The notes below the pieces were generated by a model, which searched no databases, was not told the DNA's origin, and worked only from the letters and a program-made list of their open reading frames with translations. Shown here one piece after another: positions 1 through 55,233 of a DNA stretch of 55,233 nucleotides. The stretch is from Parcubacteria bacterium C7867-006. GTDB taxonomy: Bacteria > Patescibacteriota > Minisyncoccia > Phycocordibacterales > DATDWN01. The translations under genes were made by a program, and so were the position numbers. The DNA lies in assembly GCA_001189155.1 (NCBI GenBank), contig LFCP01000003.1:1-55233 (forward strand), written 5' to 3'. Every line of letters begins with the position of its first letter. Position 1 is the first letter of the stretch.

Positions 1-164
1 GTATTTTTTGCATAAATAGTAATACCACGCTCCTGTTCTAGGGCATTTGAGTCCATACTTATTCCTTCTTCAGTTACCATACCAGTCTGACGCATCAGAG
101 CGTCTGTCAGGGTAGTTTTTCCGTGGTCCACGTGAGCAATAATTGCTATGTTTCTTATCTGCAT
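1..164 (-). CDS. typA: TypA/BipA translational GTPase, N-terminal part (cut by window edge)
   Basis: Only the first 54 codons are inside the window; the gene runs off the left edge on the minus strand. The translation starts [20 protein letters not shown], with the G1 P-loop (AHVDHGKT, residues 10-17) of a translation-factor GTPase. It continues into a switch I region ending [18 protein letters not shown]. The MDSN..E.ERGITI.AKN form is typical of TypA/BipA rather than LepA or EF-G. TypA binds the ribosome and helps assembly and stress adaptation. The ATG at 162-164 is the only sensible start. No Shine-Dalgarno sequence is visible. Confident for the family; the rest of the protein cannot be judged. 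Confidence 0.9.
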
Positions 165-283
165 ATAATTTGATTTAAAAATCCGCTAAAGCGGTAAATT
201 TGAGCCCTAATTAAAGCAAATTTTTGGCCTTGAGTCAAACTTTTCCCTTGCTTAACTATTTAAAAATTGAGACAATTTATGGA

Positions 284-898
284 ATGTTTATTTCACCAAC
301 AGAGGTTTTAGCAATATTAGAACACTATAAGTATTTTCTGATTTTCCCAATTGCGATAATAGAAGGTCCGATTATTATTATCATTACAGGTTTTTTGGTC
401 TATTTAGGGTATCTTAACGGTTTTGTCGCTTATTCGGTTTTAGTTGTTGCCGATATTATAGGTGATTCGATGTATTATGGTATTGGTAAGTTATGGAAGA
501 AATCTGCTTTGGTAAAAAAATGGGCAAAAATTATTGGTTATGATGAAAATAGCGAGGCTTTCCTAGAGGATCATTTTCGTAAACATAAAGGCAAAACTTT
601 TCTTTTGGCAAAAATATCTCACGGTATTGGTGGGGCCGTTCAGGTCTCTTCGGGAATTGCTGGAGTAAATTATTTTGAATTTCTTACTTATAGTGTTCTA
701 GGGACAATACCTAAGGCCGCCCTCCTATTTTTTGTTGGTTATTATGCTGGTAGTTCTTACGTTAGGATTGATAGTTATTTTGATTTTATTGCGAAAATCA
801 CTCTTACTCTGTCTTTTTTGTTGGTTATTTATTTTATTTTATCTAAATATGCTAAACGTTATTTAACATCAAAAAATGATAATGAAATTATTAATTAG
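284..898 (+). CDS. DedA / VTT-domain membrane protein
   Basis: About 204 residues with four to five hydrophobic segments, in the order of DedA (SNARE-associated/VTT) proteins: an E.P-type segment (IIEGPIIIIITGF), a soluble loop with the D-x-x-GD pattern (VVADIIGDSMYYGIGK), then a basic stretch and a G-rich segment (GIGGAVQVSSGIAG). DedA proteins act in the inner membrane and are linked to lipid flipping (undecaprenyl phosphate, phosphatidylethanolamine) and membrane potential. A TTG start at 224 would add 20 residues in the same frame, but the ATG at 284 gives a normal N-terminus and is preferred. Substrate unknown. Confidence 0.8.
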   Translation: MFISPTEVLAILEHYKYFLIFPIAIIEGPIIIIITGFLVYLGYLNGFVAYSVLVVADIIGDSMYYGIGKLWKKSALVKKWAKIIGYDENSEAFLEDHFRKHKGKTFLLAKISHGIGGAVQVSSGIAGVNYFEFLTYSVLGTIPKAALLFFVGYYAGSSYVRIDSYFDFIAKITLTLSFLLVIYFILSKYAKRYLTSKNDNEIIN

Positions 899-925
899 AA
901 ATTAATTTTGTGTTACAATAACTCT

Positions 926-1174
926 ATGGAATCTCCAATATCTATTTTACCACCACTGCCAACTCTACATTTGTCCCTTTCTATAACTTCAAATATTCTA
1001 TTCGGTGTTTTGTTGGTTTTTGGTGTTATTTATATAATAGTTTCTGGAGTTTTGTTCTATCACTGGACAGCATATGGGATGGGTAGCAAAGGGGTATATG
1101 TCGGTGAGGTTTTGTTTTCATCTGTTTCAGTTCTACTGTTTATTACAGCAGTTTTATCTATTAGTTATTTTTAA
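926..1174 (+). CDS. small two-to-three-helix membrane protein, unknown function
   Basis: An 82-residue protein, mostly hydrophobic, with transmembrane segments near residues 22-45 and 60-80 joined by a short loop (FYHWTAYGMGSKGVYVGE). No family recognised. The ATG at 926 is preceded by TACAAT ending 6 nt upstream, so the mRNA would be leaderless; a TTG at 908 adds six residues but would lie upstream of the likely transcript start. Three bases separate it from the PH-domain gene downstream, so the two are probably co-transcribed. Confidence 0.65.
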   Translation: MESPISILPPLPTLHLSLSITSNILFGVLLVFGVIYIIVSGVLFYHWTAYGMGSKGVYVGEVLFSSVSVLLFITAVLSISYF

Positions 1175-1177
1175 ATT

Positions 1178-1729
1178 ATGGCAAGAGATGTTTTACATTT
1201 AGAGGCTGACGAGCACATTATATTGGAAGTTAGAAAACATTGGATTGTTTTTGTTGGTTATGCAATAAGCCTTTTATTTTCTAGTCTTATGCCATTTTTA
1301 ATTTTTGTGGTTGTTAGAGTGTTTTATCCAAGTATTTTAGATATAGGAATGAAAGGTAACGTAAATGCTTTATTTCTATTTGTTTATTGTTTATGGTTAC
1401 TGTTTTTATGGATATCTTTTTTTATAAATTGGACAAAGTATTATTTGGATGTTTGGTATGTAACAGAAAAAAGAATTATTGCTGTTGATCAAAGAAAAAT
1501 ATTTGATAGAGGCATATCAAATCTACGTTTTGATAAAATTCAAGACGTCACTTTGGATGTAAGAGGTTTTATTCCAACTCTACTTAACTATGGAAATGTA
1601 AAAGTTCAAACTGCTGGGGAGGACAACTATGAGTTTTCTATGAGTACCGTAAAAGATCCTGAAAATGTCAGAAAGGTTATATTTAATCAACATAACGAAA
1701 TAGGGGATAAAAGTAGGAGTATTTTTTAG
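1178..1729 (+). CDS. PH-domain membrane protein (YdbS/bPH2-like)
   Basis: 183 residues. Two transmembrane helices lie at about residues 22-50 and 65-88. They are followed by a bacterial PH-like domain (YLDVWYVTEKRIIAVDQRKI, then FDKIQDVTLDVRGFIPTLLNYGNVKVQTAG), whose pattern is typical of bPH2/YdbS proteins: a membrane hairpin, then VT..RI...G....R......KI..V....G....G.G.V.V.TA. Such proteins are membrane-bound and have no established enzymatic role. The gene follows the small membrane gene by 3 nt, without an SD sequence. Confidence 0.8.
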   Translation: MARDVLHLEADEHIILEVRKHWIVFVGYAISLLFSSLMPFLIFVVVRVFYPSILDIGMKGNVNALFLFVYCLWLLFLWISFFINWTKYYLDVWYVTEKRIIAVDQRKIFDRGISNLRFDKIQDVTLDVRGFIPTLLNYGNVKVQTAGEDNYEFSMSTVKDPENVRKVIFNQHNEIGDKSRSIF

Positions 1730-1815
1730 GTAGTAATACACAGGGTACTAGTGATTATTTTTTTAGGTATTGTATAATATATACTGTAAGTCTTATTAAT
1801 AAGTAAACTTAAAAT

Positions 1816-2034
1816 ATGAAATCTTTACACAAGATTGCTTTTGTTCTTCTAGTGATCGGTGGTTTAAACTGGTTACTAGTAGCATTTGGTTATAACCTAG
1901 TTGATTCTTTACTTGGAACAGGTTCTACACTATCAATGCTCGTTTACATTATTGTTGGTCTTTCTGCTGTGTATGAAGCTGTTACACACAAGAAGAACTG
2001 CAAGAACTGTAATCCAGGTGGAGGACAGATGTAA
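1816..2034 (+). CDS. DUF378 family small membrane protein
   Basis: 72 residues with two transmembrane helices (about 6-26 and 38-56). The pattern LVIGGLNWLLVAFGYNLVDSL.G is diagnostic of DUF378. The short tail carries a CKNC pair (KKNCKNCNPGG) that could bind metal or form a disulfide; this is inferred. A -10-like TATAAT at about 1771 gives it a short leader, and a clear intrinsic terminator follows within 20 nt of the stop, so it looks monocistronic. Function unknown. Confidence 0.85.
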   Translation: MKSLHKIAFVLLVIGGLNWLLVAFGYNLVDSLLGTGSTLSMLVYIIVGLSAVYEAVTHKKNCKNCNPGGGQM

Positions 2035-2052
2035 TTTGTTTGTTAATAAAAG

Positions 2053-2083
2053 CAAAAGCTCCGAAAGGGGCTTTTGTTTTTAT
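2053..2083 (+). terminator. intrinsic terminator after the DUF378 gene
   Basis: Ten-base-pair stem (CAAAAGCTCC / GGGGCTTTTG with one G-U pair) closed by a GAAA tetraloop at 2063-2066 and followed by a T-run. A textbook Rho-independent terminator on the plus strand. Confidence 0.9.
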
Positions 2084-2116
2084 TTTAATAATTATAATCA
2101 ATAATATATAAATACA

Positions 2117-2500
2117 ATGGATATAAATAAAAAAATAGTTATGGAGTATGAAGAATTAGCTTTTAATAAAAAAGATGTAAAAGCAGCTGTTGAGTACTTG
2201 CATGATAATTTTAAACAACACAATCCTCAAGTTCCAGATGGTAAAGAGGGTTTCATAAATGGTATCGGTGGTTATCTTTTGGCTAATAATCCAAATCTTA
2301 AAAAAGAAATCAAAAGAATAGTAGTAGATGGTGATATGGTCGCAGCTCATTCTTTTGCTAAGTTTAATGGTGAAAATGAATCTGAAAGAGGTGTCGCAAT
2401 AGCCGATTTTTATGTCATCAAAGACGGTAAGATAGCTGAGCATTGGGATGTTATACAAGAAATTCCTGCTGAGACAGCAAATAGTAATACAATGTTTTAA
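2117..2500 (+). CDS. SnoaL-like / NTF2-fold protein
   Basis: 127 residues forming an alpha+beta cone fold of the SnoaL/NTF2 type: an N-terminal helix (VMEYEELAFNKKDVKAAVEYL), HDNFKQHNPQVPDGKEGF, then beta strands with VDGDMVAAHSFAKF and the family's closing ADFYVIKDGKIAEHWDVIQ. The family includes polyketide cyclases and many uncharacterised proteins, so no reaction can be assigned. It is separated by 5 nt from the ABM-domain gene downstream, and the two are probably one operon. An AT-rich promoter-like tract precedes the ATG; no SD sequence. Confidence 0.8.
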   Translation: MDINKKIVMEYEELAFNKKDVKAAVEYLHDNFKQHNPQVPDGKEGFINGIGGYLLANNPNLKKEIKRIVVDGDMVAAHSFAKFNGENESERGVAIADFYVIKDGKIAEHWDVIQEIPAETANSNTMF

Positions 2501-2505
2501 ATTGT

Positions 2506-3069
2506 ATGGATAATAGAGATATTTTAAATGAACCAGTAACCGTTGTTGTAAAAAGAGTAGTTAAGTCTGGTAAAGAAGGAGATTTTGAAAACTGGCTAAA
2601 AGGTGCAACAGAAGATTTAAAAAAATTCCAAGGTTATAGAGATATAACACTAATACGTCCTCAATCTGGATCATCTAAATCAGAGTACGTTTTGGTTATA
2701 AGATTTGATAATTATAAAAATCTTGATAATTGGGAAAATTCTCCTATAAGAAATGAGTGGATGAATAAAGCAAAAGGTTTTACAGAAAATTTAGAGAATC
2801 AACGTATAACGGGTTTGGAATACTGGTTCTCTTTACCAGAAATACCAAAAGCAAATGTTCCACCAAGATACAAAATGGCAATAGTAACAATCATAGCTAT
2901 TTATCCGTTATCAACTCTTATTGGAATCTATCTTGTCCCTAAATTAGTTTGGATAGAGCCTTACTCAAGAGGTTTACTGGTTACTATTTTGTTAGTTGGT
3001 CTGATGACATATGTAGTTATGCCTTATACGACAAAACTTTTTAGAGGATGGCTGTTTAAAGGAAGATAA
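2506..3069 (+). CDS. ABM-domain protein with C-terminal membrane helices
   Basis: 187 residues. Residues about 10-110 match the antibiotic biosynthesis monooxygenase (ABM) ferredoxin-like domain: VTVVVKRVVKSGKEGDFENW, a helix, GYRDITLIRP, then YVLVIRFDNYKNLDNWENSP. Residues about 125-180 form two transmembrane helices, so the domain is tethered to the membrane. This ABM-plus-two-helix layout is seen in a family whose chemistry is unproven; ABM domains oxidise small aromatics or bind haem. It follows the SnoaL-like gene by 5 nt. Its stop codon directly abuts the stop codon of the carboxypeptidase gene on the opposite strand. Confidence 0.8.
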   Translation: MDNRDILNEPVTVVVKRVVKSGKEGDFENWLKGATEDLKKFQGYRDITLIRPQSGSSKSEYVLVIRFDNYKNLDNWENSPIRNEWMNKAKGFTENLENQRITGLEYWFSLPEIPKANVPPRYKMAIVTIIAIYPLSTLIGIYLVPKLVWIEPYSRGLLVTILLVGLMTYVVMPYTTKLFRGWLFKGR

Positions 3070-3963
3070 TTAGTCAAAAATATTGGCTAGATATTGGTCT
3101 ATGTCTCTTTGAGAAACATCATAGAAATTAAGGTTTTGATCGTGAAGTCTTGTTGCAAGGGTTACTCCAACAAATCTCCAGTGCCATGGTTCATAGATAT
3201 AGTAGGTATTGTTTTTAGGGTAAGAAAGAATAAAACCGTATTTATATGCATTTGCTGTCAGCCACTTATACGCGTCAGTTTTTTCAAATCCGGTTAGGAC
3301 ACTTCCTATTTTTGGTGTAGTAAAATCTATTGTTGTTCCTAGTTGGTGTTCAGAGTATCCTTGATCTGCTGAAAACTTGTTTGCTCCATATCCATATGTA
3401 ACTTTGTATGCTGATTTCAATCCTGCTTGTGTTGAGAAAGATCTATATGCAGAGAGGATTTGTATATCAACTCCTTGAGCCTTTGCATCATCTAGCATAA
3501 GTTTTAGTTTTGGATATATGTCACTGAGGATTTCAAGAGGTTTATTTTTTATATTTAGATATCGGTCTTCAATAGCAGAAAGTCTTGGAGGTACATAATT
3601 TTCATTTAAAAAATAGACTTTTGAGTATTTTTTAAGTAGTTCCACATCAGTTTGGCTCAGTTTCTGGAGCTGCCCAACTGTACTCGTAATATCTTGGATT
3701 TGGCTTTGTATATATGAGTTGTTTTGCCGTTCAGCTCCAAGTATTGTTAATATCGCATCTTTTTCTCCTCTGACTTTAAAGAGGTTGTTTTGAGTAATAC
3801 TAAGAGCTTGTTTATATGTAGCAACCTGATTTTCTAGAGATATATTCAAGTCTCTCATTTTATAGAATATATATCCGTCATAGATAAATGAAGTTAAAAT
3901 TAAGGCAATACATGCACTCAGGATTACCTTATCTGGCATCAGTTTTTTAATCTTCTCTTTCAT
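3070..3963 (-). CDS. D-Ala-D-Ala carboxypeptidase, VanY/M15B family
   Basis: 297 residues. An N-terminal signal anchor (residues 12-34) is followed by a coiled-coil-like stretch (about 40-115) and a C-terminal M15B peptidase domain. The zinc and catalytic motifs are visible: SAYRSF, SEHQLGTTIDF (H206, D213) and EPWHWRFVG (E258, H261). It would trim the terminal D-Ala of peptidoglycan stem peptides outside the membrane. The open frame extends further upstream, but the ATG at 3961-3963 is preferred because TATAAT ends 7 nt before it, giving a leaderless start. The coiled coil may act as a spacer to reach the wall. Confidence 0.88.
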   Translation of the reverse strand: MKEKIKKLMPDKVILSACIALILTSFIYDGYIFYKMRDLNISLENQVATYKQALSITQNNLFKVRGEKDAILTILGAERQNNSYIQSQIQDITSTVGQLQKLSQTDVELLKKYSKVYFLNENYVPPRLSAIEDRYLNIKNKPLEILSDIYPKLKLMLDDAKAQGVDIQILSAYRSFSTQAGLKSAYKVTYGYGANKFSADQGYSEHQLGTTIDFTTPKIGSVLTGFEKTDAYKWLTANAYKYGFILSYPKNNTYYIYEPWHWRFVGVTLATRLHDQNLNFYDVSQRDIDQYLANIFD

Positions 3964-3995
3964 TCTGGCGATTATAACATAGTTTTTGGCCAGTA

Positions 3996-4316
3996 TTATA
4001 TGAGGAATTTTTCTACATATATCTCTTTGTGGTGAGCTGTGTAAATTACTTTTCCATTTTGTATTTGGATTATTTGTGGAGTTTCGTGTTTTATTTGGAA
4101 CCACTCCTCAATTTTTTTAGAAAGTACAGGCTCTGTTTGAACTGTTACCATATATATAACTGGGTTTATTTTTCTTTCTCTGATTTTGTTTTCTATGTCA
4201 TCAGCAAGTTTGCTGCTAGTATTGCAATCATCCGAGTATTTGAAAATAGTCACAGTGTTATTTTCTGATTTCTCCAGTATTTCTGATAGATGGGTAGTTT
4301 TTTTGAATAGTGACAT
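3996..4316 (-). CDS. YtxJ-like (DUF2847) thioredoxin-fold protein
   Basis: 106 residues with a thioredoxin-like fold. The redox motif position reads KYSDDCNTSS, matching the single-cysteine TxCPxSx-type motif of YtxJ/BrxC monothiol bacilliredoxins. This is followed by the expected cis-Pro region HETPQIIQIQNGKV. In Firmicutes such proteins remove bacillithiol from proteins. No low-molecular-weight thiol biosynthesis gene is visible here, so the partner thiol is unknown. TATAAT ends 6 nt before the ATG, so the gene appears leaderless. Family assignment moderately sure. Confidence 0.72.
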   Translation of the reverse strand: MSLFKKTTHLSEILEKSENNTVTIFKYSDDCNTSSKLADDIENKIRERKINPVIYMVTVQTEPVLSKKIEEWFQIKHETPQIIQIQNGKVIYTAHHKEIYVEKFLI

Positions 4317-4374
4317 TTGCTAATTATATCAAACGGGGTTTAAAGTAGAGAATTAAAAAGATATACTTATAAAA
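4317..4374. promoter_or_regulatory. divergent promoter region, ytxJ-like / VTT gene
   Basis: 58 bp between two divergent start codons. The minus strand has TATAAT ending 6 nt before the ytxJ-like ATG; the plus strand has TATACT ending 7 nt before the ATG at 4375. Both genes therefore look leaderless. Confidence 0.6.
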
Positions 4375-4944
4375 ATGAAAATGGATAAGACTAAAATAAA
4401 ATATGCGGTATATGCTATCTGGTTTTTAATGATCGGGGTTTCTTTGTATTATTACTTTTTTGCCGGTAGTGTTATACGAACAGAATTTTCCCGTATATTT
4501 GGTTCCTCACTTGTTTTAGGTTATTTCGTTTATTTGTTGGCGGGGTGTTTGAGAGGATTTACTTTGATTCCAATAACATATCTTATTGTGGTTGGTATTT
4601 TATTTTTACCACCATTACCTTTGTATTTTCTGACAATGATTGGAGTTTTTGTTTCGTCGCTAAGTATATATTATTTCTCAGAGTATCTTAATTTTGATGA
4701 ATATTTTGAAAAAAAACATCCAAAGCAAATTCAGAGTATTAAAAATTTCCTAGTCAAAAATGAACTACCTATTGTTGTGGGTTGGAGTTTTGCGCCGTTT
4801 TTACCTACAGATCTTATTTGTTATGTTTGTGGAGCTATGGAGATAAATGTAAAGAAATTTATTTTTGGAGTTATTGTTGGAGAGGGGATTTCTTGTGCTA
4901 TCTATATTTTTTTAGGTAAAGAAATTATTGGATTTTTGTTTTAA
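4375..4944 (+). CDS. TVP38/TMEM64-like VTT-domain membrane protein
   Basis: 189 residues and five to six hydrophobic segments. The segment GCLRGFTLIPITYLIVVGILF matches the TVP38/TMEM64 branch of the VTT superfamily (R-x-F-x-x-x-P). It is followed by the amphipathic region YFSEYLNFDEYF and GWSFAPFLPTDLICYVCGAM. It is a second VTT protein in the window, distinct from the DedA-like one at 284. A role in lipid scrambling or transport is inferred from the superfamily only. Its stop codon overlaps by 4 nt the stop of the DUF5667 gene on the other strand. Confidence 0.78.
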   Translation: MKMDKTKIKYAVYAIWFLMIGVSLYYYFFAGSVIRTEFSRIFGSSLVLGYFVYLLAGCLRGFTLIPITYLIVVGILFLPPLPLYFLTMIGVFVSSLSIYYFSEYLNFDEYFEKKHPKQIQSIKNFLVKNELPIVVGWSFAPFLPTDLICYVCGAMEINVKKFIFGVIVGEGISCAIYIFLGKEIIGFLF

Positions 4945-5786
4945 TCTCTATTTTCTAATTTAGGATAAGATATTCTGATTAGAGTTTCATTTAATAGTGG
5001 GGTATCATTGTCTTCTGATTCATCCTCGTGTTCTATTTTTGTTTTAGTTTCTGTTTCTTGTTGTGTAGATGTTGCTTCAATCATCATTGTGGCACTGAAA
5101 GTTGAAACATTGTTATTTATTTGTGTTTCTTCTGAAGGGGTAGTTTTTGCTCTAAGGGAGTTGTTTTCAACATTTTTTACTTTCGGTTGTTCTTGTTTCC
5201 TGTTTTTCAGTATTTCATCTACAACATCTTTGTGTTTTTGTAGTGAGTTTTCTAATTTTATTTTAACTTCTTTTGCTGACTTTTTATCTCCACTTGTATC
5301 AAGAGTTTTAACCCTCTGCATTGTTGATTGTAAGTCCTGACTAAACTGGTTTTCTATTTGTGCCCTAATTGTTTGGTCGAGTTTATTTTGGGTAGAGAGC
5401 ATTTCGGCTTCAGAAAGTCGTTCATCTATATGAGTTGCTTCTATATTTGCTTTAGCTTCTGGTGTAAGAGCTGTAAATGTTTCCAGTCTCTCATTCAGGT
5501 TTATTTTAATAGGGTATAGAACATCTCCCGGTAGAGAATATTTTGCTACAGCAGAAGTTCCCCCTGTTGCCGAAATAAGCAGTACTATTACAAATGCGCT
5601 AGCTAGGATTTTGTGATGCAAAAACATATCGTTTGAAAAAGGAGAAAGAATTTTGTCGCCAGCTTTTTTATACCAAGGCTCTCTGATTGGATTATCCATC
5701 ACAAAAGATTGAAGTGCTTTAAAACCAGCTTGCTTTTCGGCATCTGTCATTCTTTCGCTATTTATTTTTTTGAATAATTCATTCAT
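4941..5786 (-). CDS. DUF5667 protein, probable anti-sigma factor
   Basis: 281 residues. The N-terminal 60 residues are soluble and charged, followed by one transmembrane helix (about residues 60-80). After that comes YSLPGDVLYPIKINLNERLETFTALTPEAKA, the DUF5667 signature, in an extracytoplasmic helical domain, and then a low-complexity acidic tail. It starts 4 nt after the stop of the ECF sigma factor gene. That order, plus the cytoplasmic head, single helix and external sensor, is the usual arrangement of a membrane anti-sigma factor; the role is inferred, since the head shows no clear zinc motif. Confidence 0.78.
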   Translation of the reverse strand: MNELFKKINSERMTDAEKQAGFKALQSFVMDNPIREPWYKKAGDKILSPFSNDMFLHHKILASAFVIVLLISATGGTSAVAKYSLPGDVLYPIKINLNERLETFTALTPEAKANIEATHIDERLSEAEMLSTQNKLDQTIRAQIENQFSQDLQSTMQRVKTLDTSGDKKSAKEVKIKLENSLQKHKDVVDEILKNRKQEQPKVKNVENNSLRAKTTPSEETQINNNVSTFSATMMIEATSTQQETETKTKIEHEDESEDNDTPLLNETLIRISYPKLENRD

Positions 5787-5790
5787 ATAA

Positions 5791-6333
5791 TTAATTTTCG
5801 TATTTTTTAATCTCTGATGAAACTAAATCTTTTAATTTTTTAATTGCTCTATTTAGTCTTACAGAAACCACATTCTGACTAACATCTAAACTATCTGCCA
5901 TTTCTGATATAGAAAGATCTTCATTATATTTCATAAATAAAATATCTGAGTACATTTCAGGTAAGGTTTGGACAAGCCCCATAATTTTCTCTCCATCTAG
6001 TTTGTTAACTATTGATTCTAACTCATCTACATTGCTAGTTGGTTCAAAACCATCCTCACTCATTGTCTCGAGGGAATCGGTATTGTAGTCTTTTTTGCCT
6101 CTTTTTCTGTATTCGTCAATAACTAGATTTCCTGCAACTTTATATAGAAAAGCTCTTATATTTTCTAACTCACCGTTTTTGGATATGTGAATCCAAGTTT
6201 TCATAAATGTTTCCTGAGTTAAATCAAGGGCTCTTTCTCTGTTGTCAATCTTGAAAATTATGAAACGGAAAATACTGTCAGAATGGCTCTGATATGCTTC
6301 CAGGAACATTTTTTCAAGTACTTTATTTGGCAT
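5791..6333 (-). CDS. ECF-type RNA polymerase sigma factor
   Basis: 180 residues with sigma70 region 2 (FIIFKIDNRERALDLTQETFMKTW, then the -10 recognition helix AFLYKVAGNLVIDEYRKRGK). An acidic linker follows, then region 4 (LPEMYSDILFMKYNEDLSISEMADSLDVS...VSVRLNRAIKKLK) with its helix-turn-helix. Regions 1 and 3 are missing, as in ECF sigma factors. It forms an operon with the DUF5667 gene. Upstream, an A/T-rich TATAAAAT-like -10 lies about 40 nt before the ATG, so this transcript has a leader. It probably directs an envelope-stress response; targets cannot be read from the window. Confidence 0.9.
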   Translation of the reverse strand: MPNKVLEKMFLEAYQSHSDSIFRFIIFKIDNRERALDLTQETFMKTWIHISKNGELENIRAFLYKVAGNLVIDEYRKRGKKDYNTDSLETMSEDGFEPTSNVDELESIVNKLDGEKIMGLVQTLPEMYSDILFMKYNEDLSISEMADSLDVSQNVVSVRLNRAIKKLKDLVSSEIKKYEN

Positions 6334-6550
6334 TTGAGACGTTAGTAGGTCTTATTTATTACAGTTTTTTTATCTCTAATTTTATAAGATGTTATGCTAG
6401 ATTTTAGCACATTTTTATATTTTTTCCATATAACTATTGAATAATGTTATAAATTGTTTTCTATTTTTGTTATCCACTGTTTTTTGGTGGTTTTGCACAT
6501 GTAATCAACAGTTTATTAAGAGTTTTGTTGTTGACACTAAAATATCATAA

Positions 6551-6733
6551 GCGGGAGAATATAGTTACGGTTTATCTAGAGAGAAACTTCCTCAATATAA
6601 AATAATCCCGGTATGGGGGAGTTATGACCCTCAATCAAGGATAAATATTACAATAGCGTGAAGTTTTCTTTCACAAAAAAGATAGACCCGCTACACCAAA
6701 GCGCTACGTCATGCACGGGCGCTTTTGGCTTTT
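6551..6733 (+). ncRNA. candidate structured ncRNA of unknown family
   Basis: The 444-bp gap between the sigma factor and the secreted cassette holds no convincing ORF. It contains GCGGG at 6551-6555, complementary to CCCGC at 6687-6691, as a closing stem. Inside are small hairpins (GGGGG/CCCTC near 6613-6631; GTGAA/TTCAC near 6658-6673). An intrinsic terminator follows (CCAAAGCGC at 6696 pairing with GCGCTTTTGG ending 6728, then T-rich). Possible promoters are TATCAT at 6543-6548, or TTGACA at 6531 with GAGAAT 18 nt downstream. I could not match it to RNase P, tmRNA, SRP or 6S RNA by eye. The 5' end is uncertain. Confidence 0.45.
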
Positions 6734-6743
6734 AATAGGAAAA

Positions 6744-6780
6744 TGACGCACGTCCCGATGGGGTCGGGAAGCGTGCGTCA
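6744..6780 (-). terminator. terminator overlapping the stop codon of the secreted cassette gene
   Basis: Nearly perfect palindrome: TGACGCACG (6744-6752) pairs with CGTGCGTCA (6772-6780), and TCCCGA with TCGGGA inside. On the minus strand a TTTT run follows. The first three bases of the minus-strand stem are the TGA stop codon of the gene at 6778-7458. Confidence 0.88.
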
Positions 6781-7458
6781 TCGGGTTTCCGTAACAGCTA
6801 CGCCATTCACGGACAGGTAGTGATAGGTTACCGTCATACTGGACGGACCCACAAGCTTTACCTGAGCAGTGGACTCTAGGAACACGGGCAGTCTTGCTCC
6901 CTCAATCTTGCTGTAGACTCTGACGAATTTTACATCGTTGGTCCACCATGATGGGTTTTTCACTAAGCGACCTTCAATTCTTACAAGGTCACCAGTTGGT
7001 GTTACGAAGAGCGAACCATCAATCATCAATGGTTCGTTCCGTAGCGGTTTGCTGAGTAACTGAAAAAGATCGGGGAAAACCTCTTCTCCAGCTGTGATGG
7101 TGTAGTTGCTCGGAGTAAAGGCTACTTTTGACGGGTCGATTTTTTCTGTATAAGTCCTTTCATCGTTGAGGGATTTACGAATGGCCTTGTTGCGGATGAT
7201 TCCCGAGCCAGATTCGTTTATCACTCGGTAGAAGAGCCTTTTTCCATTTCCAGACAGGTTTACCTCAACTTCCATTGAGGCTGACATGTTGGTTTTCAGG
7301 TTGCGGGCTTCGATGTGGCGAATGGAGGTGTACTCCATGACAGGCGTAGTTTCTTGTGACAGAAACTTCGCGACGATCTCGTCTTCTTGTTCCTGACCTT
7401 TTGAGCCAGATACGAGGAAGACAATCAAAACAGTGACTGTGGCCAGCACTTTTCTCAT
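6778..7458 (-). CDS. secreted protein of unknown function (SD-type cassette)
   Basis: 226 residues. An N-terminal signal peptide (MRKVLATVTVLIVFLVSGSKG) suggests export; the rest is a soluble, beta-rich protein without recognised motifs. It differs from its neighbours in three ways: codon use is clearly GC-richer, a strong Shine-Dalgarno (GAGGAGG) lies 5-6 nt before ATG, and its terminator overlaps the stop codon. These traits are shared with seven other genes in the window. I do not recognise the family. A cargo gene acquired from elsewhere is the simplest reading, but this is inference. Confidence 0.75.
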   Translation of the reverse strand: MRKVLATVTVLIVFLVSGSKGQEQEDEIVAKFLSQETTPVMEYTSIRHIEARNLKTNMSASMEVEVNLSGNGKRLFYRVINESGSGIIRNKAIRKSLNDERTYTEKIDPSKVAFTPSNYTITAGEEVFPDLFQLLSKPLRNEPLMIDGSLFVTPTGDLVRIEGRLVKNPSWWTNDVKFVRVYSKIEGARLPVFLESTAQVKLVGPSSMTVTYHYLSVNGVAVTETR

Positions 7459-7566
7459 TGTTCCTCCTCTGGAACGTTCTGGCTCTATTTTACTACAAAT
7501 ATGTTGATTAATGAACTCTAAGATTTATTAACATGAGAGAATTTTAAAATCTGGTATAATCGTTTT

Positions 7567-8529
7567 ATGTTAAAGTACGTCTCGGTATTTTTGGTTGGAA
7601 TTACTGTCGGCGCTTTGTCTGTGTATTTTTATAATCACAAAAATACAACAGTGCTTTCTGATATTTATCCTATACGTTCAAAATCATCAAATTATACTTT
7701 TATAAATCCACTACTCGCTTACAACACACCGGTTTCTGAAGTAGGGAGGTATCATGAACTCGAGGATAAGATAACTGGAGAAATATCAAAAATGAAATCA
7801 GATGGAAAAGTTGATGATGTTTCTGTTTATTTTAGAAATCTAAATACAGGACAATGGGTTGGTATTAATGAAGATAAAGAGTTTAATCCAGCAAGTCTCT
7901 ATAAGTTGCCAATTATGGTTGCTTATTATAAAGAAGCTGAAACTAATCCCGGAGTTTTAACTTTAAAAGTTGAATATAAACCAAGTGACGGAGTTCCCCA
8001 AGATGCAACTCCTGTTAAATATACTTTTGGCAATCTTTATACAGTTGATGAGCTAATAAACGATATGATAATAAACTCCGACAATGTGGCGTTTAATATG
8101 TTGCTTAGAGGTGTTGATAGAAATGGATTGAAAAATGTTTTTGATGATCTTGGTATTAGTTATCCTAACGATGTGGCATACATTTCTCCAAAAGATTACG
8201 CAATGTTTTTCAGGGTTCTTTATAATTCAACTTATTTAAATAGAGAAATGTCAGAAAGAGCATTAAAATTATTGAGCCAGACATCATTTAAGTCAGGACT
8301 AGCCTCTTCTTTGCCTGATACGGTATTTATTTCTCATAAATTCGGTATAAGAACTTTAAACGAAGGAAAACCCGGTCAGTTTTCAGAACTTCATGATTGT
8401 GGAATAGTTTATAAAAAAGATAATCATTATCTTATATGTATTTTTACTAAAGGTAAGCCTGATGTTTCTCCTGCATTTCTTGCTGAAGCTATAGAGGATA
8501 TATCAAAGATAATTTATGCGAATCAATAG
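7567..8529 (+). CDS. class A beta-lactamase-like serine hydrolase
   Basis: 320 residues with an N-terminal signal anchor (about 5-22) and a serine beta-lactamase/transpeptidase fold. Visible motifs are the catalytic SxxK (ASLYK, S110/K113), SDN (S170-N172) and, in place of KTG, HKFG (256-259). A Glu166-type deacylation residue is not obvious. It could be a true beta-lactamase or a wall-modifying DD-peptidase-like enzyme; the missing residue favours the second. TATAAT with an upstream TG ends 6 nt before the ATG (leaderless). It is monocistronic. Confidence 0.82.
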   Translation: MLKYVSVFLVGITVGALSVYFYNHKNTTVLSDIYPIRSKSSNYTFINPLLAYNTPVSEVGRYHELEDKITGEISKMKSDGKVDDVSVYFRNLNTGQWVGINEDKEFNPASLYKLPIMVAYYKEAETNPGVLTLKVEYKPSDGVPQDATPVKYTFGNLYTVDELINDMIINSDNVAFNMLLRGVDRNGLKNVFDDLGISYPNDVAYISPKDYAMFFRVLYNSTYLNREMSERALKLLSQTSFKSGLASSLPDTVFISHKFGIRTLNEGKPGQFSELHDCGIVYKKDNHYLICIFTKGKPDVSPAFLAEAIEDISKIIYANQ

Positions 8530-8625
8530 GTAAAAAGAATGCAAAAAACTATTTCGGGCTTTTTCGGCTCCGGACTGTAGAGGTTATTAGCTAAAGTATT
8601 TTCTTTGTGCCTAAAATCGAAGAAG

Positions 8626-9030
8626 CTAGCTATTCAAATAAGTAATCGTCAACTGAACACAAGTTGCAAACATTCCCCACAGAAGATAAGGGATGTTAGT
8701 GTAGACGACCCAACGGAGCTCAGGCGCACTGTGCCAAACTGCATAGAGTGCCCACACTAGCGTGCCGACGACTAGCAAGATGTCTATTGATGCAAAAAAA
8801 TTATTTACCAAGCGGAATTGTATGAATGGGAAAGCAAAGTTGAAAAGTAGATTTAGAGCAAAAGGTGGGGCCACAATCCATGGAATTTGCTTGGTGAATG
8901 CTTTATAAAATACTGTTCCGAAAGAAACGGCAATAATCGCATACAGAACCACCCACACCGACCCAATGAGCCAGCTCGGTGGTGCCCATGACGGTTTTGT
9001 TAATTGTGCATATTGGGTTTGTTCATTCAT
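8626..9030 (-). CDS. tspO: TspO/MBR family membrane protein
   Basis: 134 residues, five transmembrane helices, rich in Trp and Pro. It carries TspO hallmarks: KPSWAPPSWLIGSVWVVLYA near the N-terminus, ALNLLFNFAFPFIQF (the N..W..F-type motif with changes) and LWGMFATCVQLTITYLN at the end. TspO proteins bind porphyrins and other small hydrophobic molecules. Base composition is higher in GC than most neighbours, so transfer is possible, yet it uses the local leaderless style: TAGAAT ends 6 nt before ATG. Confidence 0.88.
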   Translation of the reverse strand: MNEQTQYAQLTKPSWAPPSWLIGSVWVVLYAIIAVSFGTVFYKAFTKQIPWIVAPPFALNLLFNFAFPFIQFRLVNNFFASIDILLVVGTLVWALYAVWHSAPELRWVVYTNIPYLLWGMFATCVQLTITYLNS

Positions 9031-9150
9031 AAACTCATTCTATCATTTTTATTTTAAAATTTCTTTTTTGTTTACTCTGTTAAAATTATGTCATTACATA
9101 AAAGCTTCGATTTATTCTATGAATAAAGAGAAACACCTTCGAGATTTTTC

Positions 9151-9177
9151 CTGCTCCGCGGGTAGGGGTATCGATCC
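9151..9177 (-). pseudogene. broken copy of the 3' part of tRNA-Asn
   Basis: The stretch repeats the acceptor and T-arm end of the intact tRNA-Asn 165 bp away: TGCTCCGCGGGTAGGG is identical in both, preceded by TTTTC in both and followed by diverged T-loop sequence (GTATCGATCC versus ATCGAACC). No complete cloverleaf can be formed. Confidence 0.7.
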
Positions 9178-9227
9178 TTACAGGATCTGTACACCTTTTC
9201 TATTTTTTTGCTTTGCGTGCTCGCAAA

Positions 9228-9290
9228 AAATTATCAAAGGTTTTCGATCCCTAACGTAAAAGTGTCCCACACTTTTACTCCTGCAACGCA
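9228..9290. repeat. nested inverted repeat beside tRNA-Asn
   Basis: A perfect 10-bp inverted repeat with a 3-nt loop (GTAAAAGTGT 9256-9265, ACACTTTTAC 9269-9278) sits inside an outer TTTGCGT/ACGCAAA pair. The architecture resembles the nested palindromes elsewhere in the window, but the CACC/GGCTC spacers are absent, so membership is doubtful. Confidence 0.5.
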
Positions 9291-9310
9291 AAAACCCCTT
9301 TCGGGGTTTT
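9291..9310 (-). terminator. terminator for tRNA-Asn
   Basis: AAAACCCC / GGGGTTTT with a 4-nt loop immediately after the 3' end of the minus-strand tRNA, followed by a T on the minus strand. It would end the tRNA transcript. Confidence 0.75.
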
Positions 9311-9314
9311 CTTG

Positions 9315-9386
9315 CTCCGCGGGTAGGGATCGAACCTACGACCAGCCGCTTAACAGGCGGCTGCTCTACCACTGAGCTACCGCGGA
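9315..9386 (-). tRNA. tRNA-Asn (anticodon GTT)
   Basis: On the minus strand, TCCGCGG (5' acceptor) pairs with CCGCGGA, with G as discriminator. The D arm is GCTC...GAGC and the anticodon arm GCCGC-CTGTTAA-GCGGC, with anticodon GTT. The T arm is GTAGG-TTCGATC-CCTAC. It is 72 nt, and CCA is not encoded. It is flanked by partial copies of itself. Confidence 0.97.
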
Positions 9387-9450
9387 ATGTTGTAAAACAT
9401 TTTTTGATTACCATTTTTTATGATAACCAAAATTTGTTTTGCAAAAATGT

Positions 9451-9575
9451 TGTAGCTCAGTGGGACCACTGGTCACTAGTCAAAATCTGTTGATTTTGCT
9501 AGCGACCCCAGCTCGCGCCGTCGCGCTACGCTCTTGCGCACGGGTCCCAAACCCATGCTCACTACCGCGGAATGT
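9451..9575. pseudogene. tRNA-like remnants and hairpin downstream of tRNA-Asn
   Basis: TGTAGCTCAGTGGG at 9451 (plus) repeats the 5'/D-arm part of tRNA-Asn in opposite orientation, and CTACCGCGGAATGT at 9562-9575 repeats its 5' acceptor end in the same orientation as the intact gene. Between them lies a long imperfect hairpin at 9471-9507 (GGTC, CTAG, CAAAATC, loop TGTT, and their complements). No functional tRNA can be folded. Confidence 0.6.
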
Positions 9576-9679
9576 GTTTATTCCTCCATAATTTGTGGCG
9601 GAATATAAAGATAATAGCAAAAATTTGAAAGAATGCAATTAGCTTGTTGGCTAAAATATAGGGTGTATAATATATGTAT

Positions 9680-10057
9680 ATGAACATCAAAATACGATCA
9701 ATTAATTTTGAGATTACACCAGCAATAGACGATTATATTTCAAAGAAGATATCTTCTTTGGAGAAGTTTTTAGAAAGAAAAGATGGAGAAGTTATCTGTG
9801 AAGTAGAGATAGGTAGAACAACTAAACATCATAACTCAGGTGATATTTTCAAAGCAGAAATAAATCTAACTCAACCTGGTTCAAAACAGGTTTATGCTGT
9901 AGCAGAGGAGGTGGATTTATATTCTGCAATTGATGTTGTTAGAGATGAGGCAGAGAGAGCTATAGTTTCTAGAAAAACAAAAAATAGCACTTTGTTTAGA
10001 CGAGGAGCTGCTCAAGTAAAAAATCTAATAAAAAGGATTAATTTTAGAAGAAATTAA
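9680..10057 (+). CDS. hpf: ribosome hibernation-promoting factor (short HPF/RaiA type)
   Basis: 125 residues in the HPF/S30AE fold: MNIKIRSINFEITPAIDDYI, the helix KKISSLEKFL, VEIGRTTKHHNSGDIFKAEI and the second helix DLYSAIDVVRDEAERAI. HPF binds the 30S decoding region and silences ribosomes during starvation. The C-terminal dimerisation domain of long HPF is missing; the tail is only a short basic stretch. Two in-frame ATGs exist (9674 and 9680); the second is chosen because TATAAT ends 8 nt before it. The last 4 nt overlap fmt on the opposite strand. Confidence 0.92.
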   Translation: MNIKIRSINFEITPAIDDYISKKISSLEKFLERKDGEVICEVEIGRTTKHHNSGDIFKAEINLTQPGSKQVYAVAEEVDLYSAIDVVRDEAERAIVSRKTKNSTLFRRGAAQVKNLIKRINFRRN

Positions 10058-10917
10058 TTTTTTCCTCTCAGATAGTCTTTGTAGTTCATCTCTTTTTTGC
10101 CCTCTGGAATAATTCTGTCTAAAACAAGTTCATCATTTTCTATATGTGCTTTTTTAACTATTATTCTTATTTGTTTATCTTTGTTTGAATCAAAAAAGTA
10201 AGCTCCAGGCCATACATTAAAAGCCCTAATTTTTCTTAGGTTTAATTCAGTTTTTTCGTTAAGATCAAGTTCGGCATCTTTTTTTTCTATTTTTTTACAA
10301 AATGTTGCTTTATCGTGGTTCTGCTCTTTTTCAATGATTTTTCCATTTACCCATTCTGGGATTATTTTTGCTAACATTTTACCTCCAGTTTTTGCACATA
10401 TTTTTTCCAGTTCATCAGAGTAGGGAGGCCACTCGGTATTTATTTTTTCTTGCGCTAGTATTGGTCCGTGGTCCATTTCAGCATCTAACCTCATAATACT
10501 TACTCCAGTTTCGCTTTCAGTTAAAATCGCGCTTTGGATAGGAGATGGTCCTCTTAGTTTTGGTAGAAGTGAAGGATGAACATTTAGTGTTTTATATTTT
10601 GGAATGTCTAGAATGTTTTGTGGGATGATTTTTCCATATGAGGCAACAATAAAAAAATCATAGTCTTTTTCTGAGCTGGTTGCTATTGTTTTTAGACTCT
10701 CCTCGTTTCGAAGAGTTTTTAGTTGGAGGTATTTAATTTTTTCTTTTTCTGCCCAAAGTTTTGCTTCTGGTGGGGTTATAACCAGCTTTCTGCCTTTTGG
10801 TTTATCTTCTGTTGTCACAATAAGGCTTGGAACTAATCCATTATTTTTTAACTCATCAAGAACTGTTACAGAAAATTCGTCTGTTCCAAAGAAAGCCCAA
10901 TTAAAATTATTTTTCAT
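10054..10917 (-). CDS. fmt: methionyl-tRNA formyltransferase
   Basis: 287 residues. The N-terminal formyltransferase domain has FGTDEFSVTVLDEL, the catalytic-core NVHPSLLPKLRGPSPIQSAI and GVSIMRLDAEMDHGPILAQE, followed by a short C-terminal domain. It formylates Met-tRNA for initiation. The start overlaps the end of def by 11 nt, giving the classic def-fmt pair with def first. The C-terminal tRNA-binding domain is shorter than in E. coli. Confidence 0.95.
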   Translation of the reverse strand: MKNNFNWAFFGTDEFSVTVLDELKNNGLVPSLIVTTEDKPKGRKLVITPPEAKLWAEKEKIKYLQLKTLRNEESLKTIATSSEKDYDFFIVASYGKIIPQNILDIPKYKTLNVHPSLLPKLRGPSPIQSAILTESETGVSIMRLDAEMDHGPILAQEKINTEWPPYSDELEKICAKTGGKMLAKIIPEWVNGKIIEKEQNHDKATFCKKIEKKDAELDLNEKTELNLRKIRAFNVWPGAYFFDSNKDKQIRIIVKKAHIENDELVLDRIIPEGKKEMNYKDYLRGKN

Positions 10918-11470
10918 TATTTTTTGTTTGTTTTACTCTTGCTGGAGGTATTTCTTCTAGATCGGTAGCTTTGTCTATAAATAGAACTCCATCTAGATGG
11001 TCTGTTTCGTGTTGAAATATCTGTGCTAGAAGTCCAGTTCCTCCTCTTTCAAATTTCTTACCATATTCATCATAAGCTTCAATTTTAACTTTTGTTGCTC
11101 TGTTTACTTTTCCGTATAGGTATCTGACTGAAAGACATCCTTCCTCAACCATTTTTCTTTCTTTTGATATTTTTTTGATTACAGGGTTTATAAAAACTAA
11201 ATCTTTATCATCATATACAGCTGACTCGTTTGCTATTTTACCAATTTTTTCTTCTCGCATTATGGATTCTACTTTTTTTGATACAACAAATATTCTTAGG
11301 GCATATCCTATTTGAGGTGCTGCAATAGCAACTCCATCATCCTGAGAGTCTAGAGCCTCTTTCATCTCTTTTAAAATATTTTGTATTTTTGGAGATTCTA
11401 TGTCGCCAAGGGGGACATTTTCCGCTATTTTACGGAGAACCGGTTCATCTCTTTGCAGTATCTTTTTCAT
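10907..11470 (-). CDS. def: peptide deformylase
   Basis: 187 residues with the three deformylase motifs: GVAIAAPQIG (motif 1), EEGCLSV (motif 2, metal-binding Cys) and QHETDHLDG (motif 3, HExxH). It removes the formyl group from nascent proteins. Relative to E. coli Def there is an insertion between motifs 1 and 2 (about residues 70-95). It lies upstream of fmt in the same operon, about 30 nt after priA. Confidence 0.96.
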   Translation of the reverse strand: MKKILQRDEPVLRKIAENVPLGDIESPKIQNILKEMKEALDSQDDGVAIAAPQIGYALRIFVVSKKVESIMREEKIGKIANESAVYDDKDLVFINPVIKKISKERKMVEEGCLSVRYLYGKVNRATKVKIEAYDEYGKKFERGGTGLLAQIFQHETDHLDGVLFIDKATDLEEIPPARVKQTKNNEK

Positions 11471-11499
11471 ATGTTGTAATACAAAAATACCATAAAGAG

Positions 11500-13401
11500 C
11501 TACAAAAGTGTAGCTGGATCAATGCGTACCGTACAATGTGGTTGTATAATCCTCAGTTTCTGTAGTAGTTCGTCGTTTGGCCATTTTCCTTTTTGTAGTG
11601 ATATTAGTCCGTGGATAGAATATTTTTTTTGACTTCCTGGGTTAAAAGCCTCAAAAGATTGGAGTTCAAAAGGCTTCATAAATTCAACAATTTCTTCCAT
11701 TTCTTTTTTAACAGTATTTTTTTCACCTTCGATAGTGACTTTTATATATGTTGTAAATGGCGGGTATCCTATGGATTTTCTGTCTTCTATCTCGTCTCTA
11801 TAGAAATCCATTAAATTCCCCCTAAGAGCATAATCAAATATTTTTGTTTTTTCTTGTCTAGTTTGAATTATAAAGTTTTTTTCGGAGATGGCTCTCAACG
11901 CCAGAAGAATATGAAATATTTTTTCATTTATTTGGAAATCTGGGATGGAAAAATATGAATCCAGAGAAACAACAGCAGAGTTTTCGATTTTTTGATTTAA
12001 GTAAGTTAAAGCCATTTCAGTTCCTATCATTATGCTTCCTGGGGTTTCATAAAACAGGTCTCTGATTTTAACTGCCTGTTTGTGAGTCGAGATGTGGTCT
12101 TTGTCCATTATAAATATTTTTATATTAGGGAACATTGTGGAAATTTCTTGTGCCACTCTGTCTATACCTATTCCAAGTGGATTTAATCTCCACCCACCAC
12201 AGTTAATACATAACTTCTGAGCATCATCTCTTTCTCCACAGTGATTACAAACAAACAGATTTCTACTTTCCCCTTTTGTATTTTTTCTTGCGTACAGAAC
12301 TGTTGGAGCTCCGCAGTTTTTACAAACCACTACAGTTCCACAGTCTGTACATACAGTAATAGGGTATAGACCTTTTCTTGCACAAAAAAGAAATGAGTTT
12401 TCATTGTTCTCGAATGTATTTTTTATAAGCTCTTTGAGTCTGTCACTGAGTATAGAAAATTCTTTTTTCTTCATATCAGCAGGAACTCTCATACTAGCCA
12501 GCTCACAGTTAGCTGTGGTTAGCGATCTAAATTTTAGGGGAGCAAGTTCAGCATATTTTCCTTTCTTTTCTTCCCATAATGTTTCAATGCGTAATAATAC
12601 ATCTCCCAGAACAAGTCTGATACCTAACTCCTTTGCTAGGGCTTCTGCAACATCGCGGATATCTAGATATGGCCTAGTCTGCATTTTATAAGCTCTAGAA
12701 CTTTCTTTCTCTATTATTATGGTTCCCAAATCTTTTCTGGGTAGTGAGAGAAATGAGCCTGTAGCTATTATCAACACAGGGTGGTCTTCTTTTACGATTT
12801 TTTCCCAAAAAGAAACCAACTCTTTTTTTGCTATACCAGAGTGGAGAATGTAGGTGTATTTTTCTATACCCTTTTCCAAACTAATTTTTGCATTAAGTAG
12901 ATCTTCTGTTGTTGGTAAACAAAAAAATACACTTCTGCTTTTTGCAAACTCTTCTCTTATCAGGCTTTTGTATGTGGCGTATCTTTCTTCATCATTGGAT
13001 TGGAGTAGCCCAGTTTCATAGAATGAATTTTTTAATTCAGTTTTATTTTCGATAGTTAGTTTGGAGCTATTTTCTAAAATATTTGTTGGTATTAGTGCAG
13101 ATAAAACACTTCCAACACTACCAGCGTTATAGTCGGCGATTTTTTGGCAGGCTTTTATAAATTCGTCCGAAAGAAAAGAGACAGTTTCAATAGCGTCTAT
13201 TTTTTTGATGCTATAAGAAAGTGATTTTAATTCGGATTTTATTTCTTGGGCAACTCTATTTCCTGTTACTAGACCGTATATAGTTTTCTTCCTTAACGGG
13301 ATTGAAACAATAGACCCTATGGGTACTTCTGATTTTGTGAAGTATGTCAGGCTATCTTTAGGCATACCTCTTCCGATTGGTATTACAGTAAGTATGTTCA
13401 T
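11500..13401 (-). CDS. priA: PriA-like primosomal protein with lost ATPase motifs
   Basis: 633 residues, collinear with PriA: an N-terminal DNA-binding domain (VIPIGRGMPKDSLTYF), a helicase-like middle, two cysteine pairs each side of a zinc-binding region (CTDCGTVVVCKNC; CNHCG...CINCGG) and the C-terminal domain (IGYPPFTTYIKVTIEG). The Walker A motif of PriA (GxTGSGKT) is absent (FFCLPTTEDLLN instead), and the DEEH box is replaced by EKES. It is probably a non-helicase loader or structural relic. The ATG at 13401 is preferred over 13428 because TATAAT ends 7 nt before it. Confidence 0.85.
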   Translation of the reverse strand: MNILTVIPIGRGMPKDSLTYFTKSEVPIGSIVSIPLRKKTIYGLVTGNRVAQEIKSELKSLSYSIKKIDAIETVSFLSDEFIKACQKIADYNAGSVGSVLSALIPTNILENSSKLTIENKTELKNSFYETGLLQSNDEERYATYKSLIREEFAKSRSVFFCLPTTEDLLNAKISLEKGIEKYTYILHSGIAKKELVSFWEKIVKEDHPVLIIATGSFLSLPRKDLGTIIIEKESSRAYKMQTRPYLDIRDVAEALAKELGIRLVLGDVLLRIETLWEEKKGKYAELAPLKFRSLTTANCELASMRVPADMKKKEFSILSDRLKELIKNTFENNENSFLFCARKGLYPITVCTDCGTVVVCKNCGAPTVLYARKNTKGESRNLFVCNHCGERDDAQKLCINCGGWRLNPLGIGIDRVAQEISTMFPNIKIFIMDKDHISTHKQAVKIRDLFYETPGSIMIGTEMALTYLNQKIENSAVVSLDSYFSIPDFQINEKIFHILLALRAISEKNFIIQTRQEKTKIFDYALRGNLMDFYRDEIEDRKSIGYPPFTTYIKVTIEGEKNTVKKEMEEIVEFMKPFELQSFEAFNPGSQKKYSIHGLISLQKGKWPNDELLQKLRIIQPHCTVRIDPATLL

Positions 13402-13418
13402 AGGGCTCATTATAACAG

Positions 13419-13445
13419 AAACCCCCAACGTAGCATCGGGAGTTT
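13419..13445 (-). terminator. possible terminator between the PEGA gene and priA
   Basis: AAACCCCC pairs with GGGAGTTT (8 bp with one G-U). It lies downstream of the PEGA gene and immediately upstream of the priA -10 box. The T-run is poor, so this is a weak call. Confidence 0.4.
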
Positions 13446-13469
13446 TATAGGAGGTTTTTGTACCAAAAA

Positions 13470-14234
13470 CTATATTATTACCTGCATTAATACATCACCG
13501 TCTAGAACGTATATAAAGTTTGGGTCTGTTTTTATAAAGTTTGGACTAGTTCCTCTATATATAGGCATAAAGTTTTGTGCACTACTAGTGTCTGTTTCTA
13601 TAACAAAAATACTATTTGTTGTTGAAAATATAACAGCGTCATTTCTGTCTTTGTAGAAGGAAACATTTTTTACAACAGTATCTGGTTGGATTACTTTTGT
13701 TACAACTTCATTATTTTTTACATATATTGCATTATCATCTACCCATAGTGTTACAGTTTTATCTGTGGATGAAATAGGATTATCTTTTTTAGGAATTATA
13801 TTTCTTATTATATTACTTCTGATCTGCCAGTATTCAGGGTCTTTTTGTGTGATGATTTGTCCTGATGCATTTTGTGAAACAAAAATAGGTGAGACTGTTA
13901 TATTTCCATTTGATGGAACAACAAAACTTTTTGTCCAAGGAAAATATCCATCTCTGGCTACAATAACAGAATGGGTTTTTGGTGAAAGAGAAATTTTAAT
14001 TTGCTCATTATCTTTTGAAGTTTCAATTTTTTGTGAGTTGTCTATGAAAACAGAAGTAAGAGGCATCGGTATTGTCATATTTAAATGACCTATTTTCCCA
14101 ACAGTAAGATTGTCTTTAAATCTATAGCCCAGATGGTATGCAAAAAACACACTAAAAAAAATTATTATGGCCAGAGTTGTCCAAATATAGACCATTATTT
14201 TTTTAGTTTTTGATTCTTTTGCAATATCTTCCAT
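13470..14234 (-). CDS. membrane-anchored PEGA-domain protein
   Basis: 254 residues. A cytoplasmic N-terminus and one transmembrane helix (about 13-35) precede a PEGA-like domain: a beta-rich segment with SVFIDNSQKI and SLSPKTHSVIVARDGYFPWTK, where the G-Y/F-P/W ending is typical. The C-terminal half resembles beta-propeller-like repeats (VTLWVDDNAIYVKNNEVV, NAIFS-type strands). PEGA domains often sit on S-layer or envelope proteins; function here unknown. TATAAT ends 7 nt before the ATG. Divergent to mreB with only 29 bp between starts. Confidence 0.7.
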   Translation of the reverse strand: MEDIAKESKTKKIMVYIWTTLAIIIFFSVFFAYHLGYRFKDNLTVGKIGHLNMTIPMPLTSVFIDNSQKIETSKDNEQIKISLSPKTHSVIVARDGYFPWTKSFVVPSNGNITVSPIFVSQNASGQIITQKDPEYWQIRSNIIRNIIPKKDNPISSTDKTVTLWVDDNAIYVKNNEVVTKVIQPDTVVKNVSFYKDRNDAVIFSTTNSIFVIETDTSSAQNFMPIYRGTSPNFIKTDPNFIYVLDGDVLMQVII

Positions 14235-14263
14235 ATCGGCTATTATAGTTGTACATTTAACTT
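14235..14263. promoter_or_regulatory. 29-bp divergent promoter, PEGA gene / mreB
   Basis: Two start codons face away with 29 bp between. The minus strand has TATAAT ending 7 nt before ATG, the plus strand TACATT ending 6 nt before ATG. The two -10 boxes nearly touch, so both transcripts must begin at or next to their ATGs. Confidence 0.65.
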
Positions 14264-15277
14264 ATGGCAATTTTTTCAAGAAAACTGGGGATTGATCTAG
14301 GAACAGCCAATATTTTGGTGTTTGTTCCTGGTCGTGGAATAGTTCTAAATGAACCATCTGTTGTGGCTGTTTCTGAGGAGGACAACAGGATTGTAGCTAT
14401 AGGTATTGAGGCCAAAGAGATGATAGGCAGAACTCCAGACAATATAATAGCTTATCGACCTATGAAAGACGGTGTAATAGCTGACTACAGAGTTACAGAG
14501 GCTATGTTGCGTTACTACATAGATAAGGCTCTTGGAAAATGGAATTTTATTAAACCAGAAGTTTTGGTTTCTGTTCCAGCCGGAGTTACTTCAACAGAAA
14601 GACGGGCTGTGATTGAGGCGGCAATAAGAGCCGGAGCAAAAAATGCTTATGTTGTTAAAGAACCTATTCTTGCTGCTATTGGTGCGGGTATTCCTATTCA
14701 TGAGGCGCTAGGACATATGATAGTTGATATTGGTGGAGGAACCACTGACGTGGCGGTGATTTCTCTTGGAGGTATTGTTGCCTCAACTTCTGTTAAATGT
14801 GCGGGAAATAAAATTGATTATGCTATAGCAGACTATATAAAGAAAACATTTAATCTAGGTATTGGAGATAAAACAGCAGAAGATATAAAAATAAAAGTTG
14901 GTTCTGCAATTCCATTAGACGAAGAACTTTCAATGATGATAAAGGGCCGTGATTTTGTTACGGGACTACCGAGAAGTGTTGAAATAAAAACAAACGAGAT
15001 AGTAAAAGCGATAAGTAAAGATTTGCGAGAAATGATAAAAGCCATAAAAGATGTTTTGCAGGAGACTCCACCAGAGCTTGCTTCAGATATTATTGATCAG
15101 GGAATTATAATGACGGGTGGTTCATCGCAGTTGAGAAACTTTCCAGAATTAGTTTTTAGAAGGACTGGTGTAAAGGCGGTTTTGGCAAAAGACGCACTCT
15201 ATTGTGTTGTGAAAGGGACGGGAATTGCATTGGAACATCTAGACATGTACAAAAAGTCTGTAATCTCAAAGAGATAG
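14264..15277 (+). CDS. mreB: MreB rod-shape actin homologue (first copy)
   Basis: 337 residues, full-length MreB. It shows phosphate 1 (GIDLGTANILVFVPGRG), the VVKEPILAAIGAG connector, phosphate 2 (MIVDIGGGTTDVAVISLGG) and the adenosine motif (GIIMTGGSSQLRNF). It polymerises under the membrane and guides elongation. It stands alone, upstream of one nested palindrome, while a second mreB at 19673 heads the mreBCD-mrdA operon. The proteins are clearly related but not near-identical, so this is an old duplication. No SD sequence; TACATT ends 6 nt before ATG. Confidence 0.95.
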   Translation: MAIFSRKLGIDLGTANILVFVPGRGIVLNEPSVVAVSEEDNRIVAIGIEAKEMIGRTPDNIIAYRPMKDGVIADYRVTEAMLRYYIDKALGKWNFIKPEVLVSVPAGVTSTERRAVIEAAIRAGAKNAYVVKEPILAAIGAGIPIHEALGHMIVDIGGGTTDVAVISLGGIVASTSVKCAGNKIDYAIADYIKKTFNLGIGDKTAEDIKIKVGSAIPLDEELSMMIKGRDFVTGLPRSVEIKTNEIVKAISKDLREMIKAIKDVLQETPPELASDIIDQGIIMTGGSSQLRNFPELVFRRTGVKAVLAKDALYCVVKGTGIALEHLDMYKKSVISKR

Positions 15278-15280
15278 GCC

Positions 15281-15391
15281 CTCAAATTTGGCGAACTCCT
15301 CGTTCCCAAATTAAAAATATTCGTCACCTTAGCATTAACTAAGGCTCCTCATCTTTTTAATTTCTCACGTCGGATTTCATCCAAATTTGAG
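15281..15391. repeat. nested palindrome element, copy C
   Basis: Three nested inverted repeats: outer CTCAAATTTGG/CCAAATTTGAG (15281-15291, 15381-15391), middle AAATTAAAAA/TTTTTAATTT, inner TTAG/CTAA with loop CATTAA. Left of the inner stem is GTCACC; right is GGCTCCTC. These spacers match copies A and B, but all stems differ in sequence. It sits 3 nt after the mreB stop. It could act as a two-way terminator or a structured RNA. Confidence 0.7.
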
Positions 15392-15437
15392 AGTCTTAAT
15401 TAGGTGGTCATTTTATAAAATTTGCTATAATCAAAGA

Positions 15438-16106
15438 ATGGATAATCTTATTAATTCATATAACAAATCAAAAAATCTTCATCACGCTTATTTTTTAGTT
15501 GGTGATAGTGATTCTCTTTTCAAAGAGCTGGTTTTGTTTTTGGAAAATTTTGTCGGGGTCCAAACTTCTGGTAACCCAGATTTTTGGATAGGAAAGTTTG
15601 ATAATCTAACCATAGACGACGCAAGATTCATAAGAGAGAGCTCTGAAAGAAAAGATTTTTCCGGAAATAAAAAAATTTTTGTAATACAAACTGACTTTAT
15701 AAGCCAAGAAGCTCAGAACTCACTCCTTAAAGTTTTTGAGGAACCAACCGAGGGGACTCATTTTTTTATCATTTCACCGCAGGATGTTATTTTACCAACA
15801 CTGCGTTCCAGAATGCAGGTTGTTTTATCGGAAAATTTAGCTTATCAAAAAAATCCAAGCATTCTTGGTTTGAGTTTAAAAGAACGTCTTTCTAAAGTTA
15901 AAGAAATAACAGATGGTATAAGTGATGAAGAAAATACAAAGCAGGATGCAATTTCACTTTTGAATCAAATAGAGCTGGAGTTATACAAAAAAGGTGTAGA
16001 AAAAAATATTATTGGACTAAAGATATGCGATTTAGCAAGGGCTTCTCTCTATGATAGAGGAGCTCTAATCAAAATGATATTAGAAAACGTAATGATTAAC
16101 ATTTAA
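15438..16106 (+). CDS. holB: DNA polymerase III delta prime-like subunit
   Basis: 222 residues. The clamp-loader AAA+ core is recognisable: HHAYFLVGD at the P-loop position, FVIQTDFISQEAQNSLLKVFEEPTEGTHFFIIS (Walker B/sensor 1 region of delta prime), and the SRM motif in place of SRC. The Walker A lysine motif is missing, as is usual in delta prime subunits that do not bind ATP. Compared with E. coli HolB it is about 110 residues shorter, mostly at the C-terminus. The ATG at 15438 follows TATAAT by 6 nt, so earlier in-frame starts were rejected. Confidence 0.82.
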   Translation: MDNLINSYNKSKNLHHAYFLVGDSDSLFKELVLFLENFVGVQTSGNPDFWIGKFDNLTIDDARFIRESSERKDFSGNKKIFVIQTDFISQEAQNSLLKVFEEPTEGTHFFIISPQDVILPTLRSRMQVVLSENLAYQKNPSILGLSLKERLSKVKEITDGISDEENTKQDAISLLNQIELELYKKGVEKNIIGLKICDLARASLYDRGALIKMILENVMINI

Positions 16107-16154
16107 AGCTTCCAAGTATTTTTCTAGAGTGTTATCATATAGTGACTAATTAAT

Positions 16155-16343
16155 ATGATTAAACAAATGGTAATCGAATCAAAAAATATTCAAGATGGTT
16201 TTGAGGGATTTGAAAATCGACTACTACAAATTTGCGACAGAAAAGATCAGGAGTTTAGAAATAAATTTAAAGACAAAGTTTTTTTGATGGAAAAAATATT
16301 AAAACTTGCTTCAAAAGATAAAATGTATATAGTTTCAAAATAA
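16155..16343 (+). CDS. small charged protein upstream of frr, unknown
   Basis: 62 residues, helical and lysine-rich, no recognised motif. It begins after a short AT-rich gap and ends one base before the frr ATG, which argues that it is translated and co-transcribed with frr. Family not recognised. Confidence 0.55.
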   Translation: MIKQMVIESKNIQDGFEGFENRLLQICDRKDQEFRNKFKDKVFLMEKILKLASKDKMYIVSK

Positions 16344-16344
16344 A

Positions 16345-16896
16345 ATGGCTTACAACTTACCACAATTCAAACAGAGTTTAAAAGATGTAGAGGAATGGCT
16401 CAAAAAAGAGTTCACTGGTATTAGAACTGGCCGTGCTACTCCTGCAATACTAGATGGTGTTAAGGTAGATGCCTATGGTACTGAAATGCCAATAAATCAG
16501 GTTGCAAATATTTCTGTTGAGGATGCAAGAATGCTTCGAATTACTCCTTGGGATGCATCTCAAGTAAAAGCTATAGAGAAGGCGATAATGGTTTCTGATC
16601 TCGGTTTATCTGTTTCAGTCGATGACAAGGGGCTTAGAGTTAATTTTCCAGAGCTTACTTCTGATAGAAGAGCAGCGCTTATAAAAATTGCAAAACAAAA
16701 ACTGGAGGATGCTAGAGTTACAGTTAGAACTGAAAGAGAAAAAGCTATAAAAGATATTGATGGTCAAGAAAAAGAAAAAAAGATATCTGAGGATGAAAAG
16801 TTTAGAATGAAAGCGGATTTACAAAAAGTCCTTGATGACGTTATCAGTATCCTAGATGAATTGTTTGCAAAAAAAGAAAAAGAGATTACTGAATAA
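16345..16896 (+). CDS. frr: ribosome recycling factor
   Basis: 183 residues, the normal length. Signature pieces are FTGIRTGRATPAILDGVKVDAYG, PINQVANISVEDARMLRITPWD, NFPELTSDRRAALIKIAKQKLEDARV and a long coiled-coil arm. With EF-G it splits post-termination ribosomes. No SD sequence. It lies in a run 16155-frr-rseP with gaps of 1-7 nt. Confidence 0.97.
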   Translation: MAYNLPQFKQSLKDVEEWLKKEFTGIRTGRATPAILDGVKVDAYGTEMPINQVANISVEDARMLRITPWDASQVKAIEKAIMVSDLGLSVSVDDKGLRVNFPELTSDRRAALIKIAKQKLEDARVTVRTEREKAIKDIDGQEKEKKISEDEKFRMKADLQKVLDDVISILDELFAKKEKEITE

Positions 16897-16903
16897 AATA
16901 TAA

Positions 16904-18001
16904 ATGTCCATATTAGTTTTTCTTATAATTTTAGCTTTACTTATATTGGTCCATGAATTTGGTCATTTTATTGTTGCTAAAAAGTCCGGTATACGAGTGG
17001 ATGAGTTTGGGTTAGGTTTTCCTCCTAAAATATATTCAAAACAGTGGGGTAGTACGCTTTACACATTGAACGCTATACCTTTCGGTGGGTTTGTAAAAAT
17101 TTTTGGAGAAGATCCACATTCAGAAAATATAAGTGAGGAAGATAGGCCGACTAGTTTTTACTATAAACCAAAATGGATTCAGTCCATGGTTCTGGTTGCG
17201 GGAGTAACATTCAATATTCTTTTTGCTTGGTTTCTAATCTCTCTTGGCTATGGAATAGGAATACCATCACCAGTAGATCACTCTGGTTTTGGAGAAGTTA
17301 AAAATCCTCATTTAGTTATAACCGAAGTGATGCAAGATTCTCCAGCACAAAAAGCGGGATTAAAATCAGGTGATTATATTACTTCTCTATCATCTGGAGC
17401 ATCAAATTTGAAAGATAAAGATTTAACTCCAGAAAATATACAAAACGTTATATCCGAAACAAAAACAGAAGTAAAAGTTAATTATGTTAGGGGGTCTGAT
17501 CCAGAGAAAAGTGTTTCTGTTACACCTAGTAATAGTTTATCTGGTGGAAAGAAGGTAATTGGCATAGCGATGGATGAGATCGGTACATTGAAACTGCCTA
17601 TTCATTTGGCTGTTTTAGAGGGAGCCAAAACAACTTATCTTTTAACCAAAGCAACTGCTGTTGGACTGTTTTCATTTTTACGAGATGTAGTTTTGTTCCG
17701 TTCAGATTTTTCACAGGTTAGTGGACCTATTGGTATTGCGGGTGTAGTTGGGGAGGCGACTAAACTTGGATTTACTTACATCATTTCACTTACAGCTCTT
17801 ATTTCTATAAATCTAGCCATCATAAATCTTTTACCATTTCCAGCTCTAGATGGAGGGAGGCTTTTGTTTGTAATAATAGAATCAGTAAAAAGAAAACCTA
17901 TTTCTCCTAGATTTGTTCGTAATGCTAATTTTATAGGTTTTGCAATTTTGATAATACTAATGGTGGTTGTTTCAACTCACGATATTTTGAAACTTTTCTA
18001 G
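16904..18001 (+). CDS. rseP: site-2 intramembrane metalloprotease (RseP family, M50)
   Basis: 365 residues. The zinc motif HEFGH lies in the first transmembrane helix (LVHEFGHFIVAKKSGI), followed by the FGGFVKIFGED beta hairpin and a PDZ domain (SPAQKAGLKSGDYIT). The third zinc ligand motif NLLPFPALDGGR lies near the C-terminus. It cleaves membrane-bound regulators such as anti-sigma factors; the DUF5667 protein at 4941 is a candidate substrate (inference). No SD sequence. Confidence 0.95.
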   Translation: MSILVFLIILALLILVHEFGHFIVAKKSGIRVDEFGLGFPPKIYSKQWGSTLYTLNAIPFGGFVKIFGEDPHSENISEEDRPTSFYYKPKWIQSMVLVAGVTFNILFAWFLISLGYGIGIPSPVDHSGFGEVKNPHLVITEVMQDSPAQKAGLKSGDYITSLSSGASNLKDKDLTPENIQNVISETKTEVKVNYVRGSDPEKSVSVTPSNSLSGGKKVIGIAMDEIGTLKLPIHLAVLEGAKTTYLLTKATAVGLFSFLRDVVLFRSDFSQVSGPIGIAGVVGEATKLGFTYIISLTALISINLAIINLLPFPALDGGRLLFVIIESVKRKPISPRFVRNANFIGFAILIILMVVVSTHDILKLF

Positions 18002-18023
18002 TTGATTTATTTTATAATGGTGC

Positions 18024-18173
18024 TAAAGTAGTCCCTGGGTGGGGCGGCAGACTTTCCCCGTACTCGCGTCCTAGAACCGTAATCCGGGTGCAGTCGAACT
18101 ACCGCCCCACCTGACGAATTCAGCTTCGCTGAATCCATACCCACAGGCCCGCATAACGCGGGTCTTTCTTTTT
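18024..18173 (+). ncRNA. GC-rich structured ncRNA candidate of unknown family
   Basis: TATAAT at 18013-18018 is placed correctly for a start near 18024. A 10-bp stem (GGTGGGGCGG 18038-18047, CCGCCCCACC 18102-18111) encloses a structured loop, followed by a short hairpin ATTCAGC/GCTGAAT (around 18118-18134). An intrinsic terminator follows (GGCCCGC/GCGGGTC 18146-18164, then T-rich). The 74 nt from 18038 to 18111 have tRNA-like length and a 7-bp end stem, but no D or T arm can be formed. proS has its own leaderless promoter downstream, so this is probably a separate RNA. Confidence 0.6.
18146..18173 (+). terminator. intrinsic terminator of the 18.1-kb ncRNA candidate
   Basis: GGCCCGC (18146-18152) pairs with GCGGGTC (18158-18164) with loop ATAAC, followed by a T-rich run. 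Confidence 0.85.
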
Positions 18174-18207
18174 GACCCATATACTTTTTTAATATAGTAT
18201 TTAGTTT

Positions 18208-19455
18208 ATGCGACAATCACAACTTTTTACAAAAACACGAAAAGAGGCACCAGCAGATGAGACATCAAAAAACGCTCAGTTTCTTATTAGGGCAGGATTT
18301 ATAAACAAAGAAATGGCTGGAGTATATACTCTGCTACCACTAGGTTTTTCTGTAGTAAATAAAATAAAAAAAATTGTAAATGAAGAAATGAATGCTCTTG
18401 GTTCACAAGAAATATTAATGTCTACTATACAACCAAAGGAAGTTTGGGAGGTAACTGATAGGTGGGATTCAGAAAAAGTTGATGTTTGGTTTAAGTCTAT
18501 ATTAAAAAATGGTACAGAGATTGGTTTTGGTTGGTCACATGAAGAACCTATAACCAATATGTTAAAAAGTCATATATCTAGTTACGTAGATCTTCCAGTT
18601 TATGTTCACCAGTTTCAAACAAAACTTCGTAATGAAGAGCGCGCAAAGAGTGGAGTTATGAGAGGAAGAGAGTTTGTTATGAAAGATATGTATTCATATG
18701 CACGAGACGAAAAGGAGCATATGGATTTCTACAATAAAACAATAGATTCGTATAAAAGAGTTTTTGATAGACTTGGTTTGGGTAATGCAACATATGTTAC
18801 TACGGCCTCAGGAGGAGTTTTTTCTGATAAATTTAGTCATGAGTTTCAGACTATTTGTGAAGCCGGAGAAGATAATATATATGTGCACAAAGATGGAAAG
18901 ATGGCTTTAAATGAGGAGGTTTTTAATGATAAAACTCTTTTAGATCTCGGAGTATCGAAGGAAGATTTTGAATTTAAAAAAGCTGCGGAGATTGGAAACA
19001 TATTTACATTTGGAACAAAAAAATGTGAAGAGATAGGTTTGTATTTTACTGATAAAGATGGAAACAAAAAACCAGTTTATTTGGGTTCCTACGGAATAGG
19101 TATTACTAGAGTGATGGGTGTTATTGCAGAAGTATTTTCTGATAATAAAGGTTTAGTGTGGCCAAAAGAAGTTTCGCCATTCAATGTTCATTTAGTAAGA
19201 CTTGGTAATAGTGATGCGTCTTTAGCTTTTGCAGATAGACTTTATACCGAACTAGAAAGTAAGGGTGTTGAGGTTCTCTATGATGATAGAGATCTCAGAC
19301 CAGGAGAGAAATTCGCTGATTCTGATTTAATCGGTATTCCTGTTCGGTTTGTTGTTAGCGATAAAACTGTCGCTGAAAATAAAATAGAAGTTAAATATAG
19401 AACATCTGCAGAAGCAGAGTTGTTGTCAGAAACTGACGCTTTGAAAATTTTATAA
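18208..19455 (+). CDS. proS: prolyl-tRNA synthetase, short form without editing domain
   Basis: 415 residues. Class II motifs are visible: motif 2 (TKLRNEERAKSGVMRGREFVMKDMYSY) and motif 3 (GSYGIGITRVMGVIAE), then the anticodon-binding domain (PFNVHLVRLGN). Bacterial ProRS is usually near 570 residues with an INS editing domain between motifs 2 and 3; here only about 100 residues separate the motifs, so mischarged Ala-tRNAPro would not be edited in cis. TATAGT ends 9 nt before the ATG (leaderless). Confidence 0.95.
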   Translation: MRQSQLFTKTRKEAPADETSKNAQFLIRAGFINKEMAGVYTLLPLGFSVVNKIKKIVNEEMNALGSQEILMSTIQPKEVWEVTDRWDSEKVDVWFKSILKNGTEIGFGWSHEEPITNMLKSHISSYVDLPVYVHQFQTKLRNEERAKSGVMRGREFVMKDMYSYARDEKEHMDFYNKTIDSYKRVFDRLGLGNATYVTTASGGVFSDKFSHEFQTICEAGEDNIYVHKDGKMALNEEVFNDKTLLDLGVSKEDFEFKKAAEIGNIFTFGTKKCEEIGLYFTDKDGNKKPVYLGSYGIGITRVMGVIAEVFSDNKGLVWPKEVSPFNVHLVRLGNSDASLAFADRLYTELESKGVEVLYDDRDLRPGEKFADSDLIGIPVRFVVSDKTVAENKIEVKYRTSAEAELLSETDALKIL

Positions 19456-19501
19456 AAAGTTTTCTAATCTCGTTGAGCCAAAACTTTTGAAAGACCCCGC
19501 A

Positions 19502-19578
19502 GGCCTCTAGCATGGTTCTGTCAACGACCCTGTGAGATACGCATTCCATCTCACAGGGCTCATTGACAGATAGAGGCC
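19502..19578. repeat. nested palindrome element, copy D
   Basis: Stems in order: GGCCTCTA (19502) with TAGAGGCC (19571); CTGTCAA (19518) with TTGACAG (19563); CCCTGTGAGAT (19528) with ATCTCACAGGG (19548); loop of 9 nt. The spacers flanking the inner stem are CGACC and GGCTCA, like the CACC/GGCTC of copies A-C. Further inverted pairs (AAAAGTTTT/AAAACTTTT near 19455-19488) lie outside. It fills the gap between proS and the second mreB. Confidence 0.7.
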
Positions 19579-19672
19579 GAGGACAAAGTGAGATTTTCGC
19601 TGGAAAAGCGAGCGGTCTGGAAAAAGATTTGGTGAGAAAGAGATTTTATTAAATTGTGCTACTATACCCAGA

Positions 19673-20734
19673 ATGATTAAAAACCTAGAACAAATCAAAA
19701 GACTGATTTCCAATGATATTGGGATTGATTTGGGCACAGCAAATACTCTCGTTTATCTTCATGGAAAAGGGGTTGTTATAAATGAACCATCTGTTGTGGC
19801 TGTGAACCAGAAAACTGGTAGGGTTGTTGCTGTTGGAAAGGATGCAAAACAAATGCTAGGAAGAACTCCTGGTCATATTGTTGCTGTTAGACCTCTAGTG
19901 GATGGTGTTATCTCAGACTTTGAAGTAACAGAAGAAATGATCACATATCTTTTGAACAAAGCTCAAAAATCAAACAAGAAACTTTTGGGTCCGCGTGTTG
20001 TTGTTGGGGTTCCATCTGGAATCACAAATGTAGAAATCAGAGCAGTAAGAGATGCCACAAAAAATGCTGGTGCATCAGAAGTTTATATTGTGGAGGAACC
20101 TATGGCTGCAGCAATAGGTATGAGACTTCCGATAATGGATCCAGTTGGGAATATGGTTATTGATATTGGTGGTGGAACAACTGATATTGCTGTTATATCT
20201 TTGGGTGGAGTTGTCCGCTCAAAAAATCTCCGTGTTGCTGGTGATAAATTAAACAACGATATCATATCTTATGTTCGTTCAGAGTTTAAAATTTTAATTG
20301 GAGAAAAGACTGCAGAAAATATAAAAATATCTATCGGAGCTATACTTCCTGGAGATGAACCTCTCGAGGCAACTATACGTGGAAGGGATTTGATTTCTGG
20401 TTTACCTAGAGAAGTTGTTATTACAGATTCAGATATTAGAGAGGCTATTAGCCAATCAATTAACACTTTGGTTGATGGGATAAAAGAGGTTTTGGAAACT
20501 ACACCTCCAGAGGTGTTGGCTGATGTTATGCAAAGAGGCATTTTCCTTGCTGGTGGTGGAGCATTGATAAATGGTTTGGCAGAAATAATTCATGAATATA
20601 CAAAAATACCAGTTCATACAGCACTTGATCCTCTGACCGCAGTCTGTCGAGGAACAGGTATAATACTGGAAAATATGGAGCAATATAAAGACGTTCTAAT
20701 TACCAATAAAGATGAATTACCTCCTAAAAAGTAA
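19673..20734 (+). CDS. mreB: MreB rod-shape actin homologue (second copy, operon copy)
   Basis: 353 residues. Phosphate 1 (GIDLGTANTLVYLHGKGVV), the VEEPMAAAIGMRLP connector, phosphate 2 (NMVIDIGGGTTDIAVISLGG) and the adenosine motif (GIFLAGGGALINGLAEI) are intact. It heads mreB-mreC-mreD-mrdA, the elongation module, so this is the canonical MreB. TACTAT ends 7 nt before the ATG. Its last 23 nt overlap the start of mreC. Confidence 0.96.
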   Translation: MIKNLEQIKRLISNDIGIDLGTANTLVYLHGKGVVINEPSVVAVNQKTGRVVAVGKDAKQMLGRTPGHIVAVRPLVDGVISDFEVTEEMITYLLNKAQKSNKKLLGPRVVVGVPSGITNVEIRAVRDATKNAGASEVYIVEEPMAAAIGMRLPIMDPVGNMVIDIGGGTTDIAVISLGGVVRSKNLRVAGDKLNNDIISYVRSEFKILIGEKTAENIKISIGAILPGDEPLEATIRGRDLISGLPREVVITDSDIREAISQSINTLVDGIKEVLETTPPEVLADVMQRGIFLAGGGALINGLAEIIHEYTKIPVHTALDPLTAVCRGTGIILENMEQYKDVLITNKDELPPKK

Positions 20735-21509
20735 ACCTAAAAATGAACACAAAGGTAAGTTTTTACTAGTATCTATTGTTCTGGGGGGTGTTTTGATTTT
20801 AGGTATATTTTTTTTAGATTTTTCTAGGAATCTTTTTTATAGTTTAGCTAGGCCGTTATGGATTTCTGAGAATTTTATCACTGCTCCATTTCGTGGAATA
20901 ACGAATTTTTTTGTTTTTAAAAATAATTTGATAAATCAAAAACTTGAGTTGGAGGATGAAATCGCATCTTTAAAGTTAAAACAAATAGATTATGATGTTT
21001 TGTTGAAAGAGAATCAGGAATTAAAAGACCAAATAGGTCGTAGTGGTGAAAAAAATCTTATTTTCTCTCGTGTTTTGTCTAGACCACCCCGCTCACCGTA
21101 CGACACTTTTGTTATTGATGTTGGTTCTAATCAAGGAGTGTTTCAAGCGGATAGAGTTTATATGTCAGACAATATTATCGTTGGAGTTGTTAAAACAGTG
21201 ACACCAAACACGTCACTAGTTGAGTTATTTTCATCTGGTGATAACAAACAAGAAGCAATACTTTCTCGTACAGGAGCATCATTTGTCCTAGTTGGTAAGG
21301 GTGGAGCTAATTTCCAAATCGAGGTTCCAAGGGATGCTGATATTTTATGGGGAGATATGTTTCTTTATCCCGGAATAAACTCTTCTGTTATCGGTAGTGT
21401 TTATTACATAGACTCTAGTTCTCAAAGCTCATTTAAAACTGTGTACATAAGAAGCCCAGGCAATGTTTTTCAAGCTAAATCTGTGTTTGTGAATAGAACT
21501 ATAAGGTAG
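20712..21509 (+). CDS. mreC: MreC rod-shape scaffold protein
   Basis: 265 residues: one N-terminal membrane helix (about 19-38), a coiled coil (about 75-110, KNNLINQKLELEDEIASL) and the two beta-barrel domains (SRPPRSPYDTFVIDVGSNQGV, then VGVVKTVTPNTSLVELFSS). It bridges MreB and penicillin-binding proteins outside the membrane. The ATG lies inside the end of mreB, suggesting translational coupling. Confidence 0.92.
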   Translation: MNYLLKSKPKNEHKGKFLLVSIVLGGVLILGIFFLDFSRNLFYSLARPLWISENFITAPFRGITNFFVFKNNLINQKLELEDEIASLKLKQIDYDVLLKENQELKDQIGRSGEKNLIFSRVLSRPPRSPYDTFVIDVGSNQGVFQADRVYMSDNIIVGVVKTVTPNTSLVELFSSGDNKQEAILSRTGASFVLVGKGGANFQIEVPRDADILWGDMFLYPGINSSVIGSVYYIDSSSQSSFKTVYIRSPGNVFQAKSVFVNRTIR

Positions 21510-21535
21510 GCTGACTGTTGTGATATCATAGTCTC

Positions 21536-21790
21536 ATGAGTAAAGTATGGACAAGAGTTGGACTTTTTATGCTAACTACTGGAGTAGTTGTTTTGTTGCC
21601 GTGGTGGTTTTCTGTAATAATTCTACTTATTCAGTCAGTGTTTTTGGTAAATTATGTCGAAGTTATTTTCTTTGGATTTTTGATTGATACTTTGTATTCA
21701 TCTCAATATGCATTTCCTTATACAGCTATAGTTATTTCAACAGTTTTCGTTTTGCTAGTTATGTTTGTTAGGACAAGAATTAGAACATAG
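21536..21790 (+). CDS. mreD: MreD-like small membrane protein
   Basis: 84 residues with three transmembrane helices, much shorter than the usual ~160 residues of MreD. Assigned by position between mreC and mrdA and by hydrophobicity; sequence similarity alone would not prove it. A TATCAT box ends 6 nt before its ATG, so a secondary leaderless promoter may lie inside the operon. The stop is one base before the mrdA ATG. Confidence 0.65.
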   Translation: MSKVWTRVGLFMLTTGVVVLLPWWFSVIILLIQSVFLVNYVEVIFFGFLIDTLYSSQYAFPYTAIVISTVFVLLVMFVRTRIRT

Positions 21791-21791
21791 G

Positions 21792-23498
21792 ATGTTTCAT
21801 CAAATTAAAAATATATTTAGAAAAAGAAACCTAAAGGCAAATCAGGACATAGATCCTGATGAAATTTTTCTAGATTCTCAAAATCTTCCTGAATTTGATA
21901 CAAACCAGTTTGAAGGAAGAATAGAGAAACCAATTTCTCGTAATGTTTATTCGTTAATCACTCTTTTTATCTTTTTGGTTGGTTCTATTTTTTTATATAA
22001 ATTATGGAATTTACAGATAGTTCAAGGAGATAGTTTTCGCACTAGAAGCGATAACAACAGTCTCCATAAAACACTGATTTATGCTGATAGGGGTGTTATA
22101 TATGACAGAAACAAAGTTCCACTTGTGTATAACAACGTAAACCCAGATTCAGTAGATTTTTCTTTGAGAGTTTATGCTACATCAACAGGGCTATCTACAG
22201 TTTTAGGGTATGTAAAATATCCAACAAAAGACTCATCAGGAATATATTATCAAGATAGATTTGATCCAAAAGATGGAATGGAAAAAATTTATAATGATAT
22301 TTTATCTGGTGATGATGGGACAAAAATAATTGAGACGGATGTAAAAGGTAATGTTATATCTGAAAGTGTCGTTCAAAAACCTATTGATGGAGAAAATATA
22401 GATACATCTATTGATATCAGACTGCAGAGACAGTTGAATAAATCACTGCTAGATATTGCAAATAGAGCAGGATATAAGGGTGGTGCTGGAATTATAATGG
22501 ATGTTCGTACCGGAGAAATATTAGCTAGTAGTAATTTTCCAGAGTATGACTCTCAGATAATGACGGACGGTTCAGATAACAAAAAGATTAATGAATGGTT
22601 AAAATCCTCAAATCATCCATTTTTAAACAGAATTATATCTGGTCTATACACTCCAGGATCTATCATGAAACTATTTGTAGCTATGGGGGTTCTTGATCAA
22701 AATGTTATCTCTCCAAATAAACAAATACTGAGTACTGGTTCTATAACTATCCCTAACCCATTTTATCCAGATAAACCATCTGTTTTTATGGATTGGAAAG
22801 CACACGGTTTAGTTGATCTCCGAAGAGCTATTGCTGTTTCTTCTAACGTGTATTTTTATGAAGTCTCTGGCGGATATAAAGATCAAAAAGGAATAGGAAT
22901 AGGTAATTTGGAGAAATATGTTCGGATGTTTGGTTTCGGTACTACTACTGATGTTGATTTCCCAGGAGAAAAAATAGGAACTATTCCAAGTCCAGAATGG
23001 AAAAAGAAAACTTTTAATGGTGAAGAGTGGAGAATTGGAGATACATATAACACAGCTATCGGACAGTACGGTTTTCAGGTTACACCAATACAAGTTGTTC
23101 GTGCTGTAGGAGCAATAGCAACAGATGGGAATCTCGTTACTCCAACATTTATGAAATCAAAGGGTCAACAAGTAACATCTGTTTCTAAAGTTGATTTGAA
23201 TTCTGGATATTACAAAATAGTAAAAGAGGGAATGAGAGAAGGTGTGACAGAGGGGACCTCTCAAGCTATTAATTTTCCGTTTGTAAAAGTTGCCTCAAAA
23301 ACAGGTACTGCCCAGATTGGAGTTGCTAAAGATGAAGTTAATTCGTGGGTTGTTGGTTTTTGGCCTTTAGATAATCCAAAGTATGCCTATACTGTAGTTA
23401 TGGAGCGAGGATCAAAAAATAATCAGTTTGGAGCAGTATTGGTAATGCAGGAGTTTTTAGATTGGGTTCATATATATATACCAGAATATCTTGATTAG
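21792..23498 (+). CDS. mrdA: penicillin-binding protein 2 (elongation transpeptidase)
   Basis: 568 residues. A cytoplasmic tail and one transmembrane helix (about 50-75) are followed by a dimerisation-type domain and a transpeptidase domain. The SxxK is in TPGSIMKLF, the SxN in VSSNVYFYE, and KTG in ASKTGTAQIG. It cross-links wall during rod elongation together with MreBCD. The longer open frame from a TTG at 21765 overlaps mreD; the ATG at 21792 fits better. The C-terminal part is full. Confidence 0.93.
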   Translation: MFHQIKNIFRKRNLKANQDIDPDEIFLDSQNLPEFDTNQFEGRIEKPISRNVYSLITLFIFLVGSIFLYKLWNLQIVQGDSFRTRSDNNSLHKTLIYADRGVIYDRNKVPLVYNNVNPDSVDFSLRVYATSTGLSTVLGYVKYPTKDSSGIYYQDRFDPKDGMEKIYNDILSGDDGTKIIETDVKGNVISESVVQKPIDGENIDTSIDIRLQRQLNKSLLDIANRAGYKGGAGIIMDVRTGEILASSNFPEYDSQIMTDGSDNKKINEWLKSSNHPFLNRIISGLYTPGSIMKLFVAMGVLDQNVISPNKQILSTGSITIPNPFYPDKPSVFMDWKAHGLVDLRRAIAVSSNVYFYEVSGGYKDQKGIGIGNLEKYVRMFGFGTTTDVDFPGEKIGTIPSPEWKKKTFNGEEWRIGDTYNTAIGQYGFQVTPIQVVRAVGAIATDGNLVTPTFMKSKGQQVTSVSKVDLNSGYYKIVKEGMREGVTEGTSQAINFPFVKVASKTGTAQIGVAKDEVNSWVVGFWPLDNPKYAYTVVMERGSKNNQFGAVLVMQEFLDWVHIYIPEYLD

Positions 23499-23513
23499 CT
23501 CGGGTCTTTTTGA

Positions 23514-23542
23514 TTGACCTTAAGCCATTTTTGGGCTATACT
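23514..23542 (+). promoter_or_regulatory. canonical sigma70-type promoter of greA
   Basis: TTGACC (23514-23519), 17-bp spacer, TATACT (23537-23542). The predicted start leaves a leader of about 35-40 nt before the greA ATG, unlike most neighbours, which look leaderless. Confidence 0.6.
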
Positions 23543-23585
23543 ATGCGGGAATAATTTAATATAAACGGTTCTAATAACACAAAAT

Positions 23586-24044
23586 ATGAAGGATCACGAA
23601 TATTTGACACAGGAAAAATACGACGAATTTAAAAAGGAATTAGAGCTTTTGAAGGGAACAAAAAGAAAGGAAATCGCTGAGTCACTAGAATATGCAAAGC
23701 AACTTGGAGATCTATCTGAGAACGCTGAATATCATGAAGCTAGAGATGCTCAGGCTAATGTAGAGGATAGAATCGCTAAACTAGAACAGCTTTTAAAAAC
23801 AGCATCTATTGTTCAATCAAATCATGGAGGAGTAGTAAATGTTGGTTCAGTTGTAACAGTAGAGAAAGATGGTAAAAAGTTTGAGTACACGATCGTTGGT
23901 TCAGAAGAATCTGATGTTATATCAAATAAGATTTCAATGAGATCTCCATTTGGTCAGGCGATACTTGGGAAGAAAAAAGGAGAAGAATTTACATTCAAGG
24001 CACCATCCGGTGAGCTTAAATACACAGTAAAGGACGTAAAATAG
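23586..24044 (+). CDS. greA: transcription elongation factor GreA
   Basis: 152 residues: an N-terminal coiled coil with the acidic tip (LGDLSENAEYHEARDAQ; Asp and Glu present) and a C-terminal FKBP-like domain (SPFGQAILGKKKGEEFTF). It rescues backtracked RNA polymerase by transcript cleavage. Length is normal (about 158). It has a recognisable promoter at 23514-23542 and a nested palindrome directly after its stop, which may act as a terminator. Confidence 0.97.
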   Translation: MKDHEYLTQEKYDEFKKELELLKGTKRKEIAESLEYAKQLGDLSENAEYHEARDAQANVEDRIAKLEQLLKTASIVQSNHGGVVNVGSVVTVEKDGKKFEYTIVGSEESDVISNKISMRSPFGQAILGKKKGEEFTFKAPSGELKYTVKDVK

Positions 24045-24051
24045 ATTACAT

Positions 24052-24169
24052 AAAAGGATAACCAGACTCATCTGCGTTGTTGCCGTTCAATTTTATTTGT
24101 TCACCGTACTATTGTACGGCTCACTCATAAAATCTCCGGCGCCTAGCATCTGAGCCCGTTTATCCTTTT
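24052..24169. repeat. nested palindrome element, copy A
   Basis: Outer stem AAAAGGATAA/TTATCCTTTT (24052-24061, 24160-24169), middle ATTTTAT/ATAAAAT, inner CCGTAC/GTACGG with a 4-nt loop. The core (TCTGCGTTGTTGC, TTCACC, GGCTCACTC, GCGCCTAGCATCT) is nearly identical to copy B, but the stem sequences vary in matching pairs: ATTTTAT/ATAAAAT here, ATTTTGT/ACAAAAT in B. It lies between greA and lysS. Confidence 0.85.
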
Positions 24170-24209
24170 CTGTTTGTTCAAAAATATATAAGTGGTAGAA
24201 TAAATAAAT

Positions 24210-25670
24210 ATGGCATCACTAGAAGAAATCAAGCAGGGAAGACTTGCAAAACTACAAATTTTAAAAGATAGAGGCATTAACCCTTACCCAGCGAGAGTCC
24301 CAAGAGATTTTCCTGTTAGTTTTTTAAAAACCAATTTTGATGCACAAGTTGCATCTGGAGATAAAATCTCTGTTGCTGGACGAGTTATGGCTTTGCGTGG
24401 TCAGGGCGCGATACTTTTTGCTGTACTTTTTGATGGAACAGATAGGATTCAAACAATAATCAAAAAAGATTCTTTACCAGAAGATGTTTTTTCTCTTTTT
24501 GTTGATACTGTTGATATTGGTGATTTTGTTTCTGTAACTGGCTTACCTGCACTTTCAAAAACAGGTGAGAAAAGTGTGATAATGGAGTCTTGGGTGATGG
24601 CAAGTAAAACTCTACTTCCTCTTCCAGAAAAATGGCACGGACTTCAGGATACGGACGAGAGATACAGAAAGCGATATCTAGATTTTCTAATGGATGAGGA
24701 TTTGAGAGGTTTGATAATTAAAAAATCGAAATTTTGGGAATCTGTCAGAACATTTTTGAAAGAAAATGACTTTATAGAGGTTGAGACTCCTACGTTGGAA
24801 GTGACAACTGGTGGAGCAGAAGCAAATCCATTTAAAACTCATCATGATGACTATGATATGGATGTGTTTTTGCGTATATCAGTAGGAGAGTTGTGGCAAA
24901 AGAGACTGATGGCTGGAGGATTTTCTAGAACATTTGAAATAGGGCGTGTTTATAGAAACGAGGGCTCAAGTCCAGATCACACTCAAGAGTTTACAAATCT
25001 AGAGTTTTACGCTTCTTTTATGGACTATATAGAGGGTATTCACTTTACTGAGGAGCTTATAAAATACACAGCAAAAGAGACATTTGGAACAATGGATTTT
25101 TCTACTCGCGGACACAGTTTTTCACTTGAAGGTAATTGGCCAAAACTTTCATATGTTGATGTTGTAAAAGAAAAAACTGGAATAGATGTTTTGACTGCAA
25201 GCGCTTCTGAAATGGAAGATAAATTAAAAGAGTTGGGTGTTAAATACGAAGGAAATAATAAAGAGAGATTGACTGATACACTTTGGAAGTACTGCCGAAA
25301 ACAAATCGCTGGTCCAGTTTGGCTTGTTGATGTTCCAAAAATTGTATCACCACTTTCAAAATCAAAAGAGGACAATCCAGAAGTAACAGAGCGTGTTCAG
25401 CTAATACTTGCGGGTTCAGAAATGACAAACGGATTTTCTGAATTAAATGATCCGCTAGATCAAAAAGAAAGATTTGAAAATCAAAAGAAACTTTTGGAGG
25501 GAGGGGACAAAGAAGCTATGATGTCTGACTATGAATTTGTGGAGATGCTTGAATATGGAATGCCTCCTACATTTGGTTTTGGGATGGGAGAGAGATTATT
25601 TGCGTTTCTTGCCGATAAACCTCTTCGTGAGTTACAAGCCTTTCCTCTTATGAGACCAAAATCTGATTAA
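24210..25670 (+). CDS. lysS: lysyl-tRNA synthetase, class II
   Basis: 486 residues. An N-terminal OB fold ([20 protein letters not shown]) precedes class II motifs: motif 1 ([20 protein letters not shown]), motif 2 ([20 protein letters not shown]) and motif 3 ([19 protein letters not shown]). An insertion around residues 290-350 follows motif 2. TAGAAT ends 8 nt before the ATG (leaderless). A strong terminator follows at 25686. Confidence 0.95.
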
Positions 25671-25685
25671 ATAACAGCTCAAATT

Positions 25686-25713
25686 AGCCCCACCACACGG
25701 TGGGGCTTTTTTG
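25686..25713 (+). terminator. intrinsic terminator after lysS
   Basis: AGCCCCACC/GGTGGGGCT, a 9-bp stem with loop ACAC, then TTTTTT. Clear Rho-independent terminator. Confidence 0.95.
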
Positions 25714-25734
25714 AATATAGTTATCCACTTTTTT

Positions 25735-25801
25735 GTGGGAGATTTTGTTGGACAGTGGGATGAAGTGGTATATAATGTTAGGCAAGTGGGAAGTAGTGGG
25801 A
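25735..25801 (+). promoter_or_regulatory. MraZ-type operator and -10 of the division cluster
   Basis: GTGGGA repeats start at 25735, 25755, 25786 and 25796, plus GTGGTA at 25765, so spacings are 20, 10, 21 and 10 bp, about whole DNA turns. A TATAAT -10 at 25771-25776 lies between the repeats. MraZ is known to bind direct GTGGG repeats spaced 10 bp apart upstream of its own gene, so mraZ probably regulates itself and the cluster. Confidence 0.82.
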
Positions 25802-25817
25802 AATAAAAAATACGAAA

Positions 25818-26252
25818 ATGTTCATAGGAGAATATACACACACCATCGATGATAAAAACAGACTCTCGCTTCCAGCGAAGTTTCGTTCGGAGATGGGGAA
25901 AAAAGTTGTGGTAACTCCAGGACTTGATGCTTGTCTTTTTGTTTTCACACAAAAAGAGTGGAGCAAGATTGAAGAAAAATTAAACCAATCTTCACTTCTA
26001 CAAGCAGACAACCGAAGTTTCAACCGTTTTATGTTTGCCGGTGCGGTTGAGGCGGAGATAGATTCCATTGGACGTATTTTGATTCCAGATTTCCTTCGAG
26101 ATCGTGCAAATTTGAAAAGCAAAGTTGTTGTGATTGGAGTTTCAAGTCGAGTTGAGTTATGGAACGAGAAGACTTGGACAGATTACAAGAAAGTTGTTGA
26201 AAAGCAGGCCGATACATTAGCTGAGAAACTCGGCCAAGTAGGCGTCCTGTAA
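25818..26252 (+). CDS. mraZ: MraZ transcriptional regulator
   Basis: 144 residues with two AbrB-like SpoVT domains, each with its DxK/GR motif: GEYTHTIDDKNRLSLPAKFR and GAVEAEIDSIGRILIPDFLR. MraZ forms a ring and binds GTGGG repeats at its own promoter; those repeats are visible upstream (25735-25801). It heads mraZ-rsmH-ftsL-ftsI. One base separates its stop from the rsmH ATG. Confidence 0.97.
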   Translation: MFIGEYTHTIDDKNRLSLPAKFRSEMGKKVVVTPGLDACLFVFTQKEWSKIEEKLNQSSLLQADNRSFNRFMFAGAVEAEIDSIGRILIPDFLRDRANLKSKVVVIGVSSRVELWNEKTWTDYKKVVEKQADTLAEKLGQVGVL

Positions 26253-26253
26253 C

Positions 26254-27147
26254 ATGATCCACAAAACTGTTCTTTTACATGAATCAATAGATGGATTGGA
26301 TATCAAAAATGGCGACATTTTTGTTGATGGTACTTTGGGTGGCGGTGGCCATTGCGAGGAGGTAGCTAAAAGGTTTGGCGATTCCGTTGTCATGATCGGA
26401 ATTGACCTTGATCCTGAGGCTATAGAGCGTGCCTCTGCACGATTATCTCCTTTGGAGCCTAACATACGCTATACAGAGGGTAGTTTCCGTAATATTGATA
26501 CTATTCTGGACTCAATGGGTCTAGAAAAGGTAGATAAAATATTGCTGGATATTGGTCTCTCATCAAATCAGTTTGAGGATTCTGGTAGGGGGTTTTCTTT
26601 TCAGAAAGATGAACCTCTGATTATGTCTTTCAAGAAAAACTTGAAACCAGAAGACTTAACAGCAAAAGAGATTGTTAACACTTGGGATTTGGAAAATATA
26701 GGAGCTATTCTCAAAGGTTATGGTGAAGAGCAGTTTGCTTGGAAAATCGCAAAGGCAATCGTTGCAAGAAGAGAGATAAAGCCAATAGAAACTACAACAG
26801 ATTTGGTGGAGATAATAAAAATCGCTACTCCAAAATGGTATCACCACAAAAAAATCCATCCAGCTACAAAAACTTTTCAGGCTCTCCGTATCACAGTAAA
26901 TGATGAGATTGAGAGTTTGAAAGAGGGAATTGTAAAAGGTTTTGAAAGACTAAACTCCAAAGGTAGGTTAGCCGTTATATCTTTCCACAGTATAGAAGAT
27001 AGAGCGGTCAAGAATTTTTATAAAAGTAAGAGTGATGAAAAAGTTGGAAAGATTATTACAAAAAAACCAATCATACCAACTGATATAGAGATAAAAGAAA
27101 ATCCTAGATCAAGAAGTGCCAAGCTAAGAATAATTGAAAAAATATAA
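26254..27147 (+). CDS. rsmH: 16S rRNA (cytosine-1402-N4) methyltransferase
   Basis: 297 residues. The SAM-binding motif is FVDGTLGGGGHCEEVAKRF, then DKILLDIGLSSNQFEDSGRGFSF and KTFQALRITVNDEIESL, all hallmarks of RsmH (MraW). It methylates C1402 in the decoding centre. It sits in its conserved dcw position after mraZ. No SD sequence. Confidence 0.97.
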   Translation: MIHKTVLLHESIDGLDIKNGDIFVDGTLGGGGHCEEVAKRFGDSVVMIGIDLDPEAIERASARLSPLEPNIRYTEGSFRNIDTILDSMGLEKVDKILLDIGLSSNQFEDSGRGFSFQKDEPLIMSFKKNLKPEDLTAKEIVNTWDLENIGAILKGYGEEQFAWKIAKAIVARREIKPIETTTDLVEIIKIATPKWYHHKKIHPATKTFQALRITVNDEIESLKEGIVKGFERLNSKGRLAVISFHSIEDRAVKNFYKSKSDEKVGKIITKKPIIPTDIEIKENPRSRSAKLRIIEKI

Positions 27148-27157
27148 ACCAAACGAA

Positions 27158-27469
27158 ATGAAAGAAAAAATATTACAATTAAATAACGAAAAAACTATAT
27201 TCTGGGCTGTTTTAGGTGCATTATTCTTATGTATAGGTTTTTATATGTATTTTATAAATGCGACAGTTCACAACGTTGTTGCTAGACAGAATTTGGAAAG
27301 TGAAGCTTCAAATCTAACTCTAAAAATCGGAAATCAAGAGTTCCAATACATAACAAGTAGGAATAATGTAACAATGCAACTTGCATTATCTATGGGATTC
27401 AAAGAAGTAACAGCTAAAACTTTTATTTCAAAGAATTCAAACAAACAAGTTTCATTTGCTACTCGATAA
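27158..27469 (+). CDS. ftsL: FtsL-like division protein
   Basis: About 103 residues: a cytoplasmic tail, one transmembrane helix (about 17-38) and a heptad-like external helix (VVARQNLESEASNLTLKIGN). This is the shape and the gene position of FtsL, which links FtsB/FtsQ with FtsI. Sequence alone is weak, as always for FtsL. A TTG at 27134 would overlap rsmH; the ATG at 27158 is preferred. Confidence 0.7.
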   Translation: MKEKILQLNNEKTIFWAVLGALFLCIGFYMYFINATVHNVVARQNLESEASNLTLKIGNQEFQYITSRNNVTMQLALSMGFKEVTAKTFISKNSNKQVSFATR

Positions 27470-27544
27470 TATATTTTGTTCAACCTTTATCGTTTTTGTA
27501 TTCGGCAGTTTTTTGATAAACTATAAACTGCTTTAATTTTTAAT

Positions 27545-29251
27545 ATGAATTATAGTTATATTTCCAGAATTCGGTTAATTTCTCTATCAATCTTTTTATT
27601 TGCTATTTTGCTAATAGGAAGACTGTACATTCTTCAAATCGTCAAAAACGATAACTATACAACGAAAGCTGATAGACAGTATGCCTCATCTGCAAATAAA
27701 ACTTTCAGTAGAGGTACTATATATTTCAAAAACAAAGATAACACTTTAGTTTCTGCTGCTACGCTGAAGTCGGGTTTTATTATCGCCATTAACCCACAAA
27801 TACTTGTTAATCCAGAGGATGTTTATAGCAAAATCAAAGATATCATACCAGTAGAGCATGATGTTTTTATAGCAAAAGCATCAAAAAAGAATGATCCGTA
27901 TGAGGAGATAGCTACTCACGTAGATCTTGATATTGGTCAGAAAATATTAGATTTAAATATAAAAGGACTACAAGCGTATAAAGAAAAGTGGAGGTTTTAT
28001 CCTGGAGGAGATACAGCGTCGCATTTGTTAGGAATACTAGGTTACAAAGGTGATGAGTATGCCGGAAGATATGGTTTGGAGAGACAATATGAAAGTTTGC
28101 TTGAGAGAAAAGATGGTGCATATATAAACTTTTTTGCAGAGATGTTTTCTGACATAAAAGCAGCAGCCGCACCAACAGAGGAAAATGAGGGAGATGTTGT
28201 TACCACTATTGAACCTACAGTACAAACTTTTTTTCAAAGTATTTTGGCTAGTACTACAGAAAAATGGAGTTCAGAGTTAACTGGAGGAATTATTATGGAC
28301 CCAAAAACTGGGGAGATTATTGCTATGGAGACTTTTCCAACATTTGATCCGAATAAACCAGAAGAACAAAAAAATGTAAGGATTTTCTCTAACCCACTTG
28401 TTGAGAATGTGTATGAAATGGGTTCTATTATAAAACCCCTAACAGTTGCTGCTGGTATAGATGCTGGAGTTATCACAGCCAAATCAACTTACTACGATAA
28501 GGGTTACGTTATCATAAATAACAAAAAAGTTTCTAACTTTGATGGTAAGGAAAGAGGTATTGTTAGTATGCAGGATGTGCTTTCTCAGTCACTAAACGTT
28601 GGTGCTGCTCATGTGGAAAGTTTATTGGGTAATAAAAGATTTGCTGATTATATGTTTGCCTATGGTCTGGGAGAAAAAACTGGAGTAGAACTTCCAAATG
28701 AGGCGAGAGATCTTATTGATAATCTAAAAGGAAATATTGATATTGATTTTGCTTCAGCATCTTTCGGGCAGGGTATCGCTCTCACCCCAGTTGCAACTAT
28801 CAGAGCTCTTGCAACCATTGCAAACGGTGGCTATCTAGTGCAACCGCATATAGTAAAAAGTTTAAATTACAAAATTGGTGTATCAAAAAATACTCCAATA
28901 GATAATGGTCGTATAGTTTTGAAAAGAGAAACTACAGAGGAGGTTGCTAGGATGATGACGTATAGTGTGGACCATGTTTTATCTAACGGATCTTTGAGTT
29001 TGCCAAACTATAGTGTGGCGGCTAAAACAGGTACAGCCCAGATTGCCAAAGATGGCGGGGGCGGGTATTATGACGACAAATTCGTGCACACATTTATTGG
29101 GTTTTTCCCATCATATAACCCTAGATTTATAGTGTTTCTGTACACGGTCAATCCAAGGGGTGCACGGTTTGGTTCAGAGACGCTGACGCATCCGTATATG
29201 GATATGGTTAAGTTTCTAATAAACTATTACGAAATACCGCCTGATCGTTAA
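27545..29251 (+). CDS. ftsI: penicillin-binding protein 3-type transpeptidase (FtsI)
   Basis: 568 residues. A signal anchor (about 9-30) is followed by a PBP dimerisation domain with the family segment YPGGDTASHLLGILGYKGDEYAG. The transpeptidase domain has SxxK (EMGSIIKPLTV), SxN (LSQSLNVGAAH) and KTG (AAKTGTAQIAK). It makes septal wall. The last codons and stop form the left outer arm of nested palindrome copy B. Confidence 0.94.
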   Translation: MNYSYISRIRLISLSIFLFAILLIGRLYILQIVKNDNYTTKADRQYASSANKTFSRGTIYFKNKDNTLVSAATLKSGFIIAINPQILVNPEDVYSKIKDIIPVEHDVFIAKASKKNDPYEEIATHVDLDIGQKILDLNIKGLQAYKEKWRFYPGGDTASHLLGILGYKGDEYAGRYGLERQYESLLERKDGAYINFFAEMFSDIKAAAAPTEENEGDVVTTIEPTVQTFFQSILASTTEKWSSELTGGIIMDPKTGEIIAMETFPTFDPNKPEEQKNVRIFSNPLVENVYEMGSIIKPLTVAAGIDAGVITAKSTYYDKGYVIINNKKVSNFDGKERGIVSMQDVLSQSLNVGAAHVESLLGNKRFADYMFAYGLGEKTGVELPNEARDLIDNLKGNIDIDFASASFGQGIALTPVATIRALATIANGGYLVQPHIVKSLNYKIGVSKNTPIDNGRIVLKRETTEEVARMMTYSVDHVLSNGSLSLPNYSVAAKTGTAQIAKDGGGGYYDDKFVHTFIGFFPSYNPRFIVFLYTVNPRGARFGSETLTHPYMDMVKFLINYYEIPPDR

Positions 29252-29364
29252 AATTATTTCATCTGCGTTGTTGCAGTTCAATTTTGTTCGTTCACCGTAC
29301 TATATGTACGGCTCGCTCACAAAATCTTCTGCGCCTAGCATCTAAAACAATTTTAACGATCAGG
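29240..29364. repeat. nested palindrome element, copy B
   Basis: A perfect 16-bp outer stem (CCTGATCGTTAAAATT at 29240-29255, its inverse at 29349-29364), middle ATTTTGT/ACAAAAT, inner CCGTAC/GTACGG, with spacers almost the same as in copy A. The left outer arm includes the final ftsI codons and stop, so the right arm is an inverted copy of coding sequence. The element separates ftsI and murF. Confidence 0.88.
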
Positions 29365-29378
29365 AAACATTTATTTTT

Positions 29379-30677
29379 ATGGATTATCTAAAACAAATAG
29401 CAAAGCAGGCTTTAAAGTATGAAGCCAAGTTGGTTTTAAAAAAATATAAACCAAAGGTTGTTGCTATAACAGGTAGTGTTGGAAAAACTCTAACAAAAGA
29501 AGCCGTCTATCATGTTTTATCTAAAAATTTTTTTGTAAGGCGAAGCGGAAAAAGTTTTACAGCGGAGCTCGGCATCCCTCTAGCTATTATTGGTTGTGGA
29601 GAGGGTGTTGGAAGTGTATTTCAATTAATAAAAAATCTATTATTCGGTTTGCGAGTGATACTAACAAAGTCCAATTATCCGCAGTGGCTTATTTTGGAAG
29701 TGGATGGAGACAAGCCAGGAGACTTGGAGGCTGTTAGTTCAATGATAAAACCGGATATGGTTGTGATTACTGCTATCGGAGAGACTCCATCACATATAGA
29801 AATGTTTGGTGATCTTGAAACATTTTTGAATGAGAAAAAAGCTATGGTGGACTCTGTCCGTTTCGGTGGAGCTGTTATTTATAACGCAGACGACTCTATT
29901 ACTTTAGAGCTCTCAAAAAGTTCAAAAGTCAGAACGGTATCTGTTGGTGTTCTAAACGGTTCTCAAATCTCTGGTACAGAGTTTGAAATCCTATACGGCA
30001 GTGGTAAAACAGGTTCTGTTCCAACAGGAATGTCTTTTTCAATAAAATATAAAAATGAAGTTTTTCCAATAAATATTTTTGAAACAATCGGCATCCAAAA
30101 TCAATACGCCATACTGCTGGCTTTTGCTGTTGGACTTGAGTTTGGACTCCCCGCATCACAAATAGTTAACTCCCTCGGTAAATACAGTGCTCTACCAGGT
30201 AGGATGAGACTTGTTCCTGGAGTAAAAGATACTTTGATTATAGATGACTCATACAACTCTTCGCCTATTGCGATAGAGGAATCAATAAGAGTTTTGAAGG
30301 ATATAAAATCGGTAGATAAAAAAATCGCTGTTATAGGAGATATGTTAGAACTTGGTCGTTTCTCAGCTATAGAACATAGGAGAGTGGCTGAACTTTTGAA
30401 CGGAGTGGCAACTGACGTGATATGTATTGGAATCAGAGCTAGAAAAATTGTCGATGAGCTACTGAACTATGGATTTCCGGAGTCAAAAATAATTTCATTT
30501 GATACGGCCGATGAGGCTCAGGGTTATTTGCAAAATTTAATAAACGAAGGGGATATTATTTTGATAAAAGGTTCCCAAGCTATGCGAATGGAAAAAATTG
30601 TTGAGGAGGTGATGAGATACCCGCAGGATAAGAATAAGGTGTTGGTACGACAGGAGGAGGAATGGAAGGGGAGGTAG
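29379..30677 (+). CDS. murF: MurF-type UDP-MurNAc-tripeptide D-Ala-D-Ala ligase
   Basis: 432 residues. The ATP motif is TGSVGKT (31-37), the Mur-ligase centre GETPSHIEMFG, and the C-terminal domain has DDSYNSSPIAIEESIRVL and GDMLELG, all typical of MurF. It adds D-Ala-D-Ala to the nucleotide precursor of peptidoglycan. The N-terminal substrate domain is reduced compared with E. coli (452 residues). No SD sequence. Confidence 0.9.
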   Translation: MDYLKQIAKQALKYEAKLVLKKYKPKVVAITGSVGKTLTKEAVYHVLSKNFFVRRSGKSFTAELGIPLAIIGCGEGVGSVFQLIKNLLFGLRVILTKSNYPQWLILEVDGDKPGDLEAVSSMIKPDMVVITAIGETPSHIEMFGDLETFLNEKKAMVDSVRFGGAVIYNADDSITLELSKSSKVRTVSVGVLNGSQISGTEFEILYGSGKTGSVPTGMSFSIKYKNEVFPINIFETIGIQNQYAILLAFAVGLEFGLPASQIVNSLGKYSALPGRMRLVPGVKDTLIIDDSYNSSPIAIEESIRVLKDIKSVDKKIAVIGDMLELGRFSAIEHRRVAELLNGVATDVICIGIRARKIVDELLNYGFPESKIISFDTADEAQGYLQNLINEGDIILIKGSQAMRMEKIVEEVMRYPQDKNKVLVRQEEEWKGR

Positions 30678-30709
30678 TAGTATGAAACATCATTTGGTAC
30701 AATAAATTT

Positions 30710-31455
30710 ATGAAAAAATATTTTTAATTAGCCCGCTTATCCTTGGAATCGGAGCTATGATATTGAATGAATTTTTTGAAAATATTGTTGGCGGGGGTGG
30801 TTTATGTATTGAGGGCACATGGTGTTCTGGTGCAATATTTATCTTTTTCCCATTTTTATTTATAATATTTATTATTGGAGTATTTATGAAAAATCCGACG
30901 AGTACAGTGTCGGATGCTAATATAGAGTCTGATAAAATAATAAATAAAATATTTCTAATAGGTGCAGTTATTATTTTCGTTGGGCTCGAATTTTTAATTT
31001 TGAATGAATTTTTTAAATATTTTTTGGTAGATACTGGTTTATGTGCTCGTAACACACGGTGTAATGGTGTGGTATCTATGTCCCTTCCATTTCTATTTGT
31101 AGTATTTAGTATCTGGGTGTTTATTAGAAGTTCGATGGGGGTAATTTCTGATGTTCAAGTAGAACGCAATAAAAAGATAAATAAAATATTGCTAATAGGT
31201 GCAGGTGTTATTCTTGTTGGAATATTGTTTCTTGAAAGTTCTAGCGCCGGTTTGTGTACCAATGGTTCCTTGTGTTATATTGCATCGTCTGCATTATTTC
31301 CATTTATATTTGTAGCATTTAGTATTTGGCAATTTGTGAAAAATCGTACACGTATAATGACGGAAGCTCAAATACGGCATAGTAAAGTGATAGATAAAAT
31401 ATTTCTAATTGCGGCTGTTACTGTCTTAATTGTAATTTTAATTATAAGTAAATAA
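30710..31455 (+). pseudogene. frameshifted membrane protein with three cysteine-bearing repeats
   Basis: The ATG at 30710 follows TACAAT by 6 nt but meets TAA after five codons. Adding one T to the T5 run at 30721-30725 restores a frame reading MKKYFLISPLILGIGAMILN, which joins the open frame from 30757. The C-terminal ~230 residues contain repeats of about 75 residues, each with a transmembrane pair and a GLC-x5-C loop (GLCIEGTWC, GLCARNTRC, GLCTNGSLC). Disulfide-linked loops are likely. It could be a sequencing error, a decayed gene or slippage. Unknown function. Confidence 0.7.
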
Positions 31456-31645
31456 TAATTTATTTCAGCATCTGCCTCGGGCTTACGGAGAATCTTTCGT
31501 GAATAAAAGTTTTTCGTTAAAAACTTTTATCGTGTCTGCAGCTTGCGACTTAGTCTGGTGTACTAGGTGCCCGTTCCGTCGGTTCGATTTCCTAAACAAA
31601 AGATGTTTTGTTTTAAGGTTACAAAATATCGTGATCTCAATTTTG
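31456..31645. other. intergenic tract with strong hairpins and tRNA-like remnants
   Basis: A perfect 12-bp hairpin (ATAAAAGTTTTT 31503-31514, loop CGTT, AAAAACTTTTAT 31519-31530) is followed by degenerate T-arm-like sequence near 31595 (CGGTTCGATTTCC, plus strand). Two weaker inverted repeats come next (AAACAAAA/TTTTGTTT; GGTTACAAAAT/ATTTTGTGACC). No ORF of note. The mix resembles the tract beside tRNA-Asn. Confidence 0.5.
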
Positions 31646-31717
31646 TGACCCTACGCGGAATCGAACCGCGCTTCCAGCCTTGAGAAGGCTGTGTCCTAGC
31701 CGATAGACGATAGGGCC
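31646..31717 (-). tRNA. tRNA-Glu (anticodon CTC)
   Basis: On the minus strand, GGCCCTA pairs with TAGGGTC (one G-U); discriminator A. The anticodon arm is CAGCC-TTCTCAA-GGCTG, with anticodon CTC. The T arm is CGCGG-TTCGATT-CCGCG. The D arm and variable region are normal for Glu. It is 72 nt, and CCA is not encoded. Confidence 0.96.
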
Positions 31718-31718
31718 A

Positions 31719-31753
31719 ATCTGCCTCTTCGGCAGATCCGCCGATGAGGCGGA
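31719..31753. repeat. double hairpin 5' of tRNA-Glu
   Basis: ATCTGCC/GGCAGAT (31719-31737) and CCGCC/GGCGG (31739-31753) lie just upstream of the tRNA on its strand. ATCTGCCTC is repeated at 31470, on the other side of the tRNA. Role unknown; it may be a processing or transcription signal. Confidence 0.45.
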
Positions 31754-31810
31754 ACAGGAAAACTATAGCATTTTTTACAGAAAAATCAAAAATAGTGGTA
31801 TAATTTGTTT

Positions 31811-32173
31811 ATGCTTAAAAAATCACTAAATTCTTTTGGCTATGCATTGAGGGGTATTAAAACTACTTGGCAGGAAGAGAATAATTTTCAGATTATGTCG
31901 GTCATCACCGTTGCAGTTTTGTTTATTGTTTTTTATTTTGATTTCACTTTGTTGGAGTCTGCTTTGGTTGTGATTTCTATCACAGTTGTTCTGTCTTTTG
32001 AGATGATGAATACAGCCATAGAGGATTTGTGTAACAAAATAGAACCAAATCAGGACCCAGTTATTGGTAAAATAAAAGATATATCTAGTGGTTTTGTTCT
32101 TCTTTCATCCATCGGAGCCTTAATTGTCGGCATTATAGTTTTCTATAGTCACTTTTCCTATCTGTTTAACTAA
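31811..32173 (+). CDS. dgkA: diacylglycerol/undecaprenol kinase (DgkA family)
   Basis: 120 residues. The N-terminal amphipathic SFGYALRGIKTTWQEENNFQ and three transmembrane helices are typical, with the catalytic ISITVVLSFEMMNTAIEDLC and KIKDISSGFVLLSSIGALIVG. In Gram-positives this family phosphorylates undecaprenol, which suits the wall genes nearby. TATAAT ends 6 nt before the ATG, so the in-frame ATG/TTG starts further upstream are rejected. Confidence 0.93.
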   Translation: MLKKSLNSFGYALRGIKTTWQEENNFQIMSVITVAVLFIVFYFDFTLLESALVVISITVVLSFEMMNTAIEDLCNKIEPNQDPVIGKIKDISSGFVLLSSIGALIVGIIVFYSHFSYLFN

Positions 32174-32207
32174 AATATGGTGCTCTGTAGCTTTATAATA
32201 TATAATT

Positions 32208-34967
32208 ATGGCTATGGAAAGAAACCCTGAAGTACCAAATTTCTCAAGTCCGGAAGCAGAGATTGCTTTTTTGAGAGAAAAGATAGCTAGTAAAGAACTA
32301 GAACTTAGAGAGAAAAAAGTAGAGTTTAAAATTGACGATGTTGTAAGTGCAGAAATTAGTAGATACAAAAACACATTACCAAAAGAAGTTTTGGATGAGA
32401 CTTTTGCTTTATCAAAAACAGATATTGATTCAATAGTTCTAAATCTAGAGCCAGAAAAGCACGACGAGAGAATCAGTCAGCTTATGGGTCTTATGAACGA
32501 AAAGGGAATCAAAAATGCTATGTCTGTTTTGTACGAAATGAAAGATCCTCATCTAGAGGATGATTTTCATAGGTTTTTGGTTCAATATCTAAAGAAAGGC
32601 TACAACTCAAAAGGTATAGACGTATCTTCTAGAGAGTTTCGTGGATTGAATATGACTTTGTTTGAAGTTGTTCTACCAGAGGATGCCGATGATAGCGCAG
32701 AAAAGAAATCCAAAACTCTGAAAGAGGTCATCTCAAGTATGGAACAGTTTTTGGCTGGAATGTTATCTGTTACAACAAAAGATGATACAAAAAACTACAA
32801 AGAAAACTATATTGTTCTAGAGATAGCAAATGCAAACGGCAGTGATCAGTTTGTTTTCTATGTCGCGGTCCCAAATATGCATAGGGATTTGTTTGAAAAA
32901 CAGATTATTTCTGTTTTTCATAATGCAAAACTAACAGAAGCCACATCTGATTATAATATTTTTAATGAAGAGGGTATTTCTTTGGGCTCATACATAACAT
33001 CATCAGTAAATCCAATCTATCCGTTCAAAACATACGAGGCTTTTGATCACGATCCGTTAAATATAATACTCAACAGTTTTTCAAAAATAGAAAAAGACGG
33101 CGAGGGTGCAGCTATACAGATAGTTTTCGCTCCTAGAGGTGATTATTATAATAAAAAATATAACCTAGCTATTGAGAAAATAGAGAAGGGAGCTCCAACC
33201 AAAGATGCAATCAATCTTCCAGAGTCAATGACAGGAGCTTTTGTTAAAGAAATATCATCTATATTTAAACCAGTTAAAAAACAAGATGATTCAGCTGAGA
33301 AAAAAATAGACACAGAAGCTATAGAGAAAATAAAAAGAAAAACTTCTAGTGTTATTGTTGCAACAAACATAAGACTAATCGCCTCTGCTCAAAGCAGAAT
33401 CGATGCAGAGAGAATACTGCAGGCAGTAGAGTCTAGTTTCAACCAGTTTACAGACCCCGCTTCAAGTGGACTTAAAGTCGTTCGTTTGGAAAAGGGTAGT
33501 TTGGCCCAAATGTTTAGAGACTTTTCATTTAGAAGTTACAATCCAGATCAGAACCTACCACTGAACCTACATGAGTTTGCTTCTATAATACATTTCAACA
33601 ACACAACACTGGCTCCAACTCCTCAACTAAAACAAACACAGTCTGTTTCAGCTCCAGCTCCAGCGGGTATGCAAAAATCTGGAACACTTTTGGGTGTTAA
33701 CTCTTATAGAAACGTAGATACCGAGATATATATGACAGACGAGGACAGATTGAGACACCTATATACTATCGGTCAGACAGGTACTGGAAAAACTAGATTT
33801 CTAAAAAGTTTAATTATTCAGGATATCAAAGCCGGTCATGGCGCGTGTTTTATTGATCCACACGGAACTGATGTTTTGGATATTCTAGCTAACATTCCAC
33901 AAGAGAGATACAAAGACGTTATTTATTTTGATCCTAGTTATGTAGAGAGACCAATGGCTCTTAATATGCTCGAGTATGATAGAAATTATCCAGAGCAAAA
34001 AACTTTTGTTGTGAACGAACTTTTCAGTATATTCCAAAAACTATATGGAGCTGTACCAGAGTCACTCGGTCCTATGTTTGAACAGTATTTCCGAAATGCA
34101 ACAATGCTTGTGATAGAGGATCCTGACTCTGGCTGTACCTTGCTGGATGTTTCTCGCGTTATGACAAATAAAGAGTTTCGCAAAATGAAACTTGAAAAAT
34201 GTAAAAACCCAGTTGTTGTTCAGTTCTGGACAGAGGTTGCGGAAAAAGCTGGTGGGGAAGCATCACTCGCAAACATTGTTCCATACATCACATCAAAGTT
34301 TGATGTATTTCTTGCAAACGATATTATGCGACCTATCATTGCTCAAGAAAAATCATCTTTCAATTTCCGAGAGATAATGGATAACAAAAAAATCCTTTTG
34401 GTAAATCTATCAAAGGGAAGACTAGGAGATATCAACGCAAATCTTATCGGCCTCATACTAGTTGGGAAAATACTGATGGCCGCACTCTCTCGTGTAGATT
34501 CAGTTACTCCAGATTTTCCACCTTTCTATTTGTATATAGACGAGTTCCAAAACATAACAACAGACTCTATTGCGACTATTCTTTCTGAAGCACGAAAATA
34601 CAAACTGTCTCTCAATATCGCTCACCAGTTTATCGCACAATTACAAGAAAATATCCGTGATGCAGTTTTTGGAAACGTTGGATCTATTGTGGCTCACAGG
34701 GTTGGGGCAGAGGATGCAGAATATCTAGAGAAACAGTTTTCTCCAGAATTTACAGCAAAAGATATTATGAATATTGATAATTTGAACTCAATTGTAAAAA
34801 TGTTAGTTGATGGAAAACCTGCAAAAGCTTTCAATATGAAAGATGCACAACCACCAGTTGGAAATGGAGATATAGTAGAAAAATTAAAACAATTGTCTTT
34901 CTTAGAATACGGAGGGGACAGAAAAACAATAGAAGCTAATATTTTGAGTAAGTATAAACGCGCGTAG
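32208..34967 (+). CDS. VirD4/TraG-like conjugative-transfer family ATPase
   Basis: 919 residues. The N-terminal ~500 residues are helical and unusual, with an acidic stretch and a Pro-rich linker (TLAPTPQLKQTQSVSAPAPA). The C-terminal part is a RecA-type pump: Walker A GQTGTGKT (about residue 522), CFIDPHGTDVLDIL, Walker B YLYIDEFQNI (about 772) and AHQFIAQLQENIRDAVFGN with the TraG/VirD4 C-terminal signature. It would move DNA or protein, but no other secretion genes are visible nearby. TATAAT ends 8 nt before the ATG. Very common in Patescibacteria, from general knowledge. Confidence 0.85.
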   Translation: MAMERNPEVPNFSSPEAEIAFLREKIASKELELREKKVEFKIDDVVSAEISRYKNTLPKEVLDETFALSKTDIDSIVLNLEPEKHDERISQLMGLMNEKGIKNAMSVLYEMKDPHLEDDFHRFLVQYLKKGYNSKGIDVSSREFRGLNMTLFEVVLPEDADDSAEKKSKTLKEVISSMEQFLAGMLSVTTKDDTKNYKENYIVLEIANANGSDQFVFYVAVPNMHRDLFEKQIISVFHNAKLTEATSDYNIFNEEGISLGSYITSSVNPIYPFKTYEAFDHDPLNIILNSFSKIEKDGEGAAIQIVFAPRGDYYNKKYNLAIEKIEKGAPTKDAINLPESMTGAFVKEISSIFKPVKKQDDSAEKKIDTEAIEKIKRKTSSVIVATNIRLIASAQSRIDAERILQAVESSFNQFTDPASSGLKVVRLEKGSLAQMFRDFSFRSYNPDQNLPLNLHEFASIIHFNNTTLAPTPQLKQTQSVSAPAPAGMQKSGTLLGVNSYRNVDTEIYMTDEDRLRHLYTIGQTGTGKTRFLKSLIIQDIKAGHGACFIDPHGTDVLDILANIPQERYKDVIYFDPSYVERPMALNMLEYDRNYPEQKTFVVNELFSIFQKLYGAVPESLGPMFEQYFRNATMLVIEDPDSGCTLLDVSRVMTNKEFRKMKLEKCKNPVVVQFWTEVAEKAGGEASLANIVPYITSKFDVFLANDIMRPIIAQEKSSFNFREIMDNKKILLVNLSKGRLGDINANLIGLILVGKILMAALSRVDSVTPDFPPFYLYIDEFQNITTDSIATILSEARKYKLSLNIAHQFIAQLQENIRDAVFGNVGSIVAHRVGAEDAEYLEKQFSPEFTAKDIMNIDNLNSIVKMLVDGKPAKAFNMKDAQPPVGNGDIVEKLKQLSFLEYGGDRKTIEANILSKYKRA

Positions 34968-34993
34968 TTAAATAAAAATAAACACAAAGCGAA

Positions 34994-35021
34994 AGGCCCT
35001 CACACTATACGTGCGGGGCCT
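34994..35021 (-). terminator. terminator-like hairpin of the 58-residue cassette gene
   Basis: GGCCC/GGGCC stem with inner GCAC/GTGT pairs; on the minus strand a short T-containing run follows. A second inverted repeat (TGACAGT/ACTGTCA, 35028-35048) overlaps the stop codon. Confidence 0.6.
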
Positions 35022-35045
35022 GTGACATGACAGTAAACTTCACTG

Positions 35046-35222
35046 TCAGTCTTCGGGGTCGATGAGGATTTCTTCCATCCTCTCCTGAATCTCAACTTCG
35101 TGCTGAGATTCGAGCAGAGCCTCACGAGCGAGTCTTTCCTCCTCCTCGAGTCTACGGAGAAGGATTTGGGATGCTTCCTCATCTGAGAAAGTGTCCCCTG
35201 GACAGGATCTGTTGTGCGCCAT
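35046..35222 (-). CDS. 58-residue acidic helical protein (SD-type cassette)
   Basis: Reads MAHNRSCPGDTFSDEEASQ... with an LLRRLEEEERLAREALLE coiled-coil-like helix and an acidic end. A strong SD (AGGAGG) lies 5 nt before ATG, TATAAT at 35241-35246 gives the promoter, and a hairpin follows the stop. Too short for most gene callers. Family not recognised. GC-rich codons, unlike the flanking ATPase gene. Confidence 0.7.
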   Translation of the reverse strand: MAHNRSCPGDTFSDEEASQILLRRLEEEERLAREALLESQHEVEIQERMEEILIDPED

Positions 35223-35286
35223 CAACTCCTCCTAGCTACTATTATATAACACTATTTACATGATTGTCAAGTTATTTATCCACATA

Positions 35287-35319
35287 GCAAAAGAGCCGAC
35301 CTAGTTTCCCAAAGTCGGC
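35287..35319 (-). terminator. intrinsic terminator of the 70-residue cassette gene
   Basis: GCCGAC (35295-35300) pairs with GTCGGC (35314-35319); reading on the minus strand a TCTTTT run follows the stem. Confidence 0.8.
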
Positions 35320-35331
35320 CCTTGAAAGTTG

Positions 35332-35544
35332 TCATCGGCTTTTCACTCCTTTTTTGTTTCGGAGTTCCAAAGCTTCTTTTTTGATATTTTTTCTTACTTG
35401 TTCCCTCATTTCTCCAAAGAAACCAAAATGGTTTAGGCCTTCGTCGAGAATGGTTTCGAACAGGTTAGTGTCGGTGTTACCCTTCATCCTCTGCCTATCG
35501 TACTCGGAGTTTACCCACCGAGCCATTACGTGGTTTGTTTTCAT
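35332..35544 (-). CDS. 70-residue basic protein (SD-type cassette), unknown
   Basis: Begins MKTNHVMARWVNSEYDRQRM and ends in a Lys/Arg-rich helix (NKKGVKSR). Predicted soluble and mostly helical. An AGAGGA SD-like element lies about 9 nt before the ATG and a terminator follows. Not recognised; it could be a nucleic-acid-binding protein, but there is no direct evidence. Confidence 0.6.
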   Translation of the reverse strand: MKTNHVMARWVNSEYDRQRMKGNTDTNLFETILDEGLNHFGFFGEMREQVRKNIKKEALELRNKKGVKSR

Positions 35545-35610
35545 TAAAGAGTCCTCTTAAAATAGTCTAAAACTAATTTAATTTTTGTCTAGTATTTATA
35601 TAATTAATAC

Positions 35611-35656
35611 GAAAAAAGGGTTGGTGCTGCGTGGGAATTGCAGGCGACCAACCCTT
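35611..35656 (-). terminator. intrinsic terminator of the 72-residue cassette gene
   Basis: AAGGGTTGGT/ACCAACCCTT, a 10-bp perfect stem (35616-35625 with 35647-35656), followed on the minus strand by TTTTTTC. Strong terminator. Confidence 0.92.
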
Positions 35657-35672
35657 ATGTGCCGGATGTGTG

Positions 35673-35891
35673 TCATGAGGCTCTCCGCAGCGACAGGTGT
35701 TCTTCTTTTTCGCGAATAGTTCTGGCAACGTTTGCCACATCAATCCGCTTCTGGATGAATTCAGCATCAGTGAATTTCCCAGTACTGCGGATTTCTTCCT
35801 CGACGATTTTGGCTTTTTCGGTTGCACTCAAGTCGCCACCGGCCTTGATTCGTTCGAGAATCCGACGAGCGATTATTAAATCGTCATCCAT
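35673..35891 (-). CDS. 72-residue helical protein (SD-type cassette), unknown
   Basis: MDDDLIIARRILERIKAGG, then DLSATEKAKIVEEEIRSTG and a final helix; charged, soluble, predicted to be helical hairpins. A strong SD (GGAGG) and a TATAAT (35914-35919, minus) precede the gene, and the perfect terminator follows. The promoter begins only a few bases past the yqeY stop. Family not recognised. Confidence 0.7.
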   Translation of the reverse strand: MDDDLIIARRILERIKAGGDLSATEKAKIVEEEIRSTGKFTDAEFIQKRIDVANVARTIREKEEHLSLRRAS

Positions 35892-35921
35892 GACCTACCT
35901 CCTTCCTGGCTGTATTATATA

Positions 35922-36377
35922 TTATGCTAAAAGTTCGTCCACTACTGATTTTACAGTATCTCCATCTGCTTTTCCTTTTAAATCTTTCATAAGTGTTCCC
36001 ATAAACATTCCGGCTTTTGATTTATCTACTCCTCCCATTTCTTCCATTTTTGCTTTTGCTATTGTCATCACATCTTCCTTACTCATCATTGCAGGTAGAT
36101 ATGTTTCCAGTATTGCCAGTTCTGCTTTTTCATCTTCAGCAAGTTCTGGTCGTCCTCCTGTAACAAACTGTTCGATAGAATCTTTTCTTTGTTTTACAGC
36201 TCGTCTGATAACAGCTAGAGCATCCTCGTCAGATAGCTCATCCTGAGGCATTTTACCTAGTTTTACCAACTCATTTGTAAACGCAGAAGAAAGTCCTCGA
36301 ACAACACCAAGCTTTACTGTATCCTTGGCTTTCATAGCTTCTTTCATCTGCTCTTTTATATCTGTTTGTATTGTCAT
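35922..36377 (-). CDS. yqeY: YqeY/GatB-like protein
   Basis: 151 residues in the YqeY family: KEAMKAKDTVKLGVVRGLSSAF, ALAVIRRAVKQRKDSIEQF, LAILETYLPAMMSKEDV and the C-terminal helical domain MGTLMKDLKGKADGDTV. It resembles the tRNA-binding tail of GatB; role unclear, probably linked to aminoacyl-tRNA metabolism. TATAAT lies 4 nt before the ATG, closer than in most leaderless starts. It shares the 49-bp divergent region with rmuC. Confidence 0.92.
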   Translation of the reverse strand: MTIQTDIKEQMKEAMKAKDTVKLGVVRGLSSAFTNELVKLGKMPQDELSDEDALAVIRRAVKQRKDSIEQFVTGGRPELAEDEKAELAILETYLPAMMSKEDVMTIAKAKMEEMGGVDKSKAGMFMGTLMKDLKGKADGDTVKSVVDELLA

Positions 36378-36426
36378 AATAATTATAGATTACCACATTG
36401 AAACTTATTTTGGTAGAATTGCCTAT
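36378..36426. promoter_or_regulatory. divergent promoter region, yqeY / rmuC
   Basis: 49 bp between divergent starts. TATAAT ends 4 nt before the yqeY ATG (minus); TAGAAT ends 7 nt before the rmuC ATG (plus). Confidence 0.55.
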
Positions 36427-37470
36427 ATGAATATAACCATAGTAATAATTATCTTTTTGGCGTTTGTGGTTGGGGCGGGGATTGCATATTTACTTAGACC
36501 AAAACAAGAGACAAATGATACAGGTCTTAAACTTATACTCCAGCAGATAAATGAACTGAACAGGGTTGTAGATGCAAAGATAGGGGAGAGTACAAAAAGT
36601 ATGAACGAGTCGGTTCGTTCACAGTTGCGTGAATCAGGGGAACTCATACGAGAAGTTACAAAGGGACTAACAAAGCTGGATGAGACAAACAAACAAGTAG
36701 TTTCTTTTGCTGATCAACTTCAAAACCTTCAGGATATTTTAAAAAATCCAAAACAAAGAGGAATACTTGGTGAATATTACCTAGAAACACTACTGAAAAA
36801 TGTTCTCGCCCCAAGTCAGTACCAAATGCAGTACGCATTTAAAAACGGGGAGATTGTTGACTGTGTAGTTTTTGTAAAAGATAAAATTATACCCGTGGAT
36901 TCAAAGTTTTCACTGGAAAACTATAACCGAATGATAGAGACGAGTGACAAGACTGAAAAAGAAAGACTTGAGAAACTTTTTGTTAACGATCTTAAACTTC
37001 GTATTACAGAAACATCAAAATACATCAGACCAGAGGAGGGGACTATGGACTTTGCTTTTATGTTCATCCCTCACGAGGCTATTTACTACGACCTTCTCAT
37101 CAACAAAATCGGTGCAGTGACAGAGGAGACAGATAATCTTATTCAAAGAGCAGCTGGTAAATACAAAGTCATCATCGTTTCTCCGACATCTTTCCTGGCT
37201 TACCTCCAGACTGTCCTACAGGGCCTAAAAGCGATGCAAATAGAGGAGACTACAAAAGACATTATAAAAAGGGTTTCTGAGATTGGAACTCATTTAAAGA
37301 AGTATGAGGAGTATCACAACAAACTTGGAACTTCACTAGGTAATGTGGTTAGTCATTTTAACAACTCAAGCAAAGAGTTCAAAAAGATAGACAAAGACGT
37401 GGTGCGTATAACAGGGGAGTCAAACGGTTTTGAACCAGCACTTATCGATAAACCAGATAACGAGGAATAG
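36427..37470 (+). CDS. rmuC: RmuC-family protein
   Basis: 347 residues. An N-terminal transmembrane helix (4-24) is followed by a long coiled coil (about 30-105) and the RmuC catalytic-like domain with GILGEYYLETLLKN, DCVVFVKDKIIPVDSKFSLENY and MFIPHEAIYYDLL. It was first linked to inversion control at short repeats and has a nuclease-like fold. The ATG at 36427 follows TAGAAT by 7 nt; the open frame reaches back to 36325, but that part is antisense to yqeY. Confidence 0.92.
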   Translation: MNITIVIIIFLAFVVGAGIAYLLRPKQETNDTGLKLILQQINELNRVVDAKIGESTKSMNESVRSQLRESGELIREVTKGLTKLDETNKQVVSFADQLQNLQDILKNPKQRGILGEYYLETLLKNVLAPSQYQMQYAFKNGEIVDCVVFVKDKIIPVDSKFSLENYNRMIETSDKTEKERLEKLFVNDLKLRITETSKYIRPEEGTMDFAFMFIPHEAIYYDLLINKIGAVTEETDNLIQRAAGKYKVIIVSPTSFLAYLQTVLQGLKAMQIEETTKDIIKRVSEIGTHLKKYEEYHNKLGTSLGNVVSHFNNSSKEFKKIDKDVVRITGESNGFEPALIDKPDNEE

Positions 37471-37527
37471 AGCCGTAAAAGCTAAGGGGTTGCAATTTTA
37501 AGCCATTTTTTGTATATTACTAGGACT

Positions 37528-37845
37528 ATGGAATTCGCAGTAATACACACAGGTGGAAAGCAATACAAGGTCTCAAAAGGAGACTCTATTAAGATTGAGA
37601 AAATCAAGGGTGATTTCAAAGTAGGAGACAAGATTGTTTTTGACAAAGTGCTACTAGTTGAGGATGGAAAAGATACTAAAATCGGTACACCTTACATTGC
37701 TACTGGCAAAGTAGAGGCTACTCTAGAGGCTGTAGGACGAAACAAGACAGTTGAGGTTATAAAATACAAACAAAAGTCACGATACTTTAAGAAGAATGGT
37801 CATCGACAACCTTGGTTCAAAGTTAAGATAGCTGAAATTAAATAA
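37528..37845 (+). CDS. rplU: ribosomal protein bL21
   Basis: 105 residues: MEFAVIHTGGKQYKVSKGDS, DKIVFDKVLLVEDGKDTKIG and the C-terminal KYKQKSRYFKKNGHRQPWFK signature. It binds 23S rRNA. TATATT ends 9 nt before the ATG at 37528. Its usual partner rpmA lies 9 kb away on the other strand, so the rplU-rpmA operon is split. A bidirectional terminator follows. Confidence 0.97.
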   Translation: MEFAVIHTGGKQYKVSKGDSIKIEKIKGDFKVGDKIVFDKVLLVEDGKDTKIGTPYIATGKVEATLEAVGRNKTVEVIKYKQKSRYFKKNGHRQPWFKVKIAEIK

Positions 37846-37850
37846 TATAA

Positions 37851-37880
37851 AAAAGCGGGTCCATGTGGACCCGCTTTTTA
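37851..37880. terminator. bidirectional terminator, rplU / GNAT gene
   Basis: AAAAGCGGGTCC/GGACCCGCTTTT, a 12-bp stem with loop ATGT and T-runs on both strands. It terminates rplU from the left and the GNAT gene from the right. Confidence 0.95.
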
Positions 37881-37892
37881 TTGAAAGAACTT

Positions 37893-38471
37893 CTAACGAA
37901 CCTTGCCAGTCTTGCGGTAGTGGTTCCAGATTGGAAGCCACTCATCACGGAAGACCCCGAGAACAATCTTGTCGTGGAACTTACCATTCCGGAAGATATG
38001 CTTGCGGAGACGACCTTCAATTTTATACCCACAGTGTAGGCTGTACTGTAGACTACGTTTGTTGAAGGCAAACACATCGGAGCAGATCTTCCTCAGACCG
38101 AGCGTATTGAACGCATAGTCGAGGAGTATCATTTTTGCATCAGTACCATAACCCTTTCCCCAGTATTCGGTCTCACCAATGAGTGCACCGGTTGTACCGA
38201 TTCCGTTGCGCCAGTTGATTCCATGAATACCCATACTTCCGATGGGTTTACCATCCTTGGTTTCGATGACAAGAATGATGTTTTTGTCATCTTTACCAAG
38301 GTTTTCGTACCATGATTCCTCTTGTTTTTCTGTTTGAGGCAACATAGTCAAAAGAAACTGACGAACACGTGGGTCGTTGATCCATCTTGTGAAGTGGGGG
38401 ATATCAGATTTCTGCGCAGGGCGAAGGTTCACGATCTTGCCACTGAGAAAAACAACTCGATTCTCTTTCAT
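37893..38471 (-). CDS. GNAT acetyltransferase, RimJ/RimL-like (SD-type cassette)
   Basis: 192 residues. The GNAT core is visible: LRPAQKSDIPHFTRWINDPR, IGSMGIHGINWRNGIGTTGA, ETEYWGKGYGTDAKMILLDYAFN (acetyl-CoA loop) and LGLRKICSDVFAFNKRSLQYS. Such enzymes acetylate protein or drug amines; substrate unknown. A Shine-Dalgarno (AAGGAG) lies about 7 nt before the ATG, and codon use is GC-richer than nearby genes. A strong hairpin with a T-run sits between a short upstream ORF and this gene, so attenuation is possible. Confidence 0.85.
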   Translation of the reverse strand: MKENRVVFLSGKIVNLRPAQKSDIPHFTRWINDPRVRQFLLTMLPQTEKQEESWYENLGKDDKNIILVIETKDGKPIGSMGIHGINWRNGIGTTGALIGETEYWGKGYGTDAKMILLDYAFNTLGLRKICSDVFAFNKRSLQYSLHCGYKIEGRLRKHIFRNGKFHDKIVLGVFRDEWLPIWNHYRKTGKVR

Positions 38472-38484
38472 CTCCGGCTCCTTT

Positions 38485-38528
38485 TAAAGAACAAACAAAA
38501 CTGCTTCAGCGTTGTGCTGAAGCAGTTT
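38485..38528 (-). terminator. attenuator-like terminator upstream of the GNAT gene
   Basis: AAACTGCTTCAGC (38498-38510) pairs perfectly with GCTGAAGCAGTTT (38516-38528), loop GTTGT. On the minus strand it is followed by TTTTGTTTGTTCTTT and then the GNAT SD sequence. No other GNAT promoter is visible after the hairpin, so it may be an attenuator within the leader. Confidence 0.75.
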
Positions 38529-38558
38529 ATGTAACCCAATTTGTGAATGTTTTAGATT

Positions 38559-38636
38559 TTAAATTTGAGATGCATAGATTGTTCCAGCAGAAATAGGCCC
38601 GTAAGTCGCAACGGATCCTTTGAGTTCTGTATTCAT
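38559..38636 (-). CDS. possible 25-residue leader peptide ahead of the GNAT gene
   Basis: Reads MNTELKGSVATYGPISAGTI followed by five residues and a stop. It lies about 30 nt before the terminator hairpin on the GNAT strand. There is no strong SD, and an overlapping 39-codon ORF in another frame starts a few bases upstream, so the call is tentative. If real, ribosome stalling here could control the hairpin. Confidence 0.35.
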   Translation of the reverse strand: MNTELKGSVATYGPISAGTIYASQI

Positions 38637-38707
38637 TTGGATACATCTATGATTTTTCATAGTATTTTGATATTAACACATTTATAAAAATAATCAATAT
38701 AAAAGAA

Positions 38708-38732
38708 TTGGCGCCCCGTGGGGCGCCTTTTC
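38708..38732. terminator. GC-rich palindrome after the 60-residue cassette gene
   Basis: GGCGCCCC/GGGGCGCC, an 8-bp stem with a 2-nt spacer. T-run TTTT on the plus strand, weaker on the minus strand. Likely terminator of the minus-strand gene. Confidence 0.7.
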
Positions 38733-38740
38733 GTTGGTGG

Positions 38741-38923
38741 TTACCAACTCTGTCTGATGTCTTCTGGTTTCATGTTGACCAGAGCATCCAACAGAGCAGC
38801 TTCAGAGTCCACTACTCTAGTTCTGTAGTGCTTGATCTGGTCCTCTGTCTGCTGGATGGTCCAGCCGTGCCTCTCGGCAATCTCTCTGATCTTTCTTGCT
38901 CGAACTTCCGGACTGAGTTGCAT
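38741..38923 (-). CDS. 60-residue helical protein (SD-type cassette), unknown
   Basis: Starts MQLSPEVRARKIREIAERHG. An in-frame ATG 39 nt upstream exists, but the ATG at 38921-38923 has GGAGGGG right before it and is preferred. The protein is helical and charged, with the end NMKPEDIRQSW. Not recognised. GATAAT and TATAAAAT-like boxes lie upstream; a GC-rich terminator follows. Confidence 0.65.
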   Translation of the reverse strand: MQLSPEVRARKIREIAERHGWTIQQTEDQIKHYRTRVVDSEAALLDALVNMKPEDIRQSW

Positions 38924-38984
38924 AAGCCCCTCCGAATTAATATTATCGGTTTTAGTGGGCAATCTCCATATTTTATACTACAAG

Positions 38985-39596
38985 TTATTGTCTATTTTTC
39001 AAAGCGTTCTTTATTGTATCGCTATCAGAGTATTCAAGTTCTGTTCCTGTTGATAATCCTCGGCCGAGGGTGGATATTTTTATATTATTTTTTTCTGTGA
39101 GAGGTCTCAATATCTCTTCTAGGTAGGAGAGAGTGTTTTCACCTTCAGGGTTGTAACTCAAGGCAATTATTATTTCCTTTAATCCCTCTTTTATTTTTTT
39201 ATCAATATTTTCTAGGAGTTCTTTTTGACGAATTCTTTTTTCTGGAGTTTTTTCTAGTATTGGAACTGTTCCACCGAGAATAAAATAGTATCCATTATAA
39301 AAATGGGTTTTTTCAATATTTTCAAAATCTACATCGTGAGAAACTATCATCAAAAGTTTCTCGTCACGGTTTTTGTCTCTACAGGTTGGGCATGTTCCAG
39401 TTGTTGTGTTTGGAAAAAATCTAAAACAAGTATCACAAGAGTGGACGGTTGAGCGAACTTCTTTTATTAGCCCAGCTAAGTCATTTGCATATGCGGGGTT
39501 TCGGTTGAGTAAAAAATACACAAACCTTTTTGCTTGTCTCGGTCCGATTCCAGGAAACTCTTTGAAGAGTTCTATAAGTCTTTGAGTATTATCCAT
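38985..39596 (-). CDS. recR: recombination protein RecR
   Basis: 203 residues. The helix-hairpin-helix (ELFKEFPGIGPRQAKRFVYF) and the C4 zinc motif (CDTCFRFFPNTTTGTCPTC) are present, followed by the TOPRIM domain (LMIVSHDVDFENIEK, IALSYNPEGENTLSYL) and the C-terminal GRGLSTGTELEYSD. With RecO it loads RecA at gaps. Normal length. Confidence 0.96.
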   Translation of the reverse strand: MDNTQRLIELFKEFPGIGPRQAKRFVYFLLNRNPAYANDLAGLIKEVRSTVHSCDTCFRFFPNTTTGTCPTCRDKNRDEKLLMIVSHDVDFENIEKTHFYNGYYFILGGTVPILEKTPEKRIRQKELLENIDKKIKEGLKEIIIALSYNPEGENTLSYLEEILRPLTEKNNIKISTLGRGLSTGTELEYSDSDTIKNALKNRQ

Positions 39597-39688
39597 TTAG
39601 TACAATAGTATCAAAAATAGATTGCGAGTTAAACTATAGTTTACAATATTCTATAAATATGTTATAAAAATGGACGGAGGAAACAGGA

Positions 39689-40468
39689 ATGGCATCTCGC
39701 AATGTTCGTCGCGTCGTGAAGAGGCAGAAGAAGGGAAGCAGTGGTGGCGTAGTTTTCATCGCACTTGTTGTCTTGGGATTGATCTCCCTGGGCTACTATG
39801 TGCGAATGGCCCCATCGTCTACCGTCACCAGGCCTAGCGGTATGGTGGAGATGACAAAGTCGATGTCTGATGATTTCAAGGCAGACATCCAGGCAAAGTT
39901 CGCAGTTCAGGTGACGCAGATCGTCGCAGACACTCCGGACTCTCGTCTGCTTCCACCCGTCGTTCGACAGAAGGTCATCGACCTTGTTCGTAGGAATCAA
40001 GAGAGGCAGATAACCTTTGTCGTCGATGACCAGACATCCGGCGGCGACCCGTTCACTCTGATGGCGTGTATTTGCGACCAGAGCATTGTTGCAGAGAAAC
40101 GCCTAGGCAAACCTGGGATTGCAATACTCCCATGGGTCATGCAGTTTACAAAAAATCAGTCGAAGCTTCAGTCTATGACAAGCTTCGCGCTGACTCTATA
40201 CCACGAGTCACTCCATCTCGATCATTGGCCGCTTCCGAGCAACCCGACTCCTATTCAGGTTTTGGAGGAAGAAACTCGGGTGTATGTGCAGACAAGCCTT
40301 GAGGCAGTACGCCCAATGATCAAGAAAGGTTTGTGGGTCCCGTCTGATTTCGAGAGGATAGATAGGGTACTCCAGATCTGCGGAGACAACGCGGACTGTT
40401 CCCAGTTCAAAGCTCTCATGCTGAAACACAATCCTTTAGCAAGGAACACAAAGCCCGCTTCCACTTAA
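39689..40468 (+). CDS. membrane-anchored protein with HExxH motif (SD-type cassette)
   Basis: 259 residues. A basic N-terminus and one signal anchor (about 19-37) precede a soluble domain. Y171-HESLH-L177 forms a zinc-protease HExxH motif (H172, E173, H176), and a run of Glu residues at 193-195 could give a third ligand. No larger family recognised; Cys residues at about 127-129 (ACICD) and 215-240 may form disulfides. A GGAGG SD is 9-10 nt before ATG; the terminator arm overlaps the end of the gene. GC-rich codons. Confidence 0.7.
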   Translation: MASRNVRRVVKRQKKGSSGGVVFIALVVLGLISLGYYVRMAPSSTVTRPSGMVEMTKSMSDDFKADIQAKFAVQVTQIVADTPDSRLLPPVVRQKVIDLVRRNQERQITFVVDDQTSGGDPFTLMACICDQSIVAEKRLGKPGIAILPWVMQFTKNQSKLQSMTSFALTLYHESLHLDHWPLPSNPTPIQVLEEETRVYVQTSLEAVRPMIKKGLWVPSDFERIDRVLQICGDNADCSQFKALMLKHNPLARNTKPAST

Positions 40469-40493
40469 CTGTGGGGGCGGGCTCGCCCTTTTA
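40452..40493 (+). terminator. terminator overlapping the HExxH gene stop
   Basis: AGCCCGC (40452-40458) pairs with GCGGGCT (40477-40483), with the TAA stop in the loop, followed by TTTT. A second possible hairpin (GGGCG/CGCCC) overlaps it. Confidence 0.8.
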
Positions 40494-40504
40494 TAAAGTT
40501 AAAT

Positions 40505-41905
40505 TTAAAACTCACTAAACTCCTTTTCTGCTCCACCATACTGAGATTTATCCATTGATTGGAATGTGGCCTTTTTGTCATTGAAGAATAGTTCAACTTT
40601 TCCTGTTTCTCCGTTTCTGTGTTTTTCGATAAGAATTTCTGCAATGTTTGTTCTCTCTGATTCTTCTTTATATTTGTCTTCACGGTGAATAAACATAACA
40701 ACGTCTGCATCCTGTTCGATGGAACCAGAGTCTCGAAGGTCAGACAGTCTAGGGCGACCACCACGTTGCTCAACGGCACGGGAGAGCTGTGATAGTGCGA
40801 GTACAGGAACATCTAGTTCACGAGCGAGGTTTTTGAGTGAGCGGGAGATTTCGGTAACTTGCTGAACAACATTATCATTTTTTGTTGTTGTTGGAACCAT
40901 TAGTTGCAAATAGTCCACAACAATAAGTCCTAGACCATGTTCACTCTTTAGTCGTCGTGCAATAGAACGCATTTTCAAAATATTGTTTCCTGGCTGGTCG
41001 TCGATAAAAATAGGAGCCTTGTTTAGTTTGTCGAGCGACTCTCGTATAGCCTCAAAGTCGTCCTGACGGGAAAGTTTTCCTGTTCGAAGTTTCCATGCGT
41101 CAACGTTTGCCTGGGCTGCAAGCATACGGTCAACTAACTGCTGGCTACTCATTTCAAGAGAGAAAATACCAACAGGAATATTGTGGTTTACTGCGGCTTG
41201 TCTTGCGATATCTAGAGCAAATGAGGTTTTTCCAACTGATGGTCTGGCAGCAAGGATAATCAAGTCTGATTTTTGTAAACCAGAAAGTTTATTATCAATA
41301 GCTTCAAAGCCTGTTGGGATTCCTCTCAGACCTTTATCATCACTATGTAGCCTATCTAGTCTTTCCCATGCTTCTGTTAGTTCATCTTTGATAGGGACAA
41401 ATTTATGTGCAGTGTTGAAGTTAGTGACATCAAAAAGTTTTTTCTCGGCATGGTCTAGCATTTCTTCCAACTCTTTGTTTTCATCATAGCCAATTTGAGA
41501 AATATGATCAGACGCCTCTATCAATCGTCGCATCATATATTTTTTCTGAACTATCTGTGCATAGTAGGCGATGTTGCTTGATGATGGAACAGAGTTAACT
41601 ATCTCTGTTAAATATGTATTACCGCCGATTTGGTCTAGCCAACCTTTTTCTTTTAGTCTTGCAGAAACAGAGAGTAAATCAATAGGGGAACGCTTTGTAA
41701 AAAGCTCCATCATTGTTTCAAAAATAATTCTGTGCTTTTCAGAGTAAAAAGAATCTTGATTAACTATATCTGTAACATCGAACAAAGCTTCTGGTCGTAG
41801 CATAACAGAACCAAGAAAAGCCATTTCAGCTTCCAAGTTTTGTGGAGGTATGCGAAGTCTGTTTTGAACTGTTTGAGTTATTACTGTATGAGATTGTGGG
41901 GCCAT
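40505..41905 (-). CDS. dnaB: replicative DNA helicase DnaB
   Basis: 466 residues. The N-terminal primase-binding domain (PPQNLEAEMAFLGSVML) is followed by the RecA-like helicase with Walker A (AARPSVGKTSFALDIA, residues 219-234), Walker B (LIVVDYLQLM), the arginine finger region (LRDSGSIEQDADVVMFIHR) and the C-terminal RNGETGKVELFF. It unwinds DNA at the fork. TACAAT ends 6 nt before the ATG at 41905. Confidence 0.97.
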   Translation of the reverse strand: MAPQSHTVITQTVQNRLRIPPQNLEAEMAFLGSVMLRPEALFDVTDIVNQDSFYSEKHRIIFETMMELFTKRSPIDLLSVSARLKEKGWLDQIGGNTYLTEIVNSVPSSSNIAYYAQIVQKKYMMRRLIEASDHISQIGYDENKELEEMLDHAEKKLFDVTNFNTAHKFVPIKDELTEAWERLDRLHSDDKGLRGIPTGFEAIDNKLSGLQKSDLIILAARPSVGKTSFALDIARQAAVNHNIPVGIFSLEMSSQQLVDRMLAAQANVDAWKLRTGKLSRQDDFEAIRESLDKLNKAPIFIDDQPGNNILKMRSIARRLKSEHGLGLIVVDYLQLMVPTTTKNDNVVQQVTEISRSLKNLARELDVPVLALSQLSRAVEQRGGRPRLSDLRDSGSIEQDADVVMFIHREDKYKEESERTNIAEILIEKHRNGETGKVELFFNDKKATFQSMDKSQYGGAEKEFSEF

Positions 41906-41975
41906 GCAAGAATTGTATCACGTGGAAAATTCTCTCCAAACTTGCGGAGTGGGATAAGATGTGGGAAAGCTGTGC

Positions 41976-43310
41976 TTATCTAGGGAGGACTACAGTACCC
42001 TCTGCTGTATCTTTGACTTCAAAGCCAAATTCTTCGATTTTTGCTCTTAATTCATCACTTTTTGCAAAATCTTTACTATTCCTAGCCAAATCTCGTTCTT
42101 TTATGAGGTTTTGAACTTCGTCAGGTATTTCAAAAGTTTCTACTTTGTCTAGCTCTAGGCCGAGGACTTTATCAAAATTAATAATTGTTGATTTTTTATC
42201 TGCATCAGAAATTTTCTCATCTTTTAGGATATCCCAAATTAAGGCCAGTGCTTTTGGAGTATTCAAATCATCATCTATGTATTCCTTGAATTGTGTTTCT
42301 ATTATTTTCCCACCATTTGGAAGAGAATTTATTTTTAATCTCAATCTTTTTAATGCGGTTTGTGCCCCTTCTACAGCTTCCCAAGTAAAATTTAAAATAG
42401 TTGAGTAGTGTGCTCCAAGTATAAAGTATCGATAGGCTATGGGATCAATGTTTTTATCTTTTAAATCCTTAAGTGTAAAAATGTTTCCTAAAGATTTTGA
42501 CATTTTTTTACCATCTACGGTTATGAATCCTCCGTGTACCCAATAGTCAACAAATTTTTTTCCTGTTACAGCTTCTGACTGTGCTATTTCGTTTGTGTGG
42601 TGGGGGAAGATTAGATCAGAGCCTCCCGTGTGTATATCTAGTGTATCACCAAGGTTGTTTATCGCCATCGCAGAACACTCTATGTGCCAGCCAGGTCTAC
42701 CTTTTCCAAATGGAGCATCGTATACAACATCACCATCATCCTCTGAATAAAACTTCCAGAGAGAAAAGTCTCTAGCGTTTTCTTTGTCGTACTCATCGTT
42801 TGCAACTCTTTCTTTAGTTGTGCTCTCCAGATTTAGGTTTGCTAGTTTTCCATAACCCTCAGATTTTGATATATCAAAATAAACTCCGTCTGTGCTTTTA
42901 TAAGCAACGCCTTTTTCTAAAAGTTTTTCAATAAGAGAAATCATTTCAGGAATGCTTTCTGTTGCTCGTGGAGTTTTTGTTGGTTTGAGTATGTTTAGAG
43001 ATTTTAGATCTTCAAAAAACAAATCCTCATATTTTCTAGTTAGAGTTTCCAGACTAACTCCTTCAGACTGACTTCGTTTTATAGTTTTATCATCAACATC
43101 AGTAACATTCATTACTTGGTTAACTTTTAGGTCGTTGTACTCAAACATTCGCCGAAGAATGTCTCCAGTGATAAATGTACGAAAGTTTCCTATGTGAGCA
43201 TAGTCATAAACAGTGGGCCCACAGTTATACATTGAAACCTCTCCTTGTTTTAAGGGTTCAAATTTTCTCTTTTCTTTGGTTAGTGTGTCGTTGAGGTAAA
43301 TATCTGCCAT
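41976..43310 (-). CDS. cysS: cysteinyl-tRNA synthetase
   Basis: 444 residues. Class I motifs: HIGN (39-42), the zinc-site Cys of NCGPTVYDYAH and GWHIECSAMA, and KMSKSLGN. It charges tRNA-Cys. It begins 3 nt after corA on the same strand, so the two are probably one transcript from the corA promoter. Confidence 0.97.
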   Translation of the reverse strand: MADIYLNDTLTKEKRKFEPLKQGEVSMYNCGPTVYDYAHIGNFRTFITGDILRRMFEYNDLKVNQVMNVTDVDDKTIKRSQSEGVSLETLTRKYEDLFFEDLKSLNILKPTKTPRATESIPEMISLIEKLLEKGVAYKSTDGVYFDISKSEGYGKLANLNLESTTKERVANDEYDKENARDFSLWKFYSEDDGDVVYDAPFGKGRPGWHIECSAMAINNLGDTLDIHTGGSDLIFPHHTNEIAQSEAVTGKKFVDYWVHGGFITVDGKKMSKSLGNIFTLKDLKDKNIDPIAYRYFILGAHYSTILNFTWEAVEGAQTALKRLRLKINSLPNGGKIIETQFKEYIDDDLNTPKALALIWDILKDEKISDADKKSTIINFDKVLGLELDKVETFEIPDEVQNLIKERDLARNSKDFAKSDELRAKIEEFGFEVKDTAEGTVVLPR

Positions 43311-43313
43311 AAA

Positions 43314-44234
43314 TTAAATCCATTTTTTGTGTTTTGAGTATATTATAGCTATAAGAGAATAGGCTAGCATAGATACGATAACAATCCAAAAGCCATTAGG
43401 GTTGCTCTCTAAAGGTACTCCACCAACACGCATAGCAAATATCCATGATATAAGGTTCATAGGAAGTAGTATTCCACCGAGGACAGTTAGCTGTTTTACA
43501 GTCTCGTTTTGTTTTGATGTTAGAAGTGAGTTGTTTGTGTCACGTAACTCTCGTAGCATTTCTAGATTTGATTTTATTGCGGTATTGATTTTCAAATAAT
43601 CTATCAAAATAGAATCGACTTCTCTAGCAAAAATATCACCAAAGATTCTCCCCCCATGATCTCGAAGAGATTCTAGTATTTTGTGATGCATATCTGTGAT
43701 TCTTTTGAAATCTAGCAGAGTTCTGGTTACTTCAGATATAGAAACAACCATTTCTTTTTCTTTTCCTTTAAATATATTGTTTGTGATATTTTCAGTAACA
43801 TCCTCTATATATTCTAGTTCCTCGAAAAGTGAGTTGTACAAACCTCTGAGCATTCGCATTAGCACTATATGATCATGAGCTTTTTTCTTGTCACCTTGTT
43901 TGTCTAAAATTTCATTAACCTCTAGTTCTTTACTGAACCGATGTAGGGCATCGATAGTATCGTATCTTGCAGTGATTAAAGCATCTTTTCCTATTATGAA
44001 GTCAATTTCCTGACTTTTTCCTTCTGAATGAGTGTGTTTAAAAACTGGGAAGTGTAATATGCAGTAAATATATTTATCATGGAACTCTATTCTAGGTTTC
44101 GGTGTTGCTGAAGTTAGTTCTTTTGCTACAAAAGGATGAATTCCATAAGTGTTCATCAGTTCATGTATCTCTTCTGGTGTTCCATTATCAATATCTATCC
44201 AAGTCTCGCCGTTGTATTTGTGAGTATTTAACAT
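43314..44234 (-). CDS. corA: CorA-family divalent cation transporter with changed GMN motif
   Basis: 306 residues. The alpha/beta cytoplasmic domain, long helix (LRDTNNSLLTSKQNETVKQL) and two C-terminal transmembrane helices fit CorA. The selectivity motif GMN at the end of TM1 reads AMR here (IFAMRVGGVP), so the ion preference may differ. The ATG at 44234 follows TATAAT by 7 nt, so the extra upstream residues in the open frame are rejected. It shares a divergent promoter region with ctpA. Confidence 0.85.
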   Translation of the reverse strand: MLNTHKYNGETWIDIDNGTPEEIHELMNTYGIHPFVAKELTSATPKPRIEFHDKYIYCILHFPVFKHTHSEGKSQEIDFIIGKDALITARYDTIDALHRFSKELEVNEILDKQGDKKKAHDHIVLMRMLRGLYNSLFEELEYIEDVTENITNNIFKGKEKEMVVSISEVTRTLLDFKRITDMHHKILESLRDHGGRIFGDIFAREVDSILIDYLKINTAIKSNLEMLRELRDTNNSLLTSKQNETVKQLTVLGGILLPMNLISWIFAMRVGGVPLESNPNGFWIVIVSMLAYSLIAIIYSKHKKWI

Positions 44235-44297
44235 GTTAGTAATTATAACTGAAGATAGATTTGACCACAATATAATTTGTTGAGATAATTGAACTCA
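44235..44297. promoter_or_regulatory. divergent promoter region, corA / ctpA
   Basis: 63 bp. TATAAT ends 7 nt before the corA ATG (minus). For ctpA (plus) GATAAT ends 8 nt before its ATG. Confidence 0.55.
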
Positions 44298-45527
44298 ATG
44301 AATGATTTTTTTAAAAATCGAGCTTACGTTTTTGGTGGAATTATTATTGTTGGGATTATTTTTTCATCCGGATATTATTTAGGATTAAACAGTAGAACAG
44401 ACGAACAAAAAATTTCTTCTATTATAAATAAGGAAGAGTTAAAAGATAGTCAGGTTGATTTTTCACCTTTTTGGAAGGCTTGGAATGTTATAAACGAAAA
44501 GTATGTTCCAACAAACAGCACTTCAACAGAAAGAGTTAGTGATCAGGATCGTGTTTATGGTGCGATAGAAGGTATGGTGAAATCTCTAGGTGATCCATAC
44601 ACAACTTTTTTCCCACCAACAGAAACAAAAGAATTTAACGAAGCTATTTCCGGTCAGATAGAGGGTGTTGGTATGGAAGTTGGAATAAAAGATGCTATTT
44701 TGACAGTTATTGCTCCTGTAAAAAATACTCCTGCATATCGAGCTGGAATAAAAGCTGGTGATCAGATCTTGAAAATAGATGATTTGATTACAAATGGTTT
44801 GAGTACCGAGGAGGCGATATCGCACATAAGAGGCAAAAAGGGAACATCTGTAAAACTAACAATGCTACGTCCTGGAGCCAAAGAACCTTATGTTGTTAGT
44901 ATTGTGAGAGACGTAATAAATATGCCGACTGTTGAGACTGACACAAAAGGAGATGTCTTCATTATTAGACTATTTAGTTTTTCTGCTATATCACCAAGTC
45001 TTTTTAGAGATGCATTAAGAGAGTTTTATTATTCAGGCAAAAATAAATTAATTATTGATTTGAGGGGAAACCCTGGAGGTTATCTGGAGGCTGCACAGGA
45101 TATGGCTTCTTGGTTTTTACCAATAGGCAAAGTAATTGTTACTGAGGATTTTAGAGATGAAAAAGACAATCAAGTGTTCCGAAGTAAAGGTCCAGATTTG
45201 TTTAGTAGTAATCTAAATCTAGTTGTTTTGATAGATGGAGGTTCGGCTAGTGCTTCAGAGATATTGGCCGGAGCTCTTCATGATCATGGTGTTGCTACTC
45301 TAGTGGGAACACAGTCATTTGGAAAAGGTTCAGTTCAGGAACTTGTTGATATAACAGATGATACTTCACTAAAAGTTACTATAGCAAAATGGTTAACTCC
45401 GAACGGAACATCAATTTCTCATAACGGCCTTACTCCAGATGTTGTTGTTAAGCTAGATGAGAAAAAATATCTAGAAGATAAGATAGATACTCAGTTAAAC
45501 AAGGCGTTGGAAATTCTTGCTCAGTAG
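44298..45527 (+). CDS. ctpA: S41-family carboxyl-terminal processing protease
   Basis: 409 residues. A signal anchor (about 10-28), an N-terminal helical part, the PDZ domain (GIKAGDQILKIDDLITNGLS) and the S41 catalytic domain follow in order. The catalytic pieces are RGNPGGYLEAA, GGSASASEILAGAL (serine) and TQSFGKGSVQ (lysine). It cuts misfolded or wall-bound proteins outside the membrane. The ATG at 44298 is preferred over the TTG at 44289. Confidence 0.94.
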   Translation: MNDFFKNRAYVFGGIIIVGIIFSSGYYLGLNSRTDEQKISSIINKEELKDSQVDFSPFWKAWNVINEKYVPTNSTSTERVSDQDRVYGAIEGMVKSLGDPYTTFFPPTETKEFNEAISGQIEGVGMEVGIKDAILTVIAPVKNTPAYRAGIKAGDQILKIDDLITNGLSTEEAISHIRGKKGTSVKLTMLRPGAKEPYVVSIVRDVINMPTVETDTKGDVFIIRLFSFSAISPSLFRDALREFYYSGKNKLIIDLRGNPGGYLEAAQDMASWFLPIGKVIVTEDFRDEKDNQVFRSKGPDLFSSNLNLVVLIDGGSASASEILAGALHDHGVATLVGTQSFGKGSVQELVDITDDTSLKVTIAKWLTPNGTSISHNGLTPDVVVKLDEKKYLEDKIDTQLNKALEILAQ

Positions 45528-45564
45528 TTTTGAAAGAATTTAGGTTTCGTGATAGTCTGGAAGT

Positions 45565-46008
45565 ATGAAAGTAATATTTTTAAAAGATGTACAAAGTGTT
45601 GGGCGAAAATATGATATCAAAAATGTGGCAGATGGTTATGCATTAAATATGCTTTTGCCTAAAAAGTTGGTTGAAATAGCTACACCACAAGCTATAAAAA
45701 AGATTGAGGAGATGAAGGCCAATGATCTAACTCAGAAAAGAATCCAAGAAGAACTCCTTCAAAAAAACCTAGAGGCCATAAACAGTATTGTTGTTACAAT
45801 AAAAGGTAAGGCAAACGAAAAAGGTCACCTTTTTGCTGGTATAACAAAAGAGATGCTGATTTCTGAAATACAAAAAGTTTCTAGATTAAATATAGATCCT
45901 GAATTGATAGTTTTACCTAAACCAATCAAAGAAGTAGGGGAGCATAAAATAACTATTCAGGCTGGAAACAAAAAAGCTGAGCTAACTTTGGTAGTAGAAT
46001 CCATCTAG
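45565..46008 (+). CDS. rplI: ribosomal protein bL9
   Basis: 147 residues: MKVIFLKDVQSVGRKYDIKN, ADGYALNMLLPKKLVEIAT, a long connecting helix and the C-terminal domain KENEKGHLFAGIT-like segment (NEKGHLFAGITKEMLI). It bridges ribosomal subunit contacts with 23S rRNA. GATAGT ends 8 nt before the ATG. Confidence 0.97.
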   Translation: MKVIFLKDVQSVGRKYDIKNVADGYALNMLLPKKLVEIATPQAIKKIEEMKANDLTQKRIQEELLQKNLEAINSIVVTIKGKANEKGHLFAGITKEMLISEIQKVSRLNIDPELIVLPKPIKEVGEHKITIQAGNKKAELTLVVESI

Positions 46009-46038
46009 TTTTATATAAAATTAAATCTCCGGTATCTA

Positions 46039-46067
46039 TTGACAACATTTAACATAGGTGCTATTAT
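46039..46067 (+). promoter_or_regulatory. canonical sigma70-type promoter of the 171-residue cassette gene
   Basis: TTGACA (46039-46044), a 17-bp spacer and TATTAT (46062-46067). The transcript would have a leader of about 50 nt with an SD, unlike the leaderless neighbours. Confidence 0.75.
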
Positions 46068-46121
46068 TTTGGTCGAAATGACGGGGAAGAAGTCCTCGTT
46101 ATACAGTACAAGGAGACAGAT

Positions 46122-46637
46122 ATGTCAGCGAAGCAGACTCTGTTCGAGCGGCTCATGGCGGTGGATCCGGCGACGGCCAACCTTTCCATCTTTCCAGCTT
46201 TCAACGAGGCTGATGAGAAGAAGGTCGGTGAACTGAGCGACTTCCATCGACGGTTGATCGTCCTGCACGCCGCTGTCAACAGCGACTTCAAGAAGGCGAT
46301 CGAGATGACCGAGACGGCCGTCAACGCGCACGATATCTACCATGATGAGAACCCGGACGCCGAGCACGGTGGTCCACTGTGCAAGACGGCGCACGAGGCG
46401 GTCAACAAGGCGGAGGCGTTGGATACGGAAGCTCGCCTCTTGGCTGACATTCTCAAAGCTGTGGTGAGCATCGATTTCCCCGAGGACCTTGCGGAAGGCG
46501 ACACCTTGGGGATTCGCTGCGACGGAAGCGTGATCACCAAGGCGTTGTTCGAGAGTGGGGGTGACGCAATCATGAAGGTGTTGGCTGACGCCATCATGAA
46601 TGGTCGCATGACCGCTGTCGGCATCGGCCGCAGGTAG
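46122..46637 (+). CDS. 171-residue soluble protein (SD-type cassette), unknown
   Basis: Begins MSAKQTLFERLMAVDPATAN; helical in the first half (FHRRLIVLHAAVNSDFKKAIEM) and then HENPDAEHGGPLC-like loops. No transmembrane or signal segment, no recognised motif. The gene is strikingly GC-rich compared with rplI and rpmA next to it. It has its own consensus promoter, an AAGGAG SD 8 nt before ATG and a strong terminator 40 nt after the stop. Family unknown. Confidence 0.75.
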   Translation: MSAKQTLFERLMAVDPATANLSIFPAFNEADEKKVGELSDFHRRLIVLHAAVNSDFKKAIEMTETAVNAHDIYHDENPDAEHGGPLCKTAHEAVNKAEALDTEARLLADILKAVVSIDFPEDLAEGDTLGIRCDGSVITKALFESGGDAIMKVLADAIMNGRMTAVGIGRR

Positions 46638-46676
46638 CACTGACCACAAGATCAACAGTAATACATCAGTACCCAA

Positions 46677-46711
46677 AAGGGGTGTCCACGACGGACACCC
46701 CTTGCTTTTTA
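46677..46711. terminator. terminator between the cassette gene and rpmA
   Basis: AAGGGGTGTCC (46677-46687) pairs with GGACACCCCTT (46693-46703), then TTTTT on plus; on minus a TTTT also follows, so it can serve rpmA too. Confidence 0.92.
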
Positions 46712-46729
46712 TAACTTGGAGATTTAAAT

Positions 46730-47002
46730 TTAGATAACGTGAACTACTTTTTTTACCACTGTAGTGTTATCAAAATGAGTTTTTCTTTTTGTTCCAAACT
46801 TTACTTTTCCTGATGTCATTGCAAATAGAGTGTGGTCCTTGCCCATAGACACGTTTTTTCCAGGAAGAACATCTGTTCCTCTTTGTCTAATGATTATTGA
46901 GCCAGCCTGAGCCAAATCGCCCTCAGTGATTTTAACACCAAGGTATTTTGGATTTGAATCTCGGCCGTTTTTGGTTGTTCCCGCGGACTTTTTATGTGCC
47001 AT
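46730..47002 (-). CDS. rpmA: ribosomal protein bL27
   Basis: 90 residues: [20 protein letters not shown], then [22 protein letters not shown] and [11 protein letters not shown]-like [16 protein letters not shown]. It reaches the peptidyl transferase centre. Its usual neighbour rplU is 9 kb away. The start is 32 bp from the divergent start of the next gene. Confidence 0.97.
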
Positions 47003-47034
47003 TGCTAATTAATATATGATAAAATGTTGTGGCT
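47003..47034. promoter_or_regulatory. 32-bp divergent promoter, rpmA / sunset-domain gene
   Basis: Only 32 bp separate the divergent start codons. TATATT-like on the minus and GATAAA/TATGAT-like on the plus strand sit in the gap, so both mRNAs must be leaderless or nearly so. Confidence 0.55.
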
Positions 47035-47421
47035 ATGAGTATAAATGATTTATTAGAAAAAATCAAGCCTTTTTATACCATTCTCCTTATAGTTGTAATA
47101 GCCAGCATTTTCTTTGCTTTAGGTCGGCTTTCAGCTATAAAACAAGACAGTAAACCCATAAAAATAGTCTATCCTAACACCGATCAAGCCGGTCTAGTTG
47201 TTTCTGCAGTTTCTGATCAAGAAAGTGCTGTTTTAAACACAAGTTCTGATATCAGTCAAAGTGGGGAGGTTATAGGTTCAAGAAGTGGCAAAAAGTACTA
47301 CTTTCCATGGTGTGGAACTGTGAAAAAAATTAAACCAGAAAATCAGGTTCACTTTTCATCAATTAATGAAGCACAGAAAGCTGGATTTACTGCCGGAGGA
47401 AATTGTAAAGGTTTAAAATAA
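47035..47421 (+). CDS. membrane protein with Ada-type / sunset cysteine domain
   Basis: 128 residues. One transmembrane helix (about 12-33), a linker, and a C-terminal SRSGKKYYFPWCGTVKKIKP...AQKAGFTAGGNCKG module. The pattern K.Y..P.C......... FxS..EA..AGF.....C is the Ada-metal-binding-like domain often tethered to the cell surface in Patescibacteria and other bacteria. It likely binds metal or sits near the wall. The ATG at 47035 is preferred over a GTG two codons earlier. Confidence 0.78.
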   Translation: MSINDLLEKIKPFYTILLIVVIASIFFALGRLSAIKQDSKPIKIVYPNTDQAGLVVSAVSDQESAVLNTSSDISQSGEVIGSRSGKKYYFPWCGTVKKIKPENQVHFSSINEAQKAGFTAGGNCKGLK

Positions 47422-47473
47422 TTTTGTGAAATATAAAATTTTATTTTAAATTTTTTTATGATATATTGATTAG

Positions 47474-49066
47474 ATGCAATATCTAACATTTATCGAAAGA
47501 ATTAAAAGTTTGTTTACAAAAAAAAGAGTTATATGGGGTTCTATTATAGTTCTTATTGTGTTTTTGGGCTGGTTCTTTTTTATTAGAAAAACTGATAATG
47601 CTAAAGTTCAGACTGCAGCAGTTGTAAGAAAAGATATAAAAAGAACAGTTCTAACTACAGGTCAGGTTGTTAGTTCTACAGATCTCAGTTTGAGTTTTCA
47701 GTCTAGTGGAGTTGTTCGAAAAATATATGTGAAGGAGGGGGATAACGTCTCAGCTGGGCAAGTTCTGGCTATATTGGACCAGGGCAATGTTTCAGCTAGT
47801 TTGGAGAGTGCAAAAGGCGCTTTGGCTCAAGCAAAAGCTAACTATGAAAAAGTTAAAGCAGCTGCAACAGCTCAGGATATTGCTGTTAGTCAGGCTGCAG
47901 TTGATTCTGCTAGTGTCACACTAGAGAATGCAAAACAGGATTTGATAAATCAAATTTCTACTTCTTACAACAATGCGAATACAGCTGTTTTGTCTTATAC
48001 AAATATTTTGTATTCAAATCCTCAATCAAATTATCCACAATTTGGAGTTTCTGGCACAGTTCAAACAAATACACAGTTAATTAGTCAGGCAAATAGTGAT
48101 AGAGTTTCTGTAAATAATATTCTTTCTTCTTGGCAGGTTGCGGTAGCTACTTTATCTGAAGATAATTTAGATCAAGTCGCAAATGATTCACTAAAAAATC
48201 TTTTACAAATAAGTAGTTATTTGACCAACATTTTAAATATTCTTACTTCGTACACTCAAATAACATCTGGTGGAAGTCAAACAACTCTCACTACTTATCA
48301 GACAGGAGTAGCTACAGCAAAAAGTACAGTTGATACTTCTTATACAACTATATTAAACGATATTCAGGCAATAAAAACAGCCAGTTATTCTCTAGCTTCA
48401 GCTAAAGCATCATTGGCTTTGAAACAGGCACCAGCAAGACCGGAAGATATTGGTATTGCAGAGGCACAGGTTATGTCAGCTCAAGGGCAATATGATTTAG
48501 CTTTATCTGCTCTAAATAATACAGTTATTGTAGCTCCTGAAAGTGGAACTATTACACAAGTAGACATAAAGCTAGGAGAGCAAGCAACGGCTATGAAAGA
48601 AGTTATTAAACTTCTAAATGTTGGTCAGTTGCATACAGAGGCACAGGTTAGTGAGGCCGATATAGCTTCTATTGTAGTTGGACAGACAATAGATAATACT
48701 TTCGATGCTTTGGGTCCCGATAAGCATTTTCAGAGTAAAGTTCTGACAGTAAATCCTGCATCAACTTTGGTTTCTGGAGTTGTTAATTACAAAATTACAG
48801 GAAGTTTGGAAAATATTCCTGGAGTTAGACCTGGAATGACTTCTAATATGACTATTTTGGTTGCAGAAAAGAAAGACGTTCTTGTTACTCCTTCATCTTC
48901 AATAATAAATCAGGACGGTAAAAAATTTGTCAGAGTGGTTGATGATCCAAAAACAAAAACATATCATCAGGTTGAGGTAGTAGTTGGACTTGAGGCTGAC
49001 GGAGGTGAAGTCGAAGTGCTTTCTGGTTTAACTACAGATAATCAAGTAGTAACCTATGTTAAATAA
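47474..49066 (+). CDS. macA: HlyD/MacA-type membrane-fusion adaptor
   Basis: 530 residues. Signal anchor (about 18-36), the first half of the lipoyl domain (GVVRKIYVKEGDNVSAGQVLAILDQG), a long helical hairpin with an extra insert of about 100 residues (STSYNNANTAVLSY...), the second lipoyl half (VIVAPESGTITQVDIKLGE) and the beta barrel. It is longer than MacA (about 370). It partners the two ABC permeases downstream in exporting a substrate. TATATT ends 6 nt before ATG. Confidence 0.88.
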   Translation: MQYLTFIERIKSLFTKKRVIWGSIIVLIVFLGWFFFIRKTDNAKVQTAAVVRKDIKRTVLTTGQVVSSTDLSLSFQSSGVVRKIYVKEGDNVSAGQVLAILDQGNVSASLESAKGALAQAKANYEKVKAAATAQDIAVSQAAVDSASVTLENAKQDLINQISTSYNNANTAVLSYTNILYSNPQSNYPQFGVSGTVQTNTQLISQANSDRVSVNNILSSWQVAVATLSEDNLDQVANDSLKNLLQISSYLTNILNILTSYTQITSGGSQTTLTTYQTGVATAKSTVDTSYTTILNDIQAIKTASYSLASAKASLALKQAPARPEDIGIAEAQVMSAQGQYDLALSALNNTVIVAPESGTITQVDIKLGEQATAMKEVIKLLNVGQLHTEAQVSEADIASIVVGQTIDNTFDALGPDKHFQSKVLTVNPASTLVSGVVNYKITGSLENIPGVRPGMTSNMTILVAEKKDVLVTPSSSIINQDGKKFVRVVDDPKTKTYHQVEVVVGLEADGGEVEVLSGLTTDNQVVTYVK

Positions 49067-49074
49067 AACAACTA

Positions 49075-49791
49075 ATGCCAATAATACGAACAGAAAATTT
49101 ACAAAAAGAATATTTTAATGAAGGAGTGGGCACCCCAGTTTTGTTCGGTGTTAATTTTACAATGGAAAAAGGAGAGTTTGTTGCTATTATGGGCCCATCT
49201 GGTTCTGGAAAATCTACATTGATGCATATTTTGGGTTTTTTGGATAAAGCAACATCGGGTTTATATGAGTTTGAAGGACAGAATACAAGAAACTTTGATA
49301 AAGATTATTTAGCAAAACTTCGAAATGAAAGAATTGGTTTCGTATTTCAGTCCTTTAACTTATTATCCAGAACAACTGTTTTGGATAATGTAAAACTTCC
49401 TCTTATGTATAGTAATAAAACTAATCACGATGATTTGGCCAAAAAAGCTCTAGCTGATGTTGGTCTGTCTCATCGTTTAGATTTCTACACCAATCAAATT
49501 TCTGGTGGAGAGAAACAACGTGTAGCTATTGCTCGTGCTCTAGTTAATGACCCTGCTGTTATATTTGCAGATGAGCCAACCGGAAACTTGGATTCAAAAT
49601 CTGGTAACGCTGTACTGTCTATTCTGCAGGAGTTAAACAATAAAGGTCACACTATAATACTGGTTACTCATGAGATGGATACAGCAAACCACGCAAAAAG
49701 AATTATTAGAGTAAAGGATGGAATGATTGTTGGTGATGAGTTGGTAAAAAATAGAACTTTCGCTACAGCTGACGGTGAATTGAAAAAATAG
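49075..49791 (+). CDS. macB: ABC transporter ATPase, MacB/LolD type
   Basis: 238 residues. Walker [10 protein letters not shown] (40-48), Q-loop VFQSFNLL, signature [14 protein letters not shown] (143-156), Walker [14 protein letters not shown] and H-loop VTHEMDTA. The NLDS ending of Walker B is typical of the MacB/LolD/FtsE family. It is translated 8 nt after the adaptor gene, with the two permease genes following. Confidence 0.95.
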
Positions 49792-49804
49792 TTTTTTAAA
49801 TAAA

Positions 49805-51079
49805 ATGGGTTTCATATTTACTATAAAAGCAACGGTAAAAAACTTACTGGCCAGAAAGGGTAGAACTTTTTTGACTATGTTAGGTATTATCATTGGTGTT
49901 GCTGGTGTGATAATTATTATTTCACTTGGTGCAGGTGCGCAGAGCCTTGTATTGGGGCAAGTAAACAAACTCGGAACAAACTTGTTGAGTATTCAGCCAG
50001 GTAAAAGTGACACAAATGGCCCACCTGCACAGGTTTATGGAATTATCATCACAACTTTAGTAGAGGAGGATGCTCAGGCTCTTCGAGCTCAACTGCCGCA
50101 CGCACTTGCTGTAAATGCTTTAGTTCGTGGTATAGGTAGTGTGACATGGCAAAACAAAACAGTTGATACAAATTTTCTTGGAACAGACTCAAGTTATCCT
50201 GATGTTGTTGATTTTACAATGAACTCTGGTGCTTTTATGAATGAAGCAGAGGCTAACAGTGGAGCAAATGTTGTTGTTTTGGGTAAAACTGTTGCAGATT
50301 CACTTTTTAATGGAACTGGAGTTGATCCTATTGGTCAGGTTATAAAGGTAAGAGTTAACTCTGCTGATACCAAAAATCAAAGCTTAGGTGTTCCATTGCG
50401 AGTTGTTGGTGTTGTAAATAAAAGGGGTAGTGCGTTTTTCCAGGATCAGGATGATCAAATATACGTACCTCTTTCTATAGGTCAAAATCAACTTTTAGGA
50501 ATTCACTATTTGCAGGTTATAAACTTAAAAGTAGACAATGCAGATAATATTGATCAGACAATAGAAGATGCAACTCGAGTTCTAAAACAAAGACACCATA
50601 TATTAACAGACGAGAACATTGATTTTACAGTTAGAAATCAAGCTACGGCTATTGGATTACTTACAACAATAACAGATGCTTTAAGTTTATTTTTAACATC
50701 AATGGCTGCTATTTCACTTATTGTTGGTGGAATTGGTATTTTAAATATTATGTTGGTTACAGTGGCAGAGAGAACAAGAGAGATTGGACTTCGAAAAGCG
50801 GTTGGGGCAAAAAATGGAGATATAATGAAACAGTTTTTGCTTGAGTCAGGTATTTTAACTGCCTTGGGAGGAATAATAGGAATAGTTGTTGGGGTTGTTC
50901 TTTCTTATCTTATGGCAGTTCTGATGAAATTTTTAGGATTTGATTGGGATTTTGTAATTTCACTTTGGTCGGTTGTGCTCGCAGTTTCAGTTTCAATTTT
51001 AACTGGAGTTGTTTTTGGTCTCTATCCTTCATATAAAGCATCGAAGTTAGATCCTATCGAAGCATTAAGATACGAATAA
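49805..51079 (+). CDS. MacB-type ABC permease, first copy
   Basis: 424 residues. The N-terminal helix (KGRTFLTMLGIIIGVAGVIII) is followed by a large extracytoplasmic MacB periplasmic-core domain and the C-terminal FtsX-like part: three transmembrane helices with VGGIGILNIMLVTVAERTREIGLRKAVGA and the closing YPSYKASKLDPIEALRYE. Together with the second copy it would form a heterodimer. One base separates it from the next gene. Confidence 0.93.
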   Translation: MGFIFTIKATVKNLLARKGRTFLTMLGIIIGVAGVIIIISLGAGAQSLVLGQVNKLGTNLLSIQPGKSDTNGPPAQVYGIIITTLVEEDAQALRAQLPHALAVNALVRGIGSVTWQNKTVDTNFLGTDSSYPDVVDFTMNSGAFMNEAEANSGANVVVLGKTVADSLFNGTGVDPIGQVIKVRVNSADTKNQSLGVPLRVVGVVNKRGSAFFQDQDDQIYVPLSIGQNQLLGIHYLQVINLKVDNADNIDQTIEDATRVLKQRHHILTDENIDFTVRNQATAIGLLTTITDALSLFLTSMAAISLIVGGIGILNIMLVTVAERTREIGLRKAVGAKNGDIMKQFLLESGILTALGGIIGIVVGVVLSYLMAVLMKFLGFDWDFVISLWSVVLAVSVSILTGVVFGLYPSYKASKLDPIEALRYE

Positions 51080-51080
51080 T

Positions 51081-52325
51081 ATGTTACAACTTATAAAACA
51101 ATCAATAAGAGCACTATCTGCTAATAAAGGCCGAACTATTTTGACCATGCTCGGTATTGTTATCGGTATTGCAACAGTGGTGCTTGTACTTTCTGCTGGT
51201 GCAGGTTTCCGAAGTTTGATTGACTCACAAGTTGCAACACTTGGAACAAATACTCTTTTTATACAAACACGAGTTCCGCCTACAACGAAAAACCGAGCCT
51301 CAAATAGTTCTGGCCCAGGCGGTTCATTTACTGGTGTCACAATAACAAGTTTCAAAGAGCGAGATTTGGATGATATAAAAAAACTTGGAGGAGTAACTGG
51401 TGCATACGGAATAGTTACAGGTCAGGCACCATCTAGTTATAGAAATAATAAAAAGACAGTTATCTACTATGGGGCTGGGGCAGAAAGGTTTAATATAGAT
51501 AGAAGTAAATTGGTTTCTGGAAGATTTTATACTCAGAGCGAGGATAATGGTGGTGCACAAGTTGCGATACTTGGTAGCAACGTAGCAAAGGATTTGTTTG
51601 GGCAGGATGATCCAGTAGGAAAACTTATGCGCATTGGTCCATTGAACTTTTTGGTGGTAGGTGTTTATGAGGCACAGGGAGCATTGAGTGGAAATGATGA
51701 TTTGGTATTTATACCACTTAAAACAGCACAAAAGAAACTTCTAGGAGTTGATTATCTTATGGTTGGTATTGTTGCACTTGATGATATAAATAAAAGCGAC
51801 AGTGTAGCAGAGTCTATAAAACAAGTTATGAGAGATAACCACTCCATAACAAATCCAGACAAAGATGATTTTGAAGTACAAACACAAGCTCAGGCACTCG
51901 AAACATTTAACACAATATTCAGCGGTATCACATATCTACTTATCGCTATTGCCGCTATATCACTTATTGTTGGAGGTGTCGGTATTATGAATATTATGTA
52001 TGTGGTGGTAACAGAGCGAACATCTGAGATTGGTTTGAAAAAAGCTATCGGCGCGAGAGAAAAAGACATTTTAAATGAGTTTTTGGTTGAGGCTGTGTTG
52101 GTAACAATAGCTGGGGGAGTAATAGGTCTTTTGTTCGGAGCCTTTCTTGGTTTTCTTGTTTCTGTTATTGCACAGTCATTTAATATGGAGTGGGCTTTCA
52201 AAGTTCCTCTGTATGCTATCTTTCTAGCGTTCGGAGTTTCTAGTGCTATTGGTATTTTCTTTGGGGTATTCCCAGCACGATCTGCCGCGAAGATGGACCC
52301 GATTGAGGCTTTGAGATACGAGTAG
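51081..52325 (+). CDS. MacB-type ABC permease, second copy
   Basis: 414 residues. Same order as the upstream permease: NKGRTILTMLGIVIGIATVV, MacB core, then GGVGIMNIMYVVVTERTSEIGLKKAIGA and FPARSAAKMDPIEALRYE. Sequences of the two permeases are homologous, so the pair arose by duplication. With macA and macB it makes a complete exporter; a Gram-negative outer-membrane partner is not expected here. Substrate unknown. Confidence 0.93.
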   Translation: MLQLIKQSIRALSANKGRTILTMLGIVIGIATVVLVLSAGAGFRSLIDSQVATLGTNTLFIQTRVPPTTKNRASNSSGPGGSFTGVTITSFKERDLDDIKKLGGVTGAYGIVTGQAPSSYRNNKKTVIYYGAGAERFNIDRSKLVSGRFYTQSEDNGGAQVAILGSNVAKDLFGQDDPVGKLMRIGPLNFLVVGVYEAQGALSGNDDLVFIPLKTAQKKLLGVDYLMVGIVALDDINKSDSVAESIKQVMRDNHSITNPDKDDFEVQTQAQALETFNTIFSGITYLLIAIAAISLIVGGVGIMNIMYVVVTERTSEIGLKKAIGAREKDILNEFLVEAVLVTIAGGVIGLLFGAFLGFLVSVIAQSFNMEWAFKVPLYAIFLAFGVSSAIGIFFGVFPARSAAKMDPIEALRYE

Positions 52326-52346
52326 TTTTGTGGTAGTCTTTTTGTT

Positions 52347-53231
52347 ATGTCAGAATACACAATACTTTTGTTTTACAAATATGTTAATATAGAAAACCCT
52401 GAACAGCTCAGGGATGAGCAGAGAGCGCTTTGTGAAAAATTAGGTTTAAAAGGCCGTATAATCGTTGCAAAAGAGGGTATAAATGCCACCGTAGAAGGAA
52501 CTACTGAAGCAACAGATGAATATCTAAAAGCCTATCTTGCTGATCCTCGTTTTGCTGATACACATATAAAAAAGAGTACTGGAACAGGGGACTCGTTTCC
52601 AAAACTTTCAGTTAAGGTTAGAAAAGAAATAGTTTCTTTACATTTGGATAATGATATTAATCCTAATGAGTTAACAGGAGTTCATTTAAAACCAGAAGAG
52701 TTAAAACAATGGTATGAATCTGGAAAGGATTTTGTAGTTGTTGATTTTCGTAATGACTACGAGTTCAAAGTTGGTAGATTTAAAAATTCTGTTATGCCCC
52801 CACTTCAAAACTTTCGAGATATTCCAAAAGCATTGGGCGAGATAGAGGACTTGAAAGACAAAACAGTTCTAACTGTTTGTACTGGTGGTGTTAGATGTGA
52901 AAAAGCTTCAGGACTTTTGAAGCGAGAGGGTTTTAAAGATGTTTATCAGTTAGACGGTGGAATGGTTACGTATATGGAAAAGTTTCCAGGTCAAGAGTTC
53001 GAAGGTTCTTTGTATGTTTTTGATAAACGTATAACAATGACATTTGATCCAGCTGATAAACATAAAGTTATAGGTAAGTGTGAAAAATGTGAGATAGCTA
53101 GTGAGAGATATGTAAATTGTAAAAATCCTAGATGCAACAAACATTTTATATGTTGCGAGGAGTGTTCCGAGGAAGACGGTCGTTCATTCTGTAGTGAGGA
53201 ATGTAGAGAGAAAGTAATGGTTAAAGCATAA
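52347..53231 (+). CDS. trhO: tRNA uridine 5-hydroxylase, rhodanese type (TrhO)
   Basis: 294 residues. N-terminal YceA domain (ILLFYKYVNIENPEQLRDEQ, GRIIVAKEGINATVEGT), the rhodanese domain with the active-site loop CTGGVRCEKAS (C178), and a C-terminal cysteine-rich zinc-like end (CEKCEIASERYVNCKNPRCN). It hydroxylates U34 of some tRNAs in an O2-dependent way. TAGTCT ends 7 nt before the ATG. The next gene starts 2 nt after the stop. Confidence 0.95.
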   Translation: MSEYTILLFYKYVNIENPEQLRDEQRALCEKLGLKGRIIVAKEGINATVEGTTEATDEYLKAYLADPRFADTHIKKSTGTGDSFPKLSVKVRKEIVSLHLDNDINPNELTGVHLKPEELKQWYESGKDFVVVDFRNDYEFKVGRFKNSVMPPLQNFRDIPKALGEIEDLKDKTVLTVCTGGVRCEKASGLLKREGFKDVYQLDGGMVTYMEKFPGQEFEGSLYVFDKRITMTFDPADKHKVIGKCEKCEIASERYVNCKNPRCNKHFICCEECSEEDGRSFCSEECREKVMVKA

Positions 53232-53233
53232 AT

Positions 53234-54346
53234 ATGTCATACAAAACAGAATGGGATTTAACTCTTTTGTATAAAAATGAGAATGATCCAAAAATAGAGA
53301 AGGAAATACGGGCCGTAGAAAAAGCCACAAAAGCTTTTGAGAAAAAATACATTAGTAAAAATTTTACATCCTCTGCAAAAAGTCTACTAGAAGCCCTAAA
53401 GGATTCTGAAAAATTGGGAGAAATCTTCGGAAAGAGCTTTGATCTCATGAAAGCAACACAAGATTCAGTAGAAAAAAAAGTTGTGTTTGAAACTGGTGGA
53501 GTAGTTCTTGGTAGCAAGTTCTTGCGTGTTATTGTTGCACCAATACTTATAACACAAGATACATCAGAAGAAATAATTGGATATGTATTGTTGATTGAAG
53601 ACATTACCGAAGCAAAAGTGGTAGAGCGTTCTCGAGAAGAATTTTTTGCTATAGCCTCACATGAGCTCCGCACACCACTAACGGCTATTCGTGGAAACAT
53701 GGAGATGCTCCAAGATTTTTGGACAAAACTAAAAGATGCCGAAAAGAAAGAAATGATTGGTGATGCTGTTCTTGGTAGTAAGCGCCTACTTTCCATTGTT
53801 AATGACTTCCTTGATATTTCTCGCCTCGAACAAGGCAAGATTCCACTACACAAAGAGCCGGTGGATATCATCGACACTATTGAAAAATCCCTCCGTGAAA
53901 TGAAAGTGCTCTCGGATTCAAAGAAAATAAAAATTATTTTCAAGAAACCGAATGATTTAGCTCTTTCAATACGCGCAGACGAAGAACGAGTAAAGCAAAT
54001 ACTGATTAACCTTATCAACAATGCATTAACTCATACTGAAAAAGGTACCATCACCCTTTCGGTTGAAAAAACAGAACAGACTGTATCGGTGTCAGTAACT
54101 GACACGGGAACTGGAATACCCCCAGAAAATCAAACACTCCTTTTCCGAAAATTCCAACAAGCGAGCAGCGCAGTACTCAGTCGAGAAGCCACAAAAGGTA
54201 CTGGTCTTGGACTCTATATTTCAAAACTGCTCGTCGAACAAATGGGTGGTACAATAGAGCTGGTAAAGAGTGTACCCAACGAAGGCAGTACCTTTCGCTT
54301 TTCTCTTCCCCTTTCGTCTTCTCCTACTACCACTATTCCTTCCTAA
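53234..54346 (+). CDS. apparent fusion: PepF N-terminus joined to a PAS/histidine kinase
   Basis: 370 residues. Residues 1-63 (MSYKTEWDLTLLYKNENDPK ... SLLEALKDSEKLGE) match the start of M3 oligoendopeptidase F, while residues about 64-128 are a PAS-like domain (IIGYVLLIEDITEAK). A full histidine kinase follows: H box EEFFAIASHELRTPLTAIRG (H143), N box INLINNALTHTE and G boxes DTGTGIPP / GTGLGLYISK. No transmembrane helix is visible. Codon use changes at about the joint (53423). A fusion of unrelated domains by deletion, or an assembly chimera, is likely. It pairs with the response regulator downstream. Confidence 0.8.
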   Translation: MSYKTEWDLTLLYKNENDPKIEKEIRAVEKATKAFEKKYISKNFTSSAKSLLEALKDSEKLGEIFGKSFDLMKATQDSVEKKVVFETGGVVLGSKFLRVIVAPILITQDTSEEIIGYVLLIEDITEAKVVERSREEFFAIASHELRTPLTAIRGNMEMLQDFWTKLKDAEKKEMIGDAVLGSKRLLSIVNDFLDISRLEQGKIPLHKEPVDIIDTIEKSLREMKVLSDSKKIKIIFKKPNDLALSIRADEERVKQILINLINNALTHTEKGTITLSVEKTEQTVSVSVTDTGTGIPPENQTLLFRKFQQASSAVLSREATKGTGLGLYISKLLVEQMGGTIELVKSVPNEGSTFRFSLPLSSSPTTTIPS

Positions 54347-54384
54347 AAAATATGGTACAATAATGAAGTTACGCAATCACCCTT

Positions 54385-54777
54385 ATGGCTACAGAACAAA
54401 AAATATTAATTATTGAGGATGATACTTTTATTAATCGCATTTATAAGCGAGTCTTTAGTCTCTCTGGTTTTGGAATTGAGCTTGCACAAAATGGTGAAGA
54501 GGCTATGGCGAAAATGGAATCGATGAATCCTGCTCCCACTCTTATTATTCTTGATATCATGATCCCAAAAATTTCAGGCTTTGAAGTACTCAAACGTCTC
54601 AAAGGCGATGTTCGGTGGCAGAAAATACCCGTTATTGTTATGACAAATCTTTCTGAAAAAACTGACGAAGAAAAAGCTCTTAATCTCGGAGCATCCCTTT
54701 ACCTCGTGAAAAGCGACCATAATCCCAGAGAAGTGGTACTCAAAGCAAAAGAGTTGATCGACAAACAAATAGTATAG
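54385..54777 (+). CDS. single-domain response regulator
   Basis: 130 residues, CheY-like receiver only: acidic pair IIEDD (10-13), phospho-acceptor D57 (LIILDIMIPKISGFEVL), T87 (VIVMTNLSE) and K109 (LYLVKSDH). No output domain, so it likely signals by protein contact. It lies 38 nt after the kinase fusion. Codons are richer in CTC/ATC than in genes before 53.4 kb. Confidence 0.93.
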   Translation: MATEQKILIIEDDTFINRIYKRVFSLSGFGIELAQNGEEAMAKMESMNPAPTLIILDIMIPKISGFEVLKRLKGDVRWQKIPVIVMTNLSEKTDEEKALNLGASLYLVKSDHNPREVVLKAKELIDKQIV

Positions 54778-54807
54778 CGAGAAACAGTGTTGTGTTAGAA
54801 TGAATCT

Positions 54808-55233
54808 ATGAATATTTCTTGGAAAGCTCCCGAACACATGCATACCGAAAAAACATCTGATTGGTTTTGGATGGTTGGTATCGTATCAGCTACTCTTGCA
54901 GTGATCTCAGTACTTCTTGGCAACATCCTTTTTGCAATCCTCATTCTCGTTGGAGTATTTACACTCACCCTCTACAGCATCAAAAAACCTCAAGTGGTCC
55001 ACATTGAACTTCTCCCTACTGGAATTAAAATACACGATCTTGTTTACTTATATACAAATCTTGAATCTTTTTGGATTGAGGAACATGAACTTGCTCCCCG
55101 CATTCTTTTAAAAACAACTAAAAAAATCGCCCCCTATGTCACCGTACTCCTCGGTGACGCCAACCCCGATGAAGTACGAGATGAACTACTTGTCCACTTA
55201 CCTGAAATTAAACACTCTGAACCTTTTTTAGAG
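54808..55233 (+). CDS. membrane protein, N-terminal part (cut by window edge)
   Basis: 142 codons are inside the window, and the gene runs off the right edge. Begins MNISWKAPEHMHTEKTSDWF, two transmembrane helices follow at about 20-60, then a soluble domain (VHIELLPTGIKIHDLVYLY). The plan resembles small conserved Patescibacteria membrane proteins, but I cannot name the family. TAGAAT ends 6 nt before the ATG (leaderless). Confidence 0.7.
   Translation, partial: MNISWKAPEHMHTEKTSDWFWMVGIVSATLAVISVLLGNILFAILILVGVFTLTLYSIKKPQVVHIELLPTGIKIHDLVYLYTNLESFWIEEHELAPRILLKTTKKIAPYVTVLLGDANPDEVRDELLVHLPEIKHSEPFLE

Follow-up and report, generated by a model that had tools for sequence, protein, structure and literature searches.

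The gap between rseP and proS in the genome of Parcubacteria bacterium C7867-006 is proposed to hold an independent small RNA gene whose structured, non-coding product of about 120-150 nt would be restricted to the genus and evolve fast; judging from sequence, we put the chances of this reading at about even. It draws on units found in the same gap of sister species, shared motifs, a helix with compensated changes, the stable folds of two of the units (those of the window and of G004), and the occurrence of such units in two clades. The new element here is the presence of similar units at the same gap in sister species.

Genomic setting of the unit

The window, the whole stretch of 55,233 nucleotides that was analysed, is contig C3 of a genome (G000) of 673,860 bases (0.67 Mb) in 8 contigs. 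Members of the genus carry the public labels Paceibacterota, Parcubacteria and Zambryskibacteria. The gap is bounded upstream by rseP (16904-18001), encoding an M50 protease with a PDZ domain, and downstream by proS (18208-19455); frr lies upstream of this pair and mreB downstream. The unit had been described as GC-rich, and the gap indeed has a GC content of 0.58 versus 0.36 for the genome. Repeat counts over 227 kb and a whole-genome BLAST show that the unit is present in a single copy in its own genome.

Fold of the putative RNA

The core of the putative RNA (18037-18112, plus strand) is a domain of 76 nt, correcting an initial estimate of 74 nt, in which folding gives a closing helix (P1) around an internal loop and an apical part that varies. 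P1 (18037-18047/18102-18112) comprises 10 perfect pairs and one G-U pair. Its GC-rich perfect part, GGTGGGGCGG at 18038-18047 paired with CCGCCCCACC at 18102-18111, is the longest perfect helix in the gap, and a helix of 10 bp or more arises in only 12 of 1000 dinucleotide shuffles. In 227 kb of the genome just 6 GC-rich helices, this one included, have at least 9 bp and a loop of 25-190 nt, local shuffles giving 0-1. The long stem of the original prediction is thereby confirmed, while the 7-bp end stem proposed with it has to be replaced by a closing stem of 10-11 bp. The second hairpin that had been predicted, GAATTCAGCTTCGCTGAATCC, is also found in the fold (18116-18136, plus strand). Compared with shuffled sequences, the stretch 18030-18173 is clearly more stable (z -4.5), the core alone less so (z -2.5); the complementary strand folds slightly better than the core (z -3.7 versus -2.5), but without a terminator.

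Two motifs are shared with relatives. The 5' motif, CAGACTTTCC (18048-18057, plus strand), which emerged from alignment and pattern search, lies directly inside P1, and the form common to two related units, G001b and G011, is CTGACTTCC in the alignment. The 3' motif, GGTGCAGTCGAACTACC (18087-18103, plus strand), lies at the inner end of P1, and its aligned counterparts are GTGCAGTGTTTTGAACAACC in G001b and GAGTGCTGAACAAC in G011. The internal loop has a tandem GA reminiscent of a kink-turn, but this idea was abandoned, since its spacing is not the same in the three sequences.

Promoter and terminator

The putative promoter (17987-18018, plus strand) has a perfect -10 hexamer, TATAAT, at 18013-18018. 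The sole -35-like hexamer, TTGAAA at 17987-17992, is poor, lies within the 3' end of rseP and is separated from the -10 by a 20-nt spacer. The promoter is judged weak since a consensus promoter scan did not list the site; what stands of the promoter first claimed for the unit is thus its -10 box. Promoters at the same place in relatives read TTGACA-17-CAATAT (G001b), TTGACT-17-TATACT (G005) and TTGACT-17-TATGAT (G002). At the other end, the predicted intrinsic terminator is real by its pattern (18145-18173, plus strand; an 8-bp stem at 18145-18165 followed by a U tract) and is the best of the region, its U tract extending into the -35 element of proS.

The proS gene has its own promoter, TTGACC-17-TAGTAT (18172-18207, plus strand), as the original prediction had it. 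It ends 7 nt before the ATG, so the proS mRNA is probably leaderless as far as sequence can tell. The same layout is found in G001, G003, G004, G005, G008, G009 and G013, and it is thus kept where the unit is missing, as in G003, G008 and G009. Control of proS in cis, with the unit as a T-box, riboswitch or attenuator leader working through its terminator, would account for its place ahead of proS, the shared orientation and the terminator at its end. We regard it as quite improbable: a separate proS promoter follows the terminator, in unit-less relatives as well; no T-box or riboswitch covariance model of Rfam matches the unit at E<=10, the only leader-type match being Trp_leader at a chance-level E of 9.5; and by eye the helix and the terminator stem showed no potential to pair alternatively. 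The view that the unit is not a leader of proS is therefore upheld.

Units in the same gap of sister species

Homologues before proS were looked for across the genus, and units with a terminator, mostly also with a promoter, were found in the rseP-proS gap of G000, G001 (two in tandem, G001a and G001b), G002, G004, G005 and G011; the gaps of G003, G006, G007, G008 and G009, as read, have no unit. Two classes were drawn from pairwise alignments against 300 shuffles. In class 1, similarity to the window unit was matched by 0/300 shuffles for G011, 5/300 for G001b and 7/300 for G004, the last of which probably belongs with the window unit on this alignment. G011 and G004 barely align with each other. 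Class 2 is built on similarity to G001a (0/300 shuffles as good for G005, 3/300 for G002). Its units (loci L004 in G001a, L007 in G005 and L011 in G002) are longer, at 220-260 nt; those of G005 and G002 have good promoters and folds of z -6.1 and -4.1, respectively, and an Rfam search of the class 2 units and the relatives' gaps gave no match. In the same gap of G012 (L017) there is a 34-codon ORF with a promoter and a Shine-Dalgarno site, AAGGAGGT.

Alignment places the class 1 motifs, CWGACTT and GAACWA, just inside the closing helix. With pairs chosen by eye in three to four sequences, 4 of the 11 pairs of P1 are changed on both sides among G000, G001b and G011 (sliding controls, 0), and 5 of 11 when G004 is added. 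The folds of the relatives are uneven. G004 is well separated from its shuffles (z -4.6), the core of G001b is barely more stable than shuffled sequences (z -1.0), and G011, whose stem encloses about 100 nt more, has a minimum-energy fold without P1 (z -0.7).

Since G001b is hardly stabilized and G011 does not fold as proposed, the support from relatives is modest, which leaves room for the main rival of the small RNA gene: that the unit is nothing more than the 3' untranslated region of the frr-rseP operon with its terminator, the hairpins stopping and stabilizing that mRNA, and yields no RNA of its own. The start of the unit right after the rseP stop codon, its strong terminator, the poor -35 in the window and a sequence that is hardly conserved would all fit such an end. 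However, good -35/-10 pairs follow rseP in relatives, G001 has two successive promoter-RNA-terminator units, five relatives do without a terminator there, and a closed domain of 76 nt with shared motifs exceeds what a terminator needs. We consider this rival rather unlikely.

Coding of a small protein is highly improbable. Small genes with their own promoters do occur nearby in relatives (the ORF of G012 is one), but on the plus strand the frame that begins with the ATG following the -10 is only 4 codons long, and the relatives have no open frame in common in the gaps read.

In a ProS tree, class 1 falls into two separate clades and class 2 into others. Most simply, the two would have stood in tandem in the ancestor, the state seen in G001, and been lost repeatedly, with repeated gain as the alternative.

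Searches beyond the gap

DNA search with the window unit in 99 relatives returned its own copy only, and that with G001b in 17 genomes recovered the query and, at other places, nothing but short chance matches. The covariance model of class 1, run on 197 genomes, gave convincing, low-E matches only in the gap copies of G000 and G001. Its sensitivity is limited, as it misses G011 although that sequence is in the model. The motif pattern matched G000, G001 and seven others among 297 genomes, which does not exceed the reversed-pattern control; one match, in G010, is a real tRNA-Thr gene and was judged to be chance. Taken together, the model and pattern searches, over about 200-300 relatives, revealed the unit at no other place.

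Phage and plasmid collections contained no match to the unit either. This bears on another possibility, that the unit is an element acting at the level of DNA, such as a small mobile palindrome or its remnant, instead of an RNA gene. The patchy presence of the unit, its high GC in an AT-rich genome and a different hairpin element nearby (19456-19672) that has a second genomic copy would be in keeping with a mobile origin; the single copy of the unit, its absence from those collections, its constant gap and orientation and the placement of its terminator before the proS promoter argue against one. Such an origin seems improbable to us.

Other elements near the locus

The nearby hairpin element occupies the proS-mreB gap of the window. 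It folds into a long hairpin (z about -6), and its termini carry imperfect inverted repeats, of which one reads AATCTC...CCAAAA and the other is a reversed like sequence. There is a 70%-identical copy at about 10290-10452 of contig C1 of the same genome (L112), in which both hairpin arms are shorter, and weaker partial matches lie after proS in G008 and in L009. From its sequence it looks like a small dispersed palindromic element. After proS in G003 (L003), the minus strand carries a TTGACA promoter-like unit with a terminator and an open frame of about 32 codons. Farther upstream in the window, TACCGCGGAATGT, located at the 5' end of a tRNA-Asn gene (minus strand), occurs at 9378-9390 and 9563-9575, 185 bp apart. 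The repeats flank a GC-rich segment with an inverted piece of tRNA sequence, GTAGCTCAGTGG; Rfam gave no match there, and the segment resembles a small insertion or a rearrangement affecting the tRNA gene.

Comparison with known RNAs

That the unit fits no RNA family was borne out by Rfam 15, in which nothing at the unit exceeded the gathering threshold and the matches at E<=10 were chance. Neither ARAGORN nor Rfam (RF00005) calls a tRNA there, both real tRNAs of the window lying elsewhere. The unit resembles a tRNA in core length only: it has no D, anticodon or T arms, the lack of D and T arms having been foreseen. A special meaning of its tRNA-like size is not supported, as the stem is 10-11 bp long and the G011 unit is about 100 nt longer.

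Like 6S RNA (RF00013), the putative RNA is small and combines a long closed helix with an internal loop. However, 6S RNA is a rod of about 185 nt with a large central bubble, which the 76-nt core does not have, and 6S RNA gave no match at cut-off in the genus. The small SRP RNA (4.5S, RF00169) is similar in size and rod-like fold. Bacterial SRP RNA (RF00169, RF01854) was rejected as the identity of the unit; the conserved GGAA-tetraloop domain is absent. SRP RNA models had no match in 148 relatives, and no SRP54-domain protein (neither Ffh nor FtsY) was found in G000, G001, G003, G004, G006 and G011. The absence of SRP in Parcubacteria has already been published (PMC4508563). Hfq was not found in six genomes. 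As a positive control, RNase P RNA was recovered from 11 of 12 genomes of the genus, so the searches work in these genomes.

The unit is like orphan intergenic small RNA genes of bacteria in its layout of putative own promoter, closed helix and intrinsic terminator, and in size, lineage restriction and fast sequence change. It differs from them in that the genomes here yielded no Hfq in the search and in having no known target.

Proposed mode of action

For a small RNA gene, we propose the following. RNA polymerase would start just after the TATAAT at 18013-18018 and the transcript would end at the intrinsic terminator. The two ends of the core would pair as the long GC-rich helix, protecting the RNA, and P1 would display an asymmetric internal loop, CWGACTT facing GAACWA, together with the variable apical arm. 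We take the conserved loop to be, most likely, a site where a protein binds or a tertiary contact forms, and the arm may be the species-specific part; an RNA so divided would probably act in trans and regulate, or serve as a scaffold, independently of Hfq. Since no Hfq was found in the six genomes, antisense action that depends on it is unlikely, and independence of both Hfq and SRP is the best reading, neither system having been found.

More tentatively, and with some doubt, the gap may carry two new structured RNA families in this Zambryskibacteria-like genus, classes 1 and 2, which would have been adjacent ancestrally, been lost or kept independently, and outpaced the neighbouring proteins in sequence change yet kept their helices. 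If true, they would rank with the earliest lineage-specific regulatory RNAs described from bacteria that have neither SRP nor Hfq. Nothing relevant on regulatory RNAs of Patescibacteria was found in the paper library searched, and the field looks little explored.

As a small RNA gene the unit would be unremarkable in kind, but it is unlisted, has positional relatives and turns over fast. Such genes would escape Rfam-based annotation, and an RNA locus that is fixed in place while turning over in content would offer a tractable example among bacteria that can rarely be cultured.
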